Shown in pieces: positions 1-64,000 of a DNA stretch of 64,000 nt. The stretch is from assembly GCF_022669155.1 (NCBI RefSeq), contig NZ_JALBVB010000023.1:1-64000 (forward strand), given 5' to 3'. A model generated the notes under the pieces. The model did no database searches. It saw nothing but the letters and a program-made list of their open reading frames with translations, and was not told the DNA's origin. Every line of letters starts with the position of its first letter. Position 1 is the stretch's first letter. This DNA comes from Kineococcus sp. TRM81007. GTDB taxonomy: Bacteria > Actinomycetota > Actinomycetes > Actinomycetales > Kineococcaceae. The position numbers and the translations under genes are program-made.

Positions 1-162
1 TGCTGTGGTGGGGGGTGCAGGGCCTTTCACGCGTTGGGGCGCACTTGCTGCACGCCCGGTGCAGGGCTGTGGAGGACACGCCAACACCGTGGCGGTTGTG
101 GACGGCCACAGGTGCCCTGTGGCAGGTGGCTAGCGTCGGACTCCTCACTCCCGAGGAGATCG

Positions 163-1356
163 ATGTCTTCGTTCCAACGTCCACCCGTCCGGGTGTTCTC
201 CCCGGGCGACCGCGCGTCGCGCTGGGCCGACCGGTCGATCGCCGAGTCGTGGACCACCGAGGTGTTGAGGGCGCACGAAGCCCGAGTGCGCCGGGCGGCG
301 AGCCTGCGCGTTCCGTGGATCGAACTGCGGCTCCCCGCACCCGCCTCGATCGGCACGCTCCTCGTACGTGCCGGGGCGGACGTCTCCGAGCGGGCGATCA
401 CGTGCGTGGTGGTGCGCCTCGACCTGTCCGGGCGTGCGCCGCGCCTCCTCGCCTCCTTCCCGGAGGACCTCCCGGTCGAGGGCGGCAGGTGGGAACTGCT
501 GCAGCTCCTGGCAGCCACCGCACCCACGGCGACCGAGGACTGGCTCGACCCCCGAGCGTCCCTCGACGCCCTGCTGACCGCCGACCCCGCGACCGCGACG
601 GCGGCCCTCGAGCAGTGGCGCGCTGCCTCGGCGACCGCCGCCGGACCCGCCGACGTGGTGGCAGCGGTGACCGGTGCGGCTGACGGCCCACCGGAAGGGG
701 TCTCCTGGGCGGTGTGGGGCGAGTGGTTCGAGCGTCGGCTCGAAGAGGGCCCCGCGTCGTCCCCGGTGCGCGAAGCGCCCGCACTGCACCGCACCGGTCG
801 CTTCGACCCCACCACCCCGGTCGGTGACCTGGTGAGCGCCGTCCTCGAAGCCCGGGCTGACGCGCTCGAGCGGTGGCTCGCGGATCCCCACGCTTCGCGC
901 CGGCTGCGGGTGGTCGTCGACCTCGGACGGTCCGTGGGATCGGTGGAGCTGACGCAGCCGGCCGTCTCGGTGGCTTCCCAGCACGTGGCTGTGGTGCTGC
1001 AGCGTGCGTCGGGGTCGGCCCCGCTCGTCCTCGACGCGCACCCTGAACTGCCGCCCGGCGATTCCGCGCACCGGTTCCCGCACCTCAGCGGCGTGCTCGC
1101 CGCGTACACCGGCCCCGCCATGGAACGGCTCGATGCCCAGCCGTGGCCGGCGCAGCAGGCGCTCCTGCGGCAGGAGCCGCCCGGCGTGGTGGACGACCTC
1201 GTAGCGGAGCTGGAAGACCTGGACAGGCTCGACGAGGATGCCGTGCGTGCCGCCGTCCTGGGGGCCGGGAGCGCCGTGCTGCCAGACGATCCGCGCGGCT
1301 GGCTGCACCGACTGCGCTGGCGCGCGCAGTCCTTCCCGTGGCGTGGGGAGGGCTGA
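163..1356 (+). CDS. Hypothetical protein, first gene of a two-gene unit
   Basis: I do not recognise this family. The ATG at 163 has a GAGGAG ribosome-binding site at 153-158, so the in-frame extension further upstream is probably not translated. The product is about 397 aa, rich in Ala, Leu, Arg and Asp, with no signal peptide, membrane segment or catalytic motif I can name. Its stop is 3 nt before the GTG of a small WXG100/EspC-like gene, so the two are co-transcribed and probably co-translated. By context it could belong with a small secreted-antigen-type protein (inference), but it does not read like an EccC ATPase or a PPE protein. That it is a real gene is supported by the good ribosome-binding site and codon pattern; its function is unknown. 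Confidence 0.75.
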   Translation: MSSFQRPPVRVFSPGDRASRWADRSIAESWTTEVLRAHEARVRRAASLRVPWIELRLPAPASIGTLLVRAGADVSERAITCVVVRLDLSGRAPRLLASFPEDLPVEGGRWELLQLLAATAPTATEDWLDPRASLDALLTADPATATAALEQWRAASATAAGPADVVAAVTGAADGPPEGVSWAVWGEWFERRLEEGPASSPVREAPALHRTGRFDPTTPVGDLVSAVLEARADALERWLADPHASRRLRVVVDLGRSVGSVELTQPAVSVASQHVAVVLQRASGSAPLVLDAHPELPPGDSAHRFPHLSGVLAAYTGPAMERLDAQPWPAQQALLRQEPPGVVDDLVAELEDLDRLDEDAVRAAVLGAGSAVLPDDPRGWLHRLRWRAQSFPWRGEG

Positions 1357-1359
1357 GCC

Positions 1360-1641
1360 GTGCGCTACGGCGTGGTGACGGACGAGATGTCCGCGGCGGT
1401 GGTGCGCCTGCGCGAGGGGGCTCGGCTGGCTGCTGAGCACCGCTCCGCGCTCGATGCCCGGGCCGCCGGCGCTGACAGTTGGTGCGCGGGGCGGGCGGCG
1501 GAGGCGGCGAACGCCTTCTTCGCCACGCTGGCGCAGGCGGCGCTCGGCGCGGCGGAGGGCCTCGATGAGCTCGCCGGCCGGGTGGAGGCCGCAGCTGGTG
1601 CCTACGACGCGGTGGAGGCCGCCGCCCCACCCACGTCGTGA
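1360..1641 (+). CDS. Small WXG100/EspC-like helical protein
   Basis: A 93-aa, Ala-rich, almost wholly helical protein starting at a GTG 3 nt after the previous stop. A central tryptophan (DSWCAGRAA, about residue 40) separates two predicted helices, which resembles the helix-turn-helix hairpin of WXG100, EspC and PE-type proteins exported by type VII (ESX) systems. The spacing is W-x-x-G rather than the canonical W-x-G, so the assignment is by shape rather than exact motif. No other ESX component (EccB, EccC, EccD, MycP) is present in the window, so export would depend on a system elsewhere. It is adjacent to and co-oriented with the unknown 163-1356 gene. Confidence 0.55.
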   Translation: MRYGVVTDEMSAAVVRLREGARLAAEHRSALDARAAGADSWCAGRAAEAANAFFATLAQAALGAAEGLDELAGRVEAAAGAYDAVEAAAPPTS

Positions 1642-1648
1642 GAGGACA

Positions 1649-3001
1649 TCAGCGGCGGAAGACCGCCGCCACCTCGGGGATGCGCTCGACGTACCCGTCC
1701 AGCAGGTCGTGCGCCAGCGCGACGGAGTCCACCAGCGGGTGCAGGGCGAACGCCCGCAGCGCCTCGTCGCGGTCGCCGTACACGGCGGCGGCGATCGCGT
1801 GGCGCTCGACGGCCTTCACCTGCTGCATGAGCCCGAGCTGGTGCAGGTCCGGCGGGTCGGTCGTCAACGGGTGCACTCCGTCGGCGTCCACCGCGGCGGG
1901 CACCTCCACGACGGCGTCCTCCGGCAGGCTGGCGATCGTGCCGCGGTTCCGGACGTTGAGGATCATCGTGGTGCGCTCGTCGCGGCTGATGGCCGCCATC
2001 ACACCCAGGGCGACTCCCGCGTAGCCCTGCTGGTCGGGGTCGAGTTCCGGGCGGTCGGGGTGCTCCGCGGCCGTCCCGCCCCGGGCCTCCGCCATGTAGG
2101 TGGCGTTGCGCTCGTTGACGGTCGATCGCCACAGCTGCGCCGCGCCCTCGCGGGTGCGCGCCAGCGCCTGCCAGAAGGCGCCCTGGGTGCTCAGCAGGTG
2201 CTCGCCGCGTGTCTCCTCCGCCGCCAGCGCGCTGCGCAGCGCTTCGCGGTGGCGGTAGTAGTAGTAGAGGTACTCGTTGGGGATCGCCCCGAGGGTCCGC
2301 AGCCAGCCGGCGCCGAAGACGGCAGCCTCCTCCAGCGCGCCCAGCGAGGCGTCGTCGGTGAGCAGGCGCGGCAGGACGTCGACGCCGTCGTGCCGCAGCC
2401 CCCGCAGCCAGCCGAGGTGGTTCAGGCCGACGTAGTCGGGTCGCACCCGCCGGTGGTCCAGCCCGAGCTGGTCCGCCACGCGGCGCACCAGCCCGGACGG
2501 GGTGTCGCAGATGCCGAGGACCCGATCACCGAGCACCGCCTGCATCGCCTCGGTGACGATGCCGGCCGGGTTGGTGAAGTTCAGCACGTGCGCAGCGGGG
2601 GCGTAGCGGCGCACCTGCTCGGCGACGTGCACCATGAACGGCACGGTGCGCAACGCGTAGGCGATCCCGCCCGGGCCCGTGGTCTCCTGGCCCAGCACGC
2701 CGAGGTCCAGAGCCACCCGTTCGTCCCGGCACCGGCCGAGGAGGCCGCCGACGCGCACGGCGGCGAACACGAAGTCGCTGCCCCGCAGGGCTTCGGCCAG
2801 GTCCGTCGTCGGCGCCAGCCGTGGCGGGTCGGTGAACTCCGCGGCCATCTCCCGCAGGACGCGGACCATGCCGTCGAGCCGCACCGGGTCGGTGTCGAAG
2901 AGCGCCAGCTCCTCCACGCGTGGTGAGCCGGTGTCACGCAGCAGCGCCTGGTGGACGAAGGGGGTGCGGAAACCCGCACCGCCCAGGACGCAGAGCTTCA
3001 C
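1649..3001 (-). CDS. Family 4 glycoside hydrolase (6-phospho-beta-glucosidase type)
   Basis: A 450-aa cytoplasmic NAD+- and metal-dependent enzyme that hydrolyses phosphorylated disaccharides by a redox-elimination mechanism (family knowledge). The N-terminus has the Rossmann signature VLGGAG, followed by LNFTNPAG, the metal-site region GICDTPSG (the position of the CNxP motif) and the histidine motif NHLGW. Length is normal for GH4. The start is a GTG at 3001 with a strong AGGAGG about 9 nt upstream. It lies 58 bp downstream of the ROK regulator on the same strand, an arrangement typical of a locally controlled sugar operon. No PTS or ABC transporter is adjacent, so the substrate must enter by a system elsewhere. 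The exact sugar cannot be read from sequence. Confidence 0.9.
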   Translation of the reverse strand: MKLCVLGGAGFRTPFVHQALLRDTGSPRVEELALFDTDPVRLDGMVRVLREMAAEFTDPPRLAPTTDLAEALRGSDFVFAAVRVGGLLGRCRDERVALDLGVLGQETTGPGGIAYALRTVPFMVHVAEQVRRYAPAAHVLNFTNPAGIVTEAMQAVLGDRVLGICDTPSGLVRRVADQLGLDHRRVRPDYVGLNHLGWLRGLRHDGVDVLPRLLTDDASLGALEEAAVFGAGWLRTLGAIPNEYLYYYYRHREALRSALAAEETRGEHLLSTQGAFWQALARTREGAAQLWRSTVNERNATYMAEARGGTAAEHPDRPELDPDQQGYAGVALGVMAAISRDERTTMILNVRNRGTIASLPEDAVVEVPAAVDADGVHPLTTDPPDLHQLGLMQQVKAVERHAIAAAVYGDRDEALRAFALHPLVDSVALAHDLLDGYVERIPEVAAVFRR

Positions 3002-3059
3002 GGGGTGCTCGCCCTCCTGGTCGGCCCGCAGTGTCCCGGGAACCGTAACAGCGCCGCGC

Positions 3060-4205
3060 TCAGTCCCCCAGGTTGTGCTGCTGCAGCACCAGGGCTGCTG
3101 CGCCCGTGGCCGAGGCGGTCGCGGCGGCGCTGGAGACGGTGACGGTGACGTCGCGGTGCCACGTGCGGGCGTCCGCGGCCGACAGCCGCTCGGTGATCGC
3201 CGGCCCGTACAGGGACGCGGCCACCGCGAAGCTCGGCCCGGTCAGCACCACCAGGTCCACATCGAGCAGGTTCACCGCTGACTCCGCGGCGGCCGCCACC
3301 AGTCGCGCCGAGTCCCGCAGCAGCGCGCGGCACCCCGGTGCGCCGGTGCGCGCGGCCCGGGCGATCGCGGCGAACTCCTGGGCGGCCGGACCCACCGCCC
3401 GCAGCGTCAGCCCGGCCTCCCGGCGGGTCGCGGCGTGCGCGCGGGCCCGTTCCACGACCGTCCGCGGACCGGCCAGCACCTCCAGGCACCCCCGGGCCCC
3501 GCACCAGCACTCCGGGCCGTCCACCTGCAGGCAGACGTGCCCGAACTCCCCGGCGCCCGGGCCGCGGCCGCGCAGTGGGCGCCCGTCGAGCACGATGCCG
3601 GAGCCGATGCCCGCCCCCATGTACAGGGCGATGAAGGAGCGCCTGGCGTCCACCCGCGCCACCCAGTACTCGCCCACGGCGGCGGCGGTCGCGTCGTTCT
3701 CGACCAGCACCGGCCACCCCGTGTCCCGGGCCAGGTCCGCGACCAGGTCCGGCGGCACGGGCGTGGAGCGTTCCGCCCACACCAGCCCCACACCCAGGCA
3801 CCGGCGACGGTCCGCACCGCTCGCCTCCAGGAGCACCGCCACGTCCGCCGACAGTTCGGCGGCGCTCTCCCGAGCGGGGCGGGCTGTGCGGGAGATGACA
3901 CCGCCGGTCTGCCCGGTCAGCACGAGCGTCGTGGTGGTCGCGTCCACGTGCACGCCCACGGCGAACCGCGCGCCGGGGTCCAGGCGCAGCATGGTGCGCG
4001 GTTTGCCGCCGGTGGGGGTGCGGCCGGTCTCCACGAGCAGGCCGTCGGCGATCAGCCGGCGCACCGTGGTGGAGATCGACGCCTCCGTCAGGCCCGTCAT
4101 CGCCGCAATCTCCACGCGGCTGAGCTGCTCGCGCGCGCGGATCGCGTCGAGCACCCGTTCCCGGGCGCTCGTGCGCCGCGGCGCGGGGCCTTCCGTCTCG
4201 GACAC
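3060..4205 (-). CDS. ROK-family transcriptional regulator
   Basis: About 381 aa. The N-terminus is a MarR-like winged helix (VEIAAMTGLTEASIS..., roughly residues 22-65) followed by a sugar-kinase-fold ROK domain. Diagnostic features are ENDATAAA, the GAGIGSGIV loop, GEFGHV and the zinc motif CWCGARGCLE (C-x-C-G-x-x-G-C-x-E). ROK proteins of this type are mostly repressors whose operator binding is relieved by a sugar or phosphosugar. It precedes the GH4 gene on the same strand and is divergent from a LacI-type sensor gene, so it probably controls the local sugar locus. The start is one of two adjacent GTGs (4208 or 4205); neither has a strong ribosome-binding site, so it is approximate. Confidence 0.88.
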   Translation of the reverse strand: MSETEGPAPRRTSARERVLDAIRAREQLSRVEIAAMTGLTEASISTTVRRLIADGLLVETGRTPTGGKPRTMLRLDPGARFAVGVHVDATTTTLVLTGQTGGVISRTARPARESAAELSADVAVLLEASGADRRRCLGVGLVWAERSTPVPPDLVADLARDTGWPVLVENDATAAAVGEYWVARVDARRSFIALYMGAGIGSGIVLDGRPLRGRGPGAGEFGHVCLQVDGPECWCGARGCLEVLAGPRTVVERARAHAATRREAGLTLRAVGPAAQEFAAIARAARTGAPGCRALLRDSARLVAAAAESAVNLLDVDLVVLTGPSFAVAASLYGPAITERLSAADARTWHRDVTVTVSSAAATASATGAAALVLQQHNLGD

Positions 4206-4292
4206 CACGGAAGCATGCCACCCGACCGGTGGGTGCGGCCCGGAGCGGTCGTGGGGGTGGACAATCACCCGGTGCGAGGGGTGAGGCGGACG

Positions 4293-5132
4293 GTGAGCGG
4301 CGGCAGCGGGCTCGTCGGCCTGGTGCTGGCCGGCGGCGCCCCCCGTGTCGGCGTGGAGCCGTTCTTCATGGAACTCGTCGCGGGCATGGAGGCGCAGCTG
4401 CGGCCGGACGGACGCAGCGTGCTCCTGCTGGTCGTCGCCGACGAGGCCGCGGAAGTGGAGACGTACCGGCGGTGGGCCGGCAACGGCACCGTCGACGCGG
4501 TCGTCGTCGTGAACCTCACCCTGGGCGACGTCCGGCCCGCGGAGCTGCAGCAGCTGGGCCTGCCGGCCGTGCTCGCCGGGCACCACCCCGACACGTCGTT
4601 CAGCAGCGTCGTCACCGACGACGCCGGTGCGATGCGCGCGGCCCTGCGGTTCCTGGCGTCCCTGGGGCACCGCGTCGTCGGCCGCGTCGCCGGCCCGGGG
4701 GAGCTCGTGCACACGCAGGAGCGCAACACCGGCATGCTCGAGGAGGCGGAGCGCAGCGGTCTGGACGTGCGCTGCGTCGAAGCCGACTACACCGCGGCCC
4801 GCGGGGTGGCGGCGATGCGGGAACTGCTGGACTCGCCGGCAGCACCGACCGCCCTGGTGTTCGACAACGACGTCATGGCCGTCGCCGCGACGGAGGACCT
4901 GGTGCGGCGCGGTGTCGACGTGCCCGGAGCGGTCAGCGTGCTGGCGTGCGACGACTCACCGTTGTGCGAGATGACCGTGCCCGGGTTGTCGGCGCTGAAC
5001 GTGGACGTCCACGAGCACGGCGTGCGGCTCGGTGACGCGGTCCTCGACCTGCTGCTGCGCGGAGCCACCGGGCCACGGCCGGGGCCCCCGGTTCGGGTGG
5101 CGGAACGCGCCAGCACCGGCCCGGCGCGCTGA
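4293..5132 (+). CDS. LacI-type sugar-sensor protein lacking the helix-turn-helix domain
   Basis: About 279 aa matching the effector-binding core of LacI/GalR regulators: the opening GLVGLVLAGG, then alternating Rossmann-type segments and the late AVSVLACDDSPLCEMTVPGLS segment with the expected aspartates. Family members usually carry an N-terminal LacI helix-turn-helix of about 60 residues. Upstream DNA here encodes the N-terminus of the divergent ROK gene and I find no LacI HTH in any plus frame. The GTG at 4293 has GAGG at 4283-4286; an ATG at 4215 and a GTG at 4281 are alternatives but would not add an HTH. It may be a stand-alone sugar sensor, a partner of the ROK regulator, or a truncated regulator. 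It ends 6 bp from the convergent PKD gene. Confidence 0.75.
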   Translation: MSGGSGLVGLVLAGGAPRVGVEPFFMELVAGMEAQLRPDGRSVLLLVVADEAAEVETYRRWAGNGTVDAVVVVNLTLGDVRPAELQQLGLPAVLAGHHPDTSFSSVVTDDAGAMRAALRFLASLGHRVVGRVAGPGELVHTQERNTGMLEEAERSGLDVRCVEADYTAARGVAAMRELLDSPAAPTALVFDNDVMAVAATEDLVRRGVDVPGAVSVLACDDSPLCEMTVPGLSALNVDVHEHGVRLGDAVLDLLLRGATGPRPGPPVRVAERASTGPAR

Positions 5133-5137
5133 AACCC

Positions 5138-5986
5138 TCACCGGACCAGGACGGTCGTGCCCTCGTGGGCGGTGACGTCCTCCGCCGGTGCGGAGACGTC
5201 CACGGTGCCGGCGACCGGCTGGAACGGCAGGCCGGCGATCGCGTACTCCGCGGAGTAGGTCGTCGTCAGGGTGATCGGGTAGGTGCCGGGCCGGGTGTAG
5301 GTGTGCGTGGTCGACATCGCCGGGTAGGGAGCGCCCGGGTCGGTTGTGGGGCCCAGCGTCCCGCCGTCGCCGAACGTCCACGTGAACGCTTCGGGCGTCG
5401 CCCGGATCGTCACCGGGAAACCCAGCACCTCCACCTGCCGGGTCACGGGCGTCGCCTGTGCGTACACGTTCACCGGGACGTTGAGCACCACGTCACCGCC
5501 CGCCGGTTGCAGGTTCGCCGTGGACGGCGGCAGGCCGACGCGGCGCACGTCCTCCACGGTGATCGTCGGCAGCACCACCGGCTCACCCACGGCGGTCGTC
5601 GTGGGGCGGCAGGAACTGCCGCCGCGCTGCCACGCACCGCCACCCACGGGGCGGCTCCAGTCCGTGAGGAAGACCTCGCCCGGGCCGCAGGCCGCCGAGG
5701 CGCTGCACGCGGAGTCTGCGCCGCCGCGGGGCTCATCGGGGCCGGCGCAGGGGGAGGTGAGGGTGTGCTCGCGGCTGGGGGCTGCTGGAGCTTGGGATCC
5801 ATTGGAAGACGTCGACTGTGAGTACCCCCTGCCAGGGCGTGTGACCGTGCCATCGATCACGACGTCGTTGTCGTCCGCTGTGCCGCTCCACGAAGCTCGT
5901 TCGCGCGCAATGGCGGGTTCTCCTACTCCGAACACTACCAAAGCGTAGGTTGACCCAGCCAGCAGCAAGGAGATCGACCTCCTCAT
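5138..5986 (-). CDS. Secreted PKD-domain protein
   Basis: About 282 aa. The start MRRSISLLLAG is followed by a hydrophobic stretch, giving an N-terminal signal peptide. The middle is Ser/Pro/Gly-rich with several cysteines, and the C-terminal third carries a PKD fold signature: FTWTFGDGG followed about 25 residues later by THTYTRPGTY. PKD domains are beta-sandwich surface modules in adhesins and secreted enzymes; no catalytic domain accompanies it here. The ATG at 5986 overlaps the stop of the upstream DUF6318 lipoprotein gene by 4 bp (ATGA), so the two are translationally coupled and probably act together at the cell surface. The partner ligand is unknown. Confidence 0.8.
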   Translation of the reverse strand: MRRSISLLLAGSTYALVVFGVGEPAIARERASWSGTADDNDVVIDGTVTRPGRGYSQSTSSNGSQAPAAPSREHTLTSPCAGPDEPRGGADSACSASAACGPGEVFLTDWSRPVGGGAWQRGGSSCRPTTTAVGEPVVLPTITVEDVRRVGLPPSTANLQPAGGDVVLNVPVNVYAQATPVTRQVEVLGFPVTIRATPEAFTWTFGDGGTLGPTTDPGAPYPAMSTTHTYTRPGTYPITLTTTYSAEYAIAGLPFQPVAGTVDVSAPAEDVTAHEGTTVLVR

Positions 5987-6594
5987 CGAGGCATCTCCCA
6001 GACCCTCCACTGCCCATCATGGAACTTGATCTGCATGAGTCCATCGAACTCCACGTCCGGCGAGTCGTGGAGCGTTGTTCCATCTTGGTTGACGAGGCGA
6101 CCCGACGTCGCACTCATTTCGAGCTGAACTCCAACCTCACCGAACTGAGGGTCGAAGTGCTCGAGGTAGGCAGACCGAAAGCTCAGTACCTTATTTTCCC
6201 ACTTGATGCCTTTAGACTGTGACACATCTACGGCCTCGGCATCGTCTCGGCAGGCACCGCAGTCAGGTTCGCTGATCGCCCGGATCGCATCCGAGTCGCC
6301 GGTGGCCCGGGCGTAGTTCAGGACCTGCAGGTAGTGCGCTGCGAAGGCGATGGCGTCGTCCTCGGTGAACTCCGTCGTGGGGAACGTGGGCCGGTCCGTG
6401 GTGGGCGCCGGGTTCGCTGCGGCGATCGCGGTCGCTGCAGGAGCGGCCTCCGGGGTGACCGGCGCGGAGGGTCCGGACGGTGCGGGGGTGGGGGACGCCG
6501 ACCACTGCGTGACCGTCTCGTCCGTGCCGCACGCCGTGAGCAGGGCGAGCGCCGCGGCGGCGCAGGTGAGCGGGGCACGGGCGGCGAGGGGCAC
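5983..6594 (-). CDS. DUF6318 family lipoprotein
   Basis: A 203-aa protein with a lipoprotein signal: a short charged start, a hydrophobic run and a lipobox LLTAC, so it is predicted to be lipid-anchored outside the membrane at Cys22. A Pro/Ala/Thr-rich linker (about residues 30-70) leads to a compact domain containing FAAHYLQVLNYARATGD and a Cys pair in EPDCGACR, which I recognise as DUF6318-like. Function of that family is not established. The GTG at 6594 is supported by a TACGGT hexamer exactly 6 nt upstream, suggesting a leaderless mRNA. It is coupled to the downstream PKD gene. Confidence 0.8.
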   Translation of the reverse strand: MPLAARAPLTCAAAALALLTACGTDETVTQWSASPTPAPSGPSAPVTPEAAPAATAIAAANPAPTTDRPTFPTTEFTEDDAIAFAAHYLQVLNYARATGDSDAIRAISEPDCGACRDDAEAVDVSQSKGIKWENKVLSFRSAYLEHFDPQFGEVGVQLEMSATSGRLVNQDGTTLHDSPDVEFDGLMQIKFHDGQWRVWEMPR

Positions 6595-6600
6595 GCGGGG

Positions 6601-6606
6601 ACCGTA
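6601..6606 (-). promoter_or_regulatory. -10-like hexamer, leaderless start
   Basis: TACGGT on the minus strand, separated by 6 nt from the GTG at 6594. This spacing puts the predicted transcription start at or next to the start codon. The same TANNNT-N6-start arrangement occurs before seven other genes in this window. Confidence 0.55.
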
Positions 6607-6662
6607 GGGCCCGGACGGTGGCCGCGGCGGCCGTCACCCGTTCGGCTGTGGGAAACCTGCGT

Positions 6663-7733
6663 TCACGCGGCGAACCGGTCGCTGTCGCCGGGACGCAGCG
6701 GGTCGAAGACGCCCGGCGCCCGCCACAGCGGTGTCCCCGCGGGGCTGGCGCTGTAGAGGCCGACCGCGGCGCCGGTGACCCGTTCGCGCTCCAGCGGCCA
6801 GCGCAGCGACGCCGCGACAGCTCGGAGGTCGGTGTCGTCGCGGGCGAGGGCTCGGGTGACGTGGTCGACGGCGGGCAGGGTCGCGGACTTGGCGAGGTTG
6901 CAGCGGGCGTCGGCGGCCACGAGGTTCGCGACCCCGTCGATGGCGACGCGCGCCCAGGGCAGCACGTGGTCGACGTGGGTGCCGGCGCGCAGGGGGCCGT
7001 GGCAGTAGAAGCAGCGGCCGGCCTGCAGGTCGGTGAGCGCGGGCGCGAGGCGGGCGACGGCGGTGCGGGCGGCGCCGAAGAGGAACCCGTGCAGGTCGGG
7101 CGCGTCGAGCTCGGCGGCGTTCATGCGCTGCACGTCGACGACCCACCACTGCTGAAGCACCGGCTGCAGCAACCCGGCCACGCGGGCGAGGGCCGTGGCG
7201 ACGCCGGGGCGCAGCTCCACCGCCCAGCCGTGCGCCTCCAGCTCAGCGACGGTGATCTTCTTGTGCAGCCAGGTGTCGTCGTAGAGGAACGGGGTGCCGG
7301 GCGCGGAGGTGCCGGTGCGTTGCAGGGCGAACAGTGGTTGCTGCGCCAGCGTCTGCGCGACGGCGCGGCGACGGCGGGACCACCGGCCGGGGTCGGCGGC
7401 GCGCAGCTGGGCGGGGGTGGCCAGGCCGGCGGCCTCCGCGTCGGTGCGCAGCCCGCGCACCACGTCGGGCAGCGAACGTCCCGCCTGCTCGTTCTGGCGG
7501 AGCACGCCGACGCGGGAGAAGGGGCGCACCTGCGGCCAGTACAGGTCCACCACCCGGTCGGCGAGGTCGCCGATCGGCACCCGCAGCGGCGCGACCGGGG
7601 CGGTGGGGTGCTCCAGGCAGTGCTGCAGGAGGGCGCTGAGCACGGCCAGCTTGTAGGTGGACACGCGCCGGCCGGTGGCGAGCAGCTCGGCGACGCGCGC
7701 ACCGACCTCCAGCGGCTCCGGGATCGTGCTCAC
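6663..7733 (-). CDS. HNH endonuclease domain protein
   Basis: A 356-aa predicted nuclease. The C-terminal part has an HNH/McrA-type core: a Cys pair CFYCHGPL, the DHVLPWAR histidine segment, then NLVAADARCNLAKS with the Asn and Cys of the zinc-binding finger. The N-terminal 220 residues are helical and not recognisable to me; they may bind DNA. Proteins of this type occur as stand-alone restriction-like or repair nucleases in actinomycetes. No methylase is adjacent. The GTG start at 7733 is preceded by TAGCGT exactly 6 nt upstream. It is divergent from the exonuclease gene at 7851 and lies 68 bp upstream of the lipoprotein gene on the same strand. Confidence 0.8.
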   Translation of the reverse strand: MSTIPEPLEVGARVAELLATGRRVSTYKLAVLSALLQHCLEHPTAPVAPLRVPIGDLADRVVDLYWPQVRPFSRVGVLRQNEQAGRSLPDVVRGLRTDAEAAGLATPAQLRAADPGRWSRRRRAVAQTLAQQPLFALQRTGTSAPGTPFLYDDTWLHKKITVAELEAHGWAVELRPGVATALARVAGLLQPVLQQWWVVDVQRMNAAELDAPDLHGFLFGAARTAVARLAPALTDLQAGRCFYCHGPLRAGTHVDHVLPWARVAIDGVANLVAADARCNLAKSATLPAVDHVTRALARDDTDLRAVAASLRWPLERERVTGAAVGLYSASPAGTPLWRAPGVFDPLRPGDSDRFAA

Positions 7734-7739
7734 CGGTGG

Positions 7740-7745
7740 ACGCTA
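7740..7745 (-). promoter_or_regulatory. -10-like hexamer, leaderless start
   Basis: TAGCGT on the minus strand, 6 nt before the GTG at 7733; part of the recurrent TANNNT-N6-start pattern and support for that start. Confidence 0.55.
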
Positions 7746-7850
7746 CGTCACCGATCGGGTGAGCAGCCGAGGACAGGCCGTGTCGCTGCACCTCGGGTGT
7801 CCGACCGGCGTGGCACCGTCGTGGTACTTCCCCACGCTAGGAGATCCACC

Positions 7851-8999
7851 ATGACGTCGCTGCACCCCGGTCCCGCCCTCCCCGACGGCAGGCAGGCCCC
7901 GACGTCGATCGGCGCGCGCTACCCGCACCGCTACGCCGCCCTGGACGTGGAGACCACCGGCTTCTCCGCCGCGAAGGACCGCGTCGTGCAGGTCGCGGTC
8001 ACGCTGCTCGACGAGCACGGCGAGGTGGAGTCGTCCTGGTCCACGCTCGTGGACCCGCAGCGCGACCCGGGGCCGGTGCACGTGCACGGCATCACCCCCG
8101 AGCGCCTGCGGGGTGCCCCCCTGTTCGAGGACGTCGCCGAGGAGCTGGCGGCCCTGCTCGCGGGGCGGGTGTTCGTCGCCCACAACGCCGTCTTCGACTG
8201 GGGGTTCGTGGCCGCCGAGATGCGCCGCGCCGGGGTGGAGCTCGCCGTGGAGCAGCGGCTGTGCACCCGCAACCTCGCCAAGCGCCTCGACCTGCCGGTG
8301 CCGGACCTGAAGCTGGCGACGCTCGCCGCGCACTGGCGGGTGGAGCAGCTGCGCGCCCACGACGCGGAGGACGACACCCGTGTCCTGGTGGAGGTGCTGC
8401 GGCACGCGCTGCACGCGGCGGCGGCGCACGACCTGGACCTCCCGCTGACGCGCTGCTCCACCGAGCCCCCGCCTCCCCGGCCCCGCTCGCCGCGCCGCAG
8501 CGGCACCCCGGCCCCGGCCGCGCCGGTGGAGCGGCGCGTCCTCGCCGCGGGGGACGTGCTGGACCTGCCGCCGAGCGGCCGCCCGTGGCTGCTGGACGTG
8601 CGGTGGGCGCGCGCCGCCCACCGCGTGCGGGTCGGCGTGCAGCGCTTCGACGCGCTCGGCCTGCCGCTGGGGGCCGCGCTGAGCACCACCCGCGCCTCCC
8701 TCGACGGCACCGTCGTGCTCGACGTGGACACCGCCGGCGAGGCAGAGGTGTGGCTGCACCTGGACGCCTCACCGGGCGACGTGCACCGGGTCGCGGTCCA
8801 CGCCGTGCCGCCGGCCGGGACGGGGTTCGACGAGGTGGGGCCGCTGGTGCTGGGGGTGCGCGCGCCGAACGGGTCGGTGCTGGCGCTCGCCACCGCGCAC
8901 GCGCCGGCGGGTTCCGGCAGCGTGGTGGTGGTGGAGGTGCAGCGGCACGCTGAGGGCTGGCGGCTGCGGGTGCCGGGGGCGGCGGCCGAGGCGGCCTGA
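7851..8999 (+). CDS. DEDDh 3'-5' exonuclease fused to a TerD-like domain
   Basis: A 382-aa two-domain protein. Residues about 25-200 are a DnaQ-type DEDDh exonuclease: D32/E34 in ALDVETTG, the second Asp in HNAVFDWGF, and the His/Asp pair in AHDAEDDTRV. After a Pro/Arg-rich linker, residues about 225-380 read as a beta-sandwich like TerD: RVRVGVQRFD, the PGDVHRVAVHAVP strand and a C-terminal GWRLRVPGAA matching the TerD ending. The acidic calcium-site residues of classical TerD are not evident, so the domain may be degenerate. The ATG has AGGAG at 7839-7843. It is paralogous to the DEDDh-BRCT protein at 32246-33211. The fusion suggests DNA or RNA processing tied to a stress or defence response (inference). 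Confidence 0.8.
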   Translation: MTSLHPGPALPDGRQAPTSIGARYPHRYAALDVETTGFSAAKDRVVQVAVTLLDEHGEVESSWSTLVDPQRDPGPVHVHGITPERLRGAPLFEDVAEELAALLAGRVFVAHNAVFDWGFVAAEMRRAGVELAVEQRLCTRNLAKRLDLPVPDLKLATLAAHWRVEQLRAHDAEDDTRVLVEVLRHALHAAAAHDLDLPLTRCSTEPPPPRPRSPRRSGTPAPAAPVERRVLAAGDVLDLPPSGRPWLLDVRWARAAHRVRVGVQRFDALGLPLGAALSTTRASLDGTVVLDVDTAGEAEVWLHLDASPGDVHRVAVHAVPPAGTGFDEVGPLVLGVRAPNGSVLALATAHAPAGSGSVVVVEVQRHAEGWRLRVPGAAAEAA

Positions 9000-9047
9000 C
9001 GGTCCGTCCCGGCGGCTCCCGCGGCCGGCGGGGCGGGGACGCGGTGT

Positions 9048-9076
9048 CCCGCCCGGGCCCCTGGTGCCCGGGCGGG
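9048..9076 (+). terminator. Strong GC hairpin, probable terminator
   Basis: A perfect 11-bp inverted repeat (CCCGCCCGGGC at 9048-9058 and its complement at 9066-9076) with a 7-nt loop, just after the exonuclease gene and just before the promoter of the flavoenzyme gene. It lacks a U-tract, as many actinobacterial terminators do. Confidence 0.6.
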
Positions 9077-9084
9077 CGGACGCC

Positions 9085-9090
9085 TACCCT
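9085..9090 (+). promoter_or_regulatory. -10-like hexamer, leaderless start
   Basis: TACCCT, 6 nt before the ATG at 9097 and immediately after the hairpin at 9048-9076. No ribosome-binding site is visible, consistent with a leaderless mRNA. Confidence 0.55.
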
Positions 9091-9096
9091 CCGTGC

Positions 9097-10743
9097 ATGT
9101 CGACGGACGGCGAGGTTCCCGGCGAGTTCGACGCGATCGTGGTGGGTTCCGGCGTCAACGGCCTGGTCGCCGCTGCGGAGCTCGCGGGTGCCGGTTGGTC
9201 GGTGGCCCTGCTGGAGCGCAACCCGGACCTCGGCGGGTTCACCGGCTCCGCGGAGCTGACCGCGCCGGGTTTCGTCCACGACCGCTTCTCCTCCTGGCAC
9301 CCGCTGTTCGTCACCGGTGGCGCGTACGCGGACCTCGGTGCGGACCTGCACCGGCACGGCCTGGAGTACGCGAACACCGAGGGCCCGATCACCGCGAGCG
9401 TCGCCGACGACGGCCGCGTGAGCCTGGCGCACCGCGACCCGGGGACCACCGCGGCCGCCTTCGAGCACCCCGAGGACCGCGAGACCTACCTGGCGCACCT
9501 GGCCCGCTTCGGGCGCAGCGCCTCGGCGCTGGGCGGTCTGCTCGGCGGCCCGGTGCGCTCGCCCGCCGCCGTCGGTTCCCTGCTGGGGCTGCTGCGCGGC
9601 AACGGCCCGCGCGGCAGCGAGGCGTGGCTGCGGGACGCCGTGACCAGCGGCCGCGGGTTCGTCCAGCGCGAGTTCCGCGGCGGCGAGGTGGACCACCTGT
9701 GGGTGCCGTGGTTGCTGCACGCCGGCCTCTCCCCGGACCACGCCTCCGGCGGAGCGATGGTCGCGGTGTTCGCCGCCACGCTGCACGCGGCGGGGATGCC
9801 GGTGGTGCGCGGTGGCAGCGACCGGTTCGTGGAGGCGTTCGCCGCGCTGCTGCGCGAGCGCGGCGCCACCGTGCTCACCGGCGCCGAGGTGCGCCGCGTC
9901 GAGGTGGCCGACGGGCGTGCGCACGGGGTCGTGCTCACCGACGGGACGGTGCTGCGCGCACGCCGGGCGGTGCTGGCGTCGGTGTCCGCGGCCGCCCTGT
10001 ACGGCGGCGACGGGCTGCTGCCGCCGGAGGCGGTGCCGGAGCGGGTGCGCCGGGACGCGCAGCACGTGCGGTGGGGGAGGGCCGCCGCCCAGGTGCACGT
10101 GGCGCTGTCCCGCCCGCCGGCGTGGAGCGATCCCCGCCTCGGCGACGTGCCGCTGGTCCACCTCTCGGACGGCTCGGGCAGCACGGGCATCGCGTGCGCG
10201 GAGGCGGACGCCGGGCTGCTGCCGCGCCGGCCCACGGTCGTCGTCGGTCAACAGCACGTCCTGGACCCGTCCCGCGCCCCTGAGGGTGCGGCCACGCTGT
10301 GGCTGCAGCTGCAGGAGCTGCCGTTCCGGCCCCGTGGCGACGCTGCCGGGGAGCTGGACACCCGCGACGGGTGGACCGCCCAGCTGGCCGCCGGGTACAC
10401 CGAGCGCGTGCTGGACCGGGTCGAGCGGCACGCACCGGGGCTGCGGGGGTCCGTCCTCGGCGTGGAGACGATCACACCGGTGGACCTGCAGCGGTACAAC
10501 CCGAACGCCGGTGACGGGGATCCGTACGGCGGGTCCGCGCAGCTGGACCAGAGCTACGTCTGGCGGCCGGTGGCGTCCTGGGGCAGGCACCGCACGCCCG
10601 TGCCGGGGCTGTGGCAGATCGGGGCGGCCACCCACCCCGGCGCGGGGCTCGGGGCTGGGTCCGGTCACCTGGTGGCGACCACCCTGCTGGCCCGCGAGCG
10701 GCGGCGCCGGAGCGCGGCGCGGGTGCTGCGCCGCGGGAGCTGA
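9097..10743 (+). CDS. FAD-dependent oxidoreductase of the phytoene desaturase / retinol saturase type
   Basis: A 548-aa flavoprotein. The N-terminus carries the dinucleotide-binding fold VVGSGVNGLVAAAEL followed by the acidic ribose-binding ELLER-type end (LLERNPDLGG). A second FAD contact occurs near the C-terminus (GLWQIGAATHPGAGLGAGSGH), as in the CrtI / all-trans-retinol 13,14-reductase superfamily of amine-oxidase-like enzymes. There are no phytoene synthase or other carotenoid genes nearby, so a carotenoid role is not implied. It starts at ATG 9097 with a leaderless-type promoter and is followed 58 bp later by a cyclase-family hydrolase and a ThDP enzyme on the same strand, so it may form part of a small catabolic set. 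The substrate is unknown. Confidence 0.82.
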   Translation: MSTDGEVPGEFDAIVVGSGVNGLVAAAELAGAGWSVALLERNPDLGGFTGSAELTAPGFVHDRFSSWHPLFVTGGAYADLGADLHRHGLEYANTEGPITASVADDGRVSLAHRDPGTTAAAFEHPEDRETYLAHLARFGRSASALGGLLGGPVRSPAAVGSLLGLLRGNGPRGSEAWLRDAVTSGRGFVQREFRGGEVDHLWVPWLLHAGLSPDHASGGAMVAVFAATLHAAGMPVVRGGSDRFVEAFAALLRERGATVLTGAEVRRVEVADGRAHGVVLTDGTVLRARRAVLASVSAAALYGGDGLLPPEAVPERVRRDAQHVRWGRAAAQVHVALSRPPAWSDPRLGDVPLVHLSDGSGSTGIACAEADAGLLPRRPTVVVGQQHVLDPSRAPEGAATLWLQLQELPFRPRGDAAGELDTRDGWTAQLAAGYTERVLDRVERHAPGLRGSVLGVETITPVDLQRYNPNAGDGDPYGGSAQLDQSYVWRPVASWGRHRTPVPGLWQIGAATHPGAGLGAGSGHLVATTLLARERRRRSAARVLRRGS

Positions 10744-10801
10744 CACGCGCCCGGTCCCCGTCTGCCACGATGCGCCCACCCAGAGCCCCGGGAGGCCGAT
10801 C

Positions 10802-11578
10802 GTGAGCACGCTGTCCACCCTGCTGTCCGCCCTGTCCGCCGGCGACGTGGAACTGGTCGACCTGACGGCGCCGCTGAGCCCGGACACCCCGGTGCTGCAG
10901 CTGCCCGCACCGTTCGCCAACACGATCCCGCTGAGCCTGGAGAAGGTCAGCGACTTCGACGAGGCGGGGCCGGGGTGGGCGTGGAACGACATCCACACCG
11001 GTGAGCACACCGGCACCCACCTCGACGCGCCCGTGCACTGGATCACCGGCCGGGACGGGCTGTCGGTGGACCGCATCGCGCCGGAGCGGCTCGTCGGCCC
11101 GGTCGTCGTGGTCGACAAGACCGCCGAGGCGCAGGCGGACCCGGACTTCCTGCTGGAACCGGAGCACCTGCAGGCGTGGGAGGCCGAGCACGGGCGGTTC
11201 CCCGCCGGCGGGTGGCTGTTCTTCCGCACGGGCTGGAGCTCGCGCTCGGGGTCGCAGGAGGAGTTCCTGAACGCCGACGAGTCCGGCCCGCACACGCCGG
11301 GGATCTCCGTCGCGGGCGCGCGCTGGCTCGCGGAGAACACCGAGGTCTCCGGGTACGGCGTGGAGACGGTCGGGATCGACGCCGGCGCGGCCGGGGGTTT
11401 CGACCCGGCGTTCCCCGCCCACCACTTCCTGCTGGGCGCGGACAAGTACGGGCTGACGCAGCTGCAGAACCTGCACCGTCTGCCGGTGACGGGAGCCGTG
11501 GTGGTCGTCGCGCCGCTGCCCGTGGTGGGTGGCACCGGCAGCCCGGCGCGCGTGCTCGCGCTCGTCGAGCGGTCCTGA
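10802..11578 (+). CDS. Cyclase-family hydrolase (kynurenine formamidase-like)
   Basis: A 258-aa member of the metal-dependent cyclase family (PF04199), which includes kynurenine formamidase and isatin hydrolase. The hallmark HTGTHLDAPVHW (H-x-G-T-H-x-D-x-P-x-H) lies at about residues 70-82 and supplies the metal ligands. Further family segments are VGIDAGAAGG and HHFLLG near the C-terminus. The GTG at 10802 has GGGAGG about 8 nt upstream. It ends 2 nt before the ThDP-enzyme gene, so the two are coupled. Family members open amide or lactone rings; the real substrate is not deducible. No kynureninase or tryptophan dioxygenase is adjacent, which argues against a tryptophan-degradation role. Confidence 0.85.
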   Translation: MSTLSTLLSALSAGDVELVDLTAPLSPDTPVLQLPAPFANTIPLSLEKVSDFDEAGPGWAWNDIHTGEHTGTHLDAPVHWITGRDGLSVDRIAPERLVGPVVVVDKTAEAQADPDFLLEPEHLQAWEAEHGRFPAGGWLFFRTGWSSRSGSQEEFLNADESGPHTPGISVAGARWLAENTEVSGYGVETVGIDAGAAGGFDPAFPAHHFLLGADKYGLTQLQNLHRLPVTGAVVVVAPLPVVGGTGSPARVLALVERS

Positions 11579-11580
11579 CG

Positions 11581-13233
11581 GTGGGGGACCCCACGGTCGC
11601 CGGACTGGTCGGCCGGGCGCTCGCTCAGCTCGGCGTCGCGCACGCGTTCGGTGTCGTCGGCAGCGGGAACTTCGCCGTCACGAACGCCCTCGTGGCGAAC
11701 GGGGTCCCGTTCACCGCCGCCCGCCACGAGGGCGGGGCGGCGACGATGGCCGACGCGTACGCCCGCACCAGCGGCGAACTGGCGGTCGTCACCACCCACC
11801 AGGGGTGCGGGCTGACGAACGCGGTCACCGGGATCGCCGAGGCCGCGAAGTCGCGCACGCCGCTGCTCGTGCTCACCGCCGACACGGCGGGGTCCGCGGT
11901 CCGGTCGAACTTCCGCATCGACCAGGACGCGCTGGCCCGCAGCGTGGGCGCGGTTCCCGAACGGGTGCACTCGGCGGCCACCGCGCTCGCGGACGTGGTG
12001 CGGGCGGTGCGGACGGCGCGCAACGAGCGCCGCACCGTCGTGCTGAACCTGCCGCTGGACGTGCAGGCCCAGCCGGTGCCGGGCGGCACGCAGGGAACGG
12101 TCCCCCCCGTGCCCGCACCCGATCCGGTGCGCCCGGGCCGTCGTGCCGTCGCCGAGTTCGCCGCGCTGCTGCGCGCCGCCGAACGCCCGGTGTTCGTCGC
12201 CGGCCGCGGGGCGCGTTCCGCGGGACCGGTGCTGCGGGAGCTCGCCACCCGCAGCGGGGCGCTGCTGGCGACCTCGGCGGTCGCGAACGGCCTGTTCCAC
12301 GGTGAGGAGTTCGACCTGGGGATCTCCGGGGGCTTCTCCTCGCCCGCCACCGCGGACCTGGTGCGCGGCGCCGACCTGATCGTCGGGTGGGGGTGCACGC
12401 TGAACATGTGGACGATGCGGCACGGCACGTTGATCGGTGAGGGTGCGCGGGTCGTGCAGGTCGACCTGGAGGACGCCGCGCTGGGGGCGAACCGGCCGAT
12501 CGACCTCGGCGTGCTCGGGGACGTGGCGGAGACGGCTGCCGCGCTGCTGGCCGAGCTGCCCGTGGAACCGGTCACGGGGTACCGCACGACGGAGGTGGCT
12601 GAGCGGATCGCCCGCGGGGGCAGGTGGGTGGACGTGGAGACCGGCGACCTGTCGACCGCCACGACGATCGACCCGCGGGTCCTCAGCCGTGAGCTGGACC
12701 GGCGCCTGCCCATCGACCGGGTCGTCGCCGTGGACTCCGGCAACTTCATGGGGTACCCCAGCGCGTACCTGTCGGTGCCGGACGAGCAGGGGTTCTGCTT
12801 CACCCAGGCGTTCCAGTCCGTCGGCCTCGGCCTGGCCACGGCGATCGGTGCGGCGCTGGCGCGCCCGGACCGGCTGCCCGTGCTCGGCACGGGTGACGGC
12901 GGGCTGCTCATGGCGGCCGCCGAGCTGGAGACCGTGGTGCGCCTGGGGCTGCCGCTGGTGGTGGTGGTCTACGACGACGCCGCCTACGGCGCGGAGGTGC
13001 ACCACTTCGGCCCCACCGGCGCGGACACCTCCACCGTGGTCTTCCCCGACACGGACTTCTCGGCGCTCGCCCGCGGCTACGGTGCCGACGCTGTCGTCGT
13101 CCGCACGGTCGCCGACCTCGACGCCCTCGACGCGTGGCTGGCGGGTCCCCGCACCGGGCCGTTCCTGATCGACGCGAAGATCGCGAACGACGGCGGCGCC
13201 TGGTGGCTGGCGGAGGCGTTCAAGGGGCACTGA
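11581..13233 (+). CDS. Thiamine-diphosphate enzyme, acetolactate synthase-like
   Basis: A 550-aa protein with the three-domain ThDP-enzyme layout: N-terminal Pyr domain with the invariant Glu in ARHEGGAATMADAYAR, a central Rossmann domain (FVAGRGARSAGP) and a C-terminal PP domain with the cofactor motif GTGDGGLLMA followed about 25 residues later by YDDAAYG. Relatives include acetolactate synthase, benzoylformate decarboxylase and related decarboxylases or lyases. There is no ilvN-type regulatory subunit next to it, so a biosynthetic acetolactate synthase is unlikely. It begins with GTG 2 nt after the cyclase gene and is the last gene of this unit. The pairing of a ring-opening hydrolase with a ThDP C-C lyase suggests catabolism of a cyclic amide or keto compound (inference). 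Confidence 0.87.
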   Translation: MGDPTVAGLVGRALAQLGVAHAFGVVGSGNFAVTNALVANGVPFTAARHEGGAATMADAYARTSGELAVVTTHQGCGLTNAVTGIAEAAKSRTPLLVLTADTAGSAVRSNFRIDQDALARSVGAVPERVHSAATALADVVRAVRTARNERRTVVLNLPLDVQAQPVPGGTQGTVPPVPAPDPVRPGRRAVAEFAALLRAAERPVFVAGRGARSAGPVLRELATRSGALLATSAVANGLFHGEEFDLGISGGFSSPATADLVRGADLIVGWGCTLNMWTMRHGTLIGEGARVVQVDLEDAALGANRPIDLGVLGDVAETAAALLAELPVEPVTGYRTTEVAERIARGGRWVDVETGDLSTATTIDPRVLSRELDRRLPIDRVVAVDSGNFMGYPSAYLSVPDEQGFCFTQAFQSVGLGLATAIGAALARPDRLPVLGTGDGGLLMAAAELETVVRLGLPLVVVVYDDAAYGAEVHHFGPTGADTSTVVFPDTDFSALARGYGADAVVVRTVADLDALDAWLAGPRTGPFLIDAKIANDGGAWWLAEAFKGH

Positions 13234-13299
13234 GGGACCGGACCGGTCCAACGGGTGACGGTGGTTCCCAGGGCCGCGGACCTGAGGGACACTCGAAGC

Positions 13300-13524
13300 A
13301 TGTCACCACGTGCGAGTGCGACCCGGCGCCACCTCCCGACCAGTCCGTTCCAGCCCGCACCGCCCCAGCCGAAGGCGGAGGACTTCGCCCCCGGCGACCG
13401 CGTCACCCACGACCGGTTCGGCATGGGCACCGTCGCCTCCATCGAGGCTGACGACTGGGTCAACGTGCGGTTCTCGTCCGGCGAGCAGCGGTCCGTGAAC
13501 GGGCTCAAGCTCAACAAGCTCTGA
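13300..13524 (+). CDS. Small protein with a PcrA/UvrD-C-like tudor domain
   Basis: A 74-aa protein: a short basic, Pro-rich start, then a compact segment (about residues 27-74) reading GDRVTHDRFGMGTV...VNVRFSSGEQRSV...LKLNKL. This is the pattern of the C-terminal tudor-like domain of PcrA/UvrD helicases (HxxFGxGxV ... VxF), which binds RNA polymerase in those proteins. Here it is free-standing, with no helicase domain. It could therefore be a small RNA-polymerase or nucleoprotein adaptor (inference). The start at ATG 13300 is chosen as the closest ATG to the domain; the ribosome-binding site is weak. It is convergent with the NERD gene. Confidence 0.7.
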   Translation: MSPRASATRRHLPTSPFQPAPPQPKAEDFAPGDRVTHDRFGMGTVASIEADDWVNVRFSSGEQRSVNGLKLNKL

Positions 13525-13531
13525 CGGAGCC

Positions 13532-13546
13532 GATCACCGCGTGATC
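13532..13546. terminator. Short palindrome between convergent genes
   Basis: GATCAC-CGC-GTGATC, a perfect 6-bp stem with a 3-nt loop in the 35-bp space between the convergent tudor-like and NERD genes. It could be a weak bidirectional terminator; no U-tract is present. Confidence 0.3.
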
Positions 13547-13559
13547 CCGCGGGTGCGGG

Positions 13560-14525
13560 TCACGGGCCGGCAGCCGGCTGCTGCGTGCCTGCCGGGAGCT
13601 GCTGCAGCTGCCCGGTGATCGATTCCCCGAGGCTCTGGACCAGTGCCAGGGCCACGAGGACGGCCACCACGGCCAGCACGGCGCGCAACAGCGCCCGGAG
13701 CGGGGAACGCCGCCGTGCGGTCCTGCGGGGTGCCCGCCGCACCTGACGCTGCGGCACCGGGCGTCGCGGCGCCGACCGGGGCGCGGGCACGTCGGCGGTG
13801 GTGAGGGCCTCGCCCGTCGCAGGTTCCGCGAGCTCCGCCGCGAGGGTGCCGGCGATGCGGGCGACGTCGCCCGCGGTCAGCACCGACGGCAGGGCCCGCA
13901 GCAGACCCGCGACGGCGCTGCGTCCGACGACGGTGATCGCGCCCACCTCGTGCGGGGTGACGGGCTGCTGCACCAGGCACAGCACCCCGAGCACGTCGCG
14001 GCGGTGCCGGGCGGGCACGTGCGTCGTCACGGCGGCGGTCGCCGCCGCGACCCCGGTGATCTCCTTCGCCATCGACCGGCTCCCGACGCGCACCTCGTCG
14101 TCGCGGAAGGTCACCGCACCGGTCCAGTTCTTGCTGTCGACCACCACGACGCCGCCGGGCCCGATCGCGACGTGGTCCAGGTTGGCGCGCTGCCGGCCCG
14201 GCCAGCGCACGTCGTGCAGGACCGTCCAGCCGTCCGCCTCCAGCACGGCGAGGTCCGCGGCGACGAGCCGCTCACCTTCGGCGCCGGCCTCCCAGGCGCG
14301 CTGCCTGCGCTCCTCCTGCTGCAGTTCGCGGCGCAGCTGGGCGGCGCGCTCGGCGTGCTTGCGCGCCTGCTCGGCGGCGCCGCGGCCGGCGAACTGCACG
14401 GAGGAACGGGGGACCACGCCGGTTCGTCGGCACACCGCGGCGGGTTCCTGAGCGGTCACCACCCGATCGGGCGAATCGGCAGAGGTTCTGCGAGTTTTCG
14501 GCCGATCGAGGTCGATCTGCAGCAT
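13560..14525 (-). CDS. NERD-domain protein with C-terminal membrane segment
   Basis: About 321 aa. After a basic, coiled-coil-like region (EQARKHAERAAQLRRELQQEERR) comes a NERD nuclease-related domain: GAEGERLVAADL, NLDHVAIGPGGVVVVDSKNW with the Asp and the DSKNW catalytic-type residues of the PD-(D/E)XK superfamily. An Arg/Pro-rich linker leads to a single hydrophobic helix (LLRAVLAVVAVLVALALV, about residues 275-295), so it is likely a membrane-tethered NERD protein. The ATG at 14525 lacks a well-placed ribosome-binding site and a GTG some 35 codons in is possible. It is divergent from the GntR gene that opens the amidase operon; no functional link is evident. Confidence 0.78.
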   Translation of the reverse strand: MLQIDLDRPKTRRTSADSPDRVVTAQEPAAVCRRTGVVPRSSVQFAGRGAAEQARKHAERAAQLRRELQQEERRQRAWEAGAEGERLVAADLAVLEADGWTVLHDVRWPGRQRANLDHVAIGPGGVVVVDSKNWTGAVTFRDDEVRVGSRSMAKEITGVAAATAAVTTHVPARHRRDVLGVLCLVQQPVTPHEVGAITVVGRSAVAGLLRALPSVLTAGDVARIAGTLAAELAEPATGEALTTADVPAPRSAPRRPVPQRQVRRAPRRTARRRSPLRALLRAVLAVVAVLVALALVQSLGESITGQLQQLPAGTQQPAAGP

Positions 14526-14573
14526 CCTCGCAGATCAGAGAGGGGTGGCGGGGTCACTGAACGGCGTAACTTC

Positions 14574-14588
14574 CTCGTCACGGATGAG
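14574..14588. promoter_or_regulatory. Weak inverted repeat upstream of the GntR gene
   Basis: CTCGTC-ACG-GATGAG, 6-bp arms with one mismatch, in the 100-bp divergent region before the GntR/UTRA regulator. The surroundings are locally AT-richer. It is a candidate operator only because these regulators usually control their own operon. Confidence 0.25.
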
Positions 14589-14625
14589 ACATTCGATAGA
14601 AACCCCTGCGGGCCAACGTTCGGTC

Positions 14626-15384
14626 ATGCCCATCGTGACGGCGGTTCCCGCAGCACCGCAGCCCCTCACGGACCCCCGGGTGGTTCTCGTCCGGGACCTG
14701 CTCCGGGAGGACATCCGTCGTGGTCGCTTCGACGCCGGATCCGTGCTCCCGGGTGAGCACGAGCTCATGCTCGAGTACAGCACCACCCGCAGCGTCGTGC
14801 GCGGCGCGCTGCAGATGCTGCGCACCGAAGGGCTGGTGGAGCGTCGGCAGGGGACGGGGACGTACCTGGTCGATCGGCAGGCCATGCACCCCCTGGACAC
14901 GCTCAGCGCGGACATCGGCCGGCACTACCGGCGCGAGCGCACGGTGACGGGTCGCATCTCCGTCGTCGACGTGATGCCCGCTCCGGGGCCCATCGCCGCC
15001 GGTCTGCAGCTCCTGACCACCGAACTGGTGCGGCACCTGGACGTCGAGATGCACGTGGACGGTGCGATCTACCACATAGCCTCCAGCTACGTCCGGGAGT
15101 CCGATGCGCAGGGCATGCAGGGCGCCACGTTCACCGGTGACTACTACCAGCACATGGAGAACTCCGGTGTGGACCTGTGCAGCGCCGAGATCGCGTTCGA
15201 GGCGGTCAACGCGGACGGTCCCACGGCGCTCCGGCTGGGTCTGCCCGCCGGTAGGGCCGTGATGCTGTTTCGGCGGATCAGCCTGGACGGTTCCGGCCGC
15301 CCCGTCGAGATGGGTTTCGGGCGGTTGCGCAGCGACAAGCTCGCTCTGGTCTCGCGAATGCCGAGGAAGAGGGGTCGACAGTGA
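14626..15384 (+). CDS. GntR/HutC-family regulator of the amidase operon
   Basis: A 252-aa regulator. Residues about 15-85 form a GntR winged helix-turn-helix (LLREDIRRGRF, LPGEHELMLEYSTTRSVVRGALQMLRTEGLVERRQGTGTYL), and the rest is a UTRA-type effector domain with the typical late MLFRRISLDGSGRPVEMGFGRLRSDK segment. HutC-type regulators bind small metabolites and usually repress the genes beside them. The last codons overlap the GTG of the first ABC permease by 4 bp, so it is the first gene of the operon it probably controls, and its ligand is likely the transported amide or a breakdown product. The start is ATG 14626; upstream in-frame ATGs lie in the promoter region. Confidence 0.88.
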   Translation: MPIVTAVPAAPQPLTDPRVVLVRDLLREDIRRGRFDAGSVLPGEHELMLEYSTTRSVVRGALQMLRTEGLVERRQGTGTYLVDRQAMHPLDTLSADIGRHYRRERTVTGRISVVDVMPAPGPIAAGLQLLTTELVRHLDVEMHVDGAIYHIASSYVRESDAQGMQGATFTGDYYQHMENSGVDLCSAEIAFEAVNADGPTALRLGLPAGRAVMLFRRISLDGSGRPVEMGFGRLRSDKLALVSRMPRKRGRQ

Positions 15385-16325
15385 CGAAGTTCCTCGTACG
15401 ACGACTGCTGCTGAGCGTGCCGATCCTGCTCGGGGTGTCGCTCGTCGTTTTCATCACCATCAAGATCATTCCCGGTGACCCGGTGGCGAGCATGCTGGGG
15501 CCGACGAGCACCCCCGAGGCGAGGGAGGCGCTCACGGCGCGGCTCGGCCTGGACCAGCCATTGCCGGTGCAGTACCTGAGCTGGCTCGCCGCGATGTTCC
15601 AGGGTGACCTCGGCCAGTCCATCGCCCAGCAGCGACCCGTCCTGGGCCTGGTCGCCGACGCGTTCGTCAACACGCTGTGGCTGACCGCGTTCTCCGCCGT
15701 GCTGGCGGTCGTCCTCGGTCTGGTGCTCGGTGCGGTGGCGGCCCTGCGCCGCGGGAGGGTGGCTGCGACCGTCAGCAACGCCCTGGCGCTGTTCAGCATC
15801 TCCACCCCGCAGTACACGATCGGTCTGCTGCTGATCATCGTGCTCGCCAACGGCACCGGGTGGTTCCCCGTGTCGGGCATGTACTCCGCCATCGGCGGGG
15901 GAACGTGGGGCGACCTGCTCTGGCACCTCGTCCTGCCCGGCATCACAGCTGCCCTGGTACCCGCGGGGATCATCGCCCGCATGTTCCGGTCGACCGTCCT
16001 GGACGTGATGAGCATGGACTTCATCGACTCCTACCGGGCCCGGGGGCTCAGCGAGCGCCGCATCCTGTGGCACGCCTTCCACAACACCACCCCCACCCTG
16101 TTGACGGTGGCGGGCCTTCAGGTCGGCTACCTGCTCGGCGGTGTCGTCTTCGTCGAGACGGTGTTCTCCTGGCCCGGCCTGGGCCAGCTCGTGTTCGACT
16201 CCATCTCCAAGCGCGACCTGGCGGTCATCCAGTCCGGCGTCATGGTGGCGGCGTTCGCCTTCGTCCTCATCAACGTCGTCGTCGACCTGCTGCACAGCCT
16301 CATCGACCCCCGGGTCCGTGCCTGA
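15381..16325 (+). CDS. Peptide-type ABC importer permease (DppB-like)
   Basis: A 314-aa inner-membrane permease with six membrane segments. The N-terminus FLVRRLLLSVPILLGVSLVVF followed by PGDPV is the signature of DppB/OppB-type subunits, and the cytoplasmic EAA loop reads DFIDSYRARGLSERRILWHAFHN. The late VETVFSWPGLGQL segment is also diagnostic. It starts at a GTG overlapping the regulator's stop (GTGA). Together with the next four genes it makes a complete importer, predicted to bring in the substrate of the downstream amidases. Confidence 0.93.
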   Translation: MTKFLVRRLLLSVPILLGVSLVVFITIKIIPGDPVASMLGPTSTPEAREALTARLGLDQPLPVQYLSWLAAMFQGDLGQSIAQQRPVLGLVADAFVNTLWLTAFSAVLAVVLGLVLGAVAALRRGRVAATVSNALALFSISTPQYTIGLLLIIVLANGTGWFPVSGMYSAIGGGTWGDLLWHLVLPGITAALVPAGIIARMFRSTVLDVMSMDFIDSYRARGLSERRILWHAFHNTTPTLLTVAGLQVGYLLGGVVFVETVFSWPGLGQLVFDSISKRDLAVIQSGVMVAAFAFVLINVVVDLLHSLIDPRVRA

Positions 16326-16438
16326 CCGCTCGCCACCGCGTCGCCTGGACGCCCTCGCTCCGGTTCCACCGAACCGGACGGTGCGCCCTGCCCGGAACCG
16401 CCCGGGACCCGCCTGCCGCCACACCGCCAGGAGGAACG

Positions 16439-17320
16439 ATGACCACCCAAGCACCCGCGCTCGCCCCGGCTGCGGTGAGCCGGCCCCGCACCGCCCGGCG
16501 GGCGCGCCGACTCCCGGCACCGGCCCTGGTGTCCGCCGTCGTGCTCGCCGCCGTCGCGGCGCTCACGCTCCTCGCCCCGCTGATCTCGCCCTACGGGCCG
16601 CTGGAGGGCGACCTCGCGGCCCGCCTCCAGCCCATCGGCTCCCCGGGGCACCTGCTCGGCACCGACGGGCAGGGGCGCGACGTCCTCACGCGCCTGCTGC
16701 ACGGAGCCCGCCCCTCCCTGCTCGCCGGCCTGCTGCCGGTGGTGTTCGCCGCAGCCGTCGGGATCGTCCTCGGACTGGTCGCCGCCCTCGGCCACCCGAG
16801 GGTTCACACGCTCGTCATGCGGTCCCTCGACGTGCTCTACGCCTTTCCCGCCGTGCTGCTGGCCATCGCCATCGCCGCTGCGCTCGGGTCGGGCATCAGC
16901 AACGCGATCATCGCGCTGGCCGTCATCCTCGTCCCCCCGGTAGCGCGGGTGACGGAGTCCGAGGCGATGCGCATCAAGTCCGCCGACTTCATGGCGGCGG
17001 CTCAGGTCTCCGGCGCGGGCCGGGTGTCGATCGCCCTGCGCCAGGTCCTGCCGAACGTGGCGCCCGGTGTCGTCGTCTACGCCACCGCACTGGTCGGCCT
17101 GTCCATCGTCTACGCGGCCGGGCTGAGCTACCTCGGTCTCGGCGTCTCCCCGCCGACCGCCGAGTGGGGCGTGATGGTCAGCGAGATGCAGCAGTACCTG
17201 TTCACCGCACCCTCGCTCCTGCTCGTGCCCGCCGTCGCGATCCTCGTCGTCTCCGTGGCGTTCAACGTCCTCGGCGACGGCCTCCGCGACTTCTTCAACG
17301 TGAGGACGGACGCCTCGTGA
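16439..17320 (+). CDS. Peptide-type ABC importer permease (DppC-like)
   Basis: A 293-aa permease. The start ATG at 16439 follows AGGAGG. After a Pro/Arg-rich N-terminus a first helix leads to the periplasmic DppC signature HLLGTDGQGRDVLTRLLHGAR. The EAA loop is DFMAAAQVSGAGRVSIALRQVLPN, and SYLGLGVSPPTAEWG near the end is characteristic of OppC/DppC. The 113-bp gap after dppB is the only sizeable space inside the operon and holds no gene I can see. Its stop overlaps the GTG of the next ATPase gene. Confidence 0.92.
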   Translation: MTTQAPALAPAAVSRPRTARRARRLPAPALVSAVVLAAVAALTLLAPLISPYGPLEGDLAARLQPIGSPGHLLGTDGQGRDVLTRLLHGARPSLLAGLLPVVFAAAVGIVLGLVAALGHPRVHTLVMRSLDVLYAFPAVLLAIAIAAALGSGISNAIIALAVILVPPVARVTESEAMRIKSADFMAAAQVSGAGRVSIALRQVLPNVAPGVVVYATALVGLSIVYAAGLSYLGLGVSPPTAEWGVMVSEMQQYLFTAPSLLLVPAVAILVVSVAFNVLGDGLRDFFNVRTDAS

Positions 17321-18366
17321 CCAGCCCCACCGAGACCCCCGAGACCTCCGGGGCTGCTCCCTCCCGGCCGGGCGCCCCGGCGCCCACCGCCGGCCCGGCT
17401 CTGGAGGTCACCGGCCTGACCACCACCTTCAGCCGCGGGGGCCGGCAGGTCCTCGCCGTGCGTGGCGTCGACGTGAGCGTCGGCGCCGGAGAATCGCTGG
17501 TGCTGCTCGGGGAGAGCGGCAGCGGCAAGTCGGTGACGATCCGCTCGATCCTGCGGTTGTACGGGTCCTCGGCCCGGCACACCGGCAGCGTGGTGCTCGG
17601 GGATCAGGACCTGATGCGGCTGGACGCCGCGGCCGTGCGTGCCGTGCGCGGGCGGACCCTCGCGATGGTCCCGCAGGACCCCAACGGTTCCCTGGACCCG
17701 CTGCGCCCGGTGGGCCGTCAGCTCGAGCAGGTCCTGCGCCTGCACGGCGTGGTGGCGGACCGGAAGGCCGCTCGTGCCCGGGCGCTGGAACTGCTCGCCC
17801 TGGTGGGCATCCCCAGCCCCCCGCGCGTCGCCGCCTCCCACCCGCACGAGCTGTCCGGCGGCATGCGCCAGCGCGTCGCCATCGCGATCGCCGTCGCCTG
17901 CGACCCCGCCGTGCTGCTGGCCGACGAACCCACGACCGCCCTCGACGTCACGGTGCAGTCCCAGATCCTCGACCTGTTCGGCGACCTGCAGGAGCGGCTC
18001 GGCACCGCCCTGCTGCTGGTCACCCACGACGTGTCCGTCGCGGCCGACGTCGCCGACCGGGTCGCGGTGATGTACGCCGGTTCCATCGTCGAGGAAGGCC
18101 CGGCGAGGGAGGTCCTGGAGAACCCCCGGCACCCCTACACGCAGGCCCTGCTCGACGCGATCCCCCGGCCCACGAGCGAACGCGGGCACCTCAAGGCGAT
18201 CCCCGGGTCCCCGCCCGTCGCCGGCACCGACTTCCACGGCTGCTCCTTCGCCGACCGGTGCGCACTCGCCCAGGAGTCCTGCCGGACGCAGCCCCCCGCG
18301 CTGCTACCGGTCGCCGACGGGCACCGGGCCGCCTGCCCGGTCGCGAACCCGGTGGTGGCGGCGTGA
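17317..18366 (+). CDS. Peptide-type ABC importer ATPase (DppD-like)
   Basis: A 349-aa ATP-binding subunit: Walker A GESGSGKS (about residue 66), Q-loop VPQDPNGSLDP, signature LSGGMRQR, Walker B LLADEPTTALD and the switch His in LVTHD. The C-terminal extension has the oligopeptide-transporter motif with several cysteines (CSFADRCALAQESC), usual for the OppD/DppD family, some of which bind an Fe-S cluster. An unusually long Pro/Ala/Thr-rich N-terminus of about 25 residues precedes the domain. It overlaps dppC and dppF-like genes by 4 bp each. Confidence 0.93.
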   Translation: MTSPTETPETSGAAPSRPGAPAPTAGPALEVTGLTTTFSRGGRQVLAVRGVDVSVGAGESLVLLGESGSGKSVTIRSILRLYGSSARHTGSVVLGDQDLMRLDAAAVRAVRGRTLAMVPQDPNGSLDPLRPVGRQLEQVLRLHGVVADRKAARARALELLALVGIPSPPRVAASHPHELSGGMRQRVAIAIAVACDPAVLLADEPTTALDVTVQSQILDLFGDLQERLGTALLLVTHDVSVAADVADRVAVMYAGSIVEEGPAREVLENPRHPYTQALLDAIPRPTSERGHLKAIPGSPPVAGTDFHGCSFADRCALAQESCRTQPPALLPVADGHRAACPVANPVVAA

Positions 18367-19349
18367 GCCCCGCGGGCGAGCCGGGCCCGGCCGGCGAGAA
18401 GCTCCTCGACGTCGTCGACCTGGCCAAGACGTTCCCCAACGGCACCCGCGCCGCCGACGACGTCAGCTTCACCGTCGCCCGCGGCGAGACCCTGGGCGTG
18501 GTGGGGGAGTCCGGGTGCGGGAAGTCCACCACCGCCAAGATGGTCCTGCGGCTGCTCCAACCCGACCGGGGCACGGTGACCTTCGCGGGCACCGACGTGC
18601 TGCGCGCCCGTGGCCGGGACCTGAAGGAGGTGCGCCGCGGCCTGCAGCTGGTGCCGCAGAACCCGCAGACGTCGTTCAACCCCCGGCTGACCGTCCGCTC
18701 CTCCCTGGAGTTCAACCTCCGCGCGCACGGCGTCGCCCGCCGCGCCTGGCGCTCCACCGTCGACGACATGCTCGTCCGCTGCGGTCTGCGGGCCGAGCAG
18801 GGCGACTCCTACCCGCACGAGCTGTCCGGCGGGCAGTTGCAGCGAGCCGCGATCGCCCGCGCCCTCGTCACCGGCCCGGACCTCGTCGTCTGCGACGAGG
18901 CGGTCTCCGCGCTGGACAAGTCGGTGCAGGCGCAGGTGCTCAACCTGCTGGCCGAGCTGCAGTCGGACCTCGGCGTCTCCTACCTGTTCATCTCCCACGA
19001 CCTGTCCGTCGTCGAGCACATCAGCGACCGCGTGCTCGTCATGTACCTCGGGCGCGTCGTGGAGCAGGCCACCGCAGGTTCCCTGTACCGCGACCCCGCT
19101 CACCCCTACACCAAGGCGCTGCTGTCGTCGGCACCCGGTGCACCCGGCGAGCGGATCGTCCTCACCGGGGAACCGCCCAACCCCGCCGACCCGCCCTCGG
19201 GGTGCACCTTCCGCACCCGGTGCCCCTGGGTGATGGACACGTGCGCCGCCGAGCGCCCCCTGCTGGCGGTGACACCGACCGGCTCGCTCGCCGCCTGCCA
19301 CCTCAACCTCACCTCCCGACCCGCCCTCGCCGCTCCGTCCCCGGCTTGA
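18363..19349 (+). CDS. Peptide-type ABC importer ATPase (DppF-like)
   Basis: A 328-aa ATPase, second of the pair: Walker A GESGCGKS, Q-loop VPQNPQTSFNP, signature LSGGQLQR, Walker B LVVCDEAVSALD and FISHDLSVV. The Walker B stretch has CDEAVSALD in place of the usual CDEPVSALD, which is common in DppF/OppF. The C-terminal cysteine motif CTFRTRCPWVMDTC is present. It starts at a GTG overlapping the DppD-like stop. Opp/Dpp importers need two different ATPases, so both halves are accounted for here. Confidence 0.93.
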   Translation: MSPAGEPGPAGEKLLDVVDLAKTFPNGTRAADDVSFTVARGETLGVVGESGCGKSTTAKMVLRLLQPDRGTVTFAGTDVLRARGRDLKEVRRGLQLVPQNPQTSFNPRLTVRSSLEFNLRAHGVARRAWRSTVDDMLVRCGLRAEQGDSYPHELSGGQLQRAAIARALVTGPDLVVCDEAVSALDKSVQAQVLNLLAELQSDLGVSYLFISHDLSVVEHISDRVLVMYLGRVVEQATAGSLYRDPAHPYTKALLSSAPGAPGERIVLTGEPPNPADPPSGCTFRTRCPWVMDTCAAERPLLAVTPTGSLAACHLNLTSRPALAAPSPA

Positions 19350-19379
19350 GCGCCAGCTCAGCGCCAGAGAGGAACACCC

Positions 19380-21020
19380 GTGGCCCACACCGCGCCGCCC
19401 ACCCCTCCGCCGTTCCCCGCCGCGACGGGGACGACCCGCCGCAACGTCCTCCTCGCGTCGCTCGCCGGCTTCAGCACCCTCGCCGCCGCCTGCTCGGCAC
19501 CGGGCGCGGCCAGCGAGGGCGGTGGCAGCGAGGGAGCCGGCACGCTCGTCATCGGCATGACGGCCAGTGACATCCCCTTGCTGGACACGGGCATGGCCCA
19601 GAACGAGGGCTACGAGGGCCTGCGGTTCGTCGCCAACCAGCTCTACGACGGCCTCACCCGCTTCGACCTCACCGACGGCAGCGTCATCCCCCCCGTGGTG
19701 CCCGGGCTCGCCGAGAGCTGGGAACCGAACGAGACCGGCGACTCCTGGACGTTCACGCTGCGCCAGGGCGTGAGCTTCCACGACGGCACCCCGTGGAACG
19801 CCGACGCCGCCGTTTTCAACCTCCGCCGCTACACCGACCCGTCGTTCGAGTTCTTCTACCAGGAGCTCAACGGCCAGGCGGGCCTATCCATCGCCGGCAT
19901 CGCCGCGGCCACCGCCGTCGATGAGCACACGCTCCGCATCGACTGCGCGGGCCCGTGGGCCTACCTGCCCTCCGACCTCACCACGGTCTACATGGGCTCG
20001 CCCACCGCGATCCAGGAGGCCGGCAACGACGGGTTCGGGCAGGAGCCGGTCGGCACCGGCCCGTTCACGTTCGTCAGCGTCGAGCGTGGCCAGAGCCTGC
20101 AGCTGGCGGCGAACGCCGACTACTGGGGCGGTGCGCCAGTGGTCGACACGCTCATCCTGCGCCCCATCCCGGACACGACCACCCGCGTCGCGGCGCTGCG
20201 GTCCGGCGAGGTCAACTGGATCGAGGTGCCCCCGCCGGACGACGTGCCCTCGCTGGAGCAGGCGGGGTTCCAGGTCGAGACCAACAGCTACGACCACGTG
20301 TGGCCGTGGTGCTTCGACACCACGCAGGCGCCGTGGAACGACGTGCGCGTCCGGCAGGCCGCCAACTACGCCATCAACCGGCAGTCGCTCTGTGACAACG
20401 TCCTGCAGGGCACCGCTGAACCTGCTCTGCAGGTGTGCCCGAAGGCGAACGCAGCCTACCGGGCCGAGAACGACCTGTACGGCTACGACCCCGACCGGGC
20501 CAGGCAGCTGCTCGCCGACGCCGGGTACGTCGGCGGCGTCACCGCCACCCTGTCGTACCCGACGAGCGGGTCCGGCAACATGATCCCGGGGCCGATGAAC
20601 GAGGCCCTGCAACGCGACCTCGCAGCCGTCGGCATCGACGTGGAACTGCAACCCATCGAGTGGGCCTCCATGCTCACCGACTACTTCGTCGGCAACATCC
20701 CCGGGGGCGCCAGCGCCATCAACATCAGCCTGTCGTTCCAGCAGGAGGGTTTCTGGAACAACTGGTTGGGCACCGGCGTCACCAACGTCACCGGCTGGCA
20801 CGACCCGCAGGTGGAGGCCCTGTTCCAGCAGGCCAAGGAGACCCTCGACGAAGCCGGTCGCAGCGACCTGTACGCGCAGGCGTCGGCGATCATCACCGAG
20901 CAGGCGCCGTGGCTGTTCGTCGTCAACGACCGCAACCCGCGCGTCCTCGCCGCGAACGTCCAGGGGTTCGTGGAACCGCAGTCCTGGTTCGTCGACGTCA
21001 CCGACGTGTCGGTCGAGTGA
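19380..21020 (+). CDS. ABC importer substrate-binding lipoprotein (family 5)
   Basis: A 546-aa extracytoplasmic solute-binding protein of the DppA/OppA class. The N-terminus has a twin-arginine pair (TTRRNVLLASLAGF) and a lipobox-like LAAACS, so it is probably a Tat-exported lipoprotein anchored at that Cys. Family-5 features include LAESWEPNETGDSWTFTLRQGVSFHDGTPW in the N-terminal lobe and VGTGPFTF. The GTG at 19380 has GAGAGGAA upstream. It lies after the transporter ATPases and overlaps the MFS gene by 4 bp. Family 5 proteins bind peptides, nickel, opines and other amide-containing solutes, so the ligand is not fixed by family. Confidence 0.92.
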   Translation: MAHTAPPTPPPFPAATGTTRRNVLLASLAGFSTLAAACSAPGAASEGGGSEGAGTLVIGMTASDIPLLDTGMAQNEGYEGLRFVANQLYDGLTRFDLTDGSVIPPVVPGLAESWEPNETGDSWTFTLRQGVSFHDGTPWNADAAVFNLRRYTDPSFEFFYQELNGQAGLSIAGIAAATAVDEHTLRIDCAGPWAYLPSDLTTVYMGSPTAIQEAGNDGFGQEPVGTGPFTFVSVERGQSLQLAANADYWGGAPVVDTLILRPIPDTTTRVAALRSGEVNWIEVPPPDDVPSLEQAGFQVETNSYDHVWPWCFDTTQAPWNDVRVRQAANYAINRQSLCDNVLQGTAEPALQVCPKANAAYRAENDLYGYDPDRARQLLADAGYVGGVTATLSYPTSGSGNMIPGPMNEALQRDLAAVGIDVELQPIEWASMLTDYFVGNIPGGASAINISLSFQQEGFWNNWLGTGVTNVTGWHDPQVEALFQQAKETLDEAGRSDLYAQASAIITEQAPWLFVVNDRNPRVLAANVQGFVEPQSWFVDVTDVSVE

Positions 21021-22240
21021 GCCCCGCGACGCAGCGGCGCACCACCCTGCTGGTCGTCACCACCGGGTCGGGCCTCGCCCTGGGCCTCACCGGCCCCCTC
21101 GTCCCGGTGCTGGCCGTCCACCTCGGCGCCACCGCCTTCGGTGCCGGCGCGGCGGTCGCGGCCCTGCAGGTGCCGGTGGTCGTGCTCGGCCTCCTCGGGA
21201 GCCGCTGGATCCCGAGGTTGCCGCTGCGCCGCACCGTGACCGCCTCGCTCGTCCTGTGCGCCGCGGGTGCGGGCGTCGCCGCACTGGCGGCCTACCCGCT
21301 GCTCGTGGCGGGCCGTGCCCTGCAGGGCGTCGGGGTGGCCCTGCTCACCGGGGCGGCCGGGTACGCGCTGACCTCAGGAGGGGGCCGAGCCGGCGGGGGC
21401 GCCGGGTTCGGCTCCTTCCAGGCGGCGTGGTTCGCCGGGATCGCGGCCGGTCCGGTCGCGGCCCTGGCCGTCGCCCTCGCCGGCGGCGACCTCGTGACCG
21501 CCACGTTCGCCGCGGCGGCCGCGGTCGCCAGCGCGGCAGCGATCCTCGCCGCCGCGGCGGTGCGCGGCGAGCGGAACACGCACCGGCCCCGGCTGGGGCT
21601 GCCCGAGCGGCACGGCCCCCGGCCGCCCCGGCGACTGCTGCTGCTCAGCGGCGCCGGCCAGGCCACCCGCAGCGGGCTGGCCGTGACGATCGTCCCCCTC
21701 GTCGGCGCCGGCGACGGCCTGAGCACCGGGACGCTCCTGGCGGCGCTCACCGCCCTGGGGGTGGCCGACGTCCTGGCGATGCTCGCCGCCTCCCGGCTGC
21801 CCCCGCGGCTGGACCGGCGCGCCGCGATGGCGGTGGCCTGCGCCTGGGGCCTGATCGCCCTGACCCTCATCGGTCTGGGCGCGACGGCCCTGACGTTCGT
21901 CCTCGGCTGCGCCGCGCTCGGCGTGACCGTCGGGGCGACCTGGGTGCTGCCCGCGGCGCTGGTCCTGGACACCGCCCAGCAGTTGGAGAGCGCGTTCGGC
22001 TGGTACCGGATCGCTTGCGACACCGGGCTGCTGCTCGGCGCCCTCGTCGCGGGGCTGCTCGCACTCACCGGACCCACGACGGCCCTGGGGTTGTGGACCG
22101 TGCCGCTGCTCGCCACCGGTGCGCTCGCGCTCGCCGTCCGGCCCCGGCCGGCCGCGGACCACCGGGTCCCCACCGCCCACCTCGTCCCGCAGACCGCACC
22201 ACGCACCGCAGCAACCACACCGGAGGAGGCACTGCCATGA
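21017..22240 (+). CDS. Major facilitator superfamily transporter
   Basis: A 407-aa, very Ala/Leu/Gly-rich membrane protein with about 12 predicted helices and the MFS layout of two six-helix halves joined by a basic loop (about residues 190-215, RGERNTHRPRLGLPERHGPRPPRR). A cytoplasmic loop SRWIPRLPLRRT after the second helix occupies the place of the conserved MFS loop 2-3 motif. It starts at a GTG overlapping the binding-protein stop and ends overlapping the next small gene (ATGA). Since an ABC importer for the same operon is already complete, this may export a hydrolysis product or import a second substrate (inference). Confidence 0.88.
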   Translation: MSPATQRRTTLLVVTTGSGLALGLTGPLVPVLAVHLGATAFGAGAAVAALQVPVVVLGLLGSRWIPRLPLRRTVTASLVLCAAGAGVAALAAYPLLVAGRALQGVGVALLTGAAGYALTSGGGRAGGGAGFGSFQAAWFAGIAAGPVAALAVALAGGDLVTATFAAAAAVASAAAILAAAAVRGERNTHRPRLGLPERHGPRPPRRLLLLSGAGQATRSGLAVTIVPLVGAGDGLSTGTLLAALTALGVADVLAMLAASRLPPRLDRRAAMAVACAWGLIALTLIGLGATALTFVLGCAALGVTVGATWVLPAALVLDTAQQLESAFGWYRIACDTGLLLGALVAGLLALTGPTTALGLWTVPLLATGALALAVRPRPAADHRVPTAHLVPQTAPRTAATTPEEALP

Positions 22241-22482
22241 CCACAACCGGCGCACCCGACAGCCCCGGTCCCCAGCCGGACCGGGCCCTCGTCGACGCGA
22301 TGGCCGCGGACCAGGGGCTGGACTGGAGCGACGAGCGCCGCGCCGCCGGCCTGGCGCAGGCGCTGGCGATGCGCCCCGCGCTCCTCGCGCTGCGTGCGAA
22401 ACCGCTCGCCTACGTCGGCGAGGTCATCGAACCCGCGCACGCGCTGCGCTGGCTGGACGCCACGGGGGAGGCGGGCGCGTGA
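22237..22482 (+). CDS. Small AtzG/GatC-like amidase partner protein
   Basis: An 81-aa protein with a disordered start and then helical sequence ending YVGEVIEPAHALRWLD. That C-terminal EPA-hydrophobic pattern resembles AtzG (DUF4089), the small GatC-like subunit that holds the amidase AtzE in 1-carboxybiuret hydrolase. It overlaps the MFS stop and the following amidase start by 4 bp each, so it is made stoichiometrically with amidase 1. I infer it is the accessory subunit of that amidase. The similarity is short and needs profile comparison; an unrelated small helical protein remains possible. Confidence 0.6.
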   Translation: MTTTGAPDSPGPQPDRALVDAMAADQGLDWSDERRAAGLAQALAMRPALLALRAKPLAYVGEVIEPAHALRWLDATGEAGA

Positions 22483-23921
22483 ACCTCTCCGACCTGACCG
22501 CCACCGAGCTGCTCGGCCTCTACGCGGCGGGCGAGGCGTCCCCCGTCGAGGCCGTTCAGGACTGCTTCGCCCGCATCAGCGCGGTGAACCCGGTCCTCAA
22601 CGCGGTCCTGACACCGCTGGAGGAGCAGGCGCTGGCCGCTGCGCGCGCCAGCGCCGATCGGTGGGCCGCGGGCACCGCCCGCCCCCTGGAAGGGGTTCCC
22701 TACGGCCTGAAGGACATCGTGGCCACCGCGGGGATCCGCACCACGGGCGGTTCCGCCCTGTACGCCGACCACGTCCCCACCACCGACGCCACGCTGGCGG
22801 CCCGGCTGCGCGACGCCGGCGGCATCCTGCTCGCCAAGCTGCACACCTTCGAGTTCGCGTGCGGCGGCGCTCAGAACCGCACGTTCGGGCCGTGCCGGAA
22901 CCCGTGGGACGTGGACCGGACGACGGGTGGCTCATCCTCCGGATCGGGCTCGGCCGTCGCGGCCCGCATGCTGCCGCTGGCCATCGGCACCGACACCGGC
23001 GGCTCCATCCGCATCCCCAGCAGCTACTGCGGCCTGACGGGCATCAAGCCCACCTACGGCAAGGTGCCGCGCGACGGGGTCATGGGGATGTCCTGGACGA
23101 TGGACCACGCCGGTCCGATGACCCGCTCCGCCGCCGACGCCGCGCTCGTGCTCGACGTCATCAGCGGCGCCAGCGCCGGTGACCCGACGAGTTCCGCGCG
23201 CCCCGTCCCCGACCACACCGCGGCGATCGGCGCGGGCGTCGCCGGTCGTCGGGTCGGCCGGCTGCGCGGGTGGTTCGAGGAGCGGATGCACCCCGCCGTC
23301 GGCGCCGCGTACGAGTCCGCCCTGGTGGAACTGGCGGGCACGGGCGTGGAGGTCGTCGACGTCGAGCTCGAGGAGGTCGACGTCATCGCCGCCGCCAGCT
23401 GGACGGTCATCTACTCGGAGATGCTGTCGCTGCACGCCGGCGTCGCCCACCTCATCGAGGACCGCGACGCCATGGGCGCCGGAATCCTCTCCGCCACCCC
23501 GTACGTGCACGCCGCGGACTACCTCAAGGCGCTGCGCTACCGGGCGGTGTTCCAGCAGCAGCTGGACTCCGTGATGGCGGCCGCCGGCCTCGACGCCTTC
23601 GTCACCCCGGCGGCGACGACCACCCCGCCGAAGCTCGCGGACATGCTGGTGGACACCGGCGACGGGCTCGTGGACTGGCTCGACGTCGCCAGCCGCGTGA
23701 CCGTGCCGTTCAACTACTCCGGCAGCCCCGCCCTCGTGGTGCCCGGTGCGCTCGTGGACGGGGTGCCGACGAGCGTGCAGCTGGCCGGCCGCCCGCACGA
23801 CGAGACCACCCTGTTCGCCCTCGCCTCCGCCTTCCAGGTCGCCACCACCCACCACCTGGTCAGGCCCGCCGAAGAACCCCTGCACACCACCGTCCCCTCG
23901 ACCGCTGGAGCGCCCGCATGA
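22479..23921 (+). CDS. Amidase-signature enzyme 1
   Basis: A 480-aa amidase-signature hydrolase. The catalytic Ser-cisSer-Lys triad is intact: Lys in VPYGLKDI (about residue 78), cis-Ser in TTGGSSSGSGSAVA and nucleophile Ser in GTDTGGSIRIP. AtzE, GatA and allophanate hydrolase belong to this family and usually need or have a small GatC-like partner, which matches the coupled gene just upstream. It has no signal peptide, so it acts in the cytoplasm. Both ends overlap neighbouring genes by 4 bp. The specific amide is unknown; the order small subunit-amidase resembles atzG-atzE. Confidence 0.9.
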   Translation: MNLSDLTATELLGLYAAGEASPVEAVQDCFARISAVNPVLNAVLTPLEEQALAAARASADRWAAGTARPLEGVPYGLKDIVATAGIRTTGGSALYADHVPTTDATLAARLRDAGGILLAKLHTFEFACGGAQNRTFGPCRNPWDVDRTTGGSSSGSGSAVAARMLPLAIGTDTGGSIRIPSSYCGLTGIKPTYGKVPRDGVMGMSWTMDHAGPMTRSAADAALVLDVISGASAGDPTSSARPVPDHTAAIGAGVAGRRVGRLRGWFEERMHPAVGAAYESALVELAGTGVEVVDVELEEVDVIAAASWTVIYSEMLSLHAGVAHLIEDRDAMGAGILSATPYVHAADYLKALRYRAVFQQQLDSVMAAAGLDAFVTPAATTTPPKLADMLVDTGDGLVDWLDVASRVTVPFNYSGSPALVVPGALVDGVPTSVQLAGRPHDETTLFALASAFQVATTHHLVRPAEEPLHTTVPSTAGAPA

Positions 23922-25360
23922 CCGCCACCGAACCCCTGACCGCCGTCGCCACGACCCCCGCCGCGGAACTGCTCACCATCGCCGACGCCGCCGCTGCCCT
24001 GCGCGCCGGGACGACCACCGCCGTCGAACTGGTCCGCACCGCGATCGCCCGCGCCGACGCCCTCGACGCGACGCTCGGGGTGTACCTGCACCGCACCGAC
24101 GAGGCTGCCCTGGAGGCGGCCGCCGCGGTCGACGCCGCCCTCGCCGCGGGGGACGACCCGGGGCCGCTGGCCGGGATCCCGCTGGGCATCAAGGACATCC
24201 TCTCCGTCGAGGGGACACCCACCACGTCGCAGAGCCTCGTCATGGACCCCGCGTTCGGTGAACAGGGCGACGCGGTGGTCGTGGCGCGGCTGAAGGCGGC
24301 CGGCGGGATCGTCACCGGCAAGACCACGACCATGGAGTACGCGGTCGGCTGCCCGGACCCGTCCAAGCCGTTCCCGATCCCGCGCAACCCGTGGGACACC
24401 GAGCGCTGGACCGGCGGCTCCAGCTCGGGAACCGGCAACGGCGTCGCAGCGGGCCTGTTCCTCGGTGGCCTGGGCACCGACACCGGCGGATCGGTGCGCT
24501 ACCCGGCCGCCCTGTGCGGGATCAGCGGCATGAAGCAGACGTTCGGCCGCGTCCCGAAGTCCGGATGCACCCCGCTGGGGTTCTCCTACGACCACGTCGG
24601 CCCGATGGCCCGCTCCGCGCACGACTGCGCGCTCATGCTCGGTGTCATGGCGGGGGCGCACCCGTCCGACCCGACGACCGCCGACATCGACGTGCCCGAC
24701 TACCTCGCGGCTCTCACCGGCGACGTCACCGGCCTGCGGATCGGCGTGGTCACCCACCTGCTCGACACCCCGGGCTTCGACCCGGAGAACGCCGTGGCGT
24801 TCCGCGCCGCCGTGGACGTGCTCGCCGCCGCCGGCGCCGACGTCGTGGAGGTCACCCTGCCGAACTTCGCCGAGGCGATGACGGCCACCGCCTACGGGTT
24901 CTGCGCGGAGGCGTTCGCCTACCACCGCGGCGACCTCCAGGACCGGTGGGCCGACTACGGGATCCACACGCGCATGGCCATCGTCAAGGGGATGCTCTTC
25001 TCCGCCGCGGACTACGTGCAGGCGCAGCGAGTGCGACGCGCCACCGTCAAGGCCACCACGGAGGTGATGGAGGACGTCGACCTGCTGCTGACGCCCACCA
25101 CGACGGTCGCCGCCCCGCTCATCGAGGGTCTGGACTTCGACCTCGTCATGGACACCGTCCTCACCCCCTACTTCAACGCCGTCGGGCTGCCCGCCATGTC
25201 GATCCCCATGGGGTTCACCTCCACCGGCCTGCCGCTCGGTCTGCAGATCGCCGGCCGCCCCTTCGAGGAGTCGACGGTCTTCCAGGCCGCCGACGCCTAC
25301 CAGCGCATCACCACCCACCACCTCGCCGTCCCCGCCATGACCCTGGAGGTCGCCGCGTGA
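23918..25360 (+). CDS. Amidase-signature enzyme 2
   Basis: A 480-aa paralogue of amidase 1, of identical length but clearly diverged. The triad is present: Lys in IPLGIKDI, cis-Ser in WTGGSSSGTGNG and nucleophile Ser in GTDTGGSVRYPA. The N-terminal 25 residues are Thr/Ala-rich. It overlaps amidase 1 by ATGA and is followed by a second small AtzG-like gene overlapping its stop by GTGA. The two amidases could be two subunits, two specificities, or successive steps in degrading one polyamide compound. No signal peptide is present. Confidence 0.9.
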   Translation: MTATEPLTAVATTPAAELLTIADAAAALRAGTTTAVELVRTAIARADALDATLGVYLHRTDEAALEAAAAVDAALAAGDDPGPLAGIPLGIKDILSVEGTPTTSQSLVMDPAFGEQGDAVVVARLKAAGGIVTGKTTTMEYAVGCPDPSKPFPIPRNPWDTERWTGGSSSGTGNGVAAGLFLGGLGTDTGGSVRYPAALCGISGMKQTFGRVPKSGCTPLGFSYDHVGPMARSAHDCALMLGVMAGAHPSDPTTADIDVPDYLAALTGDVTGLRIGVVTHLLDTPGFDPENAVAFRAAVDVLAAAGADVVEVTLPNFAEAMTATAYGFCAEAFAYHRGDLQDRWADYGIHTRMAIVKGMLFSAADYVQAQRVRRATVKATTEVMEDVDLLLTPTTTVAAPLIEGLDFDLVMDTVLTPYFNAVGLPAMSIPMGFTSTGLPLGLQIAGRPFEESTVFQAADAYQRITTHHLAVPAMTLEVAA

Positions 25361-25548
25361 GCACCACCACCGACCCGAAGACGACCGTCGAGGTCCTGCT
25401 GGCCGCCGCCGGCCTCACCGTCACCCCGGAGGAGTTCGACGCGATCGTGCGCTCCTACCCCGACGTGCGCGCGCGGATCGACGCCATGTACGCCGTCCCG
25501 ATGGCCAAGGAGGAGGAGCCGCAGCTCGTCTTCACCCCGTTCGTCTGA
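25357..25548 (+). CDS. Second small AtzG/GatC-like protein
   Basis: A 63-aa helical protein beginning at a GTG overlapping the stop of amidase 2. It ends with VRARIDAMYAVPMAKEEEPQLVFTP; the Val-Pro, acidic, Glu-Pro, hydrophobic, Phe-x-Pro pattern is close to the C-terminus of AtzG/DUF4089 small subunits. It follows amidase 2 and precedes amidase 3 by 20 bp (with a strong AGAGGAG for amidase 3), so it could serve either. It is not closely similar to the 22237-22482 protein, which suggests each serves a different amidase. Confidence 0.65.
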   Translation: MSTTTDPKTTVEVLLAAAGLTVTPEEFDAIVRSYPDVRARIDAMYAVPMAKEEEPQLVFTPFV

Positions 25549-25568
25549 CCCCAGCAGAGGAGACCACC

Positions 25569-27179
25569 GTGGAACCCACGAGCACGCGACTGCGCGGATT
25601 CCTCCGCAAGCCGACCCCCGAGCAGGTCAAGGCGGCCGGCGCCGCGGAGTTCCTGCACCTGACCGACGCCGAGGCGGAGATGTACGCAGGTGTCCTGGAG
25701 GGGGTGCTGTCGTCCATCGACCGCCTCGACGAGCTCCCCTTCGACCACGCCCCGCTGAAGTGGACCACTCGTGACCCGGGTCGCCGGCCCACGCCGGAGG
25801 AGGACCCGTTCAACGCGTTCGTGCGCCGGTGCCTGGTACCCGGCGCACCGGACGGCCCGCTCGCCGGGATGCGCTTCGGGGCCAAGGACAACCTGGCGGT
25901 GGCGGGAGTGCCGCTGACCAACGGTTCCCGTGTCGCCCCCTACACGCCCACCTCGGACGCGGTGGCGGTGGAACGGCTGCTGGACGCCGGCGGCACCCTC
26001 GTCGGCAAGCTGAACCTCGACGACTTCTCCTCCTCCGGCACAGGGGAGTCGGCGTTCTTCGCCCCGGCCCGCAACCCGCACGACCGCACCCGCTCGGCCG
26101 GCGGGTCCTCCGGGGGGTCCGGTTCGGCGGTCGCCTCCGGCCACGTCGACCTGTCCCTGGGCGTCGATCAGGGCGGCTCGGCGCGCATCCCGGCGTCCTT
26201 CAACGGGGTGGTGAGCTTGAAGGCTACCCACGGGGCGATCCCCTCGGCCGGCGTGACGCACATGGACCACTCCATCGACTACGTCTGCCCCATCGCTCGC
26301 ACCGTGCGGACGACCGCGATCGCCGCCGACGTCCTCACCGGCCACGACGACCGCGACCCGCAGTGGGTGCGCGGCGCCAACGAGCCGACGCGCTGCGTGG
26401 AAGCCCTCGACCGGGGGGTGGCGGGGATGACGATCGCCGTGGTGGAGGAGGCCGTCGACCCCGCGATCTGCGACCCGGACGTGCTGACGAACTTCGAGCG
26501 GGCCCTGACCGCCCTGGAGGAGGCCGGTGCCACGGTCACCCGGGTCTCGATCCCGTTGTGGAAGGACGCCTGGTCCATCGAGACCGCGCTGCTGTGCACG
26601 CTGGCGTGGGGGATGAACCAGTCCAACGGCATCGGATTCGGCCACCGCGGTGTCGTCGACGAGAACCGCGCGCACGCCTTCGCGCTCACCCGCAAGCTGG
26701 AGGCCGACGAGTTCGCCCCCTTCTACAAGGTCTGGCTGCTCACCGGCCGCTACCTGCAGGACGAGTACCACGGCACCATGCACGCCAAGGCGCAGAACCT
26801 GCGGTTCGCGCTGACGAAGCAGGTCGAGGCGGCACTGGGGGAGGCGACGCTCCTGGCGATGCCGACCACCCCCCAGGTCGCGCCCGAGCTGCTGGACCAC
26901 CCCGAGCCCGAGGACGTCATCCTCGGCCGCGGCACCACCATGGTGACCAACACGGCCCCCACGAACCTGACGGGTCACCCGTCCCTCGCGGTGCCGACCG
27001 GGCGGGACCGCGACGGGATGCCGACGTCCATCCAGCTCGTCGCCGGGCTGTTCCAGGACGCCACCACGTTCGCGGCAGGGGCCGTCGTCGAGGAGGCCAT
27101 CGGCACCCTCACCCCGCCGGGGCTGCCGCTGGGGTCGGCCGAGGCGCTCGACGTGGACGTGGACCTCGAGCTGAGCTGA
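25569..27179 (+). CDS. Amidase-signature enzyme 3 (nitrile-pathway amidase type)
   Basis: A 536-aa amidase with a different subfamily look: an N-terminal helical extension of about 90 residues before the signature domain, then Lys in MRFGAKDN, cis-Ser in SAGGSSGGSGSAVA and nucleophile Ser in GVDQGGSARIPA. The N-terminal extension, the DQGGS nucleophile motif and the late MPTxP...TGHPSL segment recall the enantioselective amidases found beside nitrile hydratases in Rhodococcus (family knowledge from memory). No nitrile hydratase is in the window. The GTG start has AGAGGAG at 25556-25562. It is the last gene of the operon and is followed by a perfect hairpin. Confidence 0.88.
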   Translation: MEPTSTRLRGFLRKPTPEQVKAAGAAEFLHLTDAEAEMYAGVLEGVLSSIDRLDELPFDHAPLKWTTRDPGRRPTPEEDPFNAFVRRCLVPGAPDGPLAGMRFGAKDNLAVAGVPLTNGSRVAPYTPTSDAVAVERLLDAGGTLVGKLNLDDFSSSGTGESAFFAPARNPHDRTRSAGGSSGGSGSAVASGHVDLSLGVDQGGSARIPASFNGVVSLKATHGAIPSAGVTHMDHSIDYVCPIARTVRTTAIAADVLTGHDDRDPQWVRGANEPTRCVEALDRGVAGMTIAVVEEAVDPAICDPDVLTNFERALTALEEAGATVTRVSIPLWKDAWSIETALLCTLAWGMNQSNGIGFGHRGVVDENRAHAFALTRKLEADEFAPFYKVWLLTGRYLQDEYHGTMHAKAQNLRFALTKQVEAALGEATLLAMPTTPQVAPELLDHPEPEDVILGRGTTMVTNTAPTNLTGHPSLAVPTGRDRDGMPTSIQLVAGLFQDATTFAAGAVVEEAIGTLTPPGLPLGSAEALDVDVDLELS

Positions 27180-27186
27180 GGCCTCA

Positions 27187-27225
27187 CCCTCCGGGGCGCG
27201 GTGCCCACCGCCGCGCCCCGGAGGG
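27187..27225 (+). terminator. Perfect 15-bp hairpin ending the amidase operon
   Basis: CCCTCCGGGGCGCGG at 27187-27201 pairs perfectly with 27211-27225 around a 9-nt loop, 7 bp after the stop of amidase 3. No U-tract follows. It marks the end of a 12-gene unit. Confidence 0.75.
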
Positions 27226-27267
27226 TCGTCCCCTGTGGACGGTCGTCCGGCGGGCGGGCGGTGGCCG

Positions 27268-27273
27268 TAGCGT
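27268..27273 (+). promoter_or_regulatory. -10-like hexamer, leaderless start
   Basis: TAGCGT, 6 nt before the GTG at 27280 of the Vsr-type gene; no ribosome-binding site is visible. Confidence 0.5.
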
Positions 27274-27279
27274 GCACCG

Positions 27280-27852
27280 GTGAGCGCGTGGCAGGAACCC
27301 GGTCCCGCACCGCCCGCGTCCAGCGCCGCCGTGGCCGGGATCATGCGCCGCACCGGCCGCCGTGACACCGCACCGGAACTGGTGCTGCGCCGCGAGCTGC
27401 ACCGGCGCGGCCTGCGCTACCTCGTCGACGCCACCCCGCCGGGCACGAACCGGCGACGCCGGGCGGACCTGGTGTTCCGGGGCGCGCGGGTGGCGGTGTT
27501 CGTCGACGGCTGCTTCTGGCACTCCTGCCCGGTGCACTTCGTCCCGCCCCGGAGGAACGCGGCGTGGTGGCGGGTGAAGCTGGGCAGCATCACCGCCCGG
27601 GACCGCGACACCGACGCTGCGCTCGCGGCGGCCGGCTGGCACGTCGTGCGCGTGTGGGAGCACGAGGACGTCGGTGCCGCCGCGGACCGCGTGCACGGCG
27701 TCGTGCACGCCCGCACCCCGTACCGTCAGCGCGGCCGGGTGACGACCACCAGTTCCACGGGGGAGTCCTCCCCGGCCTGCTCCAGCACCGCGCGCACGTC
27801 CGCCCACTCCAGCCCGCCGATGCCCGCACCGATGCGCGGCACCCCCACCTGA
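27280..27852 (+). CDS. vsr: Very-short-patch-repair (Vsr) type endonuclease
   Basis: A 190-aa product whose first 145 residues are a Vsr domain: IMRRTGRRDTAPELVLRREL, ADLVFRGARVAVFVDGCFWHSCPVH with the catalytic Asp/Phe/His region, and GWHVVRVWEHED. Vsr enzymes nick T:G mismatches arising from 5-methylcytosine deamination and usually sit beside a Dcm-type methylase; none is seen here, so it is a solo copy, as often found in defence regions. After residue 150 the frame continues for about 40 Ser/Thr/Pro-rich residues without conservation, overlapping the convergent macro-domain gene by 127 bp. Either the gene really overlaps or the original stop was lost. Confidence 0.85.
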   Translation: MSAWQEPGPAPPASSAAVAGIMRRTGRRDTAPELVLRRELHRRGLRYLVDATPPGTNRRRRADLVFRGARVAVFVDGCFWHSCPVHFVPPRRNAAWWRVKLGSITARDRDTDAALAAAGWHVVRVWEHEDVGAAADRVHGVVHARTPYRQRGRVTTTSSTGESSPACSSTARTSAHSSPPMPAPMRGTPT

Positions 27853-28172
27853 GCCAGACCGCGGCGCTCGGCGTCCAGGAGCGCTCCCCGCACGGCGATG
27901 TCGATCGCGCTCAGCCGCGCGTCCGCGCCCGTCTCCACCTGGGTGCCGAGGTTGTAGACCACCAGCCCCTCGGGCGTCTCCCACGGCATGACGTCACCGA
28001 GCTGGAACTCCCCGGCCAGGCAGCGCCGCCGGTACGCCTCCGCCATCTCCGGCCAGCGGGCCTGGAACTCCAGCGCGATGCCGCCGGCCATCGAACCGCG
28101 GCAGTTGCAGCCGTGGGCGAGGGCGGGCAGACCCAGGTCGAACAGGTCACCGGTGGTGCGGATCGTGGGCAA
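27726..28172 (-). CDS. Macro-domain ADP-ribose-binding protein
   Basis: A 148-aa single macro domain: LAHGCNCRGSMAGGIALEF near the N-terminus, VVYNLGTQ in the middle and the phosphate-loop VPRIGAGIGGLEW towards the end. This layout is closest to the TARG1/ALC1-like or DarG-type macro domains, which remove or bind ADP-ribose on proteins or DNA. The start is a TTG at 28172 chosen for its strong GAGGAGG 6 nt upstream. There is no DarT toxin gene adjacent, so if it is antitoxin-like the partner is missing. An ADP-ribosylglycohydrolase lies 8 kb away. Confidence 0.87.
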   Translation of the reverse strand: MPTIRTTGDLFDLGLPALAHGCNCRGSMAGGIALEFQARWPEMAEAYRRRCLAGEFQLGDVMPWETPEGLVVYNLGTQVETGADARLSAIDIAVRGALLDAERRGLAQVGVPRIGAGIGGLEWADVRAVLEQAGEDSPVELVVVTRPR

Positions 28173-28217
28173 CGGTGCCTCCTCGACGGTGGGTGCTCGG
28201 CCGCTCCCCGGCCCGGT

Positions 28218-29090
28218 TCACGCGCTGCAGCGGTCCAGGGGAGCCGACACGTCGATCCCCGCGTCGCGCAACAGCGTCAGCGCCCCCTCCGGCGGCAGCA
28301 GCGGCGAGCGCTGCGGGCGCCGGCACCGCCGTTCCACGTCCGGGTTCTGCGCCAGGGCTGCCGCGTCGAGGTGCGCGGGCAGGTCGTAGTGGCGCCACTG
28401 TGTGGGGACCCCCGCCCGCTCCTCGGCGCGCAGCAGTTCCCGGCCCTGGGCGACCAGCAGCGTGTAGTCGCCGCGCGAGGAGATCGCGCACACGGCGCGG
28501 ACGTCGCCCGCCCCGGCGCTGATCCCCTCGGCCGCCACCCGGAACGTGTTGCCGAACCGGCCGTGCACGTGCAGCACCGGCCCTTCGGGGTGCGCGTTCC
28601 ACTCCCCGTGGCGCTCCTCCAGGGTGTTCGCGACCTGCCACAGCGCCTCGCGGTCCTCGGGCTCGGTGTCGTCCGGTTCGGTGTCCTCGGGCTCGCTGTC
28701 CTCGGCTCCGCCGTCGCCGGTGGCGTCCCCGGCGGGTGCACCGGCACCGGGCTGCTCACCGTCCGCCTCCGGCTGCTGCGGCGCGGCGTCGGGGTCCACG
28801 ACGGGCACGGCCCCGGAGGCGCGGGTGCCGTCCTCGGAACGCAGCAGTACCTGGTCCCCGGCGCTCGCCTCGACGTCGAGGACCTCGCCGCTGGAGCCGG
28901 CCGGCAGGACGTCGACGTCCTCCCACGCCCCGTCCTCGTCGCCTCGGGACAGCGCCACCAGCAGGTCCTCGGCGGTGGGCCCGTCCAGCCGCAGGTGCAG
29001 GCCGGCGGGGCGCAGGACGGCCTCCAGCAGCGCGGGCGGTGACCCGGCGCCGTGCTCGGCGGCGGCGGAGGGGACATCGGCCGGGACCAC
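28218..29090 (-). CDS. Hypothetical protein with acidic repeat linker
   Basis: A 290-aa protein I cannot assign to a family. An N-terminal segment (about residues 1-100) contains DLLVALSRGDEDGAW and beta-rich sequence; a low-complexity acidic linker follows (about residues 115-150) with four near-repeats of the type EPEDTEPDDT. A C-terminal domain contains the motif VLHVHGRFGNTFRVAAEG. No signal peptide or membrane helix is visible, so it is likely cytoplasmic. The GTG start at 29090 is supported by TACGGT exactly 6 nt upstream. It is divergent from the DUF664 gene and 45 bp from the macro-domain gene. Confidence 0.7.
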   Translation of the reverse strand: MVPADVPSAAAEHGAGSPPALLEAVLRPAGLHLRLDGPTAEDLLVALSRGDEDGAWEDVDVLPAGSSGEVLDVEASAGDQVLLRSEDGTRASGAVPVVDPDAAPQQPEADGEQPGAGAPAGDATGDGGAEDSEPEDTEPDDTEPEDREALWQVANTLEERHGEWNAHPEGPVLHVHGRFGNTFRVAAEGISAGAGDVRAVCAISSRGDYTLLVAQGRELLRAEERAGVPTQWRHYDLPAHLDAAALAQNPDVERRCRRPQRSPLLPPEGALTLLRDAGIDVSAPLDRCSA

Positions 29091-29096
29091 GCCTTC

Positions 29097-29102
29097 ACCG
29101 TA
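29097..29102 (-). promoter_or_regulatory. -10-like hexamer, leaderless start
   Basis: TACGGT on the minus strand, 6 nt before the GTG at 29090. It faces the plus-strand TACGGT at 29159-29164, so two leaderless-type promoters fire divergently from about 60 bp. Confidence 0.5.
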
Positions 29103-29158
29103 GGGGAGCGGCGCGGGTCCGTCACGGGTGGGCGCGCCCCCACCGCCGACCGCGTGGC

Positions 29159-29164
29159 TACGGT
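29159..29164 (+). promoter_or_regulatory. -10-like hexamer, leaderless start
   Basis: TACGGT, 6 nt before the GTG at 29171 of the DUF664 gene. Confidence 0.5.
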
Positions 29165-29170
29165 GGGTGC

Positions 29171-29704
29171 GTGGACGACGGCAGCGGGGCGGTCAACGGC
29201 ACGCGGGCGGGCATCACCGAGGCCGCCCACCACGGCGACGAGCGCACCACCGTGCTGGGCGTGCTGCAGCGCCAGCGCGACCTGGTGGCGTGGAAGCTGC
29301 GCGGCGCGGCCGAGGACGCGCTGCGCTCGGCGACCACCCCCAGCGGGATGGGCCCGCACGGCCTGGTGCGCCACCTGACGAACGTCGAACGCTCCTGGCT
29401 GCGCGACGTGTTCGCCGGCGAGGAGGGTCTGGAGTTCGACTGGAGCGACGACGACCCCGACGGGGAGTGGCGGGTGCCGGCGGACGTGGGCGTCGAGCAG
29501 CTCCTGGCCGAGTACGCCGCCGAGTCCCGCCGGTGCGACGCGGTGGTGGCCGCCGCCGCGTCCCTGGACGCCACCGCCCACCGGCGGGACTTCTCGCTGC
29601 GCTGGATCCTGCTGCACCTGGTGGAGGAGACCGCCCGGCACCTGGGTCACCTGGACGTGCTGCGCGAGCGGGCCGACGGCAGCACCGGTGAAGAACCCGC
29701 CTGA
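29171..29704 (+). CDS. DinB/DUF664-family protein
   Basis: A 177-aa four-helix-bundle protein of the DinB superfamily, DUF664 branch. Family landmarks are RDLVAWKLRGAAEDALR, GMGPHGLVRHLTNVERSWLRDVFAGEE with the first metal-ligand His, and LHLVEETARHLGHLDVLRER with the other His residues near the C-terminus. Members are metal-binding and often mycothiol-dependent transferases, which fits an actinomycete. The GTG start is supported by a TANNNT-N6 promoter; there is no ribosome-binding site. Nothing beside it suggests a specific substrate. Confidence 0.85.
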   Translation: MDDGSGAVNGTRAGITEAAHHGDERTTVLGVLQRQRDLVAWKLRGAAEDALRSATTPSGMGPHGLVRHLTNVERSWLRDVFAGEEGLEFDWSDDDPDGEWRVPADVGVEQLLAEYAAESRRCDAVVAAAASLDATAHRRDFSLRWILLHLVEETARHLGHLDVLRERADGSTGEEPA

Positions 29705-29807
29705 TCGCCTTCTGCCGGGGTGCTGGGTCATCCCGGGAAAACCCCGTTCGCGGGTGGCGGCGCCTCGGTAGGGTCCCGACCTCTCGTCCTCGGCGAAGGG
29801 GCCCGCC

Positions 29808-30590
29808 ATGTCCACCTCCCGCCCGGTGCGTTGGGGCGCCGCGCTGCTCATCGTGGTGTCCCCGGTGGCCTGCGGCTCCGAGCAGGCACCTGGCGCTGCG
29901 GAGCCGACCACCACGTCCTCCCTCGCGACCACCTCCCTCGCGCCGTCCGCCCCGGGTGCTGAGCCGACCGCGACGGCGAAGGCCCTGCGCTGGGACGAGG
30001 ACCACCTGACGGGTTCGGAGGGCACCTTCACGTGGGACGTCACCGTCCCGCGCGCCGCTGGCCCGGCGGTGGCCGCGGAGGTGAACCGGCGCGTGGTCGC
30101 CTCCGCCGAGGACGTGATCGATGCTGCGCGGGCATCCGTGCTGGACGGGGACCCGCCGCGCACCCTCACCGGTGAGGGCACCGTCACCACTGACGACGGG
30201 CGCACCGTGCAGGTGGTGCTGGAGTTCGTCGACTCCACCGAGGGCACCGCCCACCCGACGACGTCCGTGACCACCGTCGTCCTCGACGTCGAGCGCGAGC
30301 GGCCGGTGGTCCTCGGCGACGTGTTCGACGACCCGCGGGCGGCGTTCGAGGAGCTCGCCCTCGTGGTGGAGGAGGTCGCCGACGCGGCGGGGCAGCCCGT
30401 CACGGAGCCGGAGGGACTCTCGCCGCAGGAGGCGAACTGGGCGGCGTGGCAGTCCGGGGAGGACGGGATCACCTTCTGGTTCCAGGACTACCAGCTCGGC
30501 GGGCACGGCACCCGGCAGTACCTGGTGCCGTGGGACCGGGCCGGGCACCTCCTGACGCCAGCGGCGCGCGAGCTGCTGGCACCCGTCTGA
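29808..30590 (+). CDS. DUF3298-type lipoprotein
   Basis: A 260-aa lipoprotein. The signal sequence ends in VSPVACGS, giving an acylated Cys22. A Thr/Ser/Pro-rich linker leads to a two-part domain: an N-terminal beta/alpha segment (FTWDVTVPRAAGP...VNRRVV) and a C-terminal part ITFWFQDYQLGGHGTRQYLVPW, the hallmark of DUF3298/RsiV-like domains, which in RsiV bind lysozyme. The ATG at 29808 has GAAGGGG upstream. It stands alone between the DUF664 gene and the convergent AlbA_2-type gene. A surface sensor or cell-envelope role is plausible; no sigma factor is adjacent. Confidence 0.75.
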   Translation: MSTSRPVRWGAALLIVVSPVACGSEQAPGAAEPTTTSSLATTSLAPSAPGAEPTATAKALRWDEDHLTGSEGTFTWDVTVPRAAGPAVAAEVNRRVVASAEDVIDAARASVLDGDPPRTLTGEGTVTTDDGRTVQVVLEFVDSTEGTAHPTTSVTTVVLDVERERPVVLGDVFDDPRAAFEELALVVEEVADAAGQPVTEPEGLSPQEANWAAWQSGEDGITFWFQDYQLGGHGTRQYLVPWDRAGHLLTPAARELLAPV

Positions 30591-30602
30591 GGGAGCTGCT
30601 CG

Positions 30603-32132
30603 TCAGGGTTTGCGGTACCGCCGTCGCCGGTCCCGCGGGGGAGCGGTCGCTACGACCCGGCCCTGTTCGACGAGCTCGGTGAGGTAGCGGGTCGTGATGA
30701 GGCGGCTGAACCCCAGCGCTGAGGCCAGGTCGGCGACGTGGTGCTCTCGGCCGTCGTCGAGCAGGGCGAGCAACGCCTGCACGCGTTGCTGTTTCGCCCG
30801 GGTCGGGGAGGCCTGTGGTGCAGCAGGTGCGCCGCTGGTGGGTGCGGTGATGCGGCTGCGTGGGCCGATTCCTCCGTCGTCGACTGCGGGTGTGCGGCGG
30901 AGGACCACCCGGAAGCGCGTGAGGCTCGTGCGGAACTCCGGCAGGGGCAGCCCGGCGCGCCGCAGCAGACCCGACATCACCGCGATCCCGCTGCCGCGGT
31001 TCTCGCACACGACCCGGTCGGTGCCCGGCAACGGGACGTCCGCGAGCAGCAGGGCGAGTCGGCTGTTGCGGCTGGAGGAGAGCTCACCGAGCGAGTCGGT
31101 GGTGACGGGGCCGAACAGGCCGCCGGGGCTGACGACCTCCAGGCGGTCCGGGTACATCTCCACCTGCACCTGGGTGCCGCGGCTGAGCGGCCCGTAGTCG
31201 CGGTGCATGACGGCGTTGACGACCGCCTCCCGCACGGCTTCGACCGGGTAGTCGTAGGTGTCGACGCGCCCGGCGCCGGTGACGGTGGAGCGCCGGGCCA
31301 TGTTGCGGACCACGGCGTCGACGGTGTCCTCCACCACGACCGGCAGCGGCCCGGTGAGCGTCTGGTTGTCCAGGAATCGCGGCCCGTCCACGGGCAGCGA
31401 GCCCATGTCGGTGGCGGGGACGTTGACGAAGGAGACGTGCAGCTGGGGGAGGAACTGCTGCGGGTACGTCCCGAGCGCCAGGAGCCCCGCCAGGCTCGGC
31501 ACCAGGTGCCCCTCGTGGCGGACCAGGACGTTCAGGCGCTGCAGCGCCACGTCCTCGGGGACGTCGCGGAACACGCGGGGCTGGCGTCGCCGGACGTGGG
31601 CGAGCAGGGCGGCGACGGCGTCGTCGTCGAGGTCTTCGCGCGACGCCCCTGTGGGCTCCACGTCGTGCAGCGGCTGGCCGCGGTTCTCGCGCAGCGCCTG
31701 CGTCTCGTAGTCGGTGAGGAGCCGGTCGCCCTCGTGGCTGCGGGTGTAGGAGCCGGCGCGCTCGCCGCGCGCGGTGACCCAGCACGGTTTGCGGTCGGCG
31801 GGCAGTTCGGGGACCCGGGCCGCCACGAGCGGGGCGCCGTCGACGTCGACCACGTCGATCTCCAGGCGCAGCGGCGGGGTCAGCTCCGTGGCGGCGGCCT
31901 CGTCGAGGAGCCGTGCGGTGCGCGGGGCGTCGAAACCGTCGGCGGGCCGGAACCCGGTGGCTTCGTCCACGCCGAGCAGCAGGAGCCCACCGCGATCGTT
32001 GGCGAAGGCGCTCAGCGTCTCGCGCACGCTCTTGGGCAGTCCGCCGGTCGCGGCCTTCGCCTCGACGGTGGCCGACTCGCCGTGCCGGCGCAGCAGCGCG
32101 AGCACCGTGCGCACTTCGTCGGGAGTGGGCAC
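30603..32132 (-). CDS. AlbA_2/Schlafen-type ATP-binding regulator
   Basis: A 509-aa protein of the AlbA_2 (formerly AAA_4) type. The N-terminal domain has ESATVEAKAA, LSAFANDRGGLLLLGVDE (the Schlafen-like core), the middle carries the GHKL-like ATP-binding helper segment VREAVVNAVMHRDY and NRGSGIAVM, and the C-terminus is a winged helix (HHVADLASALGFSRLITTRYLTELVEQGRV). Such proteins are putative transcriptional regulators or defence effectors. The GTG start has GAGGAG 7 nt upstream. Directly before the ribosome-binding site lie four tandem copies of a hexamer and a 9-bp palindrome, a likely control region shared with the divergent exonuclease. Confidence 0.85.
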   Translation of the reverse strand: MPTPDEVRTVLALLRRHGESATVEAKAATGGLPKSVRETLSAFANDRGGLLLLGVDEATGFRPADGFDAPRTARLLDEAAATELTPPLRLEIDVVDVDGAPLVAARVPELPADRKPCWVTARGERAGSYTRSHEGDRLLTDYETQALRENRGQPLHDVEPTGASREDLDDDAVAALLAHVRRRQPRVFRDVPEDVALQRLNVLVRHEGHLVPSLAGLLALGTYPQQFLPQLHVSFVNVPATDMGSLPVDGPRFLDNQTLTGPLPVVVEDTVDAVVRNMARRSTVTGAGRVDTYDYPVEAVREAVVNAVMHRDYGPLSRGTQVQVEMYPDRLEVVSPGGLFGPVTTDSLGELSSSRNSRLALLLADVPLPGTDRVVCENRGSGIAVMSGLLRRAGLPLPEFRTSLTRFRVVLRRTPAVDDGGIGPRSRITAPTSGAPAAPQASPTRAKQQRVQALLALLDDGREHHVADLASALGFSRLITTRYLTELVEQGRVVATAPPRDRRRRYRKP

Positions 32133-32143
32133 GGTGGCTCCTC

Positions 32144-32167
32144 ATCTACATCTACATCTACATCTAC
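32144..32167. repeat. Four tandem copies of the hexamer ATCTAC
   Basis: Perfect (ATCTAC)x4 in the divergent region before the AlbA_2-type gene, 11 nt upstream of its start. In-place AT-rich tandem repeats are rare in DNA this GC-rich; copy number could vary by slippage. Confidence 0.9.
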
Positions 32168-32196
32168 ATGGTACGGACTATGTATATGTACCATGT
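32166..32196. promoter_or_regulatory. 9-bp inverted repeat, candidate operator
   Basis: ACATGGTAC at 32166-32174 and GTACCATGT at 32188-32196, separated by a 13-nt AT-rich spacer. It abuts the ATCTAC array and lies between the divergent AlbA_2 and DEDDh-BRCT genes, so it is a good candidate binding site for a dimeric regulator. Confidence 0.55.
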
Positions 32197-32245
32197 GGAG
32201 ATCAGGTCTTTCGCTCCCATCGGAGCGGCCCCGCATCATGGGCCC

Positions 32246-33211
32246 GTGCTCCCCCACACCCCGCCCGCCGACGTACCCGACCCCCTCCCCGCGGACGTCG
32301 TCGCCCGCTACCCGCACCCCTACGCCGTCGTGGACGTCGAGACCACCGGCATGGACGCCGCCGCCGACCGGATCGTGCAGGTCGCGGTGGTGCAGCTCGC
32401 CGCGGACGGGCGCGTGGAGGGCGCGTGGGACTCCCTGGTGGACCCCGGCCGCGACCCCGGCCCCACCCACGTGCACGGCATCAGCGCCGAGATGCTGCAC
32501 GACGCCCCCGCCTTCGCGGACGTCGCCGGGCGCCTCGGCGAGCTGCTCGCCGGCCGGGTGCTGGTCGCCCACAACGCCCCCTTCGACTGGGGCTTCCTGC
32601 ACGAGGAGTTCAAGCGCACCGGCGCCGAGCACCGCGTGCCGCACTTCCTGTGCACGGTGACGCTCAGCCGGCGGCTGCGCCTGCCGTTGCCGGACCTCAC
32701 CCTCGCCCGCGTCGCCGCGCACTGGGGCGTGGTGCAGGAACGCGCCCACGACGCCGTCGACGACACCCGCGTGCTCACCGAGGTGCTGCGCGCCTCCCTG
32801 CGCGAGGCGGCCGAACAGGGGATCGACCTGCCGCTGGTCCCGTTGCAGCAGAACCCGCCCACCCCGGCGCAGCGGCGCTGGCGGCGCCCGGCCACCGCAC
32901 CGCGCACCCCCTGCGCGTTCACCGACCCGGGGCGCTGGGTGGTCGGTGAGGCGCTGGTGCAGGGCACCAAGGTCGTCTTCAGCGGCGACACGACCACCCC
33001 GCGCGAGGACCTCATCGCCCGCTCGATCACCGCCGGTCTGGACGTGATGAACGGCGTCAGCCGCACCACCGGGTTGCTGGTGACCAACGAGCCGGACGCC
33101 GGGGTGCGCAAGGTGCTCGACGCGCGCAAGCACGGGGTGCCGGTGGTGGATGAGGAGGCGTTCGAGGCGCTGCTGGCGGGCATCGCGCCGGGGACGCCGA
33201 AGAAGGGGTGA
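32246..33211 (+). CDS. DEDDh exonuclease with C-terminal BRCT domain
   Basis: About 321 aa. The N-terminal DEDDh exonuclease (VVDVETTG, HNAPFDWGF, AHDAVDDTRV) is closely similar to the one at 7851-8999, but the C-terminal module is a BRCT domain: TKVVFSGDTTTPREDL, a Gly-x-x-Val turn and VPVVDEEAFEALL. BRCT domains bind phosphoproteins or DNA ends and occur with exonucleases in repair proteins. Start choice: GTG 32246 matches the distance to the domain in the paralogue and has CATCAT 6 nt upstream; an ATG at 32168 inside the palindrome would add 26 residues without a ribosome-binding site. Confidence 0.85.
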   Translation: MLPHTPPADVPDPLPADVVARYPHPYAVVDVETTGMDAAADRIVQVAVVQLAADGRVEGAWDSLVDPGRDPGPTHVHGISAEMLHDAPAFADVAGRLGELLAGRVLVAHNAPFDWGFLHEEFKRTGAEHRVPHFLCTVTLSRRLRLPLPDLTLARVAAHWGVVQERAHDAVDDTRVLTEVLRASLREAAEQGIDLPLVPLQQNPPTPAQRRWRRPATAPRTPCAFTDPGRWVVGEALVQGTKVVFSGDTTTPREDLIARSITAGLDVMNGVSRTTGLLVTNEPDAGVRKVLDARKHGVPVVDEEAFEALLAGIAPGTPKKG

Positions 33212-33393
33212 GCGGCGTTCGGCAGCGCTGAAGGCCCGCATTTGGTAGCCCAGGAGGGGCGCAGAAGGTAGCGCAGGCCCCTGGCCGGACGACCCGGTGC
33301 AGTGCGCTCGGCAGACAGGGAGCCACGTCGTGGGGCGGTACGAACCCTCACGGGATGCCCGCTGCGTGGGCCGGCATCGCCGCGCCACGCGTC

Positions 33394-33444
33394 TTGACAG
33401 GATTTCCTGGCGTCGGTGAGTCTGGGCCCTGTGACAGGAAATCC
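33394..33444. promoter_or_regulatory. hipBA promoter with inverted-repeat operator
   Basis: A consensus TTGACA at 33394-33399 is followed at once by GGATTTCCTG (33400-33409); its exact complement CAGGAAATCC lies at 33435-33444, 25 nt further on. HipB proteins bind such inverted repeats to repress their own operon, so this is the likely operator. No good -10 element is visible. Confidence 0.6.
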
Positions 33445-33691
33445 GGGCAGCCCAGGGGTGCGCCGTGCCGCGACCCCCGCTCAGCTCGGTCAAGCCCTCG
33501 CCGACCTGCGCCACCGGGCCGGGATGAACCAGCAGGAGCTCGCCGAGTGGGCCGGGGTGAGCCGGCAGTACGTCAGCCTGCTGGAGACCGGTGAGGTGTC
33601 GCTGCAGGTCAAGCGCTTGTTCGACCTCTTCGCCGTGCTCGGGCACGACCTCGCGGTCGTCCCTCGCGGCGCCGGCGCACCGCGACCGTGA
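33431..33691 (+). CDS. hipB: HipB-type antitoxin/repressor
   Basis: About 86 aa with one XRE-type helix-turn-helix (LGQALADLRHRAGMNQQELAEWAGVSRQYVSLLETGEVSLQV) and the typical HipB ending LFDLFAVLGHDLAVV. HipB is the DNA-binding antitoxin of the HipBA type II module: it represses the operon and neutralises the HipA kinase. Its stop overlaps the hipA GTG by 4 bp. GTG 33431 is chosen because the upstream GTG at 33416 lies in the operator; neither has a ribosome-binding site, so the start is uncertain by five codons. Confidence 0.88.
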   Translation: MTGNPGSPGVRRAATPAQLGQALADLRHRAGMNQQELAEWAGVSRQYVSLLETGEVSLQVKRLFDLFAVLGHDLAVVPRGAGAPRP

Positions 33692-34947
33692 GCCCGCGCA
33701 CGCCACCCCTGGCCGTGTGGCTGCGCGGCGAGCCGGTCGCGGAACTGGTGGAGGTCCGCAGCCGGCAGCTCAGCCTCCGGTACCTGCTGGCGGCGGTCGA
33801 ACGGTGGGGCGACGGCGCCGTCGTCCTCTCCGCGTCGCTGCCGGTGCGACCCGCCCCGTACAGCGTCGGCAGCACCCGGCCGTTCATCGAGGGGTTGCTG
33901 CCCGAGGGCGAGTTCCGCACCGCCGTCGAGCGCACCTTCGACGTTCCCCGCGGTGACGTGGCCCGCCTCCTCGCCGCCATCGGGGCGGACTGCGCCGGGG
34001 CCGTCCAGGTGCTCCCGGACGGTGAGCGCCCCGTCGACGACCTCGGCGGCACCGAGCCGCTGGACGCCAGCGGGCTCGAGGAAGCGCTCGCGGCCCTGCC
34101 GCAGCAACCCCTCGGCGTGGGCCACGGGGTGCGGCTGTCCCTCGCCGGCCGGCAGGACAAGCTCCTGCTCGCCCGCCGTCCCGACGGTTCGTGGGCGCGT
34201 CCCGTCGGTGGTGCCCCCTCGACGCACCTGCTCAAACCCCAGCCGGACACGTTCCCCGACCTCGTGCAGCTCGAAGCCTTCGGCCTGGCCTTCGCCCGCC
34301 ACCTCGGCGCCGACACCGCCTGCGCGGAGGTCCTCGAGGTGGCCGGCCGCCCGGTGCTCAGCGTCGCCCGCTACGACCGGCACGTCGGCGCGGACGGCCG
34401 GGTGGTCCGCACGCACCAGGAGGACTTCTGCCAGGCGTGCGGACGGCTGCCCGATGAGAAGTACCAAGCCGACGGCGGGCCCGGCTGGCGGGACATCGCC
34501 GCCGTCGTGCGGGCGGTGGCCGCCGACCCGCGAGCCGAGCTGCTGGCGCTCGCCCGTGCGCTGCTCACCACGGTGCTCGTCGGCAACGCCGACGCCCACG
34601 CCCGCAACCTCTCCCTGCTGCACGCCGAGGGCGGTCCGCGGTTGGCGCCGCTGTACGACGTCGTGCCGACCCTGCACCTGGCCCGCACACCCGGCGCCGC
34701 GCCGCTGGAGCGCCGGATGGCCATGTCGGTGAACGGCGGGTGGGACGCCGACGGTGTCGACCGCGGCGACGTGCTGGCCGAGTTCTCGTCGTGGCCGCTG
34801 CCCGCCCGGGCGGTGGCACGGCTGCTCGACGAGGTCCTCGAGCGGGCGCTCGACCCGTCGGTGGCGACGCTGACGGGAGCGCGCGAGGACCTGGTCACCG
34901 CGATCGCGGCCCGGGCCGAGCGGCTCACCGCCCCGACCCGGACCTGA
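33688..34947 (+). CDS. hipA: HipA-type serine/threonine kinase toxin
   Basis: A 419-aa HipA. Landmarks: the N-terminal HipA domain (RPFIEGLLPEG), the Gly-rich nucleotide loop SLAGRQDKLLLA, STHLLKPQP, the YDR motif in SVARYDRHV, and the kinase catalytic loop GNADAHARNLSLL followed by the LAPLYDVVPT metal-binding segment, all intact. HipA phosphorylates glutamyl-tRNA synthetase or related targets and causes growth arrest in E. coli; the target here is unknown. It is coupled to hipB and the pair looks complete and functional. Confidence 0.92.
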   Translation: MSPRTPPLAVWLRGEPVAELVEVRSRQLSLRYLLAAVERWGDGAVVLSASLPVRPAPYSVGSTRPFIEGLLPEGEFRTAVERTFDVPRGDVARLLAAIGADCAGAVQVLPDGERPVDDLGGTEPLDASGLEEALAALPQQPLGVGHGVRLSLAGRQDKLLLARRPDGSWARPVGGAPSTHLLKPQPDTFPDLVQLEAFGLAFARHLGADTACAEVLEVAGRPVLSVARYDRHVGADGRVVRTHQEDFCQACGRLPDEKYQADGGPGWRDIAAVVRAVAADPRAELLALARALLTTVLVGNADAHARNLSLLHAEGGPRLAPLYDVVPTLHLARTPGAAPLERRMAMSVNGGWDADGVDRGDVLAEFSSWPLPARAVARLLDEVLERALDPSVATLTGAREDLVTAIAARAERLTAPTRT

Positions 34948-34984
34948 CGCACCTGAGTCCGACACGCCGCGGCTCGACGCCGCC

Positions 34985-36319
34985 GTGCGCGGCGAGCACT
35001 CTCGCGCTGTGCGCGCCGAACTGCAGGGCAAGCTCGACCCCGCGGCGACGCTCGCGGCGGAACGCATGGAGGACACCCTCACGGACGCCGTGTTCTCCGC
35101 GGTGCGCTACCTGCCGCGACAGCGCCTGCTGGGGCCCCTCCTCGCGGCCGCCCTGCCCGGGGTCGAGTTCTCAGCCGCCGACGTCGAGCGCGCGACGATC
35201 ACCCTGTGGCCGAAGCTGCCGGTGAGCCTACTGCCCGGGCGGCAGGTCGAACCCGACGTCCTCATCCAGGTCGCCGGTCACCTGATCGCCATCGAGGCGA
35301 AGTACCACGCCGGGTTCGGCCGGTACCAGGTCGAGGGGCGCGGAACCGTGCAGCAGTTGACGGTCCAGTGGTGCGCCCTCTCCGAACGTGCCGCCGCGCA
35401 AGGGTTGAGCGCGACCGTCATGGCGCTGACCACCGGGACGTCGGAGCCGGTGGACGTGGCGCGGGCGCGCGAGGAGCTCGACGAGCTGGTCGGGGCGGGC
35501 AGCGCCGCAAGACGCCCGCAGGTCCGCTGGCTGCCCTGGCGAGTAGTCGCCGACCTCCTGCGGGGTTTGCAGAACCTCGCGGTGCATGAGCAGGAGTTAC
35601 GCGACGACACGGTCGAACTCATGGAACGCAGGGGAGTGGCCAGGGTGTTCAACGGTTTCGACGCGACCGACTACCAGCAGGTCGCCGACGCGCATCGCGT
35701 CGCGGCCGAGCGCCTCTACCCCGCCATCTCCACGTTCGTGCAGGAACTGACGACCCGGTTGGAGGACGACGGGATCGCGTGGGGGTGGCCGCAGAAGGGC
35801 CTGTGGACCGCCGGCGGCCTGGGGTGGCAGCGGCCGCAGGAGTGGGCGCGCGACCACTTCGCCGCCGCCTACTGGCCCACCGCCTGGCCGCGGCGGACGA
35901 TCAAGAGCGACCGCATCGCCCTGTACGTCCTCTTCGACTTCGTGCGCCCCGGCGTCGAGGTCGGTTACGTGCAGGAACCACCCACCTGGGCCGCCGTGCA
36001 ACGCTCCTGGTCGCCCCACCACGCCGACCTGGCGGACCAGCTCAACGCCCTCGACGGTTCCCAGTTCGCCCTGGTCGTGGACGCCGGGGACTGGACGGCA
36101 CCCGCCACTGAGGTGCCGGTCGGCGAGGTGTCCGCGGCGCTGCTCGGTCAGCTGAGCGCGTACAACCACCTGAGGCTGGCGCGGCGGCTGGCCGTGGAGG
36201 AGGTCACCGCGCCCGAGGTGGTGCGGGAGGCGGTGCTGCAGGTGCGGGAGGCCGTCGAGGCGTGCCCCGCGTTCACGGCGATGCTCTTCGCCTCCGGTCA
36301 ACTGGCTGCGCCTTCGTGA
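34985..36319 (+). CDS. Predicted PD-(D/E)XK nuclease-domain protein
   Basis: A 444-aa protein. Residues about 85-115 read VEPDVLIQ...HLIAIEAKYHAGFGRYQVE, giving D91, E104 and K106 in the spacing of PD-(D/E)XK restriction-like nucleases. The preceding segment VEFSAADVERATITLWPKLP is consistent with the lead-in of that fold. The C-terminal 230 residues, starting around FNGFDATDYQQVADAHRVAAERLYPAI, are not familiar; they contain many aromatic residues and could recognise a target. It begins 37 bp after hipA with a GTG that has no clear ribosome-binding site, so co-transcription with hipBA is possible. No methylase accompanies it. I infer a defence or repair nuclease of unknown specificity. Confidence 0.7.
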   Translation: MRGEHSRAVRAELQGKLDPAATLAAERMEDTLTDAVFSAVRYLPRQRLLGPLLAAALPGVEFSAADVERATITLWPKLPVSLLPGRQVEPDVLIQVAGHLIAIEAKYHAGFGRYQVEGRGTVQQLTVQWCALSERAAAQGLSATVMALTTGTSEPVDVARAREELDELVGAGSAARRPQVRWLPWRVVADLLRGLQNLAVHEQELRDDTVELMERRGVARVFNGFDATDYQQVADAHRVAAERLYPAISTFVQELTTRLEDDGIAWGWPQKGLWTAGGLGWQRPQEWARDHFAAAYWPTAWPRRTIKSDRIALYVLFDFVRPGVEVGYVQEPPTWAAVQRSWSPHHADLADQLNALDGSQFALVVDAGDWTAPATEVPVGEVSAALLGQLSAYNHLRLARRLAVEEVTAPEVVREAVLQVREAVEACPAFTAMLFASGQLAAPS

Positions 36320-36339
36320 ACCGGTACCGGCTCCGGTGG

Positions 36340-37743
36340 TCACCGGGGCACGTCTCCGCGGCGACGCTCCACCTCCCGCAGCGCCTCGGTGAAGCTGTCG
36401 TTCCACGTGCTCAGCTGCGGCCACACCGCCGCGACCCGCCCCGTCGCCTCCTGCGCTGACAACCTTTCCTCGCGCACCAGCCACGCCCGCAGCACCAGCC
36501 CGGTGCGCGAGGCGCCGGCGTGGCAGTGCACGAGCACTCGCCGGCCGTCGGCGCGCAGGGCGGCGATGTCGGCGAGCACGTCGTCGAGGACCGTCTGAAT
36601 CTCGGAATTGCTGTCGTCGTCGGTGAGGTACGCGAAGCGCTGCACGTCGTGGCCGAAGCGCCCACCCGTGCGGCACAGCGACACCACGGCGAAGTCGCGG
36701 TCGCTGCGGCGCGCGCCGTCGAGGTCGGACGCCCAGACACCGGGGGCGACCTCCCGGGGTTCCAGCCCGCGAGTCGGCGGCGGCTCGTGCAGGTCCGCGG
36801 TGGATCCGTCGAGGCGCACGGCCAGCCACTGCAGGTCGCGCAGTTCCCACGTCCGGCCGGGGAACCCGGGGACGCGCCCGCGCACCACGGAACTCCAGCG
36901 GACCGGGATACCGGTCATCCCGGCGCGGGCCCCGGCCAGTGCCCCGGTGACGCAGGCGACGGTGTCGGTGTCCCCGCCGAGGTCGACGACCAGCCGCAGG
37001 GCTTCCTCGAACGTCGTCGAGTGCCGCAGTGCCCACAGCGCCGACCCCAGCGTCGGCCACACCGCGCCGTTGGCCTCGGTGGCGTCCTGCGGCCGCCAGC
37101 CCGGGTCGCACACCTGCGCCCACTTCACCCGGTGCTCCTCCGCCACCAGCGGCAGCGCCGCGGCGACGGCCTCGTCGGCGTTCCCGCCCTCCAGCAGCAC
37201 CCGCAGCACCTCGTGGAAGAGCGCGCACCCCTCCCCGGCCGCCGGGTCGCCGTGGGTGAGGGCGCTGATCCGCCGGGCGGCGTCCATGCTCGCTTCCCGC
37301 CCGGCGCGGGCGAAGGAGATCGCTGCCGGGGTGGTGCGCATGAGCGAGCCGTTGCCGGCGGCGCGGTGCCCGGCGCGCACGTGTTCGGCCGCGGCGGCGT
37401 CCCACGGCAGCCCGGAGCCCAGCACCGCGGACGTCTGCACCCCGATGTCCGGCGGCCCGGCCTGCGCCCACCGGCGGAATCGCTCGAAGACGTCCGTCTC
37501 GTCCAGGCCGTCGCGCTCCAGCAGCGACTGCCCGACCAGCAGTGCCATCTGCGTGTCGTCGGTGAACTCGCCCGGCTCCCAGCCCAGCGTCCCGCCGCCG
37601 CACATCTCGGTGGCCACCCCGCGCGCCGCGGTGGGGAAACGGGCGCTGAACGCACCCGGCGGGCCGAACTCGAACGGCGCGCCGAGCGCGTCGCCGACGG
37701 CGGAGCCCACGAGGGCGCCCATCACCCGGTGCTGTCGGTCCAC
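36340..37743 (-). CDS. ADP-ribosylglycohydrolase fused to a dual-specificity phosphatase
   Basis: A 467-aa fusion. Residues 1-290 are an ARH/DraG-type ADP-ribosylglycohydrolase: GSAVGDALGAPFE, GEFTDDTQMALL with the metal-binding TDD, GNGSLMRTTP and the late GGDTDTVACVTGAL. Residues about 310-465 are a dual-specificity/tyrosine phosphatase whose active-site loop VHCHAGASRTG matches H-C-x5-R exactly. It would remove ADP-ribose and phosphate, two reversible protein marks, in one polypeptide. The GTG start has AGGAGG about 8 nt upstream. It is convergent with the nuclease gene at 34985 and follows the HEPN-like gene at 37834 in opposite reading order. Confidence 0.88.
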   Translation of the reverse strand: MDRQHRVMGALVGSAVGDALGAPFEFGPPGAFSARFPTAARGVATEMCGGGTLGWEPGEFTDDTQMALLVGQSLLERDGLDETDVFERFRRWAQAGPPDIGVQTSAVLGSGLPWDAAAAEHVRAGHRAAGNGSLMRTTPAAISFARAGREASMDAARRISALTHGDPAAGEGCALFHEVLRVLLEGGNADEAVAAALPLVAEEHRVKWAQVCDPGWRPQDATEANGAVWPTLGSALWALRHSTTFEEALRLVVDLGGDTDTVACVTGALAGARAGMTGIPVRWSSVVRGRVPGFPGRTWELRDLQWLAVRLDGSTADLHEPPPTRGLEPREVAPGVWASDLDGARRSDRDFAVVSLCRTGGRFGHDVQRFAYLTDDDSNSEIQTVLDDVLADIAALRADGRRVLVHCHAGASRTGLVLRAWLVREERLSAQEATGRVAAVWPQLSTWNDSFTEALREVERRRGDVPR

Positions 37744-37833
37744 GTGGATCCTCCTGGTGTGCTGCTGTTCGTCGTCCTGCGAGTGCAGACGGGTCGCAGG
37801 CCGAGGGTGCCCGTCAGCGCGATCGGCGGTGCG

Positions 37834-38253
37834 TCACCGGCTCCACAGCTGCTGCTCCATGCCCTCGACGAGCTTTTCGGCGTGCCGGACCATCGACGCC
37901 GCCTTCTGCGCGGTCATGTACGTGGTGCCGTACTGGGACGTCGTCTTGTCGGCCAAGAGGCGGCGCAGTGAGGTGGCGAGCTCGTCGGCGCCACGGATGC
38001 TCCCGAGCACGCGAACGGCTTCCTGGTGGTCCTGCCCCTGCGGGCGCTGGTGGAGGACGTGACCGCAGACGGCGTCGCTGGCAGCTATGCCGGCCAGGAC
38101 GGCGAGGGCGCTCGCGACACGAGGGAGGGCGGGATCGGAGGTGTCGTCCTCGACCATGCGGGCGACCTCGAGGAACTTGCGCGCCGCCTCGGCGCGCACC
38201 TGCACCTCCGCTGCCGTCACGGGTTGCATCCGGGGGCCGGGGCGGGGAGTCAT
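37834..38253 (-). CDS. HEPN-like protein, partner of the nucleotidyltransferase
   Basis: A 139-aa all-helical protein with conserved core GIAASDAVC...RPQGQDHQEAVRVLG and a C-terminal helix pair (LRRLLADKTTSQYGTTYMTAQKA). It follows the nucleotidyltransferase gene with an ATGA overlap, the order and size expected for a HEPN-MNT type pair. An Arg-x5-His spacing (RPQGQDH) is present but the paralogue remnant at 58626-58967 has Arg-x3-His, so I do not claim the catalytic HEPN motif. In known HEPN/MNT modules HEPN is an RNase toxin and the nucleotidyltransferase AMPylates it as antitoxin. Assignment here rests on partner, size and helical pattern. Confidence 0.6.
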   Translation of the reverse strand: MTPRPGPRMQPVTAAEVQVRAEAARKFLEVARMVEDDTSDPALPRVASALAVLAGIAASDAVCGHVLHQRPQGQDHQEAVRVLGSIRGADELATSLRRLLADKTTSQYGTTYMTAQKAASMVRHAEKLVEGMEQQLWSR

Positions 38254-38882
38254 CGAATCGCCTTCAGGAGTCGCTGGATCGTCGGGCCGAGGATCGTCAC
38301 GGCGTCCCGCTGCCACTCGGCGACGATGGGGTCGCCTGCGGCGACCGCGCGAGCGAGGTCGGCGTGACGGGTCGCGTAGACCTGCACTTCGTTGCCCGTC
38401 CACCGCTGCCCGCGAACCTCCAGGTCGGCGACGATTCGGTCGGTGGTGTCGTCAGCGGTGCCGTCGGGGACGACGAGGAGGAGGTCGATGTCGCTGTCCG
38501 CTCCCGCTTCTCCTCGGGCGAAGGAGCCGAAGTAGGCCAGCGAGACGTGCCGGTCGTCGGGGAGGTGCTGGTGCACCAGAGCGCGCAGCCGATCGTCCAG
38601 GTCGGCCCGAGGGGTGAAGGCGGCGAGCGCCGCAGTCAAGGCGGGGTGGGCGAGGTGCTCCTCGTTGAGGTGGTACTCGCGCGCCTGCCCGACGCGGCGC
38701 GCTTCGACGATCCCCTGCTCGACCAGGCGGTCGAGCGCGACCAGGGTGCCCCGGTAGGAGCCGGTCGCGCTGACGCGGTGCACCTCGCGTCCGGTCATCG
38801 GAGTGGTGCGCCGCCAGAGGGTGTGGAGCACGGCGCCTTGAACGGTGGGGAACAGCGCGGAGAGGGGGTGGACCCAGTTCAC
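38250..38882 (-). CDS. Winged-helix plus MNT-type nucleotidyltransferase
   Basis: A 210-aa protein with two parts: an N-terminal winged helix (TGREVHRVSATGSYRGTLVALDRLVEQGIVEARR, about residues 30-65) and a minimal nucleotidyltransferase domain with YFGSFARGEAGADSDIDLLLVV, the G-S-x10-D-x-D motif with both catalytic aspartates. In MNT/HEPN modules the transferase modifies the toxin; here the winged helix could also let it repress its own operon. The GTG start has GGGGGAGG upstream, and a 44-bp near-perfect palindrome lies 22 bp before the start, fitting autoregulation. Confidence 0.82.
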   Translation of the reverse strand: MNWVHPLSALFPTVQGAVLHTLWRRTTPMTGREVHRVSATGSYRGTLVALDRLVEQGIVEARRVGQAREYHLNEEHLAHPALTAALAAFTPRADLDDRLRALVHQHLPDDRHVSLAYFGSFARGEAGADSDIDLLLVVPDGTADDTTDRIVADLEVRGQRWTGNEVQVYATRHADLARAVAAGDPIVAEWQRDAVTILGPTIQRLLKAIR

Positions 38883-38903
38883 GTCGCCACCTCCCCCGTC
38901 CGA

Positions 38904-38947
38904 TGGAGTGCTTCTATGCGCACTTCAGTGCACATAGAAGCACTCCA
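38904..38947. promoter_or_regulatory. 44-bp palindrome upstream of the MNT/HEPN-like operon
   Basis: TGGAGTGCTTCTATG at 38904-38918 pairs perfectly with 38933-38947 (15 bp); after one mismatch an inner GCAC/GTGC adds four pairs around TTCA. It is 22 bp upstream of the nucleotidyltransferase start, so an operator for its winged helix is the simplest reading; an RNA hairpin is the alternative. Confidence 0.7.
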
Positions 38948-39139
38948 CTGCACCCCGGTCCAGTGGTCGATGTCGAGGGCCTGCTTCTGCCCCGTGGGAG
39001 AGCCCTTGCAGCCGTTCGAGTGCTCCGCATGCTCCGTTCCGGTACCGCACCTCCGCCTGCTCCGGACTCCTGTCGACAACCCTCCACGCACCTGTCGCAC
39101 CACGCAGCAGGTTTTCGAGCAGCACGGGGAGGAGCGGTC

Positions 39140-39340
39140 GTGCAGGTCCAGTACGTCGTCGACTTCGACGTCCGCTCCCGCACGCACCCGGTGTTCGGCC
39201 CGGAGCGGGTCGCGGCGCGGCGCGGTCTCGACGTCATCGACGGCGCCTTCGTGACGCTCGTCCGGGCCTTGGTGACCTTCGCCCACCAGAGCGACCCGGC
39301 GCGGTTCGTCGTGCACCACGTCGGGGTGCACGACCTGTGA
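39140..39340 (+). CDS. Small hypothetical protein coupled to the NERD helicase
   Basis: A 66-aa protein starting at GTG 39140 with GGGGAGGAG 6 nt upstream and overlapping the next gene by GTGA. It is mixed alpha/beta (VQVQYVVDFDVRSR... FVTLVRALVTFAHQ), His-rich at the end, with no signal peptide or known domain. The strong ribosome-binding site and coupling argue that it is real and made together with the NERD helicase, perhaps as a small accessory or regulator. Confidence 0.65.
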   Translation: MQVQYVVDFDVRSRTHPVFGPERVAARRGLDVIDGAFVTLVRALVTFAHQSDPARFVVHHVGVHDL

Positions 39341-41439
39341 GCGCCGTGACGGCGGGAGCATCCCAGGACGTCGAGGCCCGACGCGCGCGTGCCCTCGCCG
39401 AGGAGTACCTGCGCCTCGCCGCGCAGCAGCAGCGGATCGTCCGCCGGCACGAGGCCGGCGGTGCGGGTGAGCGCAAGATCGGTGCACTGCTGCAGCCCAT
39501 GTCCAGCTCCGGCTGGACGTTGCTGGCCGACCGGCGCTGGCCGGGCACCCGGGCGGCCAACGTGGACCTGCTGCACGTGGGTCCCGGCGGAGTGCTCGTC
39601 GTCGACGTCAAGAACTGGCGGGAGGTGCACGTCGAGGACGGACGCCTGTGCCGCGGGCAGGAGGACGCCCACGACGACGTCGACAAGGTGCTGCGCATCG
39701 CCGAGCTCGCGGAGCAGACCGTCGCCGAGGTGGGGCTCGCACCGCTGGAGGTGGTGCCGGTCCTCGTCTTCGTCGGCAAGGCGTTCGGGCCGCTGACCCT
39801 GGGCCGGATCACGGTGATGGGCGAGAAGCACCTCGTGCCGTGGATCAACCGCCGCGGCGAGCGCCTCGACGCCGAGAAGCTCCCCGAGGTGCTGGCCGTC
39901 CTCGAACGCGACTTCCCGCCCCACGAGGACGCCGGCCCGGTCGAGGTCAGCCCCGTCGTGGTCCCGCCCGTCCTGCCGCTGCAGGCCGTCGAGGAGCATC
40001 CGGAGCAGCAAGCCCTCTTCAGCGCCCAGGAACTCGAAGCGTCCCTCCTCGACGGTGCGCTCGCCGCCCCCATCGAGGACTGGATGGCGTTCCTGCACCC
40101 CAGCCAGGCCAAGCTCGTCCGCCAGAGCCGCAACGGCCCCGCCCGGGTGCGGGGCCCCGCCGGCACCGGCAAGACCGTCATCGGCCTGCACCGCGCCGCC
40201 TACCTCGCCGGCACCCGCCCCGGCCGGCTGCTGTACGTCTCGTTCGTCCGCACCCTGCCGACCGTGCTGGCCGCCACCTTCGCCCGGCTGGCACCGCAGC
40301 ACGTCGAGCGGGTCGAGTTCCGCGGGCTGCACTCGTGGGCGCGGCGATTCCTCACCGAGCGCGGTGTGCGACACCGCGTCGACCTCAAGGCCGCCGACAC
40401 GTGCTTCTGGCGGTCGTGGGCGAGCGTGGGACGCTACTCGGCGCTCGCCGAGGTTCCGGTGCCCGTGCAGTACTGGAAGGAGGAGATCGCCTCCGTCATC
40501 AAGGGGCGGGGGTTGACCGACTTCTCCGAGTACGCCGACCTCACCCGGGTGGGCCGCTCCACGCCGCTGAACCGCGCCCAGCGCGAGGCGGTCTGGCAGT
40601 TGCACGCGCACTACTGCGAGCTGTTGCGCTCCCGCGAGCTGCACGACGCGGCGGACCTGCTCCTCCTCGCGCTCGCCGAGGTGCTGCGACGCCCGCTGGA
40701 CGAGCCCTACGTCGCCGTCGTCGTCGACGAGGTGCAGGACCTCAGCCGCGTCGGTGTGCAGCTGCTGCACGCGCTCGGCGGTGACGGCCCCGACGGACTG
40801 CTGCTCATCGGCGACGGCCAGCAGGCCGTGTACCCGGGTGGCTTCACCCTCTCCGAAGCGGGCATCAACGTCCGCGGCCGCTCCACCGTCCTGGAGACCA
40901 ACTACCGCAACGCCTCCCGCATCCTCGAGGCGGCCGTGGCCGTCGTCGCCTCCGACGCCTTCGGCGACCTCGACGACTCCCTCGAAGCGGGTGCCCGGCG
41001 GATGGAGGTCGCCCGCGACGGCGGGGTGACCGTGCGCGTCGACGCCCCCGACGCTCGCAGCCTGGAGATGGCGCTCGTCCAGGCCGTGACCGACCTGGCG
41101 GCCTCGGGAGCCGGCCTCGGGGACTGCGCCCTGCTCACCGCCACCACCGCGGACGCGTCCCGGTACGCCGGTGTCCTGCGCCGCGCCGGGGTGCCGCTCG
41201 TGCCGCTGGAGGAGTACGCCGGGCAGACGTGCGGGCGGCTCAAGGTGGGCACCATCAAGCGGGCCAAGGGGCTGGAGTTCAAGCACGTCTTCCTGCCCGG
41301 CTTGCGGGAGGGCGGGTCCGCCGCCAAGCCGGGGGAGTCGGAGACCGCGTGGCGGGAGCGACTGGAAGTGGAGAGGCGGGAGCTGTACGTGGGGATGACG
41401 CGGGCGCGCGACAGCTTGTGGCTGGGGTTCCTGCAGTGA
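39337..41439 (+). CDS. NERD nuclease-SF1 helicase fusion
   Basis: A 700-aa protein. Residues about 40-170 form a NERD domain (GAGERKIGALLQ, NVDLLHVGPGGVLVVDVKNW with the PD-(D/E)XK-type residues). From about residue 245 a UvrD/Rep-like SF1 helicase follows: Walker A VRGPAGTGKTVIGLHRAA, Walker B VVVDEVQDLSR, motif III LLIGDGQQAVYPG, motif IV LETNYRN, motif V GTIKRAKGLEFKHV and motif VI LYVGMTRARD, all present. Nuclease-helicase fusions of this type occur in phage-defence loci. It is preceded by a coupled 66-aa gene and is convergent with a second helicase-nuclease at 41529-44624. Confidence 0.9.
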   Translation: MSAVTAGASQDVEARRARALAEEYLRLAAQQQRIVRRHEAGGAGERKIGALLQPMSSSGWTLLADRRWPGTRAANVDLLHVGPGGVLVVDVKNWREVHVEDGRLCRGQEDAHDDVDKVLRIAELAEQTVAEVGLAPLEVVPVLVFVGKAFGPLTLGRITVMGEKHLVPWINRRGERLDAEKLPEVLAVLERDFPPHEDAGPVEVSPVVVPPVLPLQAVEEHPEQQALFSAQELEASLLDGALAAPIEDWMAFLHPSQAKLVRQSRNGPARVRGPAGTGKTVIGLHRAAYLAGTRPGRLLYVSFVRTLPTVLAATFARLAPQHVERVEFRGLHSWARRFLTERGVRHRVDLKAADTCFWRSWASVGRYSALAEVPVPVQYWKEEIASVIKGRGLTDFSEYADLTRVGRSTPLNRAQREAVWQLHAHYCELLRSRELHDAADLLLLALAEVLRRPLDEPYVAVVVDEVQDLSRVGVQLLHALGGDGPDGLLLIGDGQQAVYPGGFTLSEAGINVRGRSTVLETNYRNASRILEAAVAVVASDAFGDLDDSLEAGARRMEVARDGGVTVRVDAPDARSLEMALVQAVTDLAASGAGLGDCALLTATTADASRYAGVLRRAGVPLVPLEEYAGQTCGRLKVGTIKRAKGLEFKHVFLPGLREGGSAAKPGESETAWRERLEVERRELYVGMTRARDSLWLGFLQ

Positions 41440-41528
41440 CGCTCGGCGCGGTGGGACCACGGCTGCCCGAGACGATCAACGGGTAGAACGTGGAAGCGGC
41501 ATCGGGGCAGTTTCTGCTGCGGATCTGG

Positions 41529-44500
41529 TCAGCTCGCGTTGACGAGTGCCGCCTCGCTGAAGAAGTCCATCGGCATCGCGTGGTGCAGCCGCCACGTGAT
41601 GCTGATGGGTCGCTCACCCTGGTGCGAGACGTAGTCGGCCGGACCGAGGAACAGGTACGGCTCCGCCCCGAGGTCACCTTGCTTGCGCTGCCGAGCGAAG
41701 AGCAGCACGTGGGTGCCCATCGCGCGGTGGTTCAGGTACCGCTGGCCCGTCGGTGAGGCGACCGTCGTGCGCGACTGCGACTCCCAGTGGAACAGCGCCC
41801 GCGTCAGTGGGTAGTCGCGGTACATCGTCGTCGGGGAGTAGTCGGCTTCCGACTTCGTCAGGGTGATGAGCAAGGCGTCGGCGCGCCGCTCAGGCGCCCA
41901 GACGACACCTTCGCGGAATGACATCGGCGGGCGGGTGGCAGTGGCGACGCCGAGCGCGCTGACGATCTCGTCACGGGAGTATCGGGCGTGCACGCTCAGC
42001 GGCAGGTCGGCGAGCTCACCGGCGAGAGCGGTTGTGGGGTGCCGGGCGGCGTCGAAAGCGATGTCGACGAGCTGGCGCAACTCGTCGCGGACGGCGGGCT
42101 CGCGCCGCAGCACGTCGAGGACGTGGGGCAGGTCACCGGGCGCGCCGGACGGCCACAGGGACGCGGTGAGCATCCCGGCGAGGTGACGTTCGACGGGGGA
42201 GAGCGCGTCGAAGGGAGCGTCGTCGGCGAGCAGTCGGGCGTAGGCGTCGCGGCGCAGCCGGTCGTCGACGTGGGTGACGGCGCGCACTCGCTTCAGCAGC
42301 GCGGTCTCCGCGGGGCCGACCGGCCGCGTCTCCGTCCCGGCGCGGCGGCGCAGGTCCGTCCACGAGCGGTTGCTACCGAGCAGTTCGCGCACGCTGAGCC
42401 CGCTGGCGGTGAGGAAGGCCGCGATGCTGCTGCTCGAGTGCGTCCGCACCTCGCTGACGAGCGCAGGGGCGCGTGGGCTGAGCTGGCGCTTGATGCTCGT
42501 GACGACACGTTCCTGCACCACCTCGTCGAGGACGATGGAGCACCCCGCGGGCAGGAACGGGAACCCCTGCTCGGCTTGGTGCTGCAGCGCGCCGCGGCTG
42601 ACACCGGTGAGCGCGCGGAAACGGGTGTCGAAGCGGAAGTCGGCGTTCTGGTGGCCGACGAAGTCCAGCGCGGTCAGCACCGCCTTGCCGGGGGAGGTGC
42701 GCAGACCGCGGCCGAGCTGCTGGAGGAAGACGGTCGAGGACTCCGTGGGCCGCAGGAAGAGGACGGTGTCCACCTGTGGAAGGTCGACGCCCTCGTTGTA
42801 GAGGTCGACGGCGAAGAGGACGCGCACCTCGCCGTCCTTCAACCGCCGCAGCGCCGCCGCCCGCTCTTCAGGGGTGCTGCTGCCGCTGACGGCCAGCGCA
42901 TCGATGCCTGCCTCGCGGAAGACGCGCGCCATGTAGTGCGCGTGCTCGACGCTGACGCAGAAGCCGATGGCCCGCATGGAACCCACGTCGCCCACCCGGC
43001 GGCGCAGCTCGCGCAACACCAGCCGCGCCCGGGCGTCGTCGCCGGTGTAGAGGCTCGTCAGGCCCTCGACGTCGTAGCCGCCGCGGCGCCAGGTGAGGGC
43101 GCGCAGGTCGGTGCCGTCGTCCACGGCGAAGTAGTGGAACGGCACGAGCAGGTCGTCGGCGAGCGCGTCCCACAGCCGCAGCTCGGCCGCGGCGCGCCCG
43201 CCGAAGAGCGCGAGCACGTCCTGACCGTCGGCGCGCTCCGGCGTCGCCGTGAGCCCCAGTAGCTCGATCGGCTCCAGCCGGTCGAGGACACGCTGGTAGC
43301 TGCCGGCGCTGGCGTGGTGGCACTCGTCGAGCACGACGACGTCGTACTGGCGCGGGTCCATGCTGGCGAGGAGGTCGGCGCTCAACGACTGCACGCTGGC
43401 GAAGACGTGCCGGCCCCGGCGAGGGCGCTCTCCGCCGACGAGCAGCTCCCCGAACGCACCGTCGCCCAGAACCTCCCGGTAGGTGCGCCGCGCCTGCTCC
43501 AGCAGCTCCCGGCGGTGGGCGACGAACAGCAGCGTCAGGTCGCGCCCGTGCTGCTCGCGCAGCTGCTTGTAGTCGAAGGCGGCGAGGACGGTCTTGCCGG
43601 TGCCGGTGGCTGCGACGACGAGGTTGCGGTGCCGGTCGTGCAGCTGCCGCTCCCCGGCGAGCTGCTCGAGCATCTCCTGCTGGTGCGCTCGCGGGGTCAC
43701 CTCCAGCCCCGACAGGTCGACAGGCGTCCCCGGGCCGCGCTGTCCGCCGGCCTCGGCGAGCGCGGCGTCCAACCGGTCTGCATCCTGCGTCGGCACGTAC
43801 GTCTCGAAGCTGCTGCTCTCCCAGTAGCTGGCAAAGGTCGCGTCGAACTTCGTGAGCAGCGCGGGGTTGGCCACCGCGGACAGGCGGACGTTCCACTCCA
43901 GGCCGTCGAGCAGCGCGGAACGGGACAAGTTGGAGGAGCCCACGTAGGCGGTGCTGAAGCCAGTGGCGCGGTGCACCACCCACGCCTTCGCGTGCAGCCG
44001 GGTGCGGGTCGTCTCGTAGATGACCTTCACCTCGGCGCCGAACTCGTCCACGAGCGCGTCCACGGCCCGGCGTTCCGTCGCACCCATGTACGTCGTCGTG
44101 ATGACCCGGAAGGGCACACCCCGGTCCTTGAGGTCCCGCAGCGCGCTCTCCAGCAGTCGTAGCCCCGACCACTTGATGAAGGCGCACAGGAGGTCGACGC
44201 GGTCCGCGCTGGCCAGCTCCGCCCGCAGCTCCGCCGCGAGGTTCGGGTCAGCAGTGCTGTTCGTCAGCAGGGCCGCCTCCGACAGCGGTGTCGCCGGCCG
44301 GACGGTCGACAGCTGCGCCAGGGCCCGCCGCCGGTGGGCCGCCAGCAGCTGCTGCGGGGCGCCCTTCTCGTCGGGGACGGGTACTGCCCCGTGCTCGCCG
44401 AGGACGCCGAGCAGGTCGCGGACGAGGGCAAGGCGGTCGGTCTGGCTGGTCGTCGTCTCCAATGCTTGCTGGACCAGGCTGCTGACGTGGCGAGCGAGGA

Positions 44501-44624
44501 CGAGCGGGGCGTCGGCATCGTCGACGCTGCGGAGCAGCGTGGTCCAGCCGGCGGCTGAGGTCATGACTGCGTTCACGTCATGGGTGATGAGGCTCTCGTA
44601 CAAGCCCTCGATCGAGTCGCTCAT
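41529..44624 (-). CDS. PLD nuclease-SF2 helicase-DUF3427 protein
   Basis: A 1031-aa defence-type protein. N-terminal part: phospholipase-D-like nuclease with the HxK motif in TRLHAKAWVV and the SSNLS segment. Middle: SF2 helicase with Walker A VVAATGTGKTVLAAF, DECH box VVLDECHHAS, motif III LLGLTATPER and motif VI VFLQQLGRGLR. C-terminus: a DUF3427-type domain (SFREGVVW, YLFLGPADYVSHQGERP). This three-part architecture is known as a restriction-like helicase. The start ATG 44624 is placed before MSDSIEGLYESLI; 50 further in-frame upstream codons are unconvincing. It is divergent from the truncated SNF2 gene. Confidence 0.88.
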   Translation of the reverse strand: MSDSIEGLYESLITHDVNAVMTSAAGWTTLLRSVDDADAPLVLARHVSSLVQQALETTTSQTDRLALVRDLLGVLGEHGAVPVPDEKGAPQQLLAAHRRRALAQLSTVRPATPLSEAALLTNSTADPNLAAELRAELASADRVDLLCAFIKWSGLRLLESALRDLKDRGVPFRVITTTYMGATERRAVDALVDEFGAEVKVIYETTRTRLHAKAWVVHRATGFSTAYVGSSNLSRSALLDGLEWNVRLSAVANPALLTKFDATFASYWESSSFETYVPTQDADRLDAALAEAGGQRGPGTPVDLSGLEVTPRAHQQEMLEQLAGERQLHDRHRNLVVAATGTGKTVLAAFDYKQLREQHGRDLTLLFVAHRRELLEQARRTYREVLGDGAFGELLVGGERPRRGRHVFASVQSLSADLLASMDPRQYDVVVLDECHHASAGSYQRVLDRLEPIELLGLTATPERADGQDVLALFGGRAAAELRLWDALADDLLVPFHYFAVDDGTDLRALTWRRGGYDVEGLTSLYTGDDARARLVLRELRRRVGDVGSMRAIGFCVSVEHAHYMARVFREAGIDALAVSGSSTPEERAAALRRLKDGEVRVLFAVDLYNEGVDLPQVDTVLFLRPTESSTVFLQQLGRGLRTSPGKAVLTALDFVGHQNADFRFDTRFRALTGVSRGALQHQAEQGFPFLPAGCSIVLDEVVQERVVTSIKRQLSPRAPALVSEVRTHSSSSIAAFLTASGLSVRELLGSNRSWTDLRRRAGTETRPVGPAETALLKRVRAVTHVDDRLRRDAYARLLADDAPFDALSPVERHLAGMLTASLWPSGAPGDLPHVLDVLRREPAVRDELRQLVDIAFDAARHPTTALAGELADLPLSVHARYSRDEIVSALGVATATRPPMSFREGVVWAPERRADALLITLTKSEADYSPTTMYRDYPLTRALFHWESQSRTTVASPTGQRYLNHRAMGTHVLLFARQRKQGDLGAEPYLFLGPADYVSHQGERPISITWRLHHAMPMDFFSEAALVNAS

Positions 44625-44938
44625 CGATCGCGCTGCATCCGTGATCACTGGCTCACTCTGGCAGGAGACGGACTGCGTGGAGAGCTGTCGCGTGTCACGG
44701 GTGGCGAATGGCATGACAGGCCTCGGGCGGTACCGCGGCAGATGGCGAGCTGCGTCGCATCGATCAAGAACCACGCAAAGTCATGTGTTGTTGCTTAATG
44801 TAGCTATCGTGCGGAGGGAGGCGCAGAGCGCGTGGAGCTGATGACGAAGAGCTGCGGCAACGCGGTGATGGCGGCGGTGTCGGCTGCAGTGCCCTCGCCG
44901 TGCCTCGCCATGTCAGCTCGACGCGCGAGGTGACGGCC

Positions 44939-46762
44939 GTGTCCGACGACCTCTTCTGCTATCCCACCGCCGCCGGCCTCGCATGGCTGCGCGACGCCGA
45001 CGTCCGAGCCGTCCTCGTGATCGGTACGCCGGACCGAGCAGACGTCGACGCCCTGCTCGCACTGCCCGTCGAGGTGCGCGAGCTGCGGGCTCCGGTCGAG
45101 CGCGGTCTCCTGGTGCGAGGGGTCTACGGCATCCACCGCAAGGGCAGGTGGGAGGCGGTCGTCTCCTGCGTCGGCGCTCCGATCGCCACGACCGTGTCCG
45201 CGCGGCACCGCCGCACGGACGACGGGGACCGCGAGCACCTCGCGGAGGCGAGGGACCTCTTCCTCGACGAGTGGGAGGAGGGCCGGCCGCTCCTCGGCAA
45301 CGCTCCCGTGCAGGTGGGCGACATCGCCGAGCTGCGCGGTGCGGGCAAGTACGGGCGGGTCGTCGAGGTCACTCGAGAGGTCTCCGGGCACCGCGTGGTG
45401 CTCGCCGTCGACGGGGTCCGGCACGTGGTGACCGCCGACTCCGTCATCCGGATGGACGGAGACCCGCGGGATCCCTCCTTCTGGGCCTCCGGTGCACCTG
45501 CCGGCGCCTCGGCCATCGGGCGGACCCTGACGTGGGCGAAGCTCCGCAACCCGCTGTCTGACACCCTGTACTTCTACGCGACGTCGCGCACGGTCTTCCG
45601 GGCGTACCAGTTCAAGCCGGCCATCAAGGTGCTGAACTCCCCGCACGGCAGGTTGCTCATCGCGGACGAGGTCGGCCTGGGCAAGACCATCGAGGCCGGG
45701 CTGGTCTGGACGGAGCTGGAGCAGCGCAACGCCCTGCGCAGGACGCTGGTGGTCACCCCGTCGTCGCTGACCCGCAAGTGGCAGATGGAGATGGAGCGCC
45801 GCTTCGACCGGCGGCTGGACCGCATCACGCCGACGGCCCTGGCCGAGCTCGCCGACGACCTGGGCCACGACCGCGACCGCGAGCTGCACGGCATCATCTC
45901 CATCGAGTCCCTGCGCAGCGCGTCCGAGGTCCTCGACGCGCTGACGCAGGTGGGTCCCCGCTTCGACCTGGTCATCGTCGACGAGGCGCACTCCTTCCGC
46001 AACGAGGGCACCAGGTCCCACGTCCTCGGCTCCCTCCTGTCGGACTGGGCTGACTACCTCCTCTTCCTGTCGGCCACGCCCATCAACCTACGCGCGCGGG
46101 ACCTGTTCAACCTGCTCGACCAGGGGCTGTTCGAGTCCGCAAAGGTGTTCGAGCTGCAGCTCGAACCGAACCAGCACCTCAACGCCGTCGAGCGCGGTAC
46201 CGCCGCTGGTCGTTCCCCCGGAAAGCTGCTGCGCGAGCTGGACGCGATCCGTCACCTCGAGCTCGGAGGTCCTGTCGTCACCCGACCCGACTTCCAGCAC
46301 CTGAGGTCGATCCTGGCCACCGCCGCCGAGCTGGACGCCCCGGCGCGCGCAGAGGTCAAGCGCCTCGTCGCGGAGCACAACACGCTCAGCGGCGTCATGC
46401 CCCGCACCCGCAAGGTGGACGTGGCCGATGCCAAGGCCGTCCGAGAGCCGCACAACATCGACGTGCGACTGACCGGACCCGAGAAGGACTTCTACGAGGC
46501 GGTGCACACCACGCTGGTCGCCGACGCCGAGTGCAAGGGCGTCCCGCTCGGCGTCGCCCTGCAGATGCCTCTGCGCCACGCGGCCAGCTGCATGCCGGCG
46601 ATGCACCAGCGGATGCTCTCACCGGCCTCCGAGGCCTTCCGCAAGTCGTTGGACGACTTCGACGAGGACGTCGACCGGAAGAGGTGGCGGACCTCAGCGC
46701 GGTCCCGGTCCTCGCCCGTCCCCTGGGACCGGACAGCAAGATCGGCCCGCGCGCCGCCCTGA
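44939..46762 (+). pseudogene. Truncated, frameshifted SNF2/RapA-type helicase
   Basis: The N-terminal half of a SNF2-like helicase: Walker A LLIADEVGLGKTIEAGL (about residue 240), Walker B VIVDEAHSFRNEG and motif III LFLSATPIN are intact, but motifs V and VI of the second RecA domain are absent. Around 46678-46690 the frame is lost; the expected continuation (VADLSAVPVLARPLGPDSKI) is found in another plus frame and runs out near 46745. The GTG at 44939 has GAGG 8 nt upstream. The original could have been a DISARM DrmD-like or another defence-island helicase. It is cut off at the edge of the type III cassette, so it is most likely inactive. Confidence 0.8.
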
Positions 46763-46870
46763 CCTGCTCTACTTCCTCACCAAGCCTCTGACTTGCGTGG
46801 ATGTCATTGGGTGTCGTTGGTCGTTCGCGGACTGGCTGCGGACTGGGTGGACCGTCGAAGCCATACGGCA
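46763..46870. other. Junction between truncated helicase and type III cassette
   Basis: About 110 bp between the helicase remnant and the end of the res gene, with base composition shifting from very GC-rich to moderate. I see no tRNA, integrase, IS end or convincing direct repeat with the other edge near 56.0 kb. Confidence 0.5.
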
Positions 46871-49800
46871 TCACAGGAGGGTGCCGTTGGCCGAGTCGGG
46901 CACGGGTTCGCGGTTGTCGAAGTGGGCGTCCGCGTCCTGGATGGTCTTCACCGGCGCGGCATACTTGATGTCGGAGAGGCCGATGTCGACACGGATCTGC
47001 TTGAAGTGCTCGCGCGCTGCGAGAATCTTTCCTCTCTCTTCAGCCCGGAGCAGGCTGATGTCGTTCGTCCCTTTGGTCTCGAATACGACGTACTGACTGC
47101 CGTCAGGGCGCACTGCCATCACGGCCCAGTCAGGGTTGTATGGACCGAGCGGTGTCGGGATGGTGAAGCTGGCTGGGAGCTTCACGAACGCCTTGACCTC
47201 CTCGCGCTCACGCAGAAGGGCGAGTGCGAACTCGCGCTCGATCCCGGAGTCCACGACGACGTACTTGTAGGGCGACTTCTTCTCGAACGAAACGGGAACC
47301 TTGTCGTCACCCTCCACGGTGATGACATTGCCGCCCGGTCCCGTGTAACCCGAGAGGTCCGCTTCCGAAAGGAGTGTCTTGGGGTATCTGCGCTCACGCT
47401 CTGGCCGCGACGGATCCACCAGCTCGTAGTGCAATCCTTTGAGAAGGAACGACTCCTTGGCGTGCTCCAAAGTCGCCGCGACTCGGTCGACGTAGACCTG
47501 CGGATTTCGCCTGAACCAATGCAGGGTTCCCGACTCGGTCAGCACGTGCGCGATGGTAGCGCGCGTCAACTTCGTTCGATCTGCGAGAACCGAAAGAATG
47601 TCGGGCAGCTCCTCGCTGTCGGCATAGACCACGTCGGCTCGGCGCCCGTTGCTGGTCTCGGCGGAGAGACCACTTTGATCGATCTTGTCGACAACATGGG
47701 TCAGCCATTCGCCCTTGCGCTGCTGAATCGGAGGCATGTCCTTGAGCGCGGTCACCATGGCCACCCGAAGGTCAGTCTCGTCGACCTGGAGCCGGAACTC
47801 CGTGCGGTGCTGGATACGATCCCACAGATCCCGGAACTCCTTGCTCTCAAGCCGCTCGGTAACCACCGGCACGGAGACGCGTGTGCCTGCCTTCTTGATG
47901 TCAAGGGGCTTGGCAAGTCGCTTGATGAGCTGCCGGATCTGGCGCTGGGCCTCGTCGTCCTCGACGTTGTCCTCAACAAGGAGTCGCAACTCCTCGGTGT
48001 CGTTCTGCACCGCCTCGCGCAGGCTGTCCTGGACCTTGCCCTTGCTGTCGATGTAGCCGGCTGCGAGCAACGCCTTGAATAGGGCCTGACCCGCATCAGC
48101 ACCCACGGGCACGGGATCGCCACCACCGGTCGGCTTGTAGGTCAGGCGCGCGAAACCGTCCACAGTGACGACGCCGAACTCGATTCCAAGGTCCTCGGCA
48201 AGCTCGCGCTGGAGTTGCTCGGCGAACTCCTCGTAGGACTCGTTCGCGATCACCGTCAGGCGGTTCACGTCGAAGCCGCGCACGCGGTTGCCGTCTCCAT
48301 CCACACAAAGCCGAAGGCCGCGACCGATGCTCTGACGGCGCCAACGCTCGGATCCCATGTTCCTCAGCACGCAGATCTGGAAGACGTTGGGGTTGTCCCA
48401 ACCTTCCTGAAGCGCAGAGTGACTGAAGATGAATCGGATGGCCGTGCCCGGAGTGGTGAGCCCGACCTTGTCCTTCATGATCTGTTCGTAAGCGAGGCCG
48501 GCCTGCTGACGCCCCTTGTCGCTGGTCTCCTTGGTGTCGACCAGGCGATCGGCCTTGCCGCGGGCGCGGTCGATCGAGAAGTAGCCTTGATGGGCCTCTG
48601 CAGCCACGGCATCCGCTGGCCGCGCTCCGAGCAGGTGATTGAACTCCGGCTCGGCAGCGATCTTGGCGTATTCCTCCTCAAAGATCCGCGCGTATTCGCC
48701 CGGCTGCTCGTCCGCGTTCTCGTCGTACTGGCGATACTTCGCAACGGAGTCGACGAAGAACAGGCTCAAGACCTTGATCTTGCGGCCGTGTGTAGCGAAC
48801 TCGTCCTCCTTGTGGAGGTGCTGGCGGATGGTCTGAGCGATCATCTGTCGGGCGCGCTCGTCGATGCTGATCTCAGCGCCCATGGCCTCGCCGACCTTGA
48901 CCTCGCTGTAGTCGGTGAATCGAACGTGTTGGTTGCCTTCAACGACGCTGATGCTGTTGACGATCAGGTCCCGATAGAGGTCACGGTTCGTATAGTCGCC
49001 CAGGTTGTCGTTGTTGCGGACGGTGAAGGCTTTACGAGTGACTTTTCCGTTCAGTTCGGCATCGAGCTCTACACGTGCAGTGATATTGGCGCCTGTGCGC
49101 TTCACGCTCAGGAGCCGGACGTACGGCGAGACGCCGCTTCCCTCGGTGACGAGGTCGTCGACCTCAATCTGCTTGACGAGCTGCTTCTCGTACGCCCCGA
49201 TGGCGTCCAGCCGGTAGACGAGGTTGCCCTTGTCGAACTTCGGGTGTGTGGCCGAGTAGCGGATCACTGCAGCCGAGTTCATTCCCTCGATGGCGAGGCG
49301 GCCGGCGCCCTTCTTCTTCCGCGGATTGCCGTCGTCGCCGTAGACGCTTTGGGGTTCGTCGACGATTACGATCGGGTTCGTCGCGCGGACCAACGACATC
49401 GGGACTTCGTTGTCGAGGTCCTCCGCCGGCCTGTTGATCTTCGCTGTCGCCTTGTTCATCGCCGCGACCGTGATAATCATGATTTCGATGCCAGACGAGG
49501 TCGCGAACGACCGCAGCCGAGAGACGTTGTCGCCAGAGTACTGAAACGCCTGCATCGGCGGCTTCGCATACAGGGCGTCGAAGTGTTCTTTGAGCATCTT
49601 GATCGAGGTCATAACGCCCTCGTTGATGGCGACTGATGGCACGACGATGACGAACTTGGTGAACCCGTACAGCGCATTGAGCTCGTAAATTGTGCGCAAG
49701 TACACATACGTTTTTCCGGTGCCGGTCTCCATCTCGACGGTGAAGTTCATCGAGTCGAGGGACGCTTCGTGCTCGAGTCCAATGGCGTTCTGCACGGTGT

Positions 49801-50023
49801 GGAGGTTCTCGAGGATCTTCTCCGGCGACAGGCGGAGTCGGTTTCCGACACCTTCGGTCGAGATCGTAGGAGTGCTCGATCCACCCTCGAACGGGAGCCA
49901 TGCGCCAGGATGCGCATGCACGGTGAAGTGGGACGTCAGCGACTCTTGCCCCTTAAACAGACCCGTCACCGCATCGATTGCAGCGCGCTGGTAGTCGAGG
50001 TCAGCCTCGAAGGTGAATTTCAT
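46871..50023 (-). CDS. res: Type III restriction enzyme, Res subunit
   Basis: A 1050-aa Res protein. SF2 helicase motifs: Walker A EMETGTGKTYVYL, the type III-specific DEPQ box (VIVDEPQSVYG), motif III IRYSATHPKF and motif VI RRQSIGRGLRL. The C-terminus holds the PD-(D/E)XK nuclease: NPDWAVMAV, then YVVFETKG. With Mod it cleaves DNA carrying two unmethylated head-to-head sites and needs ATP. The ATG at 50023 has GGAG about 10 nt upstream and follows mod by 3 nt. The coding DNA is clearly less GC-rich than the flanks, suggesting transfer. All motifs are intact, so it looks active. Confidence 0.94.
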   Translation of the reverse strand: MKFTFEADLDYQRAAIDAVTGLFKGQESLTSHFTVHAHPGAWLPFEGGSSTPTISTEGVGNRLRLSPEKILENLHTVQNAIGLEHEASLDSMNFTVEMETGTGKTYVYLRTIYELNALYGFTKFVIVVPSVAINEGVMTSIKMLKEHFDALYAKPPMQAFQYSGDNVSRLRSFATSSGIEIMIITVAAMNKATAKINRPAEDLDNEVPMSLVRATNPIVIVDEPQSVYGDDGNPRKKKGAGRLAIEGMNSAAVIRYSATHPKFDKGNLVYRLDAIGAYEKQLVKQIEVDDLVTEGSGVSPYVRLLSVKRTGANITARVELDAELNGKVTRKAFTVRNNDNLGDYTNRDLYRDLIVNSISVVEGNQHVRFTDYSEVKVGEAMGAEISIDERARQMIAQTIRQHLHKEDEFATHGRKIKVLSLFFVDSVAKYRQYDENADEQPGEYARIFEEEYAKIAAEPEFNHLLGARPADAVAAEAHQGYFSIDRARGKADRLVDTKETSDKGRQQAGLAYEQIMKDKVGLTTPGTAIRFIFSHSALQEGWDNPNVFQICVLRNMGSERWRRQSIGRGLRLCVDGDGNRVRGFDVNRLTVIANESYEEFAEQLQRELAEDLGIEFGVVTVDGFARLTYKPTGGGDPVPVGADAGQALFKALLAAGYIDSKGKVQDSLREAVQNDTEELRLLVEDNVEDDEAQRQIRQLIKRLAKPLDIKKAGTRVSVPVVTERLESKEFRDLWDRIQHRTEFRLQVDETDLRVAMVTALKDMPPIQQRKGEWLTHVVDKIDQSGLSAETSNGRRADVVYADSEELPDILSVLADRTKLTRATIAHVLTESGTLHWFRRNPQVYVDRVAATLEHAKESFLLKGLHYELVDPSRPERERRYPKTLLSEADLSGYTGPGGNVITVEGDDKVPVSFEKKSPYKYVVVDSGIEREFALALLREREEVKAFVKLPASFTIPTPLGPYNPDWAVMAVRPDGSQYVVFETKGTNDISLLRAEERGKILAAREHFKQIRVDIGLSDIKYAAPVKTIQDADAHFDNREPVPDSANGTLL

Positions 50024-50026
50024 GAC

Positions 50027-52006
50027 TCAGATGCTCCGGAACGTGTTGATGCCGGCCTGCTTGAGCGCCTCGGCGAGGTTGAGCTTCGCCGATGAATCGG
50101 CGAAGCCCGTGTCTCGCACCACCACCGTGATGTCTGAGTCGACCGGCTCGTCGTCGCGCCATCCGACAATAGCCTTCGCGACCTGGTCGGCCGCCGCCAC
50201 GTCGACGTCCGTCCCGAAGAAGGCGTACAGCGTGCCCGCGACGCTGTAGAGGGCGCTGCCCGCCACCTCACGGGTCCCAACCGGAGTCACTAGATCGATG
50301 CCGAGACGCAGCATCACCTCGACAAGGAGGTCGTCAGTAGTCCTGCCGGCGACAAGGTTGTCGACGGCGGAGAGAAGATCGAGCTCGCCACTACCGTCCC
50401 AGGGCCTCACGTTGCTGTCAGCGAGGCGGTAGGAACGAAACCCGCAGTCCATCGGCTCGGCCTCGTGGTGCCGTGAGTTAGCGATCTGCTCTCCGGCGCG
50501 CCGGAGGCGCTCGCGGGTAATTGCAGCAATTGTCTCATACCCGGGCTTCTGGATCGGTTCGTCGAGCTGTACCAGGACATAGCGCCGGGTACCGCCGTCT
50601 GACGCGTTGAGCTCCATGACGGCATGTCCAGTCGATCCAGATCCAGCGAAGAAGTCGAGAACAATCGCATCTCTCCGGCCACCGCAGACAGCATTTACCC
50701 AGCGGCCGATCACGCCGGTATCTTTTGGATAGTCGAAGACGCCAGGTCCGAGCAGCGAAGCGACAGCATCAGATGCATTCGCGCGGTCCTGGTTGACCGT
50801 GGGCCGGATCGACTGGTCGGCCGTCTCATGGAGATACCGCTTGTATGACGCTGTCTGCGTGTGGTCTCTACCGAACAAGATCCGACCCTCCGCGAGCAAA
50901 GCGTCCATCCTTTCTCGCGAATACGCCCACCCGTTTGGATGCATCTGAATTGGCTGCCGCGTTACCGGATGGAGGATCTCGTACTGCAGGTTGGGCCGTG
51001 GGTTAGGACTGCGCAAGTCGCTTCGCCGGTAGGCACGCCCAGCATCATCAATCTCCGAGTAGTTGGTCAGGCCCTTCTCGGTGTCCGGATTCGACCGCCA
51101 CCACTTGCGGAACTCTTGCGTCGCAACCGCTGAATCGCCTCCCGAAGCCGACCACGCTCGCTCGGCGGCAGCCACAACCAAGTCGTATCCACGCTTCGGC
51201 TCTTTCCAGCGGATGTCGTTCTCCACCAATAGCCGCTTGTTCTTGGCGTAGATGAGCATGTAGTCGAGCCCACCAGAAGTGAACCTAGAGTCGTTTTTGC
51301 CAGAACCCTGCCAAACCGCGTTGGCGGCGAAGTTCTCCGCGCCGAAGACGCGGTCGAGGAGCAACTTGAGCCGCGCATGCTCTGTGTCGTCGATGGCCAC
51401 GATGGCGACGCCGGTCTCCTTGAGGAGGTGGTGCGCAACGAGGAGGCGCGGGTACATCATCGACAACCACTTCGAGTGGGATGAGCCCCCGGTTCGGCGC
51501 TCCCCCGCTCGGTCAGAACCGGCCCCGACTTGAAGGATGCCGTCTACGTCTCGGAGCCCAGCGCTGGTCTCATGTTCGGCTGAGCTCGCGTTGATCGTGT
51601 CGTTGTAGACGAAGTCGTTGCCGGTGTTGTACGGCGGGTCGATGTAGATGACGTCGACCGAGTTCGTGTAGGCGCGGCGTAGGAGGCGAAGGACCTCTAG
51701 GTTGTCGCCTTCAATGACGATGTTCTTGGTGCTTTCCCATGCAACCGACTCCTCCGGCTTGGGAAGCAGGGTCATCGTCGCGGGAATCGTTGAAAGCCGC
51801 CTCGCGTCCGACATCCCGGGCCACCGCAGTCCAAAGCCCTCGGCGCCTGCCGGCGACCCGGACTCACCCAGCAGATCCCGCAGCACGTCCAGGTCGACGG
51901 TGCCGTCCACGACGGCGTCTGGAAAGAGCCGGGCGAGTTCGGCGACATTGCTCCGCGCCTCGCCGGGGCCGTCGAGGTCGCTGAGTCGGGTGAAGTCTTC
52001 GGTCAC
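50027..52006 (-). CDS. mod: Type III DNA methyltransferase, Mod subunit
   Basis: About 659 aa. A beta-class adenine-N6 (or cytosine-N4) methyltransferase: motif IV VIYIDPPYNTGNDF comes before motif I LDFFAGSGSTGHAV, with the target-recognition region between them (about residues 200-400). Mod alone protects host DNA and directs Res. The GTG at 52006 has AAGGA about 10 nt upstream; the ATG at 52030 is an alternative without a ribosome-binding site. It sits between the DUF4391 gene (40 bp) and res (3 bp). The recognition sequence cannot be read from the protein. Confidence 0.93.
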   Translation of the reverse strand: MTEDFTRLSDLDGPGEARSNVAELARLFPDAVVDGTVDLDVLRDLLGESGSPAGAEGFGLRWPGMSDARRLSTIPATMTLLPKPEESVAWESTKNIVIEGDNLEVLRLLRRAYTNSVDVIYIDPPYNTGNDFVYNDTINASSAEHETSAGLRDVDGILQVGAGSDRAGERRTGGSSHSKWLSMMYPRLLVAHHLLKETGVAIVAIDDTEHARLKLLLDRVFGAENFAANAVWQGSGKNDSRFTSGGLDYMLIYAKNKRLLVENDIRWKEPKRGYDLVVAAAERAWSASGGDSAVATQEFRKWWRSNPDTEKGLTNYSEIDDAGRAYRRSDLRSPNPRPNLQYEILHPVTRQPIQMHPNGWAYSRERMDALLAEGRILFGRDHTQTASYKRYLHETADQSIRPTVNQDRANASDAVASLLGPGVFDYPKDTGVIGRWVNAVCGGRRDAIVLDFFAGSGSTGHAVMELNASDGGTRRYVLVQLDEPIQKPGYETIAAITRERLRRAGEQIANSRHHEAEPMDCGFRSYRLADSNVRPWDGSGELDLLSAVDNLVAGRTTDDLLVEVMLRLGIDLVTPVGTREVAGSALYSVAGTLYAFFGTDVDVAAADQVAKAIVGWRDDEPVDSDITVVVRDTGFADSSAKLNLAEALKQAGINTFRSI

Positions 52007-52045
52007 GAGTCCTACTTCCTTAGGTTCCATATGTTGTTTGCGGCG

Positions 52046-52792
52046 TCAGTGCGTCGGGGCGGGGTTGTAAAGGGCAGCCCTGACAGTTTGTATCCGATCC
52101 CGGAGCTCACGAGCCCGCGTATTCAGCACGATACGACCCGAGTGGCTTCGTTCGCTCTGGGCAGCGCGGACAGTGCTCGCAAGATCACCCTCGAGCGCCG
52201 TCAGCTCGCGGCGCATCTGAATGATCTGCTCCGTGGTGAGGCCAGCGACGGTCGGCTGCCCACGCGCGGCGACAACCCGGGTGAGGTCGCGATAGAAGAT
52301 TGCGAGGTCCGCACGGTCGAGGACACTGAACCGGAGGGATCCTGGAGCAAGCTGATTGAGCGGTGCGAACGTACGCGCATCAATCACGGACCGGTTGGCG
52401 TTGTTCGCGCTGATGTGCGTGAGTGCGAGGGAGATCGCGTCATCGCCCTTGCTCGACGTCACGAACAGGATGACCGGGCGCGCCATGCTTCGATGGAGTA
52501 GGTCGATCAACTTTGTCTGATCCGCGCTGGTGGCTCGGGGGGCGAGCACAAGGTGAAGCACCGGGATGTCGCCGACCACATCCGGCCCAGCACGACCCGC
52601 CGGTATCTGAGCAGTCTCCGGCCGGATGACCCCAACGACAGCACTGGCGACGTCGACAGCACGGTCGACGATCTTGTTATCGATGCCGAGGTCCGCAGCG
52701 GCGTCGGCGAGCATCACCTTGGTGATGCGCTCACGGATGCGGGCAGCCGGCGGGAGCGCCAGGACGTCGGCCGGGTCGGCGCGCTCGCTCAC
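52046..52792 (-). CDS. DUF4391 protein of the type III cassette
   Basis: About 248 aa, helical at the N-terminus, with ITKVMLADAAADL, VVGDIPVLHLVLAPR and a long C-terminal coiled-coil-like stretch (MRRELTALEGDLASTVRAAQSE). This matches DUF4391, a family repeatedly found beside type III mod/res and helicase genes, with unknown function. Starting at GTG 52792 gives a GTGA overlap with the helicase stop; a GTG at 52810 is also possible. The position between helicase and mod in a tight operon argues that it is a working part of the system. Confidence 0.82.
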   Translation of the reverse strand: MSERADPADVLALPPAARIRERITKVMLADAAADLGIDNKIVDRAVDVASAVVGVIRPETAQIPAGRAGPDVVGDIPVLHLVLAPRATSADQTKLIDLLHRSMARPVILFVTSSKGDDAISLALTHISANNANRSVIDARTFAPLNQLAPGSLRFSVLDRADLAIFYRDLTRVVAARGQPTVAGLTTEQIIQMRRELTALEGDLASTVRAAQSERSHSGRIVLNTRARELRDRIQTVRAALYNPAPTH

Positions 52793-55700
52793 GAGACGAT
52801 CGCCATCCACGCGACCACATCCACCGCGTCCTGCCCGGCGCTCTGGTCTTCGAGGCCGAGCGTCGAGACGCCGGCGGAAAAGAGAGATGCGACGGCGCTC
52901 TCCTTCGACTTGCCGCTGACCGCTTCAACCGCGACTTCGAGGAGATTCCGATAAGCCAACATGTCGCGCCCGTTGCGGGTCGAGCGGTTGAAGGTGGCGA
53001 GTGCCTCGGCATCCGGCTCGACCTGGGAGAGCGCGTGGTGTCGAAGTACGTCGAGGGCCAGCTTCGGCTGATCAACGGGATGCGCGAGTTGACCGTCTTG
53101 TTTGACGTAGGCGAGGACATATGGGGCAAGCGGGTAATCCGCTGTGATGGCCTTGGATACCTCCCGAAGGCGGAGGAGAAAGATCGCTCCGGGCTGGACC
53201 CCATCTGCCTGAAGCTTCGAGTCGAACCGAGTCACGCCGAAGAGAGCCAGCGGCCAGCGTTCGATCTCGACGAGGTCGTCTTCAGGGCGGGATGCGGCGT
53301 CCATGCGGAAGTCCGACAAGGTGAGATCAGTGATGCTCAGACCGCCAGCAAGGTCCTCCATCGTCGGCGCGGCGAGCTTCATCTGCTCGAGTTGCTGGCG
53401 GCGGTAATCCAGATCGTTCATCGTCGCCGCGTCGGTCGAGTCGAGAACGTTCTCTTCGCCCGTCGCTGAGACGTCGAGGAGCGTCATCCGGCTCGAGACG
53501 CGCTTCTCAAGGTTGATGTATGACTCAAGGTCGATGTTGGGCCAGAAGTTGACGAGGTGAACGGTCCTATTGGTCGAGCCGAGTCGGTCGACGCGACCAA
53601 AGCGCTGCACGATCCGGACCGGATTCCAGTGGATGTCGTAATTCACGACCGTGTCGCAGTCCTGGAGGTTCTGACCCTCGCTGATCGTGTCGGTTGCGAT
53701 GACGATGTCGATCTGCGGTCCGTCCGTATCACCGCCCTTCGACCGGGGTGAGAACGCGGCCAAGACGTCGTGCATGGTCCTGTGCGTGATGCCCGCGGTG
53801 GTCGTGGTCCGGTCGCCGGTGATCAGAGCAACGTCGAGACCGAGATCAGTCGAGATCCACGGTGCAAGATTCTTGTAGAGGTACTCGGCGGTATCCGAGT
53901 AAGCCGTGAAGATCAGGACCTTCTGATTGTCGGCGTTCGTGGGGTCCGCTGCCTTACGGCGAAGGAGGTCGCGAAGCTCTGCGAGCTTCGCGTCGCGTGT
54001 GACGTCGACCGCCTGGACCTCTGCCAACACGGTGCGGAGGTTGTCACGGTCCTCGGCGAGATCCTGGCGCCAGCGGACGCGGTCCACGTCCGCGAGGAAG
54101 ACTTTGACCTTGCCGCCGACGATGTCTTCAAGCTCCTGGTCGTCCATATCGACCTCGGCGAGATCGGCGAAGCTGTTGATTGAGACCGCTTCGTCATCGC
54201 GAGAGTCGAAATCGTCGAGTCGTTCGATCGCCGACTCGATCTTCTGGAGGATCTTGCCGACGGTGAGCGTCAGCGAATGGACAGACGACTCAAGTCGTTT
54301 GAGCAGCCCGATCCGCAGGAGGTGAACGACGTTGTTCTCACGGTCAGTCTGCTTCCAGACGCGCGAGCCACCTGTGCGGAGCTGGTGGTCGTAGAGGTCG
54401 GCGTACTTCCGTTTCGCCTTATCCAGAACATACGACATCGGCTTGTATGCGGCGAGGTTGAGCATGAGGATCGCCGAGTTGAGATCGGCAAGCGGCATGA
54501 GCAGTCCATCTGAGTCGATCTCCGGCGCGAGGTTCATCGGCGGGACGCGCTCGGGAAACCGCCCGACGTCCGCGGTTCCGTAATACTTCTCGATGTGCTT
54601 GCGGGACCGCGCGATGGTGATGAGGTCGAGCAGACGGATGTAATCCATGCCAAGCGCACCAAGCAGTGCCTCGCTCGTGCGCTGGTCGTCAGGACTGTTC
54701 TGCCAGCTCGTGAACCGCGCCTGGGCCTTGCGGAGGGTGCTCTCGATGCTCTTGATGCCACTGGCGTTGAGCGCGGTGTCGTCACCCTCGGTTGCAAAGA
54801 GGACCTGGTTCTTCAGGTCGGCGAGGCGGGTATTGACCGGCGTAGCGCTGAGCATCAGGACCTTCGTCTTCACGCCAGATTTGAAGACTTCATTCATGAG
54901 GCGCTCGTAGCGGGTGGTCCGCTCCTTGACCTGCGGGTTGTTCCGGAAGTTGTGAGACTCGTCGATCACGACCAGGTCGTAGTTGCCCCAGTTGATGTGG
55001 GAGAGGTCGATGTCGCCAGACGTGCCACGTTCACGACTGAGGTCCGTGTGGTTCAGGACGTCGTAGTTCAAGCGATCGGCAACAAGCGGGTTGCGGGTGT
55101 CGTTCGTACGGTAGAGGGTCCAGTTCTCGCGAAGCCGCTTCGGGGCGAGTACGAGAACTCGGTCATTTCGGAGCTCGTAGTACTTGATGACGGCCAGCGC
55201 TTCGAATGTCTTACCGAGACCAACGCTGTCGGCGAGGATGCAGCCGTTGTGACGGTCGAGCTTCTCAATGGCGCCGAGGACGCCGTCCTTCTGAAACTTG
55301 TAGAGCTTGGACCAGACGGCGGTATCAAAGAATCCGGTTCGGGCGCGATCCGCGGTCTCCTTGCCTGCCTCGTCGACGAAGTCGCCAAAGAGGCTCGTCA
55401 GGATTCGGAGATAGACCGCCTCGGGCGCGTTGTCTCTGGCCAACGTTCGCGCCGTGTCGAGGAATCTCTCCTGCGCGGACTCGGACGAGGTCGGCTCGTG
55501 CCAAACCTTCTCGAAGTTGAGGGCCAGCTCGGCGACCAACCCTTCGTCCGCGATGTCTCGGGGGAACAGCAACGAGGGTGAGGCGACAAGGCCCAAGCCT
55601 TCGGCCTCGAAGCCCGCTCCATGAATCGCGTACGAGCTGGCTCCGTTGGCAACGATCCAGGAGTCACGACTCGGACGTCGAAGGCTGCGAACTTCAAGTT

Positions 55701-55965
55701 TCTCTTCAGCCCAGGTCAGAAAATCCTGCGCGATCTGGTGCTGATCGAGGCGCGCGCGCAGAACGTGCTCCTGATCGAGCCCGTTGAGGGGAACATCATC
55801 GAGCGAGCCGTCGCGCAGAAGAAGGCGCGCACGGACATCTGCAAGTTCCGCCTTGAGAGCGTCGTAGACAAAGAGCGAGAATGAATCCGACAGCACGTCG
55901 ACCTGTTCGGCGCCCGCCAGGCGCTCGCGAAGGCGCTCAACAAGAGGAGTCGTGTCACCGGTCAT
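52789..55965 (-). CDS. SNF2-type helicase of the type III cassette
   Basis: A 1058-aa helicase. The N-terminus contains QVDVLSDSFSLFVYDAL, a PLD-like lead seen in related proteins. The helicase core is complete: Walker A ILADSVGLGKTFEAL, Walker B VVIDESHNFRN, motif III MLSATPVNTRL, motif V TDTISEGQNLQDCD and motif VI VQRFGRVDRLGS. It starts at ATG 55965 with GGAGG upstream and leads the four-gene operon helicase-DUF4391-mod-res. Unlike the truncated helicase at 44.9-46.8 kb it is whole. It may translocate on DNA to assist or extend restriction, but the role is not established. Confidence 0.9.
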   Translation of the reverse strand: MTGDTTPLVERLRERLAGAEQVDVLSDSFSLFVYDALKAELADVRARLLLRDGSLDDVPLNGLDQEHVLRARLDQHQIAQDFLTWAEEKLEVRSLRRPSRDSWIVANGASSYAIHGAGFEAEGLGLVASPSLLFPRDIADEGLVAELALNFEKVWHEPTSSESAQERFLDTARTLARDNAPEAVYLRILTSLFGDFVDEAGKETADRARTGFFDTAVWSKLYKFQKDGVLGAIEKLDRHNGCILADSVGLGKTFEALAVIKYYELRNDRVLVLAPKRLRENWTLYRTNDTRNPLVADRLNYDVLNHTDLSRERGTSGDIDLSHINWGNYDLVVIDESHNFRNNPQVKERTTRYERLMNEVFKSGVKTKVLMLSATPVNTRLADLKNQVLFATEGDDTALNASGIKSIESTLRKAQARFTSWQNSPDDQRTSEALLGALGMDYIRLLDLITIARSRKHIEKYYGTADVGRFPERVPPMNLAPEIDSDGLLMPLADLNSAILMLNLAAYKPMSYVLDKAKRKYADLYDHQLRTGGSRVWKQTDRENNVVHLLRIGLLKRLESSVHSLTLTVGKILQKIESAIERLDDFDSRDDEAVSINSFADLAEVDMDDQELEDIVGGKVKVFLADVDRVRWRQDLAEDRDNLRTVLAEVQAVDVTRDAKLAELRDLLRRKAADPTNADNQKVLIFTAYSDTAEYLYKNLAPWISTDLGLDVALITGDRTTTTAGITHRTMHDVLAAFSPRSKGGDTDGPQIDIVIATDTISEGQNLQDCDTVVNYDIHWNPVRIVQRFGRVDRLGSTNRTVHLVNFWPNIDLESYINLEKRVSSRMTLLDVSATGEENVLDSTDAATMNDLDYRRQQLEQMKLAAPTMEDLAGGLSITDLTLSDFRMDAASRPEDDLVEIERWPLALFGVTRFDSKLQADGVQPGAIFLLRLREVSKAITADYPLAPYVLAYVKQDGQLAHPVDQPKLALDVLRHHALSQVEPDAEALATFNRSTRNGRDMLAYRNLLEVAVEAVSGKSKESAVASLFSAGVSTLGLEDQSAGQDAVDVVAWMAIVS

Positions 55966-56037
55966 GAGCGACGCCTCCAGCGAGCGTGACGACCGTCCCA
56001 TCAGTGGTCGCAGCGGCGCACAAGATCCAAATCCCCG

Positions 56038-56178
56038 TCACATCGGGTCCAAGCGGTGCGAGGTGGTCGTCGGGAGGATGACGTTGCCGTGCGGGCGGGG
56101 CTCGTAGGCCCCGCGGAGCTGGTCTGCGATCCCCCACACGAAGCTGCCGAGACTGCTCACGACGCCATCACCCCTCAC
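56038..56178 (-). pseudogene. Remnant of an HsdM-like type I methylase N-terminus
   Basis: A 46-aa reading frame whose sequence LGSFVWGIADQLRGAYEPRPHGNVILPTTTSHRLD closely follows the first conserved block of HsdM proteins (a trp-gly-ala-asp-leu-leu-arg-gly type helix, then VILP and an RLD). The remaining 450 or more residues are missing; a stop follows directly and the type III helicase gene begins 73 bp away. It marks a deletion or replacement of a type I methylase gene at the right edge of the cassette. Confidence 0.65.
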
Positions 56179-56269
56179 TGTCCACCTATGGCCGGTTGTC
56201 TGAGCGTAGTGAGCGGGTACCGCAAAGGAGGTGTGGGGCGCGTCCTGAGCATCCCGTGGTCGTCGCCGG

Positions 56270-57326
56270 GTGTCTGCCCCTGACCTCCTCGTGGAGCAGG
56301 AGGTGCTCCTACCCGCCGACGTCATCGCCGACGTCTCGGACGCCGAGCGCGCCGTACAGCGCTTCAATACCTCCGACCTGCCCTACCGCGGCTACGAGGC
56401 GATCGCCCGGCTACTTCTGCGCCGAGGCTGTCACCTCCTCGTGCATCGAAGAACTGGAAATCGGCGGTCGCCGGCTGGCGCGCGCCGACGCGGCACGCGC
56501 CGCGGACGGCTCCTCGCCCGACGAGGGCGCCGCGGAGGTGCTCGGCAACATCGACGCGATACGCGCCGCCGTCGACCATGTCGCCCACCGGCCCCGCGTG
56601 GGCGTCGACGGCATCCTCGACATTCACCGCGCCCTGCTGGGTGGTACGCGCGGCGCCTTCTGGGCGGGCCAGGTGCGCGACCGGCAGAACTGGATCGGCG
56701 GATCCAGTTACAACCCCTGCCGCGCGGACTTCGTGCCCCGCCGCCCGGCGAGGTGCCGGCGCTGCTGGACGACCTGGCCGCCTACCTGGAGTCCGACGGG
56801 CACGCCCCGCTCGTGTAGGCGGCGATCGCCCACGCGCAGTTCGAGACCATCCACCCCTTCGCCGACGGCAAAGGCCACACCGGCCGCGCGCTGATCCACG
56901 TCGTCCTCACCCGCCGCGGCCTCAGCCCGCTTCACGTGCCGCCGATCAGCCTCGTGCTGGCCACCCGCAGCGCCGACTACGTCGCCGGCCTCACCGCCTA
57001 CTGGGCCGACGGCCTCGCCGACTGGCTCGCCGTCTTCAGCCGCGACGACGGAGGCGTGCGAGTGCGTCGCCGGGCTCACCACCGGCCTCGCCGACCTGCG
57101 GCAGCGGTGGCGCGACGCGGTCGGCACCGTCCGCGTCGGCTCGACGACGGCCCAGCTGATCGACGAGGTGCTTCCGCAGACGCCGGTCCTCACCGTCGCG
57201 CAGCTGGTGCGCCTCACCGGACGCTCCGCCCAGGCCGTCAACGAGGCTGTCGACCGGTTGTACTCCGCGGGCGTCCTGCGGCTAGCATCAGCTGACCCGC
57301 TGCCGCAGACGCTTTCCCTCGGCTAG
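56270..57326 (+). pseudogene. Decayed Fic-family protein gene
   Basis: Pieces of one Fic protein are spread over different plus frames: VLLPADVIADVSDAERAVQRF (from 56270), then after a shift near 56415 AEAVTSSCIEELEIGGRRLARA and NWIGGSSYNPCRADFVP, after a second shift near 56735 EVPALLDDLAAYLESDG, a TAG at 56816, and the Fic motif region HPFADGKGHTGRALIHV, then a third shift near 57060 before a winged-helix-like tail ending at 57326. The motif deviates from HPFx[DE]GNGRxGR (Asn to Lys, Arg to His). A strong AAAGGAGG at 56224-56231 remains upstream. It is a pseudogene. Confidence 0.8.
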
Positions 57327-57583
57327 TGATGCACGGCGTCCCGGTGGTCGCCATGGAGGAGAGCGTTGACCTGGATGGCGACCTCATAACGACCTGCCAC
57401 CAGCCGCCGGCGCTCCGGCACTTCCTCGACGACTACGCCGACACGCTGGACGTCGGCTGGCTCGTACCGCACTCCGCGTGGCCGGCGCACGTCTCGCGGC
57501 CTCTCAAGCGGTATGAGGGCGCTGCCAGGCTGGACGAAGCTTCCCCTCAATATCCAGCCTGGCCGCGCATGACCAGTGTGACA
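57327..57583. other. Stretch without a recognisable gene
   Basis: Between the Fic remnant and the LexA-box region. A 105-codon plus frame opens here but has no ribosome-binding site, runs through the LexA box and resembles nothing I know; I treat it as non-coding or decayed sequence. Confidence 0.5.
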
Positions 57584-57620
57584 CAGGTCGAACGTGTGTT
57601 CGAGCATTGCAATCGACCTG
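57584..57620. promoter_or_regulatory. LexA (SOS) box within nested inverted repeats
   Basis: TCGAAC-GTGT-GTTCGA at 57588-57603 is a perfect match to the actinobacterial SOS box TCGAAC-N4-GTTCGA. It overlaps a second inverted repeat, CAGGTCGA (57584-57591) with TCGACCTG (57613-57620). The predicted start of the GIY-YIG gene is 50 bp downstream. Confidence 0.75.
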
Positions 57621-57640
57621 CGACTGTCTGTAGCGCTCAC

Positions 57641-57646
57641 TAGCGT
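57641..57646 (+). promoter_or_regulatory. -10-like hexamer, leaderless start
   Basis: TAGCGT, 6 nt before the ATG at 57653. The LexA box ends 38 bp upstream of it. Confidence 0.55.
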
Positions 57647-57652
57647 GTCGGT

Positions 57653-58540
57653 ATGAGTGATGCGTCTGAGCACTTGTCGCTAGAGCGAAGCGGTGAAGAG
57701 CTACCAACGGGGGAGCTGCAGGACGCGGCAGTGAGCGATGAGTCCGTCGAGGACGACGAGCTGGCGGTGCCGCCGCACCTGGGCAAGGACCTCGATCCGG
57801 TACTCAAGAAGCAGCTGCACCACCTGCTGCTGGACCGCTCGAGTCAACTCGGCTCTGTCTACCGAGCCATGGTCGAGCACCCAGGCGCCGGCCCAACCGA
57901 GCTGCTGCCTTTCACGACCTGTGCCAATACCGGTGTCGTCGGAAATCGGCGAGTCATCGTCTACGCCGTCCTCGACGGCACGACTCCCGATGCGCCGTCG
58001 GTCGCGCTTCAAGCCGCTCGTACGGTGCGGACCCTCATCAAAAGGTCCATTGACCCACAGGTGATAGCGCACCTCGAAGCGGTACTGACACGCCTCGTCG
58101 ACCGAGCAGGCAGCGAGGAGGCGGTCGAGGCTGAGAACGTCCAGCTGGCGACTGAGTCGGCCAAGCTCCAGCAGGACCTGCAGACGGCGGCCGGCGTGTA
58201 CGTCTATACCTACCCGCACTACTGGCGGCACCCGTACATCGCAGACACCGAGCGGCGGCTGCTGAAGATCGGGCGCACGAAGAACCAGGCATGGAATCGT
58301 GTGCTGAGTCAGGCTCGGCGGACCGGCATGCCCGAGGACCCGGTACTGCTGCGCGTGTACAAGACGGGCGACCCGACGACCGCCGAGCGGCACTTCCACG
58401 CGCTCCTGGACGCGGCCGAGCACCAGCGCACTGCGGGCATTGCCGTCGGGACGGAGTGGTTCGTGACCACCATCGACTTCTGCGACGCCATCGCGGGCGC
58501 ACTCGGTTACGAGGTCCTCAAGGGATCAGTGGACGAGTAA
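57653..58540 (+). CDS. GIY-YIG/T5orf172-type nuclease-domain protein
   Basis: A 295-aa protein. The first 75 residues are acidic and linker-like; residues about 85-180 are helical, ending in a coiled-coil-like stretch (AVEAENVQLATESAKLQQDLQ). Residues about 183-285 match T5orf172, a GIY-YIG superfamily domain: GVYVYTYPHYW, RLLKIGRTKNQAWNRV, ERHFHALLDAAEHQR and GTEWFVTT. The GIY-YIG residues are diverged, as usual for this branch. A perfect LexA box and a TANNNT-N6-ATG promoter precede it, so it is probably induced by DNA damage. Role in repair, defence or phage response is open. Confidence 0.82.
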   Translation: MSDASEHLSLERSGEELPTGELQDAAVSDESVEDDELAVPPHLGKDLDPVLKKQLHHLLLDRSSQLGSVYRAMVEHPGAGPTELLPFTTCANTGVVGNRRVIVYAVLDGTTPDAPSVALQAARTVRTLIKRSIDPQVIAHLEAVLTRLVDRAGSEEAVEAENVQLATESAKLQQDLQTAAGVYVYTYPHYWRHPYIADTERRLLKIGRTKNQAWNRVLSQARRTGMPEDPVLLRVYKTGDPTTAERHFHALLDAAEHQRTAGIAVGTEWFVTTIDFCDAIAGALGYEVLKGSVDE

Positions 58541-58625
58541 GGGCCCTGGCCCTGGGCTGACCTGTCAGTCCAGGGCGGGACTCTTGAAGATCAGCTGCTG
58601 GTTCCAGTCCACGTGTTGGCCATAG

Positions 58626-58967
58626 GAACGGCTTTCGGAGGGCGGAACTCGTGCGGAGGAGTCCGACGACGGTCTCGCGACACCGCAGGTCGCCGCCTCG
58701 CTCGCGGTGTTGTGCGGGATCGCCGCCTCCGACGCCGTCTGCTGCAGCCGCCTGGGGCAGTGGTCCCGCGGTCAGGACCACCGTCAGGCCGTCGACCTAC
58801 TGGCGACCGTCCGCCCGGACGGTCCCGTGATGGCGACGGACCTGCGAAGGCTCCTGGAGATCAAAGACCAGGCGCACTACGCGGCCACAATGGTCTCCGC
58901 CGCCCGCGCCGAGCAGGCCGTCCAGTGGGCCCGCCGGCTCTACGACCTCGCGGTGCGTGCAGGCTAA
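58626..58967 (+). pseudogene. Remnant of a second HEPN-like gene
   Basis: A plus-strand frame opening after a stop at 58623 encodes VAASLAVLCGIAASDAVCCSRL...SRGQDHRQAVDLL...TDLRRLLEIKDQAHYAATMVS, clearly paralogous to the HEPN-like protein at 37834-38253 from about residue 25 to its end. The N-terminal helix and start codon are missing (first in-frame GTG at 58707), and no nucleotidyltransferase gene lies beside it. It is probably a decayed copy, though a short product from 58707 (86 aa) could still be made. Confidence 0.7.
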
Positions 58968-58994
58968 ACAGGCGCTCGTGCTTCGCGCCGCGCC

Positions 58995-59528
58995 TCAGGG
59001 TGAAGCGGCCGAAGAATGCTGGGCGAAGGCTTCTCGCACGCGCCGGCGTTCCTCCTCGGACAGCACGGCGGCGAAGGGGGAGTTCTGACGCATCTCCCGC
59101 GCCCGCGGGGACGGAGAGGTCAGGGCCGTCAGGATGCCCTCGACGGGTCCATCGAGCAGGTCGGCCCACTCCGCTAGCCACTTCGCCACCTGCCCGCGGG
59201 AGTGGCGCTCGCGCAGGACGGCCAGGTTGGCGCGCGCCTGCGCGATCGTGGCCTCCGGGTCGGTGACCAGGTGGCCGGCGACGGCGTGCGCCAGCCACAG
59301 GCTGCGGCGCTGGTCCCGGCTCAGGCGCGCACCCGTGGTGCGCAGCGCCTCGACGTCGGCGCGGCGCACCCGGCGGTGCACGCCCGTCGTCGTGTGGGGC
59401 AGGTCGCCGCGCTCGCACAGGTTGACGACGTGCTGGCGCGAGACCCCGAGGAGGCGCGCGGCCTCGCCGGTGGTCAACCACTCCTCGCTGATCGAGGACC
59501 GCGTGTCCTCGAAGACGGCGGTGCGCAC
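58995..59528 (-). CDS. Excisionase-type HTH protein (orphan antitoxin-like)
   Basis: A 177-aa protein. Residues about 15-65 are an excisionase/MerR-like helix-turn-helix (WLTTGEAARLLGVSRQHVVNLCERGDLPHTTTGVHRRVRRADV). The C-terminal half is helical and ends EEERRRVREAF, similar to antitoxins that precede PIN-domain toxins. No toxin gene follows on its strand, only the HEPN-like remnant. Start GTG 59528 is preferred because TACCCT lies exactly 6 nt upstream; the longer frame would begin at a TTG. A palindrome at 59557-59588 overlaps its expected -35 region, suggesting self-regulation. Confidence 0.8.
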   Translation of the reverse strand: MRTAVFEDTRSSISEEWLTTGEAARLLGVSRQHVVNLCERGDLPHTTTGVHRRVRRADVEALRTTGARLSRDQRRSLWLAHAVAGHLVTDPEATIAQARANLAVLRERHSRGQVAKWLAEWADLLDGPVEGILTALTSPSPRAREMRQNSPFAAVLSEEERRRVREAFAQHSSAASP

Positions 59529-59534
59529 GTGAAT

Positions 59535-59540
59535 AGGGTA
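59535..59540 (-). promoter_or_regulatory. -10-like hexamer, leaderless start
   Basis: TACCCT on the minus strand, 6 nt before the GTG at 59528. Confidence 0.55.
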
Positions 59541-59556
59541 CGACCCCAAGCACAAC

Positions 59557-59588
59557 AAACGCAACGCTAGTACTAGCTCGTTGCGTTT
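59557..59588. promoter_or_regulatory. Palindromic operator of the HTH gene
   Basis: AAACGCAACG at 59557-59566 pairs with CGTTGCGTTT at 59579-59588, with a self-complementary CTAGTACTAG between them. It covers the expected -35 position of the HTH gene promoter, so it is likely that protein's own binding site. Confidence 0.6.
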
Positions 59589-59698
59589 CTAGCGGCAAGC
59601 TCGGGTGTCGGTCACCGAGGTCGCACCAGTGCGGCGGTGACCCTGGTGATCGCGGTCGTCGGAGGGCGGTGTGACGCCGAGGGCGTGGACGCCGGCCG

Positions 59699-60517
59699 TC
59701 AGCCCTCGCGGTGCGCGGTGAGCGTCAGCCGCCACGTGAGCCCACCGTCGGTGTCGAGCACGCCGCTCTCCCCGGCGCCCGCGACAGCCAGGTCTGCGGC
59801 CGCGCCGAGCAGCGGCTCCACACCCACCGACCGGTACGGCGCCGCCTCCGGCCACCCGTGGAGGTTGCGCCACACCACGAGGGACACCGGCCCTGCACCG
59901 CGCACCACCCGCCACCGCAGGGACAGCCGGTGGGCGCCGTCGAGGACGTCGACGCGGTCGGTGGCGACGACGGCGCAGCGGGCGGTGTCGTCGTCGGAGC
60001 CGAGCGCGTCGAGCGGGACGCCGGCGCCGTCGGGCCAGGTGGTGCGCACGGACCGGCCGGGCGCCGGCTGGTCGAGCACCGTCACGGGTGGCGCGTCGGG
60101 GACGAGGAGGCGGGCGGTGGGGGAGAGGTCGAGGAGGGCGTGCGCGGCGTGCAGCACGTGCGCGCCGGGGGGGCCGGTCACCTCGTAGGCGGCGACCACG
60201 GCCTCGTCCTGCACCGCCAGCGAGCGCCGCAGCGACAGCGCTCCCGTCCGCACGGACGCGCGGCCCGGCCCTTCGGCGGTCCACGCCTGCGACCACACGT
60301 CGCCGTGGTCGGGTGTGCCGCGCAGGGTGGGGAAGCACTCCTCCACCCCACCCGCGTCGACGAAGGCGTCGCCGGGTCGCGCGGCGGCGCGGGCCGCTGC
60401 GGGCGCGGCGGGGTTGCGCCACAGCCACTCGCGCTCGGGCGTGCGCAGCGACGTCCACCGCCCGCCGTGGGCGTCGTCGGTCTGCACGAGCAGCGGGCGC
60501 GGCCGCCAGGTGCTCAC
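59699..60517 (-). CDS. Aldose-1-epimerase (mutarotase)-like protein
   Basis: A 272-aa beta-rich protein with the mutarotase-fold landmarks VDAGGVEECFPTLRG, HGDVWSQAW and a late RNLHGWPEAAPYRSVGVEPLLG segment. Relatives interconvert sugar anomers or bind sugars without catalysis; catalytic His/Glu identity cannot be fixed by eye. The GTG start overlaps the alpha-galactosidase stop by 4 bp, so it is the last gene of the sugar operon and probably handles the released galactose or related sugar. Confidence 0.72.
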   Translation of the reverse strand: MSTWRPRPLLVQTDDAHGGRWTSLRTPEREWLWRNPAAPAAARAAARPGDAFVDAGGVEECFPTLRGTPDHGDVWSQAWTAEGPGRASVRTGALSLRRSLAVQDEAVVAAYEVTGPPGAHVLHAAHALLDLSPTARLLVPDAPPVTVLDQPAPGRSVRTTWPDGAGVPLDALGSDDDTARCAVVATDRVDVLDGAHRLSLRWRVVRGAGPVSLVVWRNLHGWPEAAPYRSVGVEPLLGAAADLAVAGAGESGVLDTDGGLTWRLTLTAHREG

Positions 60518-62556
60518 ACGCGGTCCAGCACGATCACGTCGCAGTCGCCGCGCGACCACGTCACCACCAGCCCGTCCTCCACCCGGACCGTGGAACCGTC
60601 CGAGCGGGAGCGCAGCAGCGTCCCGGTGGGCAGGTCGCCCAGCGGCACCCGCCAGGCGGCGGGGCGGCCCGGCCGCGCCCACGCCAGCACGACCACCGCC
60701 TCCTCGCCCGTGTACTGCACCGCGTACGCGGCGCCGGTCGGGGTGCCGTGCCGGCGCACCAGGCCGCCGTGCAGGACGTGCCGCACCGAGCGGTGCAGCG
60801 CCACCAGTTCGCGCACCCGCTCCCGCTGCGCCGGGCTCCAGCGCAGCAGGTCCCCGCCCAGGCCCATCACCCCGGCCATCGCCACGACGCACCGGAAGTC
60901 GACGCTGACGGGCTCGCGGTCCAGCACGTCCGGCTCGTCGGTCACCCACGAGCTCATCACCCACGCCGGGTAGGCGGACAGGAACCCGTGCTGCACGGCC
61001 AGCCGGTCGCGCGGGCCGGTCTCGTCGCTGGGCCACACCACGTCGGTACGGACCAGCACCGCCAGGTCGATGCGGCCGCCGCCGCCCGCGCACGCCTCCA
61101 CGGTGACGTGCGGGAACTCCTCCCGCAGCGCATCCAGCACGCGGTGGTAGGCCTGCGTGTGCCGCCAGGACCAGTCGTCCCCGCCGGGCACGGCGGCGCC
61201 GCCGTCGGTGATCGCGCGGTTCATGTCCCACTTCAGGTAGCTGATCCCGTAGCGGGTCAGCAGCCGGCGCAACTGCGCCAGCACCCACGCCTCCACCTCC
61301 GGCCGGCCCAGGTCGAGGACGAGCTGGTGGCGCAGCCGCACCGGGTCCCGGCCCGGCGCGCGGTGCACCCACTCGGAGTGGGCGCGGAACAGGTCGCTGT
61401 CCTCGTTGACGGCCTCCGGCTCCACCCACAGCCCGAACCGCAGGCCGCGCTCGCGCACGCCCGCGACCAGCGGCTCCAGCCCGCCGGGGAACTTGGCCTC
61501 GTCGACGTCCCAGTCGCCGAGCCCGGCGCGGTCGCAGGTGCGGCCGCGGAACCAGCCGTCGTCGACGACGAAGACCTCCGCGCCCAGGTCGGCGGCCACC
61601 TCGGCCAGTGCGAGCTGGTGCTCCACCCGCACGTCGAAGCCGGTGGCGTACCAGGAGTTCGCCACCACCGGCCGGTGCTCGGGGCCGGTGGAGCGGGCCA
61701 GGGTGCGCTGGTACGCGTGCCACGCCTGCGCGGCCTCGTCCGGGCCGCCGGGCACCCACAGCCCGGCCAGCTGCGGGGTGGTCACCGACCCGCCCGGCGG
61801 CAGCGTCACCACGCCCGCCTCGTCGTCGGGGCCGCCGGCCACGCGCACGTGGTCGGTGAACGGCACGGCCTCCACCTGCAGCCGCCACGACCCGCTCCAC
61901 GCCAGCGCCACCGCGTACGTGCCGGCGTCCCGGTCGTCGCGGGCGCGGACGGTGACGACGGGGGAGGCGCCGTGCGAGGTGATGCCCTGCCGGCTGCCCA
62001 GGCTGAACGTCCCGACCGGCAGGTCCACGACGGCCTCGGTGAACTCCCGCGACCACGCGCCCGTCAGCGTCCCGACGCGCGCGCCCGGCCTGACCGGCGG
62101 GGTGAACGCGCCGCCCCAGCAGCGCAGCAGCTCCACCGCGTGCCCGGAACGGTTGCGCACCACCGTGTGCTTGGTGACCACGTCGTGGGCGGTGCTGCTG
62201 CGCAGCACCAGTTCCACGTCCACCTCGGCGACCTCGTCGGTGAACGGCGCGCGCAGCTCGTGCACCTCCCCGCCGACCGTCAGCGCCACCTCGCCGGCGG
62301 CGCGCAGCCGGACACCGCGCAACCCGTCGGCGCGGCGGGCGACGAGCTCGGCGGCGTGCGCGGAGCGGGTGCCCAGCGCGGTGGCCTCCAGCGGCAGGAG
62401 GTCCAGCGTCGTCTCGAAGGACGTGCGCCGCGGCGCCGGGGCCGGCTGCGCACTGTCGCGGGCGCCCCAGTGCACGCGCACCAGACCCGCCCCGTCCGGG
62501 GCGAGCGCGACGACGTGCTCCCCGGAGCGGGTCGGCAGCGTCCAGGGGCCGCTCAC
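60514..62556 (-). CDS. GH36 alpha-galactosidase
   Basis: A 680-aa cytoplasmic glycosidase. The N-terminal half is the beta-supersandwich; the TIM barrel carries VVDDGWF, FGLWVEPEAVN, the nucleophile in YLKWDMNR and the acid/base Asp in WPSDETGPRDR, all diagnostic of GH36. It hydrolyses terminal alpha-galactosides such as melibiose or raffinose. The GTG start overlaps the permease stop and the end overlaps the mutarotase start. With the ABC permeases it forms an alpha-galactoside uptake and cleavage operon. Confidence 0.93.
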   Translation of the reverse strand: MSGPWTLPTRSGEHVVALAPDGAGLVRVHWGARDSAQPAPAPRRTSFETTLDLLPLEATALGTRSAHAAELVARRADGLRGVRLRAAGEVALTVGGEVHELRAPFTDEVAEVDVELVLRSSTAHDVVTKHTVVRNRSGHAVELLRCWGGAFTPPVRPGARVGTLTGAWSREFTEAVVDLPVGTFSLGSRQGITSHGASPVVTVRARDDRDAGTYAVALAWSGSWRLQVEAVPFTDHVRVAGGPDDEAGVVTLPPGGSVTTPQLAGLWVPGGPDEAAQAWHAYQRTLARSTGPEHRPVVANSWYATGFDVRVEHQLALAEVAADLGAEVFVVDDGWFRGRTCDRAGLGDWDVDEAKFPGGLEPLVAGVRERGLRFGLWVEPEAVNEDSDLFRAHSEWVHRAPGRDPVRLRHQLVLDLGRPEVEAWVLAQLRRLLTRYGISYLKWDMNRAITDGGAAVPGGDDWSWRHTQAYHRVLDALREEFPHVTVEACAGGGGRIDLAVLVRTDVVWPSDETGPRDRLAVQHGFLSAYPAWVMSSWVTDEPDVLDREPVSVDFRCVVAMAGVMGLGGDLLRWSPAQRERVRELVALHRSVRHVLHGGLVRRHGTPTGAAYAVQYTGEEAVVVLAWARPGRPAAWRVPLGDLPTGTLLRSRSDGSTVRVEDGLVVTWSRGDCDVIVLDRV

Positions 62557-63428
62557 TTGTTCGAGCCGACCAGCAGCCCGGAGACGAACTGCTTCTGGAA
62601 GAGGAAGAACACGACCGCGGTGGGGACCGCCGCGACGAGCGAGGCCGCCGCGATGACGTTCCACGCGCTGGAGTAGCCGCCCATGAGGTTCAGCAGCGCC
62701 GCCGTGATCGGGAACTTCGACTCCGAGCGCAGGACCGTCAGCGCCCAGATGAGGTCGTTGAAGATCCACGTCGTGGCCAGGGCCGCCAGCGCCGCCATCG
62801 CCGGGCGGCTCAGCGGCAGGACGATCCGCAGGTAGATGCGCCCCGCGCCCGCCCCGTCCAGGCGGGCGGCCTCGAACAGCTCCTCCGGCAGCCCGCGCAT
62901 GAAGCCGTGGAGCACGAAGGTGTAGAAGCCGATGCCGAAGCCCACCTGCACCGCCACGAGCGCGAAGAGGGTGTCGGCGATGCCGAGGGACTCGCTGATG
63001 CGCGCCACCGGCACGAGCAGGATCTGCGGGGGCAGCAGGTTGCCGGCCAGCATCGCCAGCAGGATCGTCTTGCGGCCGGGGATCGCGAAGCGGCTCAGCG
63101 AGTACGCCGCCCACGACGACAGCAGCAGCGAGGCCAGCACGGCGCACGCGGTCACGGTGATGCTGTTGCCCAGCGCCCGCACCAGCCCGCCGCCGCTGAA
63201 GGCCGTCGCGAAGCCGTCGAGGGTGAACGAGGCGGGCAGCGCGGCCAGTCCGCGCGCGGCGATGTCGTCGAAGGAGCGGAACGCGATGAGCCCGACGTAG
63301 GCGACGGGGCTCAGCCACAGCAGGGTCAGCGGCACCATGACCACGTGCAACCACGGCGAGCGGGCTCGCCGCGGCCGCCGCAGTGGCGGTGTGGCGGCGC
63401 TGCCGGGGGCGAGGGTGGTGGCGGTCAC
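62553..63428 (-). CDS. Sugar ABC transporter permease (MalG-like)
   Basis: A 291-aa permease with six membrane segments, a Pro/Arg-rich N-terminal tail and the MalG-type EAA loop ELFEAARLDGAGAGRIYLRIVLPLSRPA. The C-terminal FFLFQKQFVSGLLVGSNK is typical of the CUT1 MalG family. GTG 63428 overlaps the stop of the upstream permease by 4 bp and its end overlaps the alpha-galactosidase start. It brings in the alpha-galactoside with the MalF-like partner; the binding protein and ATPase lie outside the window. Confidence 0.93.
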   Translation of the reverse strand: MTATTLAPGSAATPPLRRPRRARSPWLHVVMVPLTLLWLSPVAYVGLIAFRSFDDIAARGLAALPASFTLDGFATAFSGGGLVRALGNSITVTACAVLASLLLSSWAAYSLSRFAIPGRKTILLAMLAGNLLPPQILLVPVARISESLGIADTLFALVAVQVGFGIGFYTFVLHGFMRGLPEELFEAARLDGAGAGRIYLRIVLPLSRPAMAALAALATTWIFNDLIWALTVLRSESKFPITAALLNLMGGYSSAWNVIAAASLVAAVPTAVVFFLFQKQFVSGLLVGSNK

Positions 63429-64000
63429 GACTGCTCCTCCGCGCGGGCCTGGCGGGCCAGGTAGGTGATGATGAAGCCGATCGCCAGGACGAAGATGACG
63501 ACCGCGATCGCCGAGGCGTAGCCGAGGTTCCCCGACGTGAACGCCTGCTGGAACATGTACGTGCTCAGCAGTTGCGTCGTGTTGTAGGGACCACCACGGG
63601 TCATCGCCCACACGATGTCGAAGGTGCGCAGCGAGTCGATGACGGTGACCGCGAAGACCACCGTGTTCACCCCGCGCAGCTGCGGCATGACGATGTGCCA
63701 GAAGCGTTGCCAGGCGCTCGCGCCGTCGACGGCCGCGGCCTCCTCCAGCGTCGCGTCGCAGCCCTTCAGCCCGGCCAGGTACAGCACCATGATGTAGCCG
63801 ACCTGCCGCCACACCGCGGCCACGAGGATCGCCGCCAGCGCCACGTCCGGGTCGGCCAGCCACTGCCGCTGCAGCGAGCCCAGCCCCACCGCCTCCAGGC
63901 CGGCGTTCACCGGGCCGCCCGGCTGGTACATGACCCGCCAGAACAGGCCGGTCACCGCCATCGAGACGACCATCGGCAGGTAGATCGCGCTGCGGTAGAA
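63425..64000 (-). CDS. Sugar ABC transporter permease (MalF-like), partial
   Basis: The C-terminal 191 residues of a CUT1 permease; the frame is open through the right edge of the window (FYRSAIYLPMVVSMAVTG is a mid-protein segment), so the N-terminus is outside. The EAA loop ATLEEAAAVDGASAWQRFWHIVMPQLRG and the WAMTRGGP...QLLSTYMFQQAF segment are diagnostic of MalF/UgpA-type subunits. It overlaps the MalG-like gene by GTGA. Confidence 0.92.
   Translation of the reverse strand, partial: FYRSAIYLPMVVSMAVTGLFWRVMYQPGGPVNAGLEAVGLGSLQRQWLADPDVALAAILVAAVWRQVGYIMVLYLAGLKGCDATLEEAAAVDGASAWQRFWHIVMPQLRGVNTVVFAVTVIDSLRTFDIVWAMTRGGPYNTTQLLSTYMFQQAFTSGNLGYASAIAVVIFVLAIGFIITYLARQARAEEQS

Follow-up and report, generated by a model that had tools for sequence, protein, structure and literature searches.

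A GIY-YIG (T5orf172) gene under a perfect LexA box beside a type III-like restriction operon in Kineococcus sp. TRM81007

The locus and its protein

The window analysed here is a 64,000-nt stretch of the genome of Kineococcus sp. TRM81007 (NZ_JALBVB010000023.1, positions 1 to 64,000). On its plus strand, at 57653-58540, lies a gene for a 295-aa protein which, from its reading frame, Pfam matches, alignment and a structure model, consists of an N-terminal helical domain (residues ~49-165) and a C-terminal T5orf172/GIY-YIG nuclease domain (residues ~181-280; 58193-58492, plus strand). A perfect LexA (SOS) box, TCGAAC-GTGT-GTTCGA, precedes the gene at 57588-57603.

To the left, on the minus strand, is a type III-like restriction operon. 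It comprises a type III restriction enzyme, Res (46871-50023; PADLOC REase_III, E 2.8e-258), a type III methyltransferase, Mod (50027-52030; PADLOC MTase_III, E 5.7e-164), a DUF4391 protein recognised by Pfam (52046-52810) and an HKD+Snf2 helicase (52789-56001; PADLOC C3a139, E 3.4e-120). A SNF2 helicase gene at 44900-46762 has no Helicase_C match and is probably truncated. A decayed Fic-like gene (56196-57326, plus strand; Fic_N E 0.0015, below cut-off) persists as pieces in several frames. A gene remnant at 58647-58967 (plus strand) matches a gene elsewhere in the window (37834-38403) at 44% over 97 aa; both are HEPN-like by reading and have no HEPN profile match. The first-pass annotation described the GIY-YIG gene as an intact gene among decayed defence genes. 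The reading frame is indeed intact, and the Fic-like gene and the remnant are broken; the type III set at 46871-56001 is intact, so that decay describes only part of the surroundings.

HKD+Snf2 is present in 9 of 286 genomes. At all nine loci (the window, L013 and L075-L081) DUF4391, Mod and Res occur in the same order, giving a conserved four-gene run; the order was established by tblastn at eight loci (Res is partial in the L013 and L081 stretches) and from the annotation of the window itself. Mod is found twice in tandem in L075, L077 and L081, with some copies aligned in pieces. A GIY-YIG gene lies near only two of the nine operons, in the window and in genome G348 (the other seven were viewed for ~8 kb on each side); this counts against the explanation favoured below. 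The gene is therefore an associate of the operon, and its status as a fixed subunit was rejected.

The C-terminal domain is supported by two overlapping Pfam matches: T5orf172 (PF10544) over residues 183-280 at 30.4 bits (cut-off 20) and MUG113 at 25.9 bits (cut-off 22.3). The protein has no match in NCBIfam and a single one in PHROGs (E 0.084). Thirteen full-length family members were collected: the window protein, one from Actinomycetospora soli (57% identical), one from a Curtobacterium plasmid (28%) and ten from other genomes. G181, Y183, K205, G207, R216, E245, E268, W269 and F270 are invariant in all thirteen; a GIYxY-like third tyrosine is found in eleven, and T5orf172 is matched at E<=0.01 in seven members and not in the other six. 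The family thus resembles the GIY-YIG superfamily in its invariant G, Y, K-G, R and E residues and in a C-terminal domain above the Pfam cut-off. It differs in its N-terminal helical domain, which has no Pfam name, and in being found near restriction genes and in none of the phage records and viral contigs searched. By analogy, R216 and E245 may be catalytic, and the protein is predicted to cleave DNA. PDC-S57, a PADLOC candidate, gives weak matches to 4 of the 13 members (best E 9.2e-6); in the window protein, the match is confined to residues 203-256 (E 0.0033).

No Pfam family matches the N-terminal part above cut-off. An AlphaFold2 model (two sequences) confidently builds this domain from helices (pLDDT of 72-93 for residues 51-160, averaged in steps of 10 residues). 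The nuclease part is modelled poorly (means of 33-56 over residues 171-295), which also counts against the favoured explanation. Foldseek of this model against PDB and BFVD returned nothing at E<=0.001, a further point against that explanation. When PDB sequences were searched with a profile, 12 reached E<=1 (best 0.082), and no nuclease was among them. A helix-turn-helix-like pattern suggests that the N-terminal domain reads DNA. The domain also occurs without a nuclease (L022) and fused to an AAA_5 protein (L026; 31% over 109 aa, E 6e-11; AAA_5 E 8e-22), which may be of the McrB type judging by its AAA_5 domain. The fusion gene (L026:106-1893, minus strand) lies behind an ORF that is methyltransferase-like by eye.

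This architecture invites comparison with CMoRE, a GIY-YIG type IV restriction enzyme described as having an N-terminal nuclease with a GIYxY-YIG motif and a C-terminal modification-sensing domain (PMC12923530). Like CMoRE and PD-T4-3 in that account, the window protein is a single-gene, two-domain GIY-YIG protein with a GIYxY-like core; the core GVYVY...KIG resembles the CMoRE motif, and the third tyrosine is widely kept in the family. It could accordingly be a modification-dependent (type IV) restriction enzyme in its own right, with the LexA box serving as a local safety lock against self-damage. The N-terminal domain held in common with the presumed McrB-type AAA_5 protein would suit this, as would the restriction systems of several types near family members. 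The domain order is opposite to that reported for CMoRE (PMC12923530), as GIY-YIG lies at the C-terminus here (residues 183-280), and this reading is considered unlikely.

The LexA box and the upstream region

A pattern scan shows that TCGAACGTGTGTTCGA at 57588-57603 has 0 mismatches to TCGAAC-N4-GTTCGA and is the sole perfect match in the window. It also agrees at all positions with the ChIP-based LexA consensus reported for S. venezuelae, tCGAAC-N4-GNNCGa (PMC9380542). The end of the box is 49 nt from the ATG at 57653, placing it at -65 to -50. Two claims of the first-pass annotation are thereby borne out, namely a full match to the actinobacterial SOS consensus and a position about 50 bp ahead of the start.

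Looser sites are common in this DNA. There are 12 window matches at <=2 mismatches (the perfect one and 11 others, each with 2 mismatches), vs 2.43 expected from shuffles; the weight therefore rests on the perfect match. A first-order Markov model of window composition predicts 0.003 perfect boxes in 64 kb and 0.21 in 4.22 Mb. The whole genome contains five, and the reversed-pattern control gives none; across 11 Kineococcus genomes there are 64 perfect boxes and no reversed ones. One of the five is located ~240 nt upstream of the assumed start of the strain's own lexA gene, whose product matches LexA_DNA_bind (E 2.1e-25) and S24 (E 1.3e-31) in Pfam; its half-sites are the same as those of the window box. 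With five boxes against an expectation of about 0.2, with lexA itself preceded by one, and with a genus total of 64 vs 0, a chance origin of the window box is unlikely. Based on this enrichment and on the lexA box, the GIY-YIG gene is likely to be under LexA control; the consensus fit suggests that LexA would bind here and that DNA damage would induce the gene.

The three remaining perfect boxes are one ahead of a DUF6504 gene and two (L002, L003) whose adjacent genes are without identified function. A perfect box is therefore not always at a known SOS gene, which counts against the favoured explanation. The small protein beside the L003 box has no match in a Pfam profile search; by eye it looks like another small protein which is likewise beside a perfect LexA box (L057) in the congener G010, and the two are possibly an unnamed SOS gene.

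The homologues tell against a general rule. In the 300 bp ahead of the gene, none of the 12 other full-length members has a LexA box with 0 or 1 mismatch. The best site, in L011, has 2 mismatches and lies 276 nt upstream, inside another ORF; in the other 11 the best sites have 3 to 5 mismatches, and in two N-domain-only genes 5 and 3. A box before homologues was the check that the first-pass annotation had proposed, and it came out negative; SOS control as a family-wide trait was rejected, and the result counts against the favoured explanation. It limits the SOS claim to the strain's own lineage and does not refute it, because even the nearest homologue shares just 57% identity and sits within an operon; no close orthologues of the window gene were found.

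A leaderless start was another earlier proposal. It is plausible by reading of the sequence, because TAGCGT (57641-57646, plus strand), a candidate -10 element for a leaderless transcript from the ATG, occupies -12 to -7; no promoter-like site came out of a sigma-70-type scan over 57300-58800. With the box at -65 to -50, the operator would be upstream of the likely core promoter, which again counts against the favoured explanation.

These observations bear on the possibility that the box has no function for the GIY-YIG gene and is a chance or leftover LexA site that leaves expression unaffected. The decayed left neighbour, the position of the box relative to the likely core promoter, its absence before all 12 homologues and the two further perfect boxes without identified target fit this possibility. 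The chance expectation for the window and the half-sites in common with the lexA box speak against it, as does the distance to the start, which is within the range for SOS genes in an excerpt of the S. venezuelae table (-14 to -199, with one at 91; lexA -53, dnaE2 -68; PMC9380542, positions as numbered in that excerpt). A non-functional box is quite improbable.

The box had also been described as nested in another inverted repeat. A repeat scan does find 8-nt arms, CAGGTCGA/TCGACCTG, at 57584-57620 (not assigned to a strand, like the box). Such repeats are ordinary: with spacers of 10-30 nt, 123 perfect 8-nt arm pairs exist in the window, or 1.9 per kb (longer repeats being counted repeatedly), and the centre of this pair is 6.5 nt away from that of the box. 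The outer repeat is probably incidental and was rejected as a meaningful element. Further upstream, at 57519-57568, is a hairpin with 16-nt arms. A search with the upstream region against the 11 genus genomes, including the strain's own, matched its own genome and two others over short lengths (67 and 44 nt); the stretch that holds the hairpin matches the congener G006 (L046) at 78% over 67 nt, and is perhaps an intergenic repeat.

Distribution and neighbours of the family

The gene is rare. It is absent in 98 of 98 relatives, 10 of which are congeners, and there is one copy in the strain's own genome. Matches were found in 5/394 genomes of the class sample, 6/396 of the order sample (one N-domain only), 4/397 from the order of G348 (one N-domain only) and 1/396 of the phylum sample, this one being the strain itself; the samples overlap, and the own or centre genome is itself counted. 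GC content is 0.65 for the gene with its upstream region and 0.61-0.63 for Res, Mod and HKD+Snf2; the 0.65 of the gene vs 0.72 for the window would fit horizontal acquisition.

Family members are located in bacterial chromosomes and one plasmid. None was found in phage records, nor in two scans of viral contigs with short exact peptide patterns, by which distant relatives may be missed; as far as searched, a phage-borne gene was rejected. T5orf172 is described as a common domain of phage homing nucleases, often accompanied by CapR/DUF723-type zinc-finger domains (PMC10448857). The window family is related to these by domain and differs in having no phage carriage, as searched, and no zinc-finger domain: CapR/DUF723-type Pfam domains are absent from the window protein and from the members.

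Restriction or defence genes lie near 10 of the 13 full-length members by profile or record annotation, a raw count from hand-picked neighbours with no random-region baseline; L014, L071 and L072, inspected by eye, are outside the ten. In A. soli (L007), a DruE-like helicase, a UvrD-type helicase and the GIY-YIG gene follow one another with 4-nt overlaps, and HmaA comes next. The G348 locus (L013) has the order ZacC, GIY-YIG, HKD+Snf2 (39% to that of the window), DUF4391, Mod and the start of Res. In L015 a type IIG-like enzyme and a 338-aa ORF precede the GIY-YIG gene, an NsnB-like gene follows it, and ZacB and ZacC are close by; in L070 the gene comes after hsdM, an hsdS-like ORF (by eye) and hsdR, again with ZacB and ZacC close by. 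Type I genes are near it in L016, type IIG in L067 and L068, and Orf5/HEC-06 in L069. The record annotation of L008 lists methylases, a restriction endonuclease and a RES-domain protein. By eye, methyltransferase-like ORFs are near the gene in L014 and L072, and none is recognised in L071. On this count, the family seems to be accessory to islands of restriction and defence genes.

Several further features of these neighbourhoods were seen. ZacC, with ZacB in L015 and L070, recurs in type III-like (L013), type IIG (L015) and type I (L070) contexts; a text search of the literature found no paper on ZacABC or on PDC-S57. L072 has two 391-aa ORFs near the GIY-YIG gene which share 110 compared residues and are probably copies of an insertion sequence; a further ORF there, of 818 aa, begins in a way that looks GIY-YIG-like by eye.

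Damage-induced expression had been suggested to point to DNA repair or to a response to phage or prophage. E. coli Cho is a LexA-controlled GIY-YIG nuclease, and a damage-induced repair nuclease analogous to it would agree with the perfect LexA box and with the invariant GIY-YIG core residues. The rarity of the gene, missing from all 98 relatives examined, its low GC and its defence-island context speak against this reading; in addition, the protein has no UvrC-type Pfam match and its homologues have no box. Because 10 of the 13 members are near restriction or defence genes, the repair reading is unsupported: a DNA repair role is unlikely, and a counterpart of Cho highly so. The response to phage fits better, yet the records and contigs searched held no copy of phage or prophage type.

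There is a precedent, also within Kineococcus, for LexA boxes immediately ahead of accessory genes of nuclease type. In G010, 4 of 11 perfect boxes are directly ahead of DUF222 genes (L049, L051, L053, L054), a family which is here taken to cover the 13E12 proteins. The L051 box is a 16-mer identical to that of the window; its gene, the one of the four that was covered in full length, matches HNH weakly and below cut-off (E 0.009). One account places the 13E12 genes of M. tuberculosis with the dnaE2/ruvA regulon and ascribes mobile-element characteristics to them (PMC5005354); those of the DNA-damage regulon are given as HNH-type (PMC4181829). They differ from the window gene in being HNH-type rather than GIY-YIG (PMC4181829) and in occurring several per genome, with four boxes in G010.

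The window gene could be a selfish or mobile homing-like nuclease that exploits the SOS response to spread itself, an idea put forward for the mycobacterial 13E12 HNH genes. This would be consistent with the G010 genes directly under perfect boxes (L051 alone among them with the weak HNH match), with the regulon and mobile-element traits reported for M. tuberculosis (PMC5005354) and with the use of T5orf172 in phage homing (PMC10448857). It is at odds with the single copy in the genome, with neighbours that are mostly restriction genes, and with the lack of members in phages and viral contigs (the contig scans using short exact peptide patterns). A homing-like nuclease is a minority possibility, and rather doubtful.

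A proposed second-line nuclease

The favoured explanation, to which about an even chance is assigned, is a second-line restriction nuclease, acquired horizontally and induced by damage, that is accessory to restriction and defence islands. The gene product would be a two-domain nuclease with an N-terminal, helix-turn-helix-like domain for reading DNA and a C-terminal GIY-YIG (T5orf172) domain; the gene would have been gained horizontally beside the type III-like restriction operon. In the strain's own lineage, LexA would hold transcription off until RecA on single-stranded DNA brings about LexA self-cleavage and so releases the gene. The nuclease would then be made solely after DNA damage, such as that from phage replication or restriction breaks, and would cut foreign or damaged DNA as a second line. 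Protection against phage may follow from this; a defence role is favoured but unproven.

A known parallel for the regulation is SymE, described as a LexA-controlled, SOS-induced toxin encoded among restriction-modification operons, with an AbrB fold and antisense RNA control (PMC1891008). The window gene resembles symE, as presented there, in being a gene amid restriction-modification genes with SOS induction, which is predicted in the case of the window gene; it differs in encoding GIY-YIG in place of an AbrB-fold toxin under antisense RNA control (PMC1891008). A text search of the literature, with subscription papers beyond its reach, turned up no LexA-controlled T5orf172 gene among the titles of the matches listed; one match concerned the LexA of Bacteroidetes.

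A broader proposal is put forward tentatively, at well below an even chance: a LexA-timed second line of restriction. It would consist of a stand-alone GIY-YIG family whose unnamed DNA-reading domain is common to McrB-type AAA proteins, which travels with type I, IIG and III-like systems, and which has been placed under SOS control in the lineage of this strain. If this is true, failure of first-line restriction, sensed as DNA damage, would switch on a second nuclease. The N-terminal domain would point to a recognition module common to GIY-YIG and AAA_5 (McrB-type) restriction proteins. Little is known about how restriction and other defence genes are timed; a textbook SOS operator ahead of a nuclease gene in a defence island gives a simple, testable prediction.
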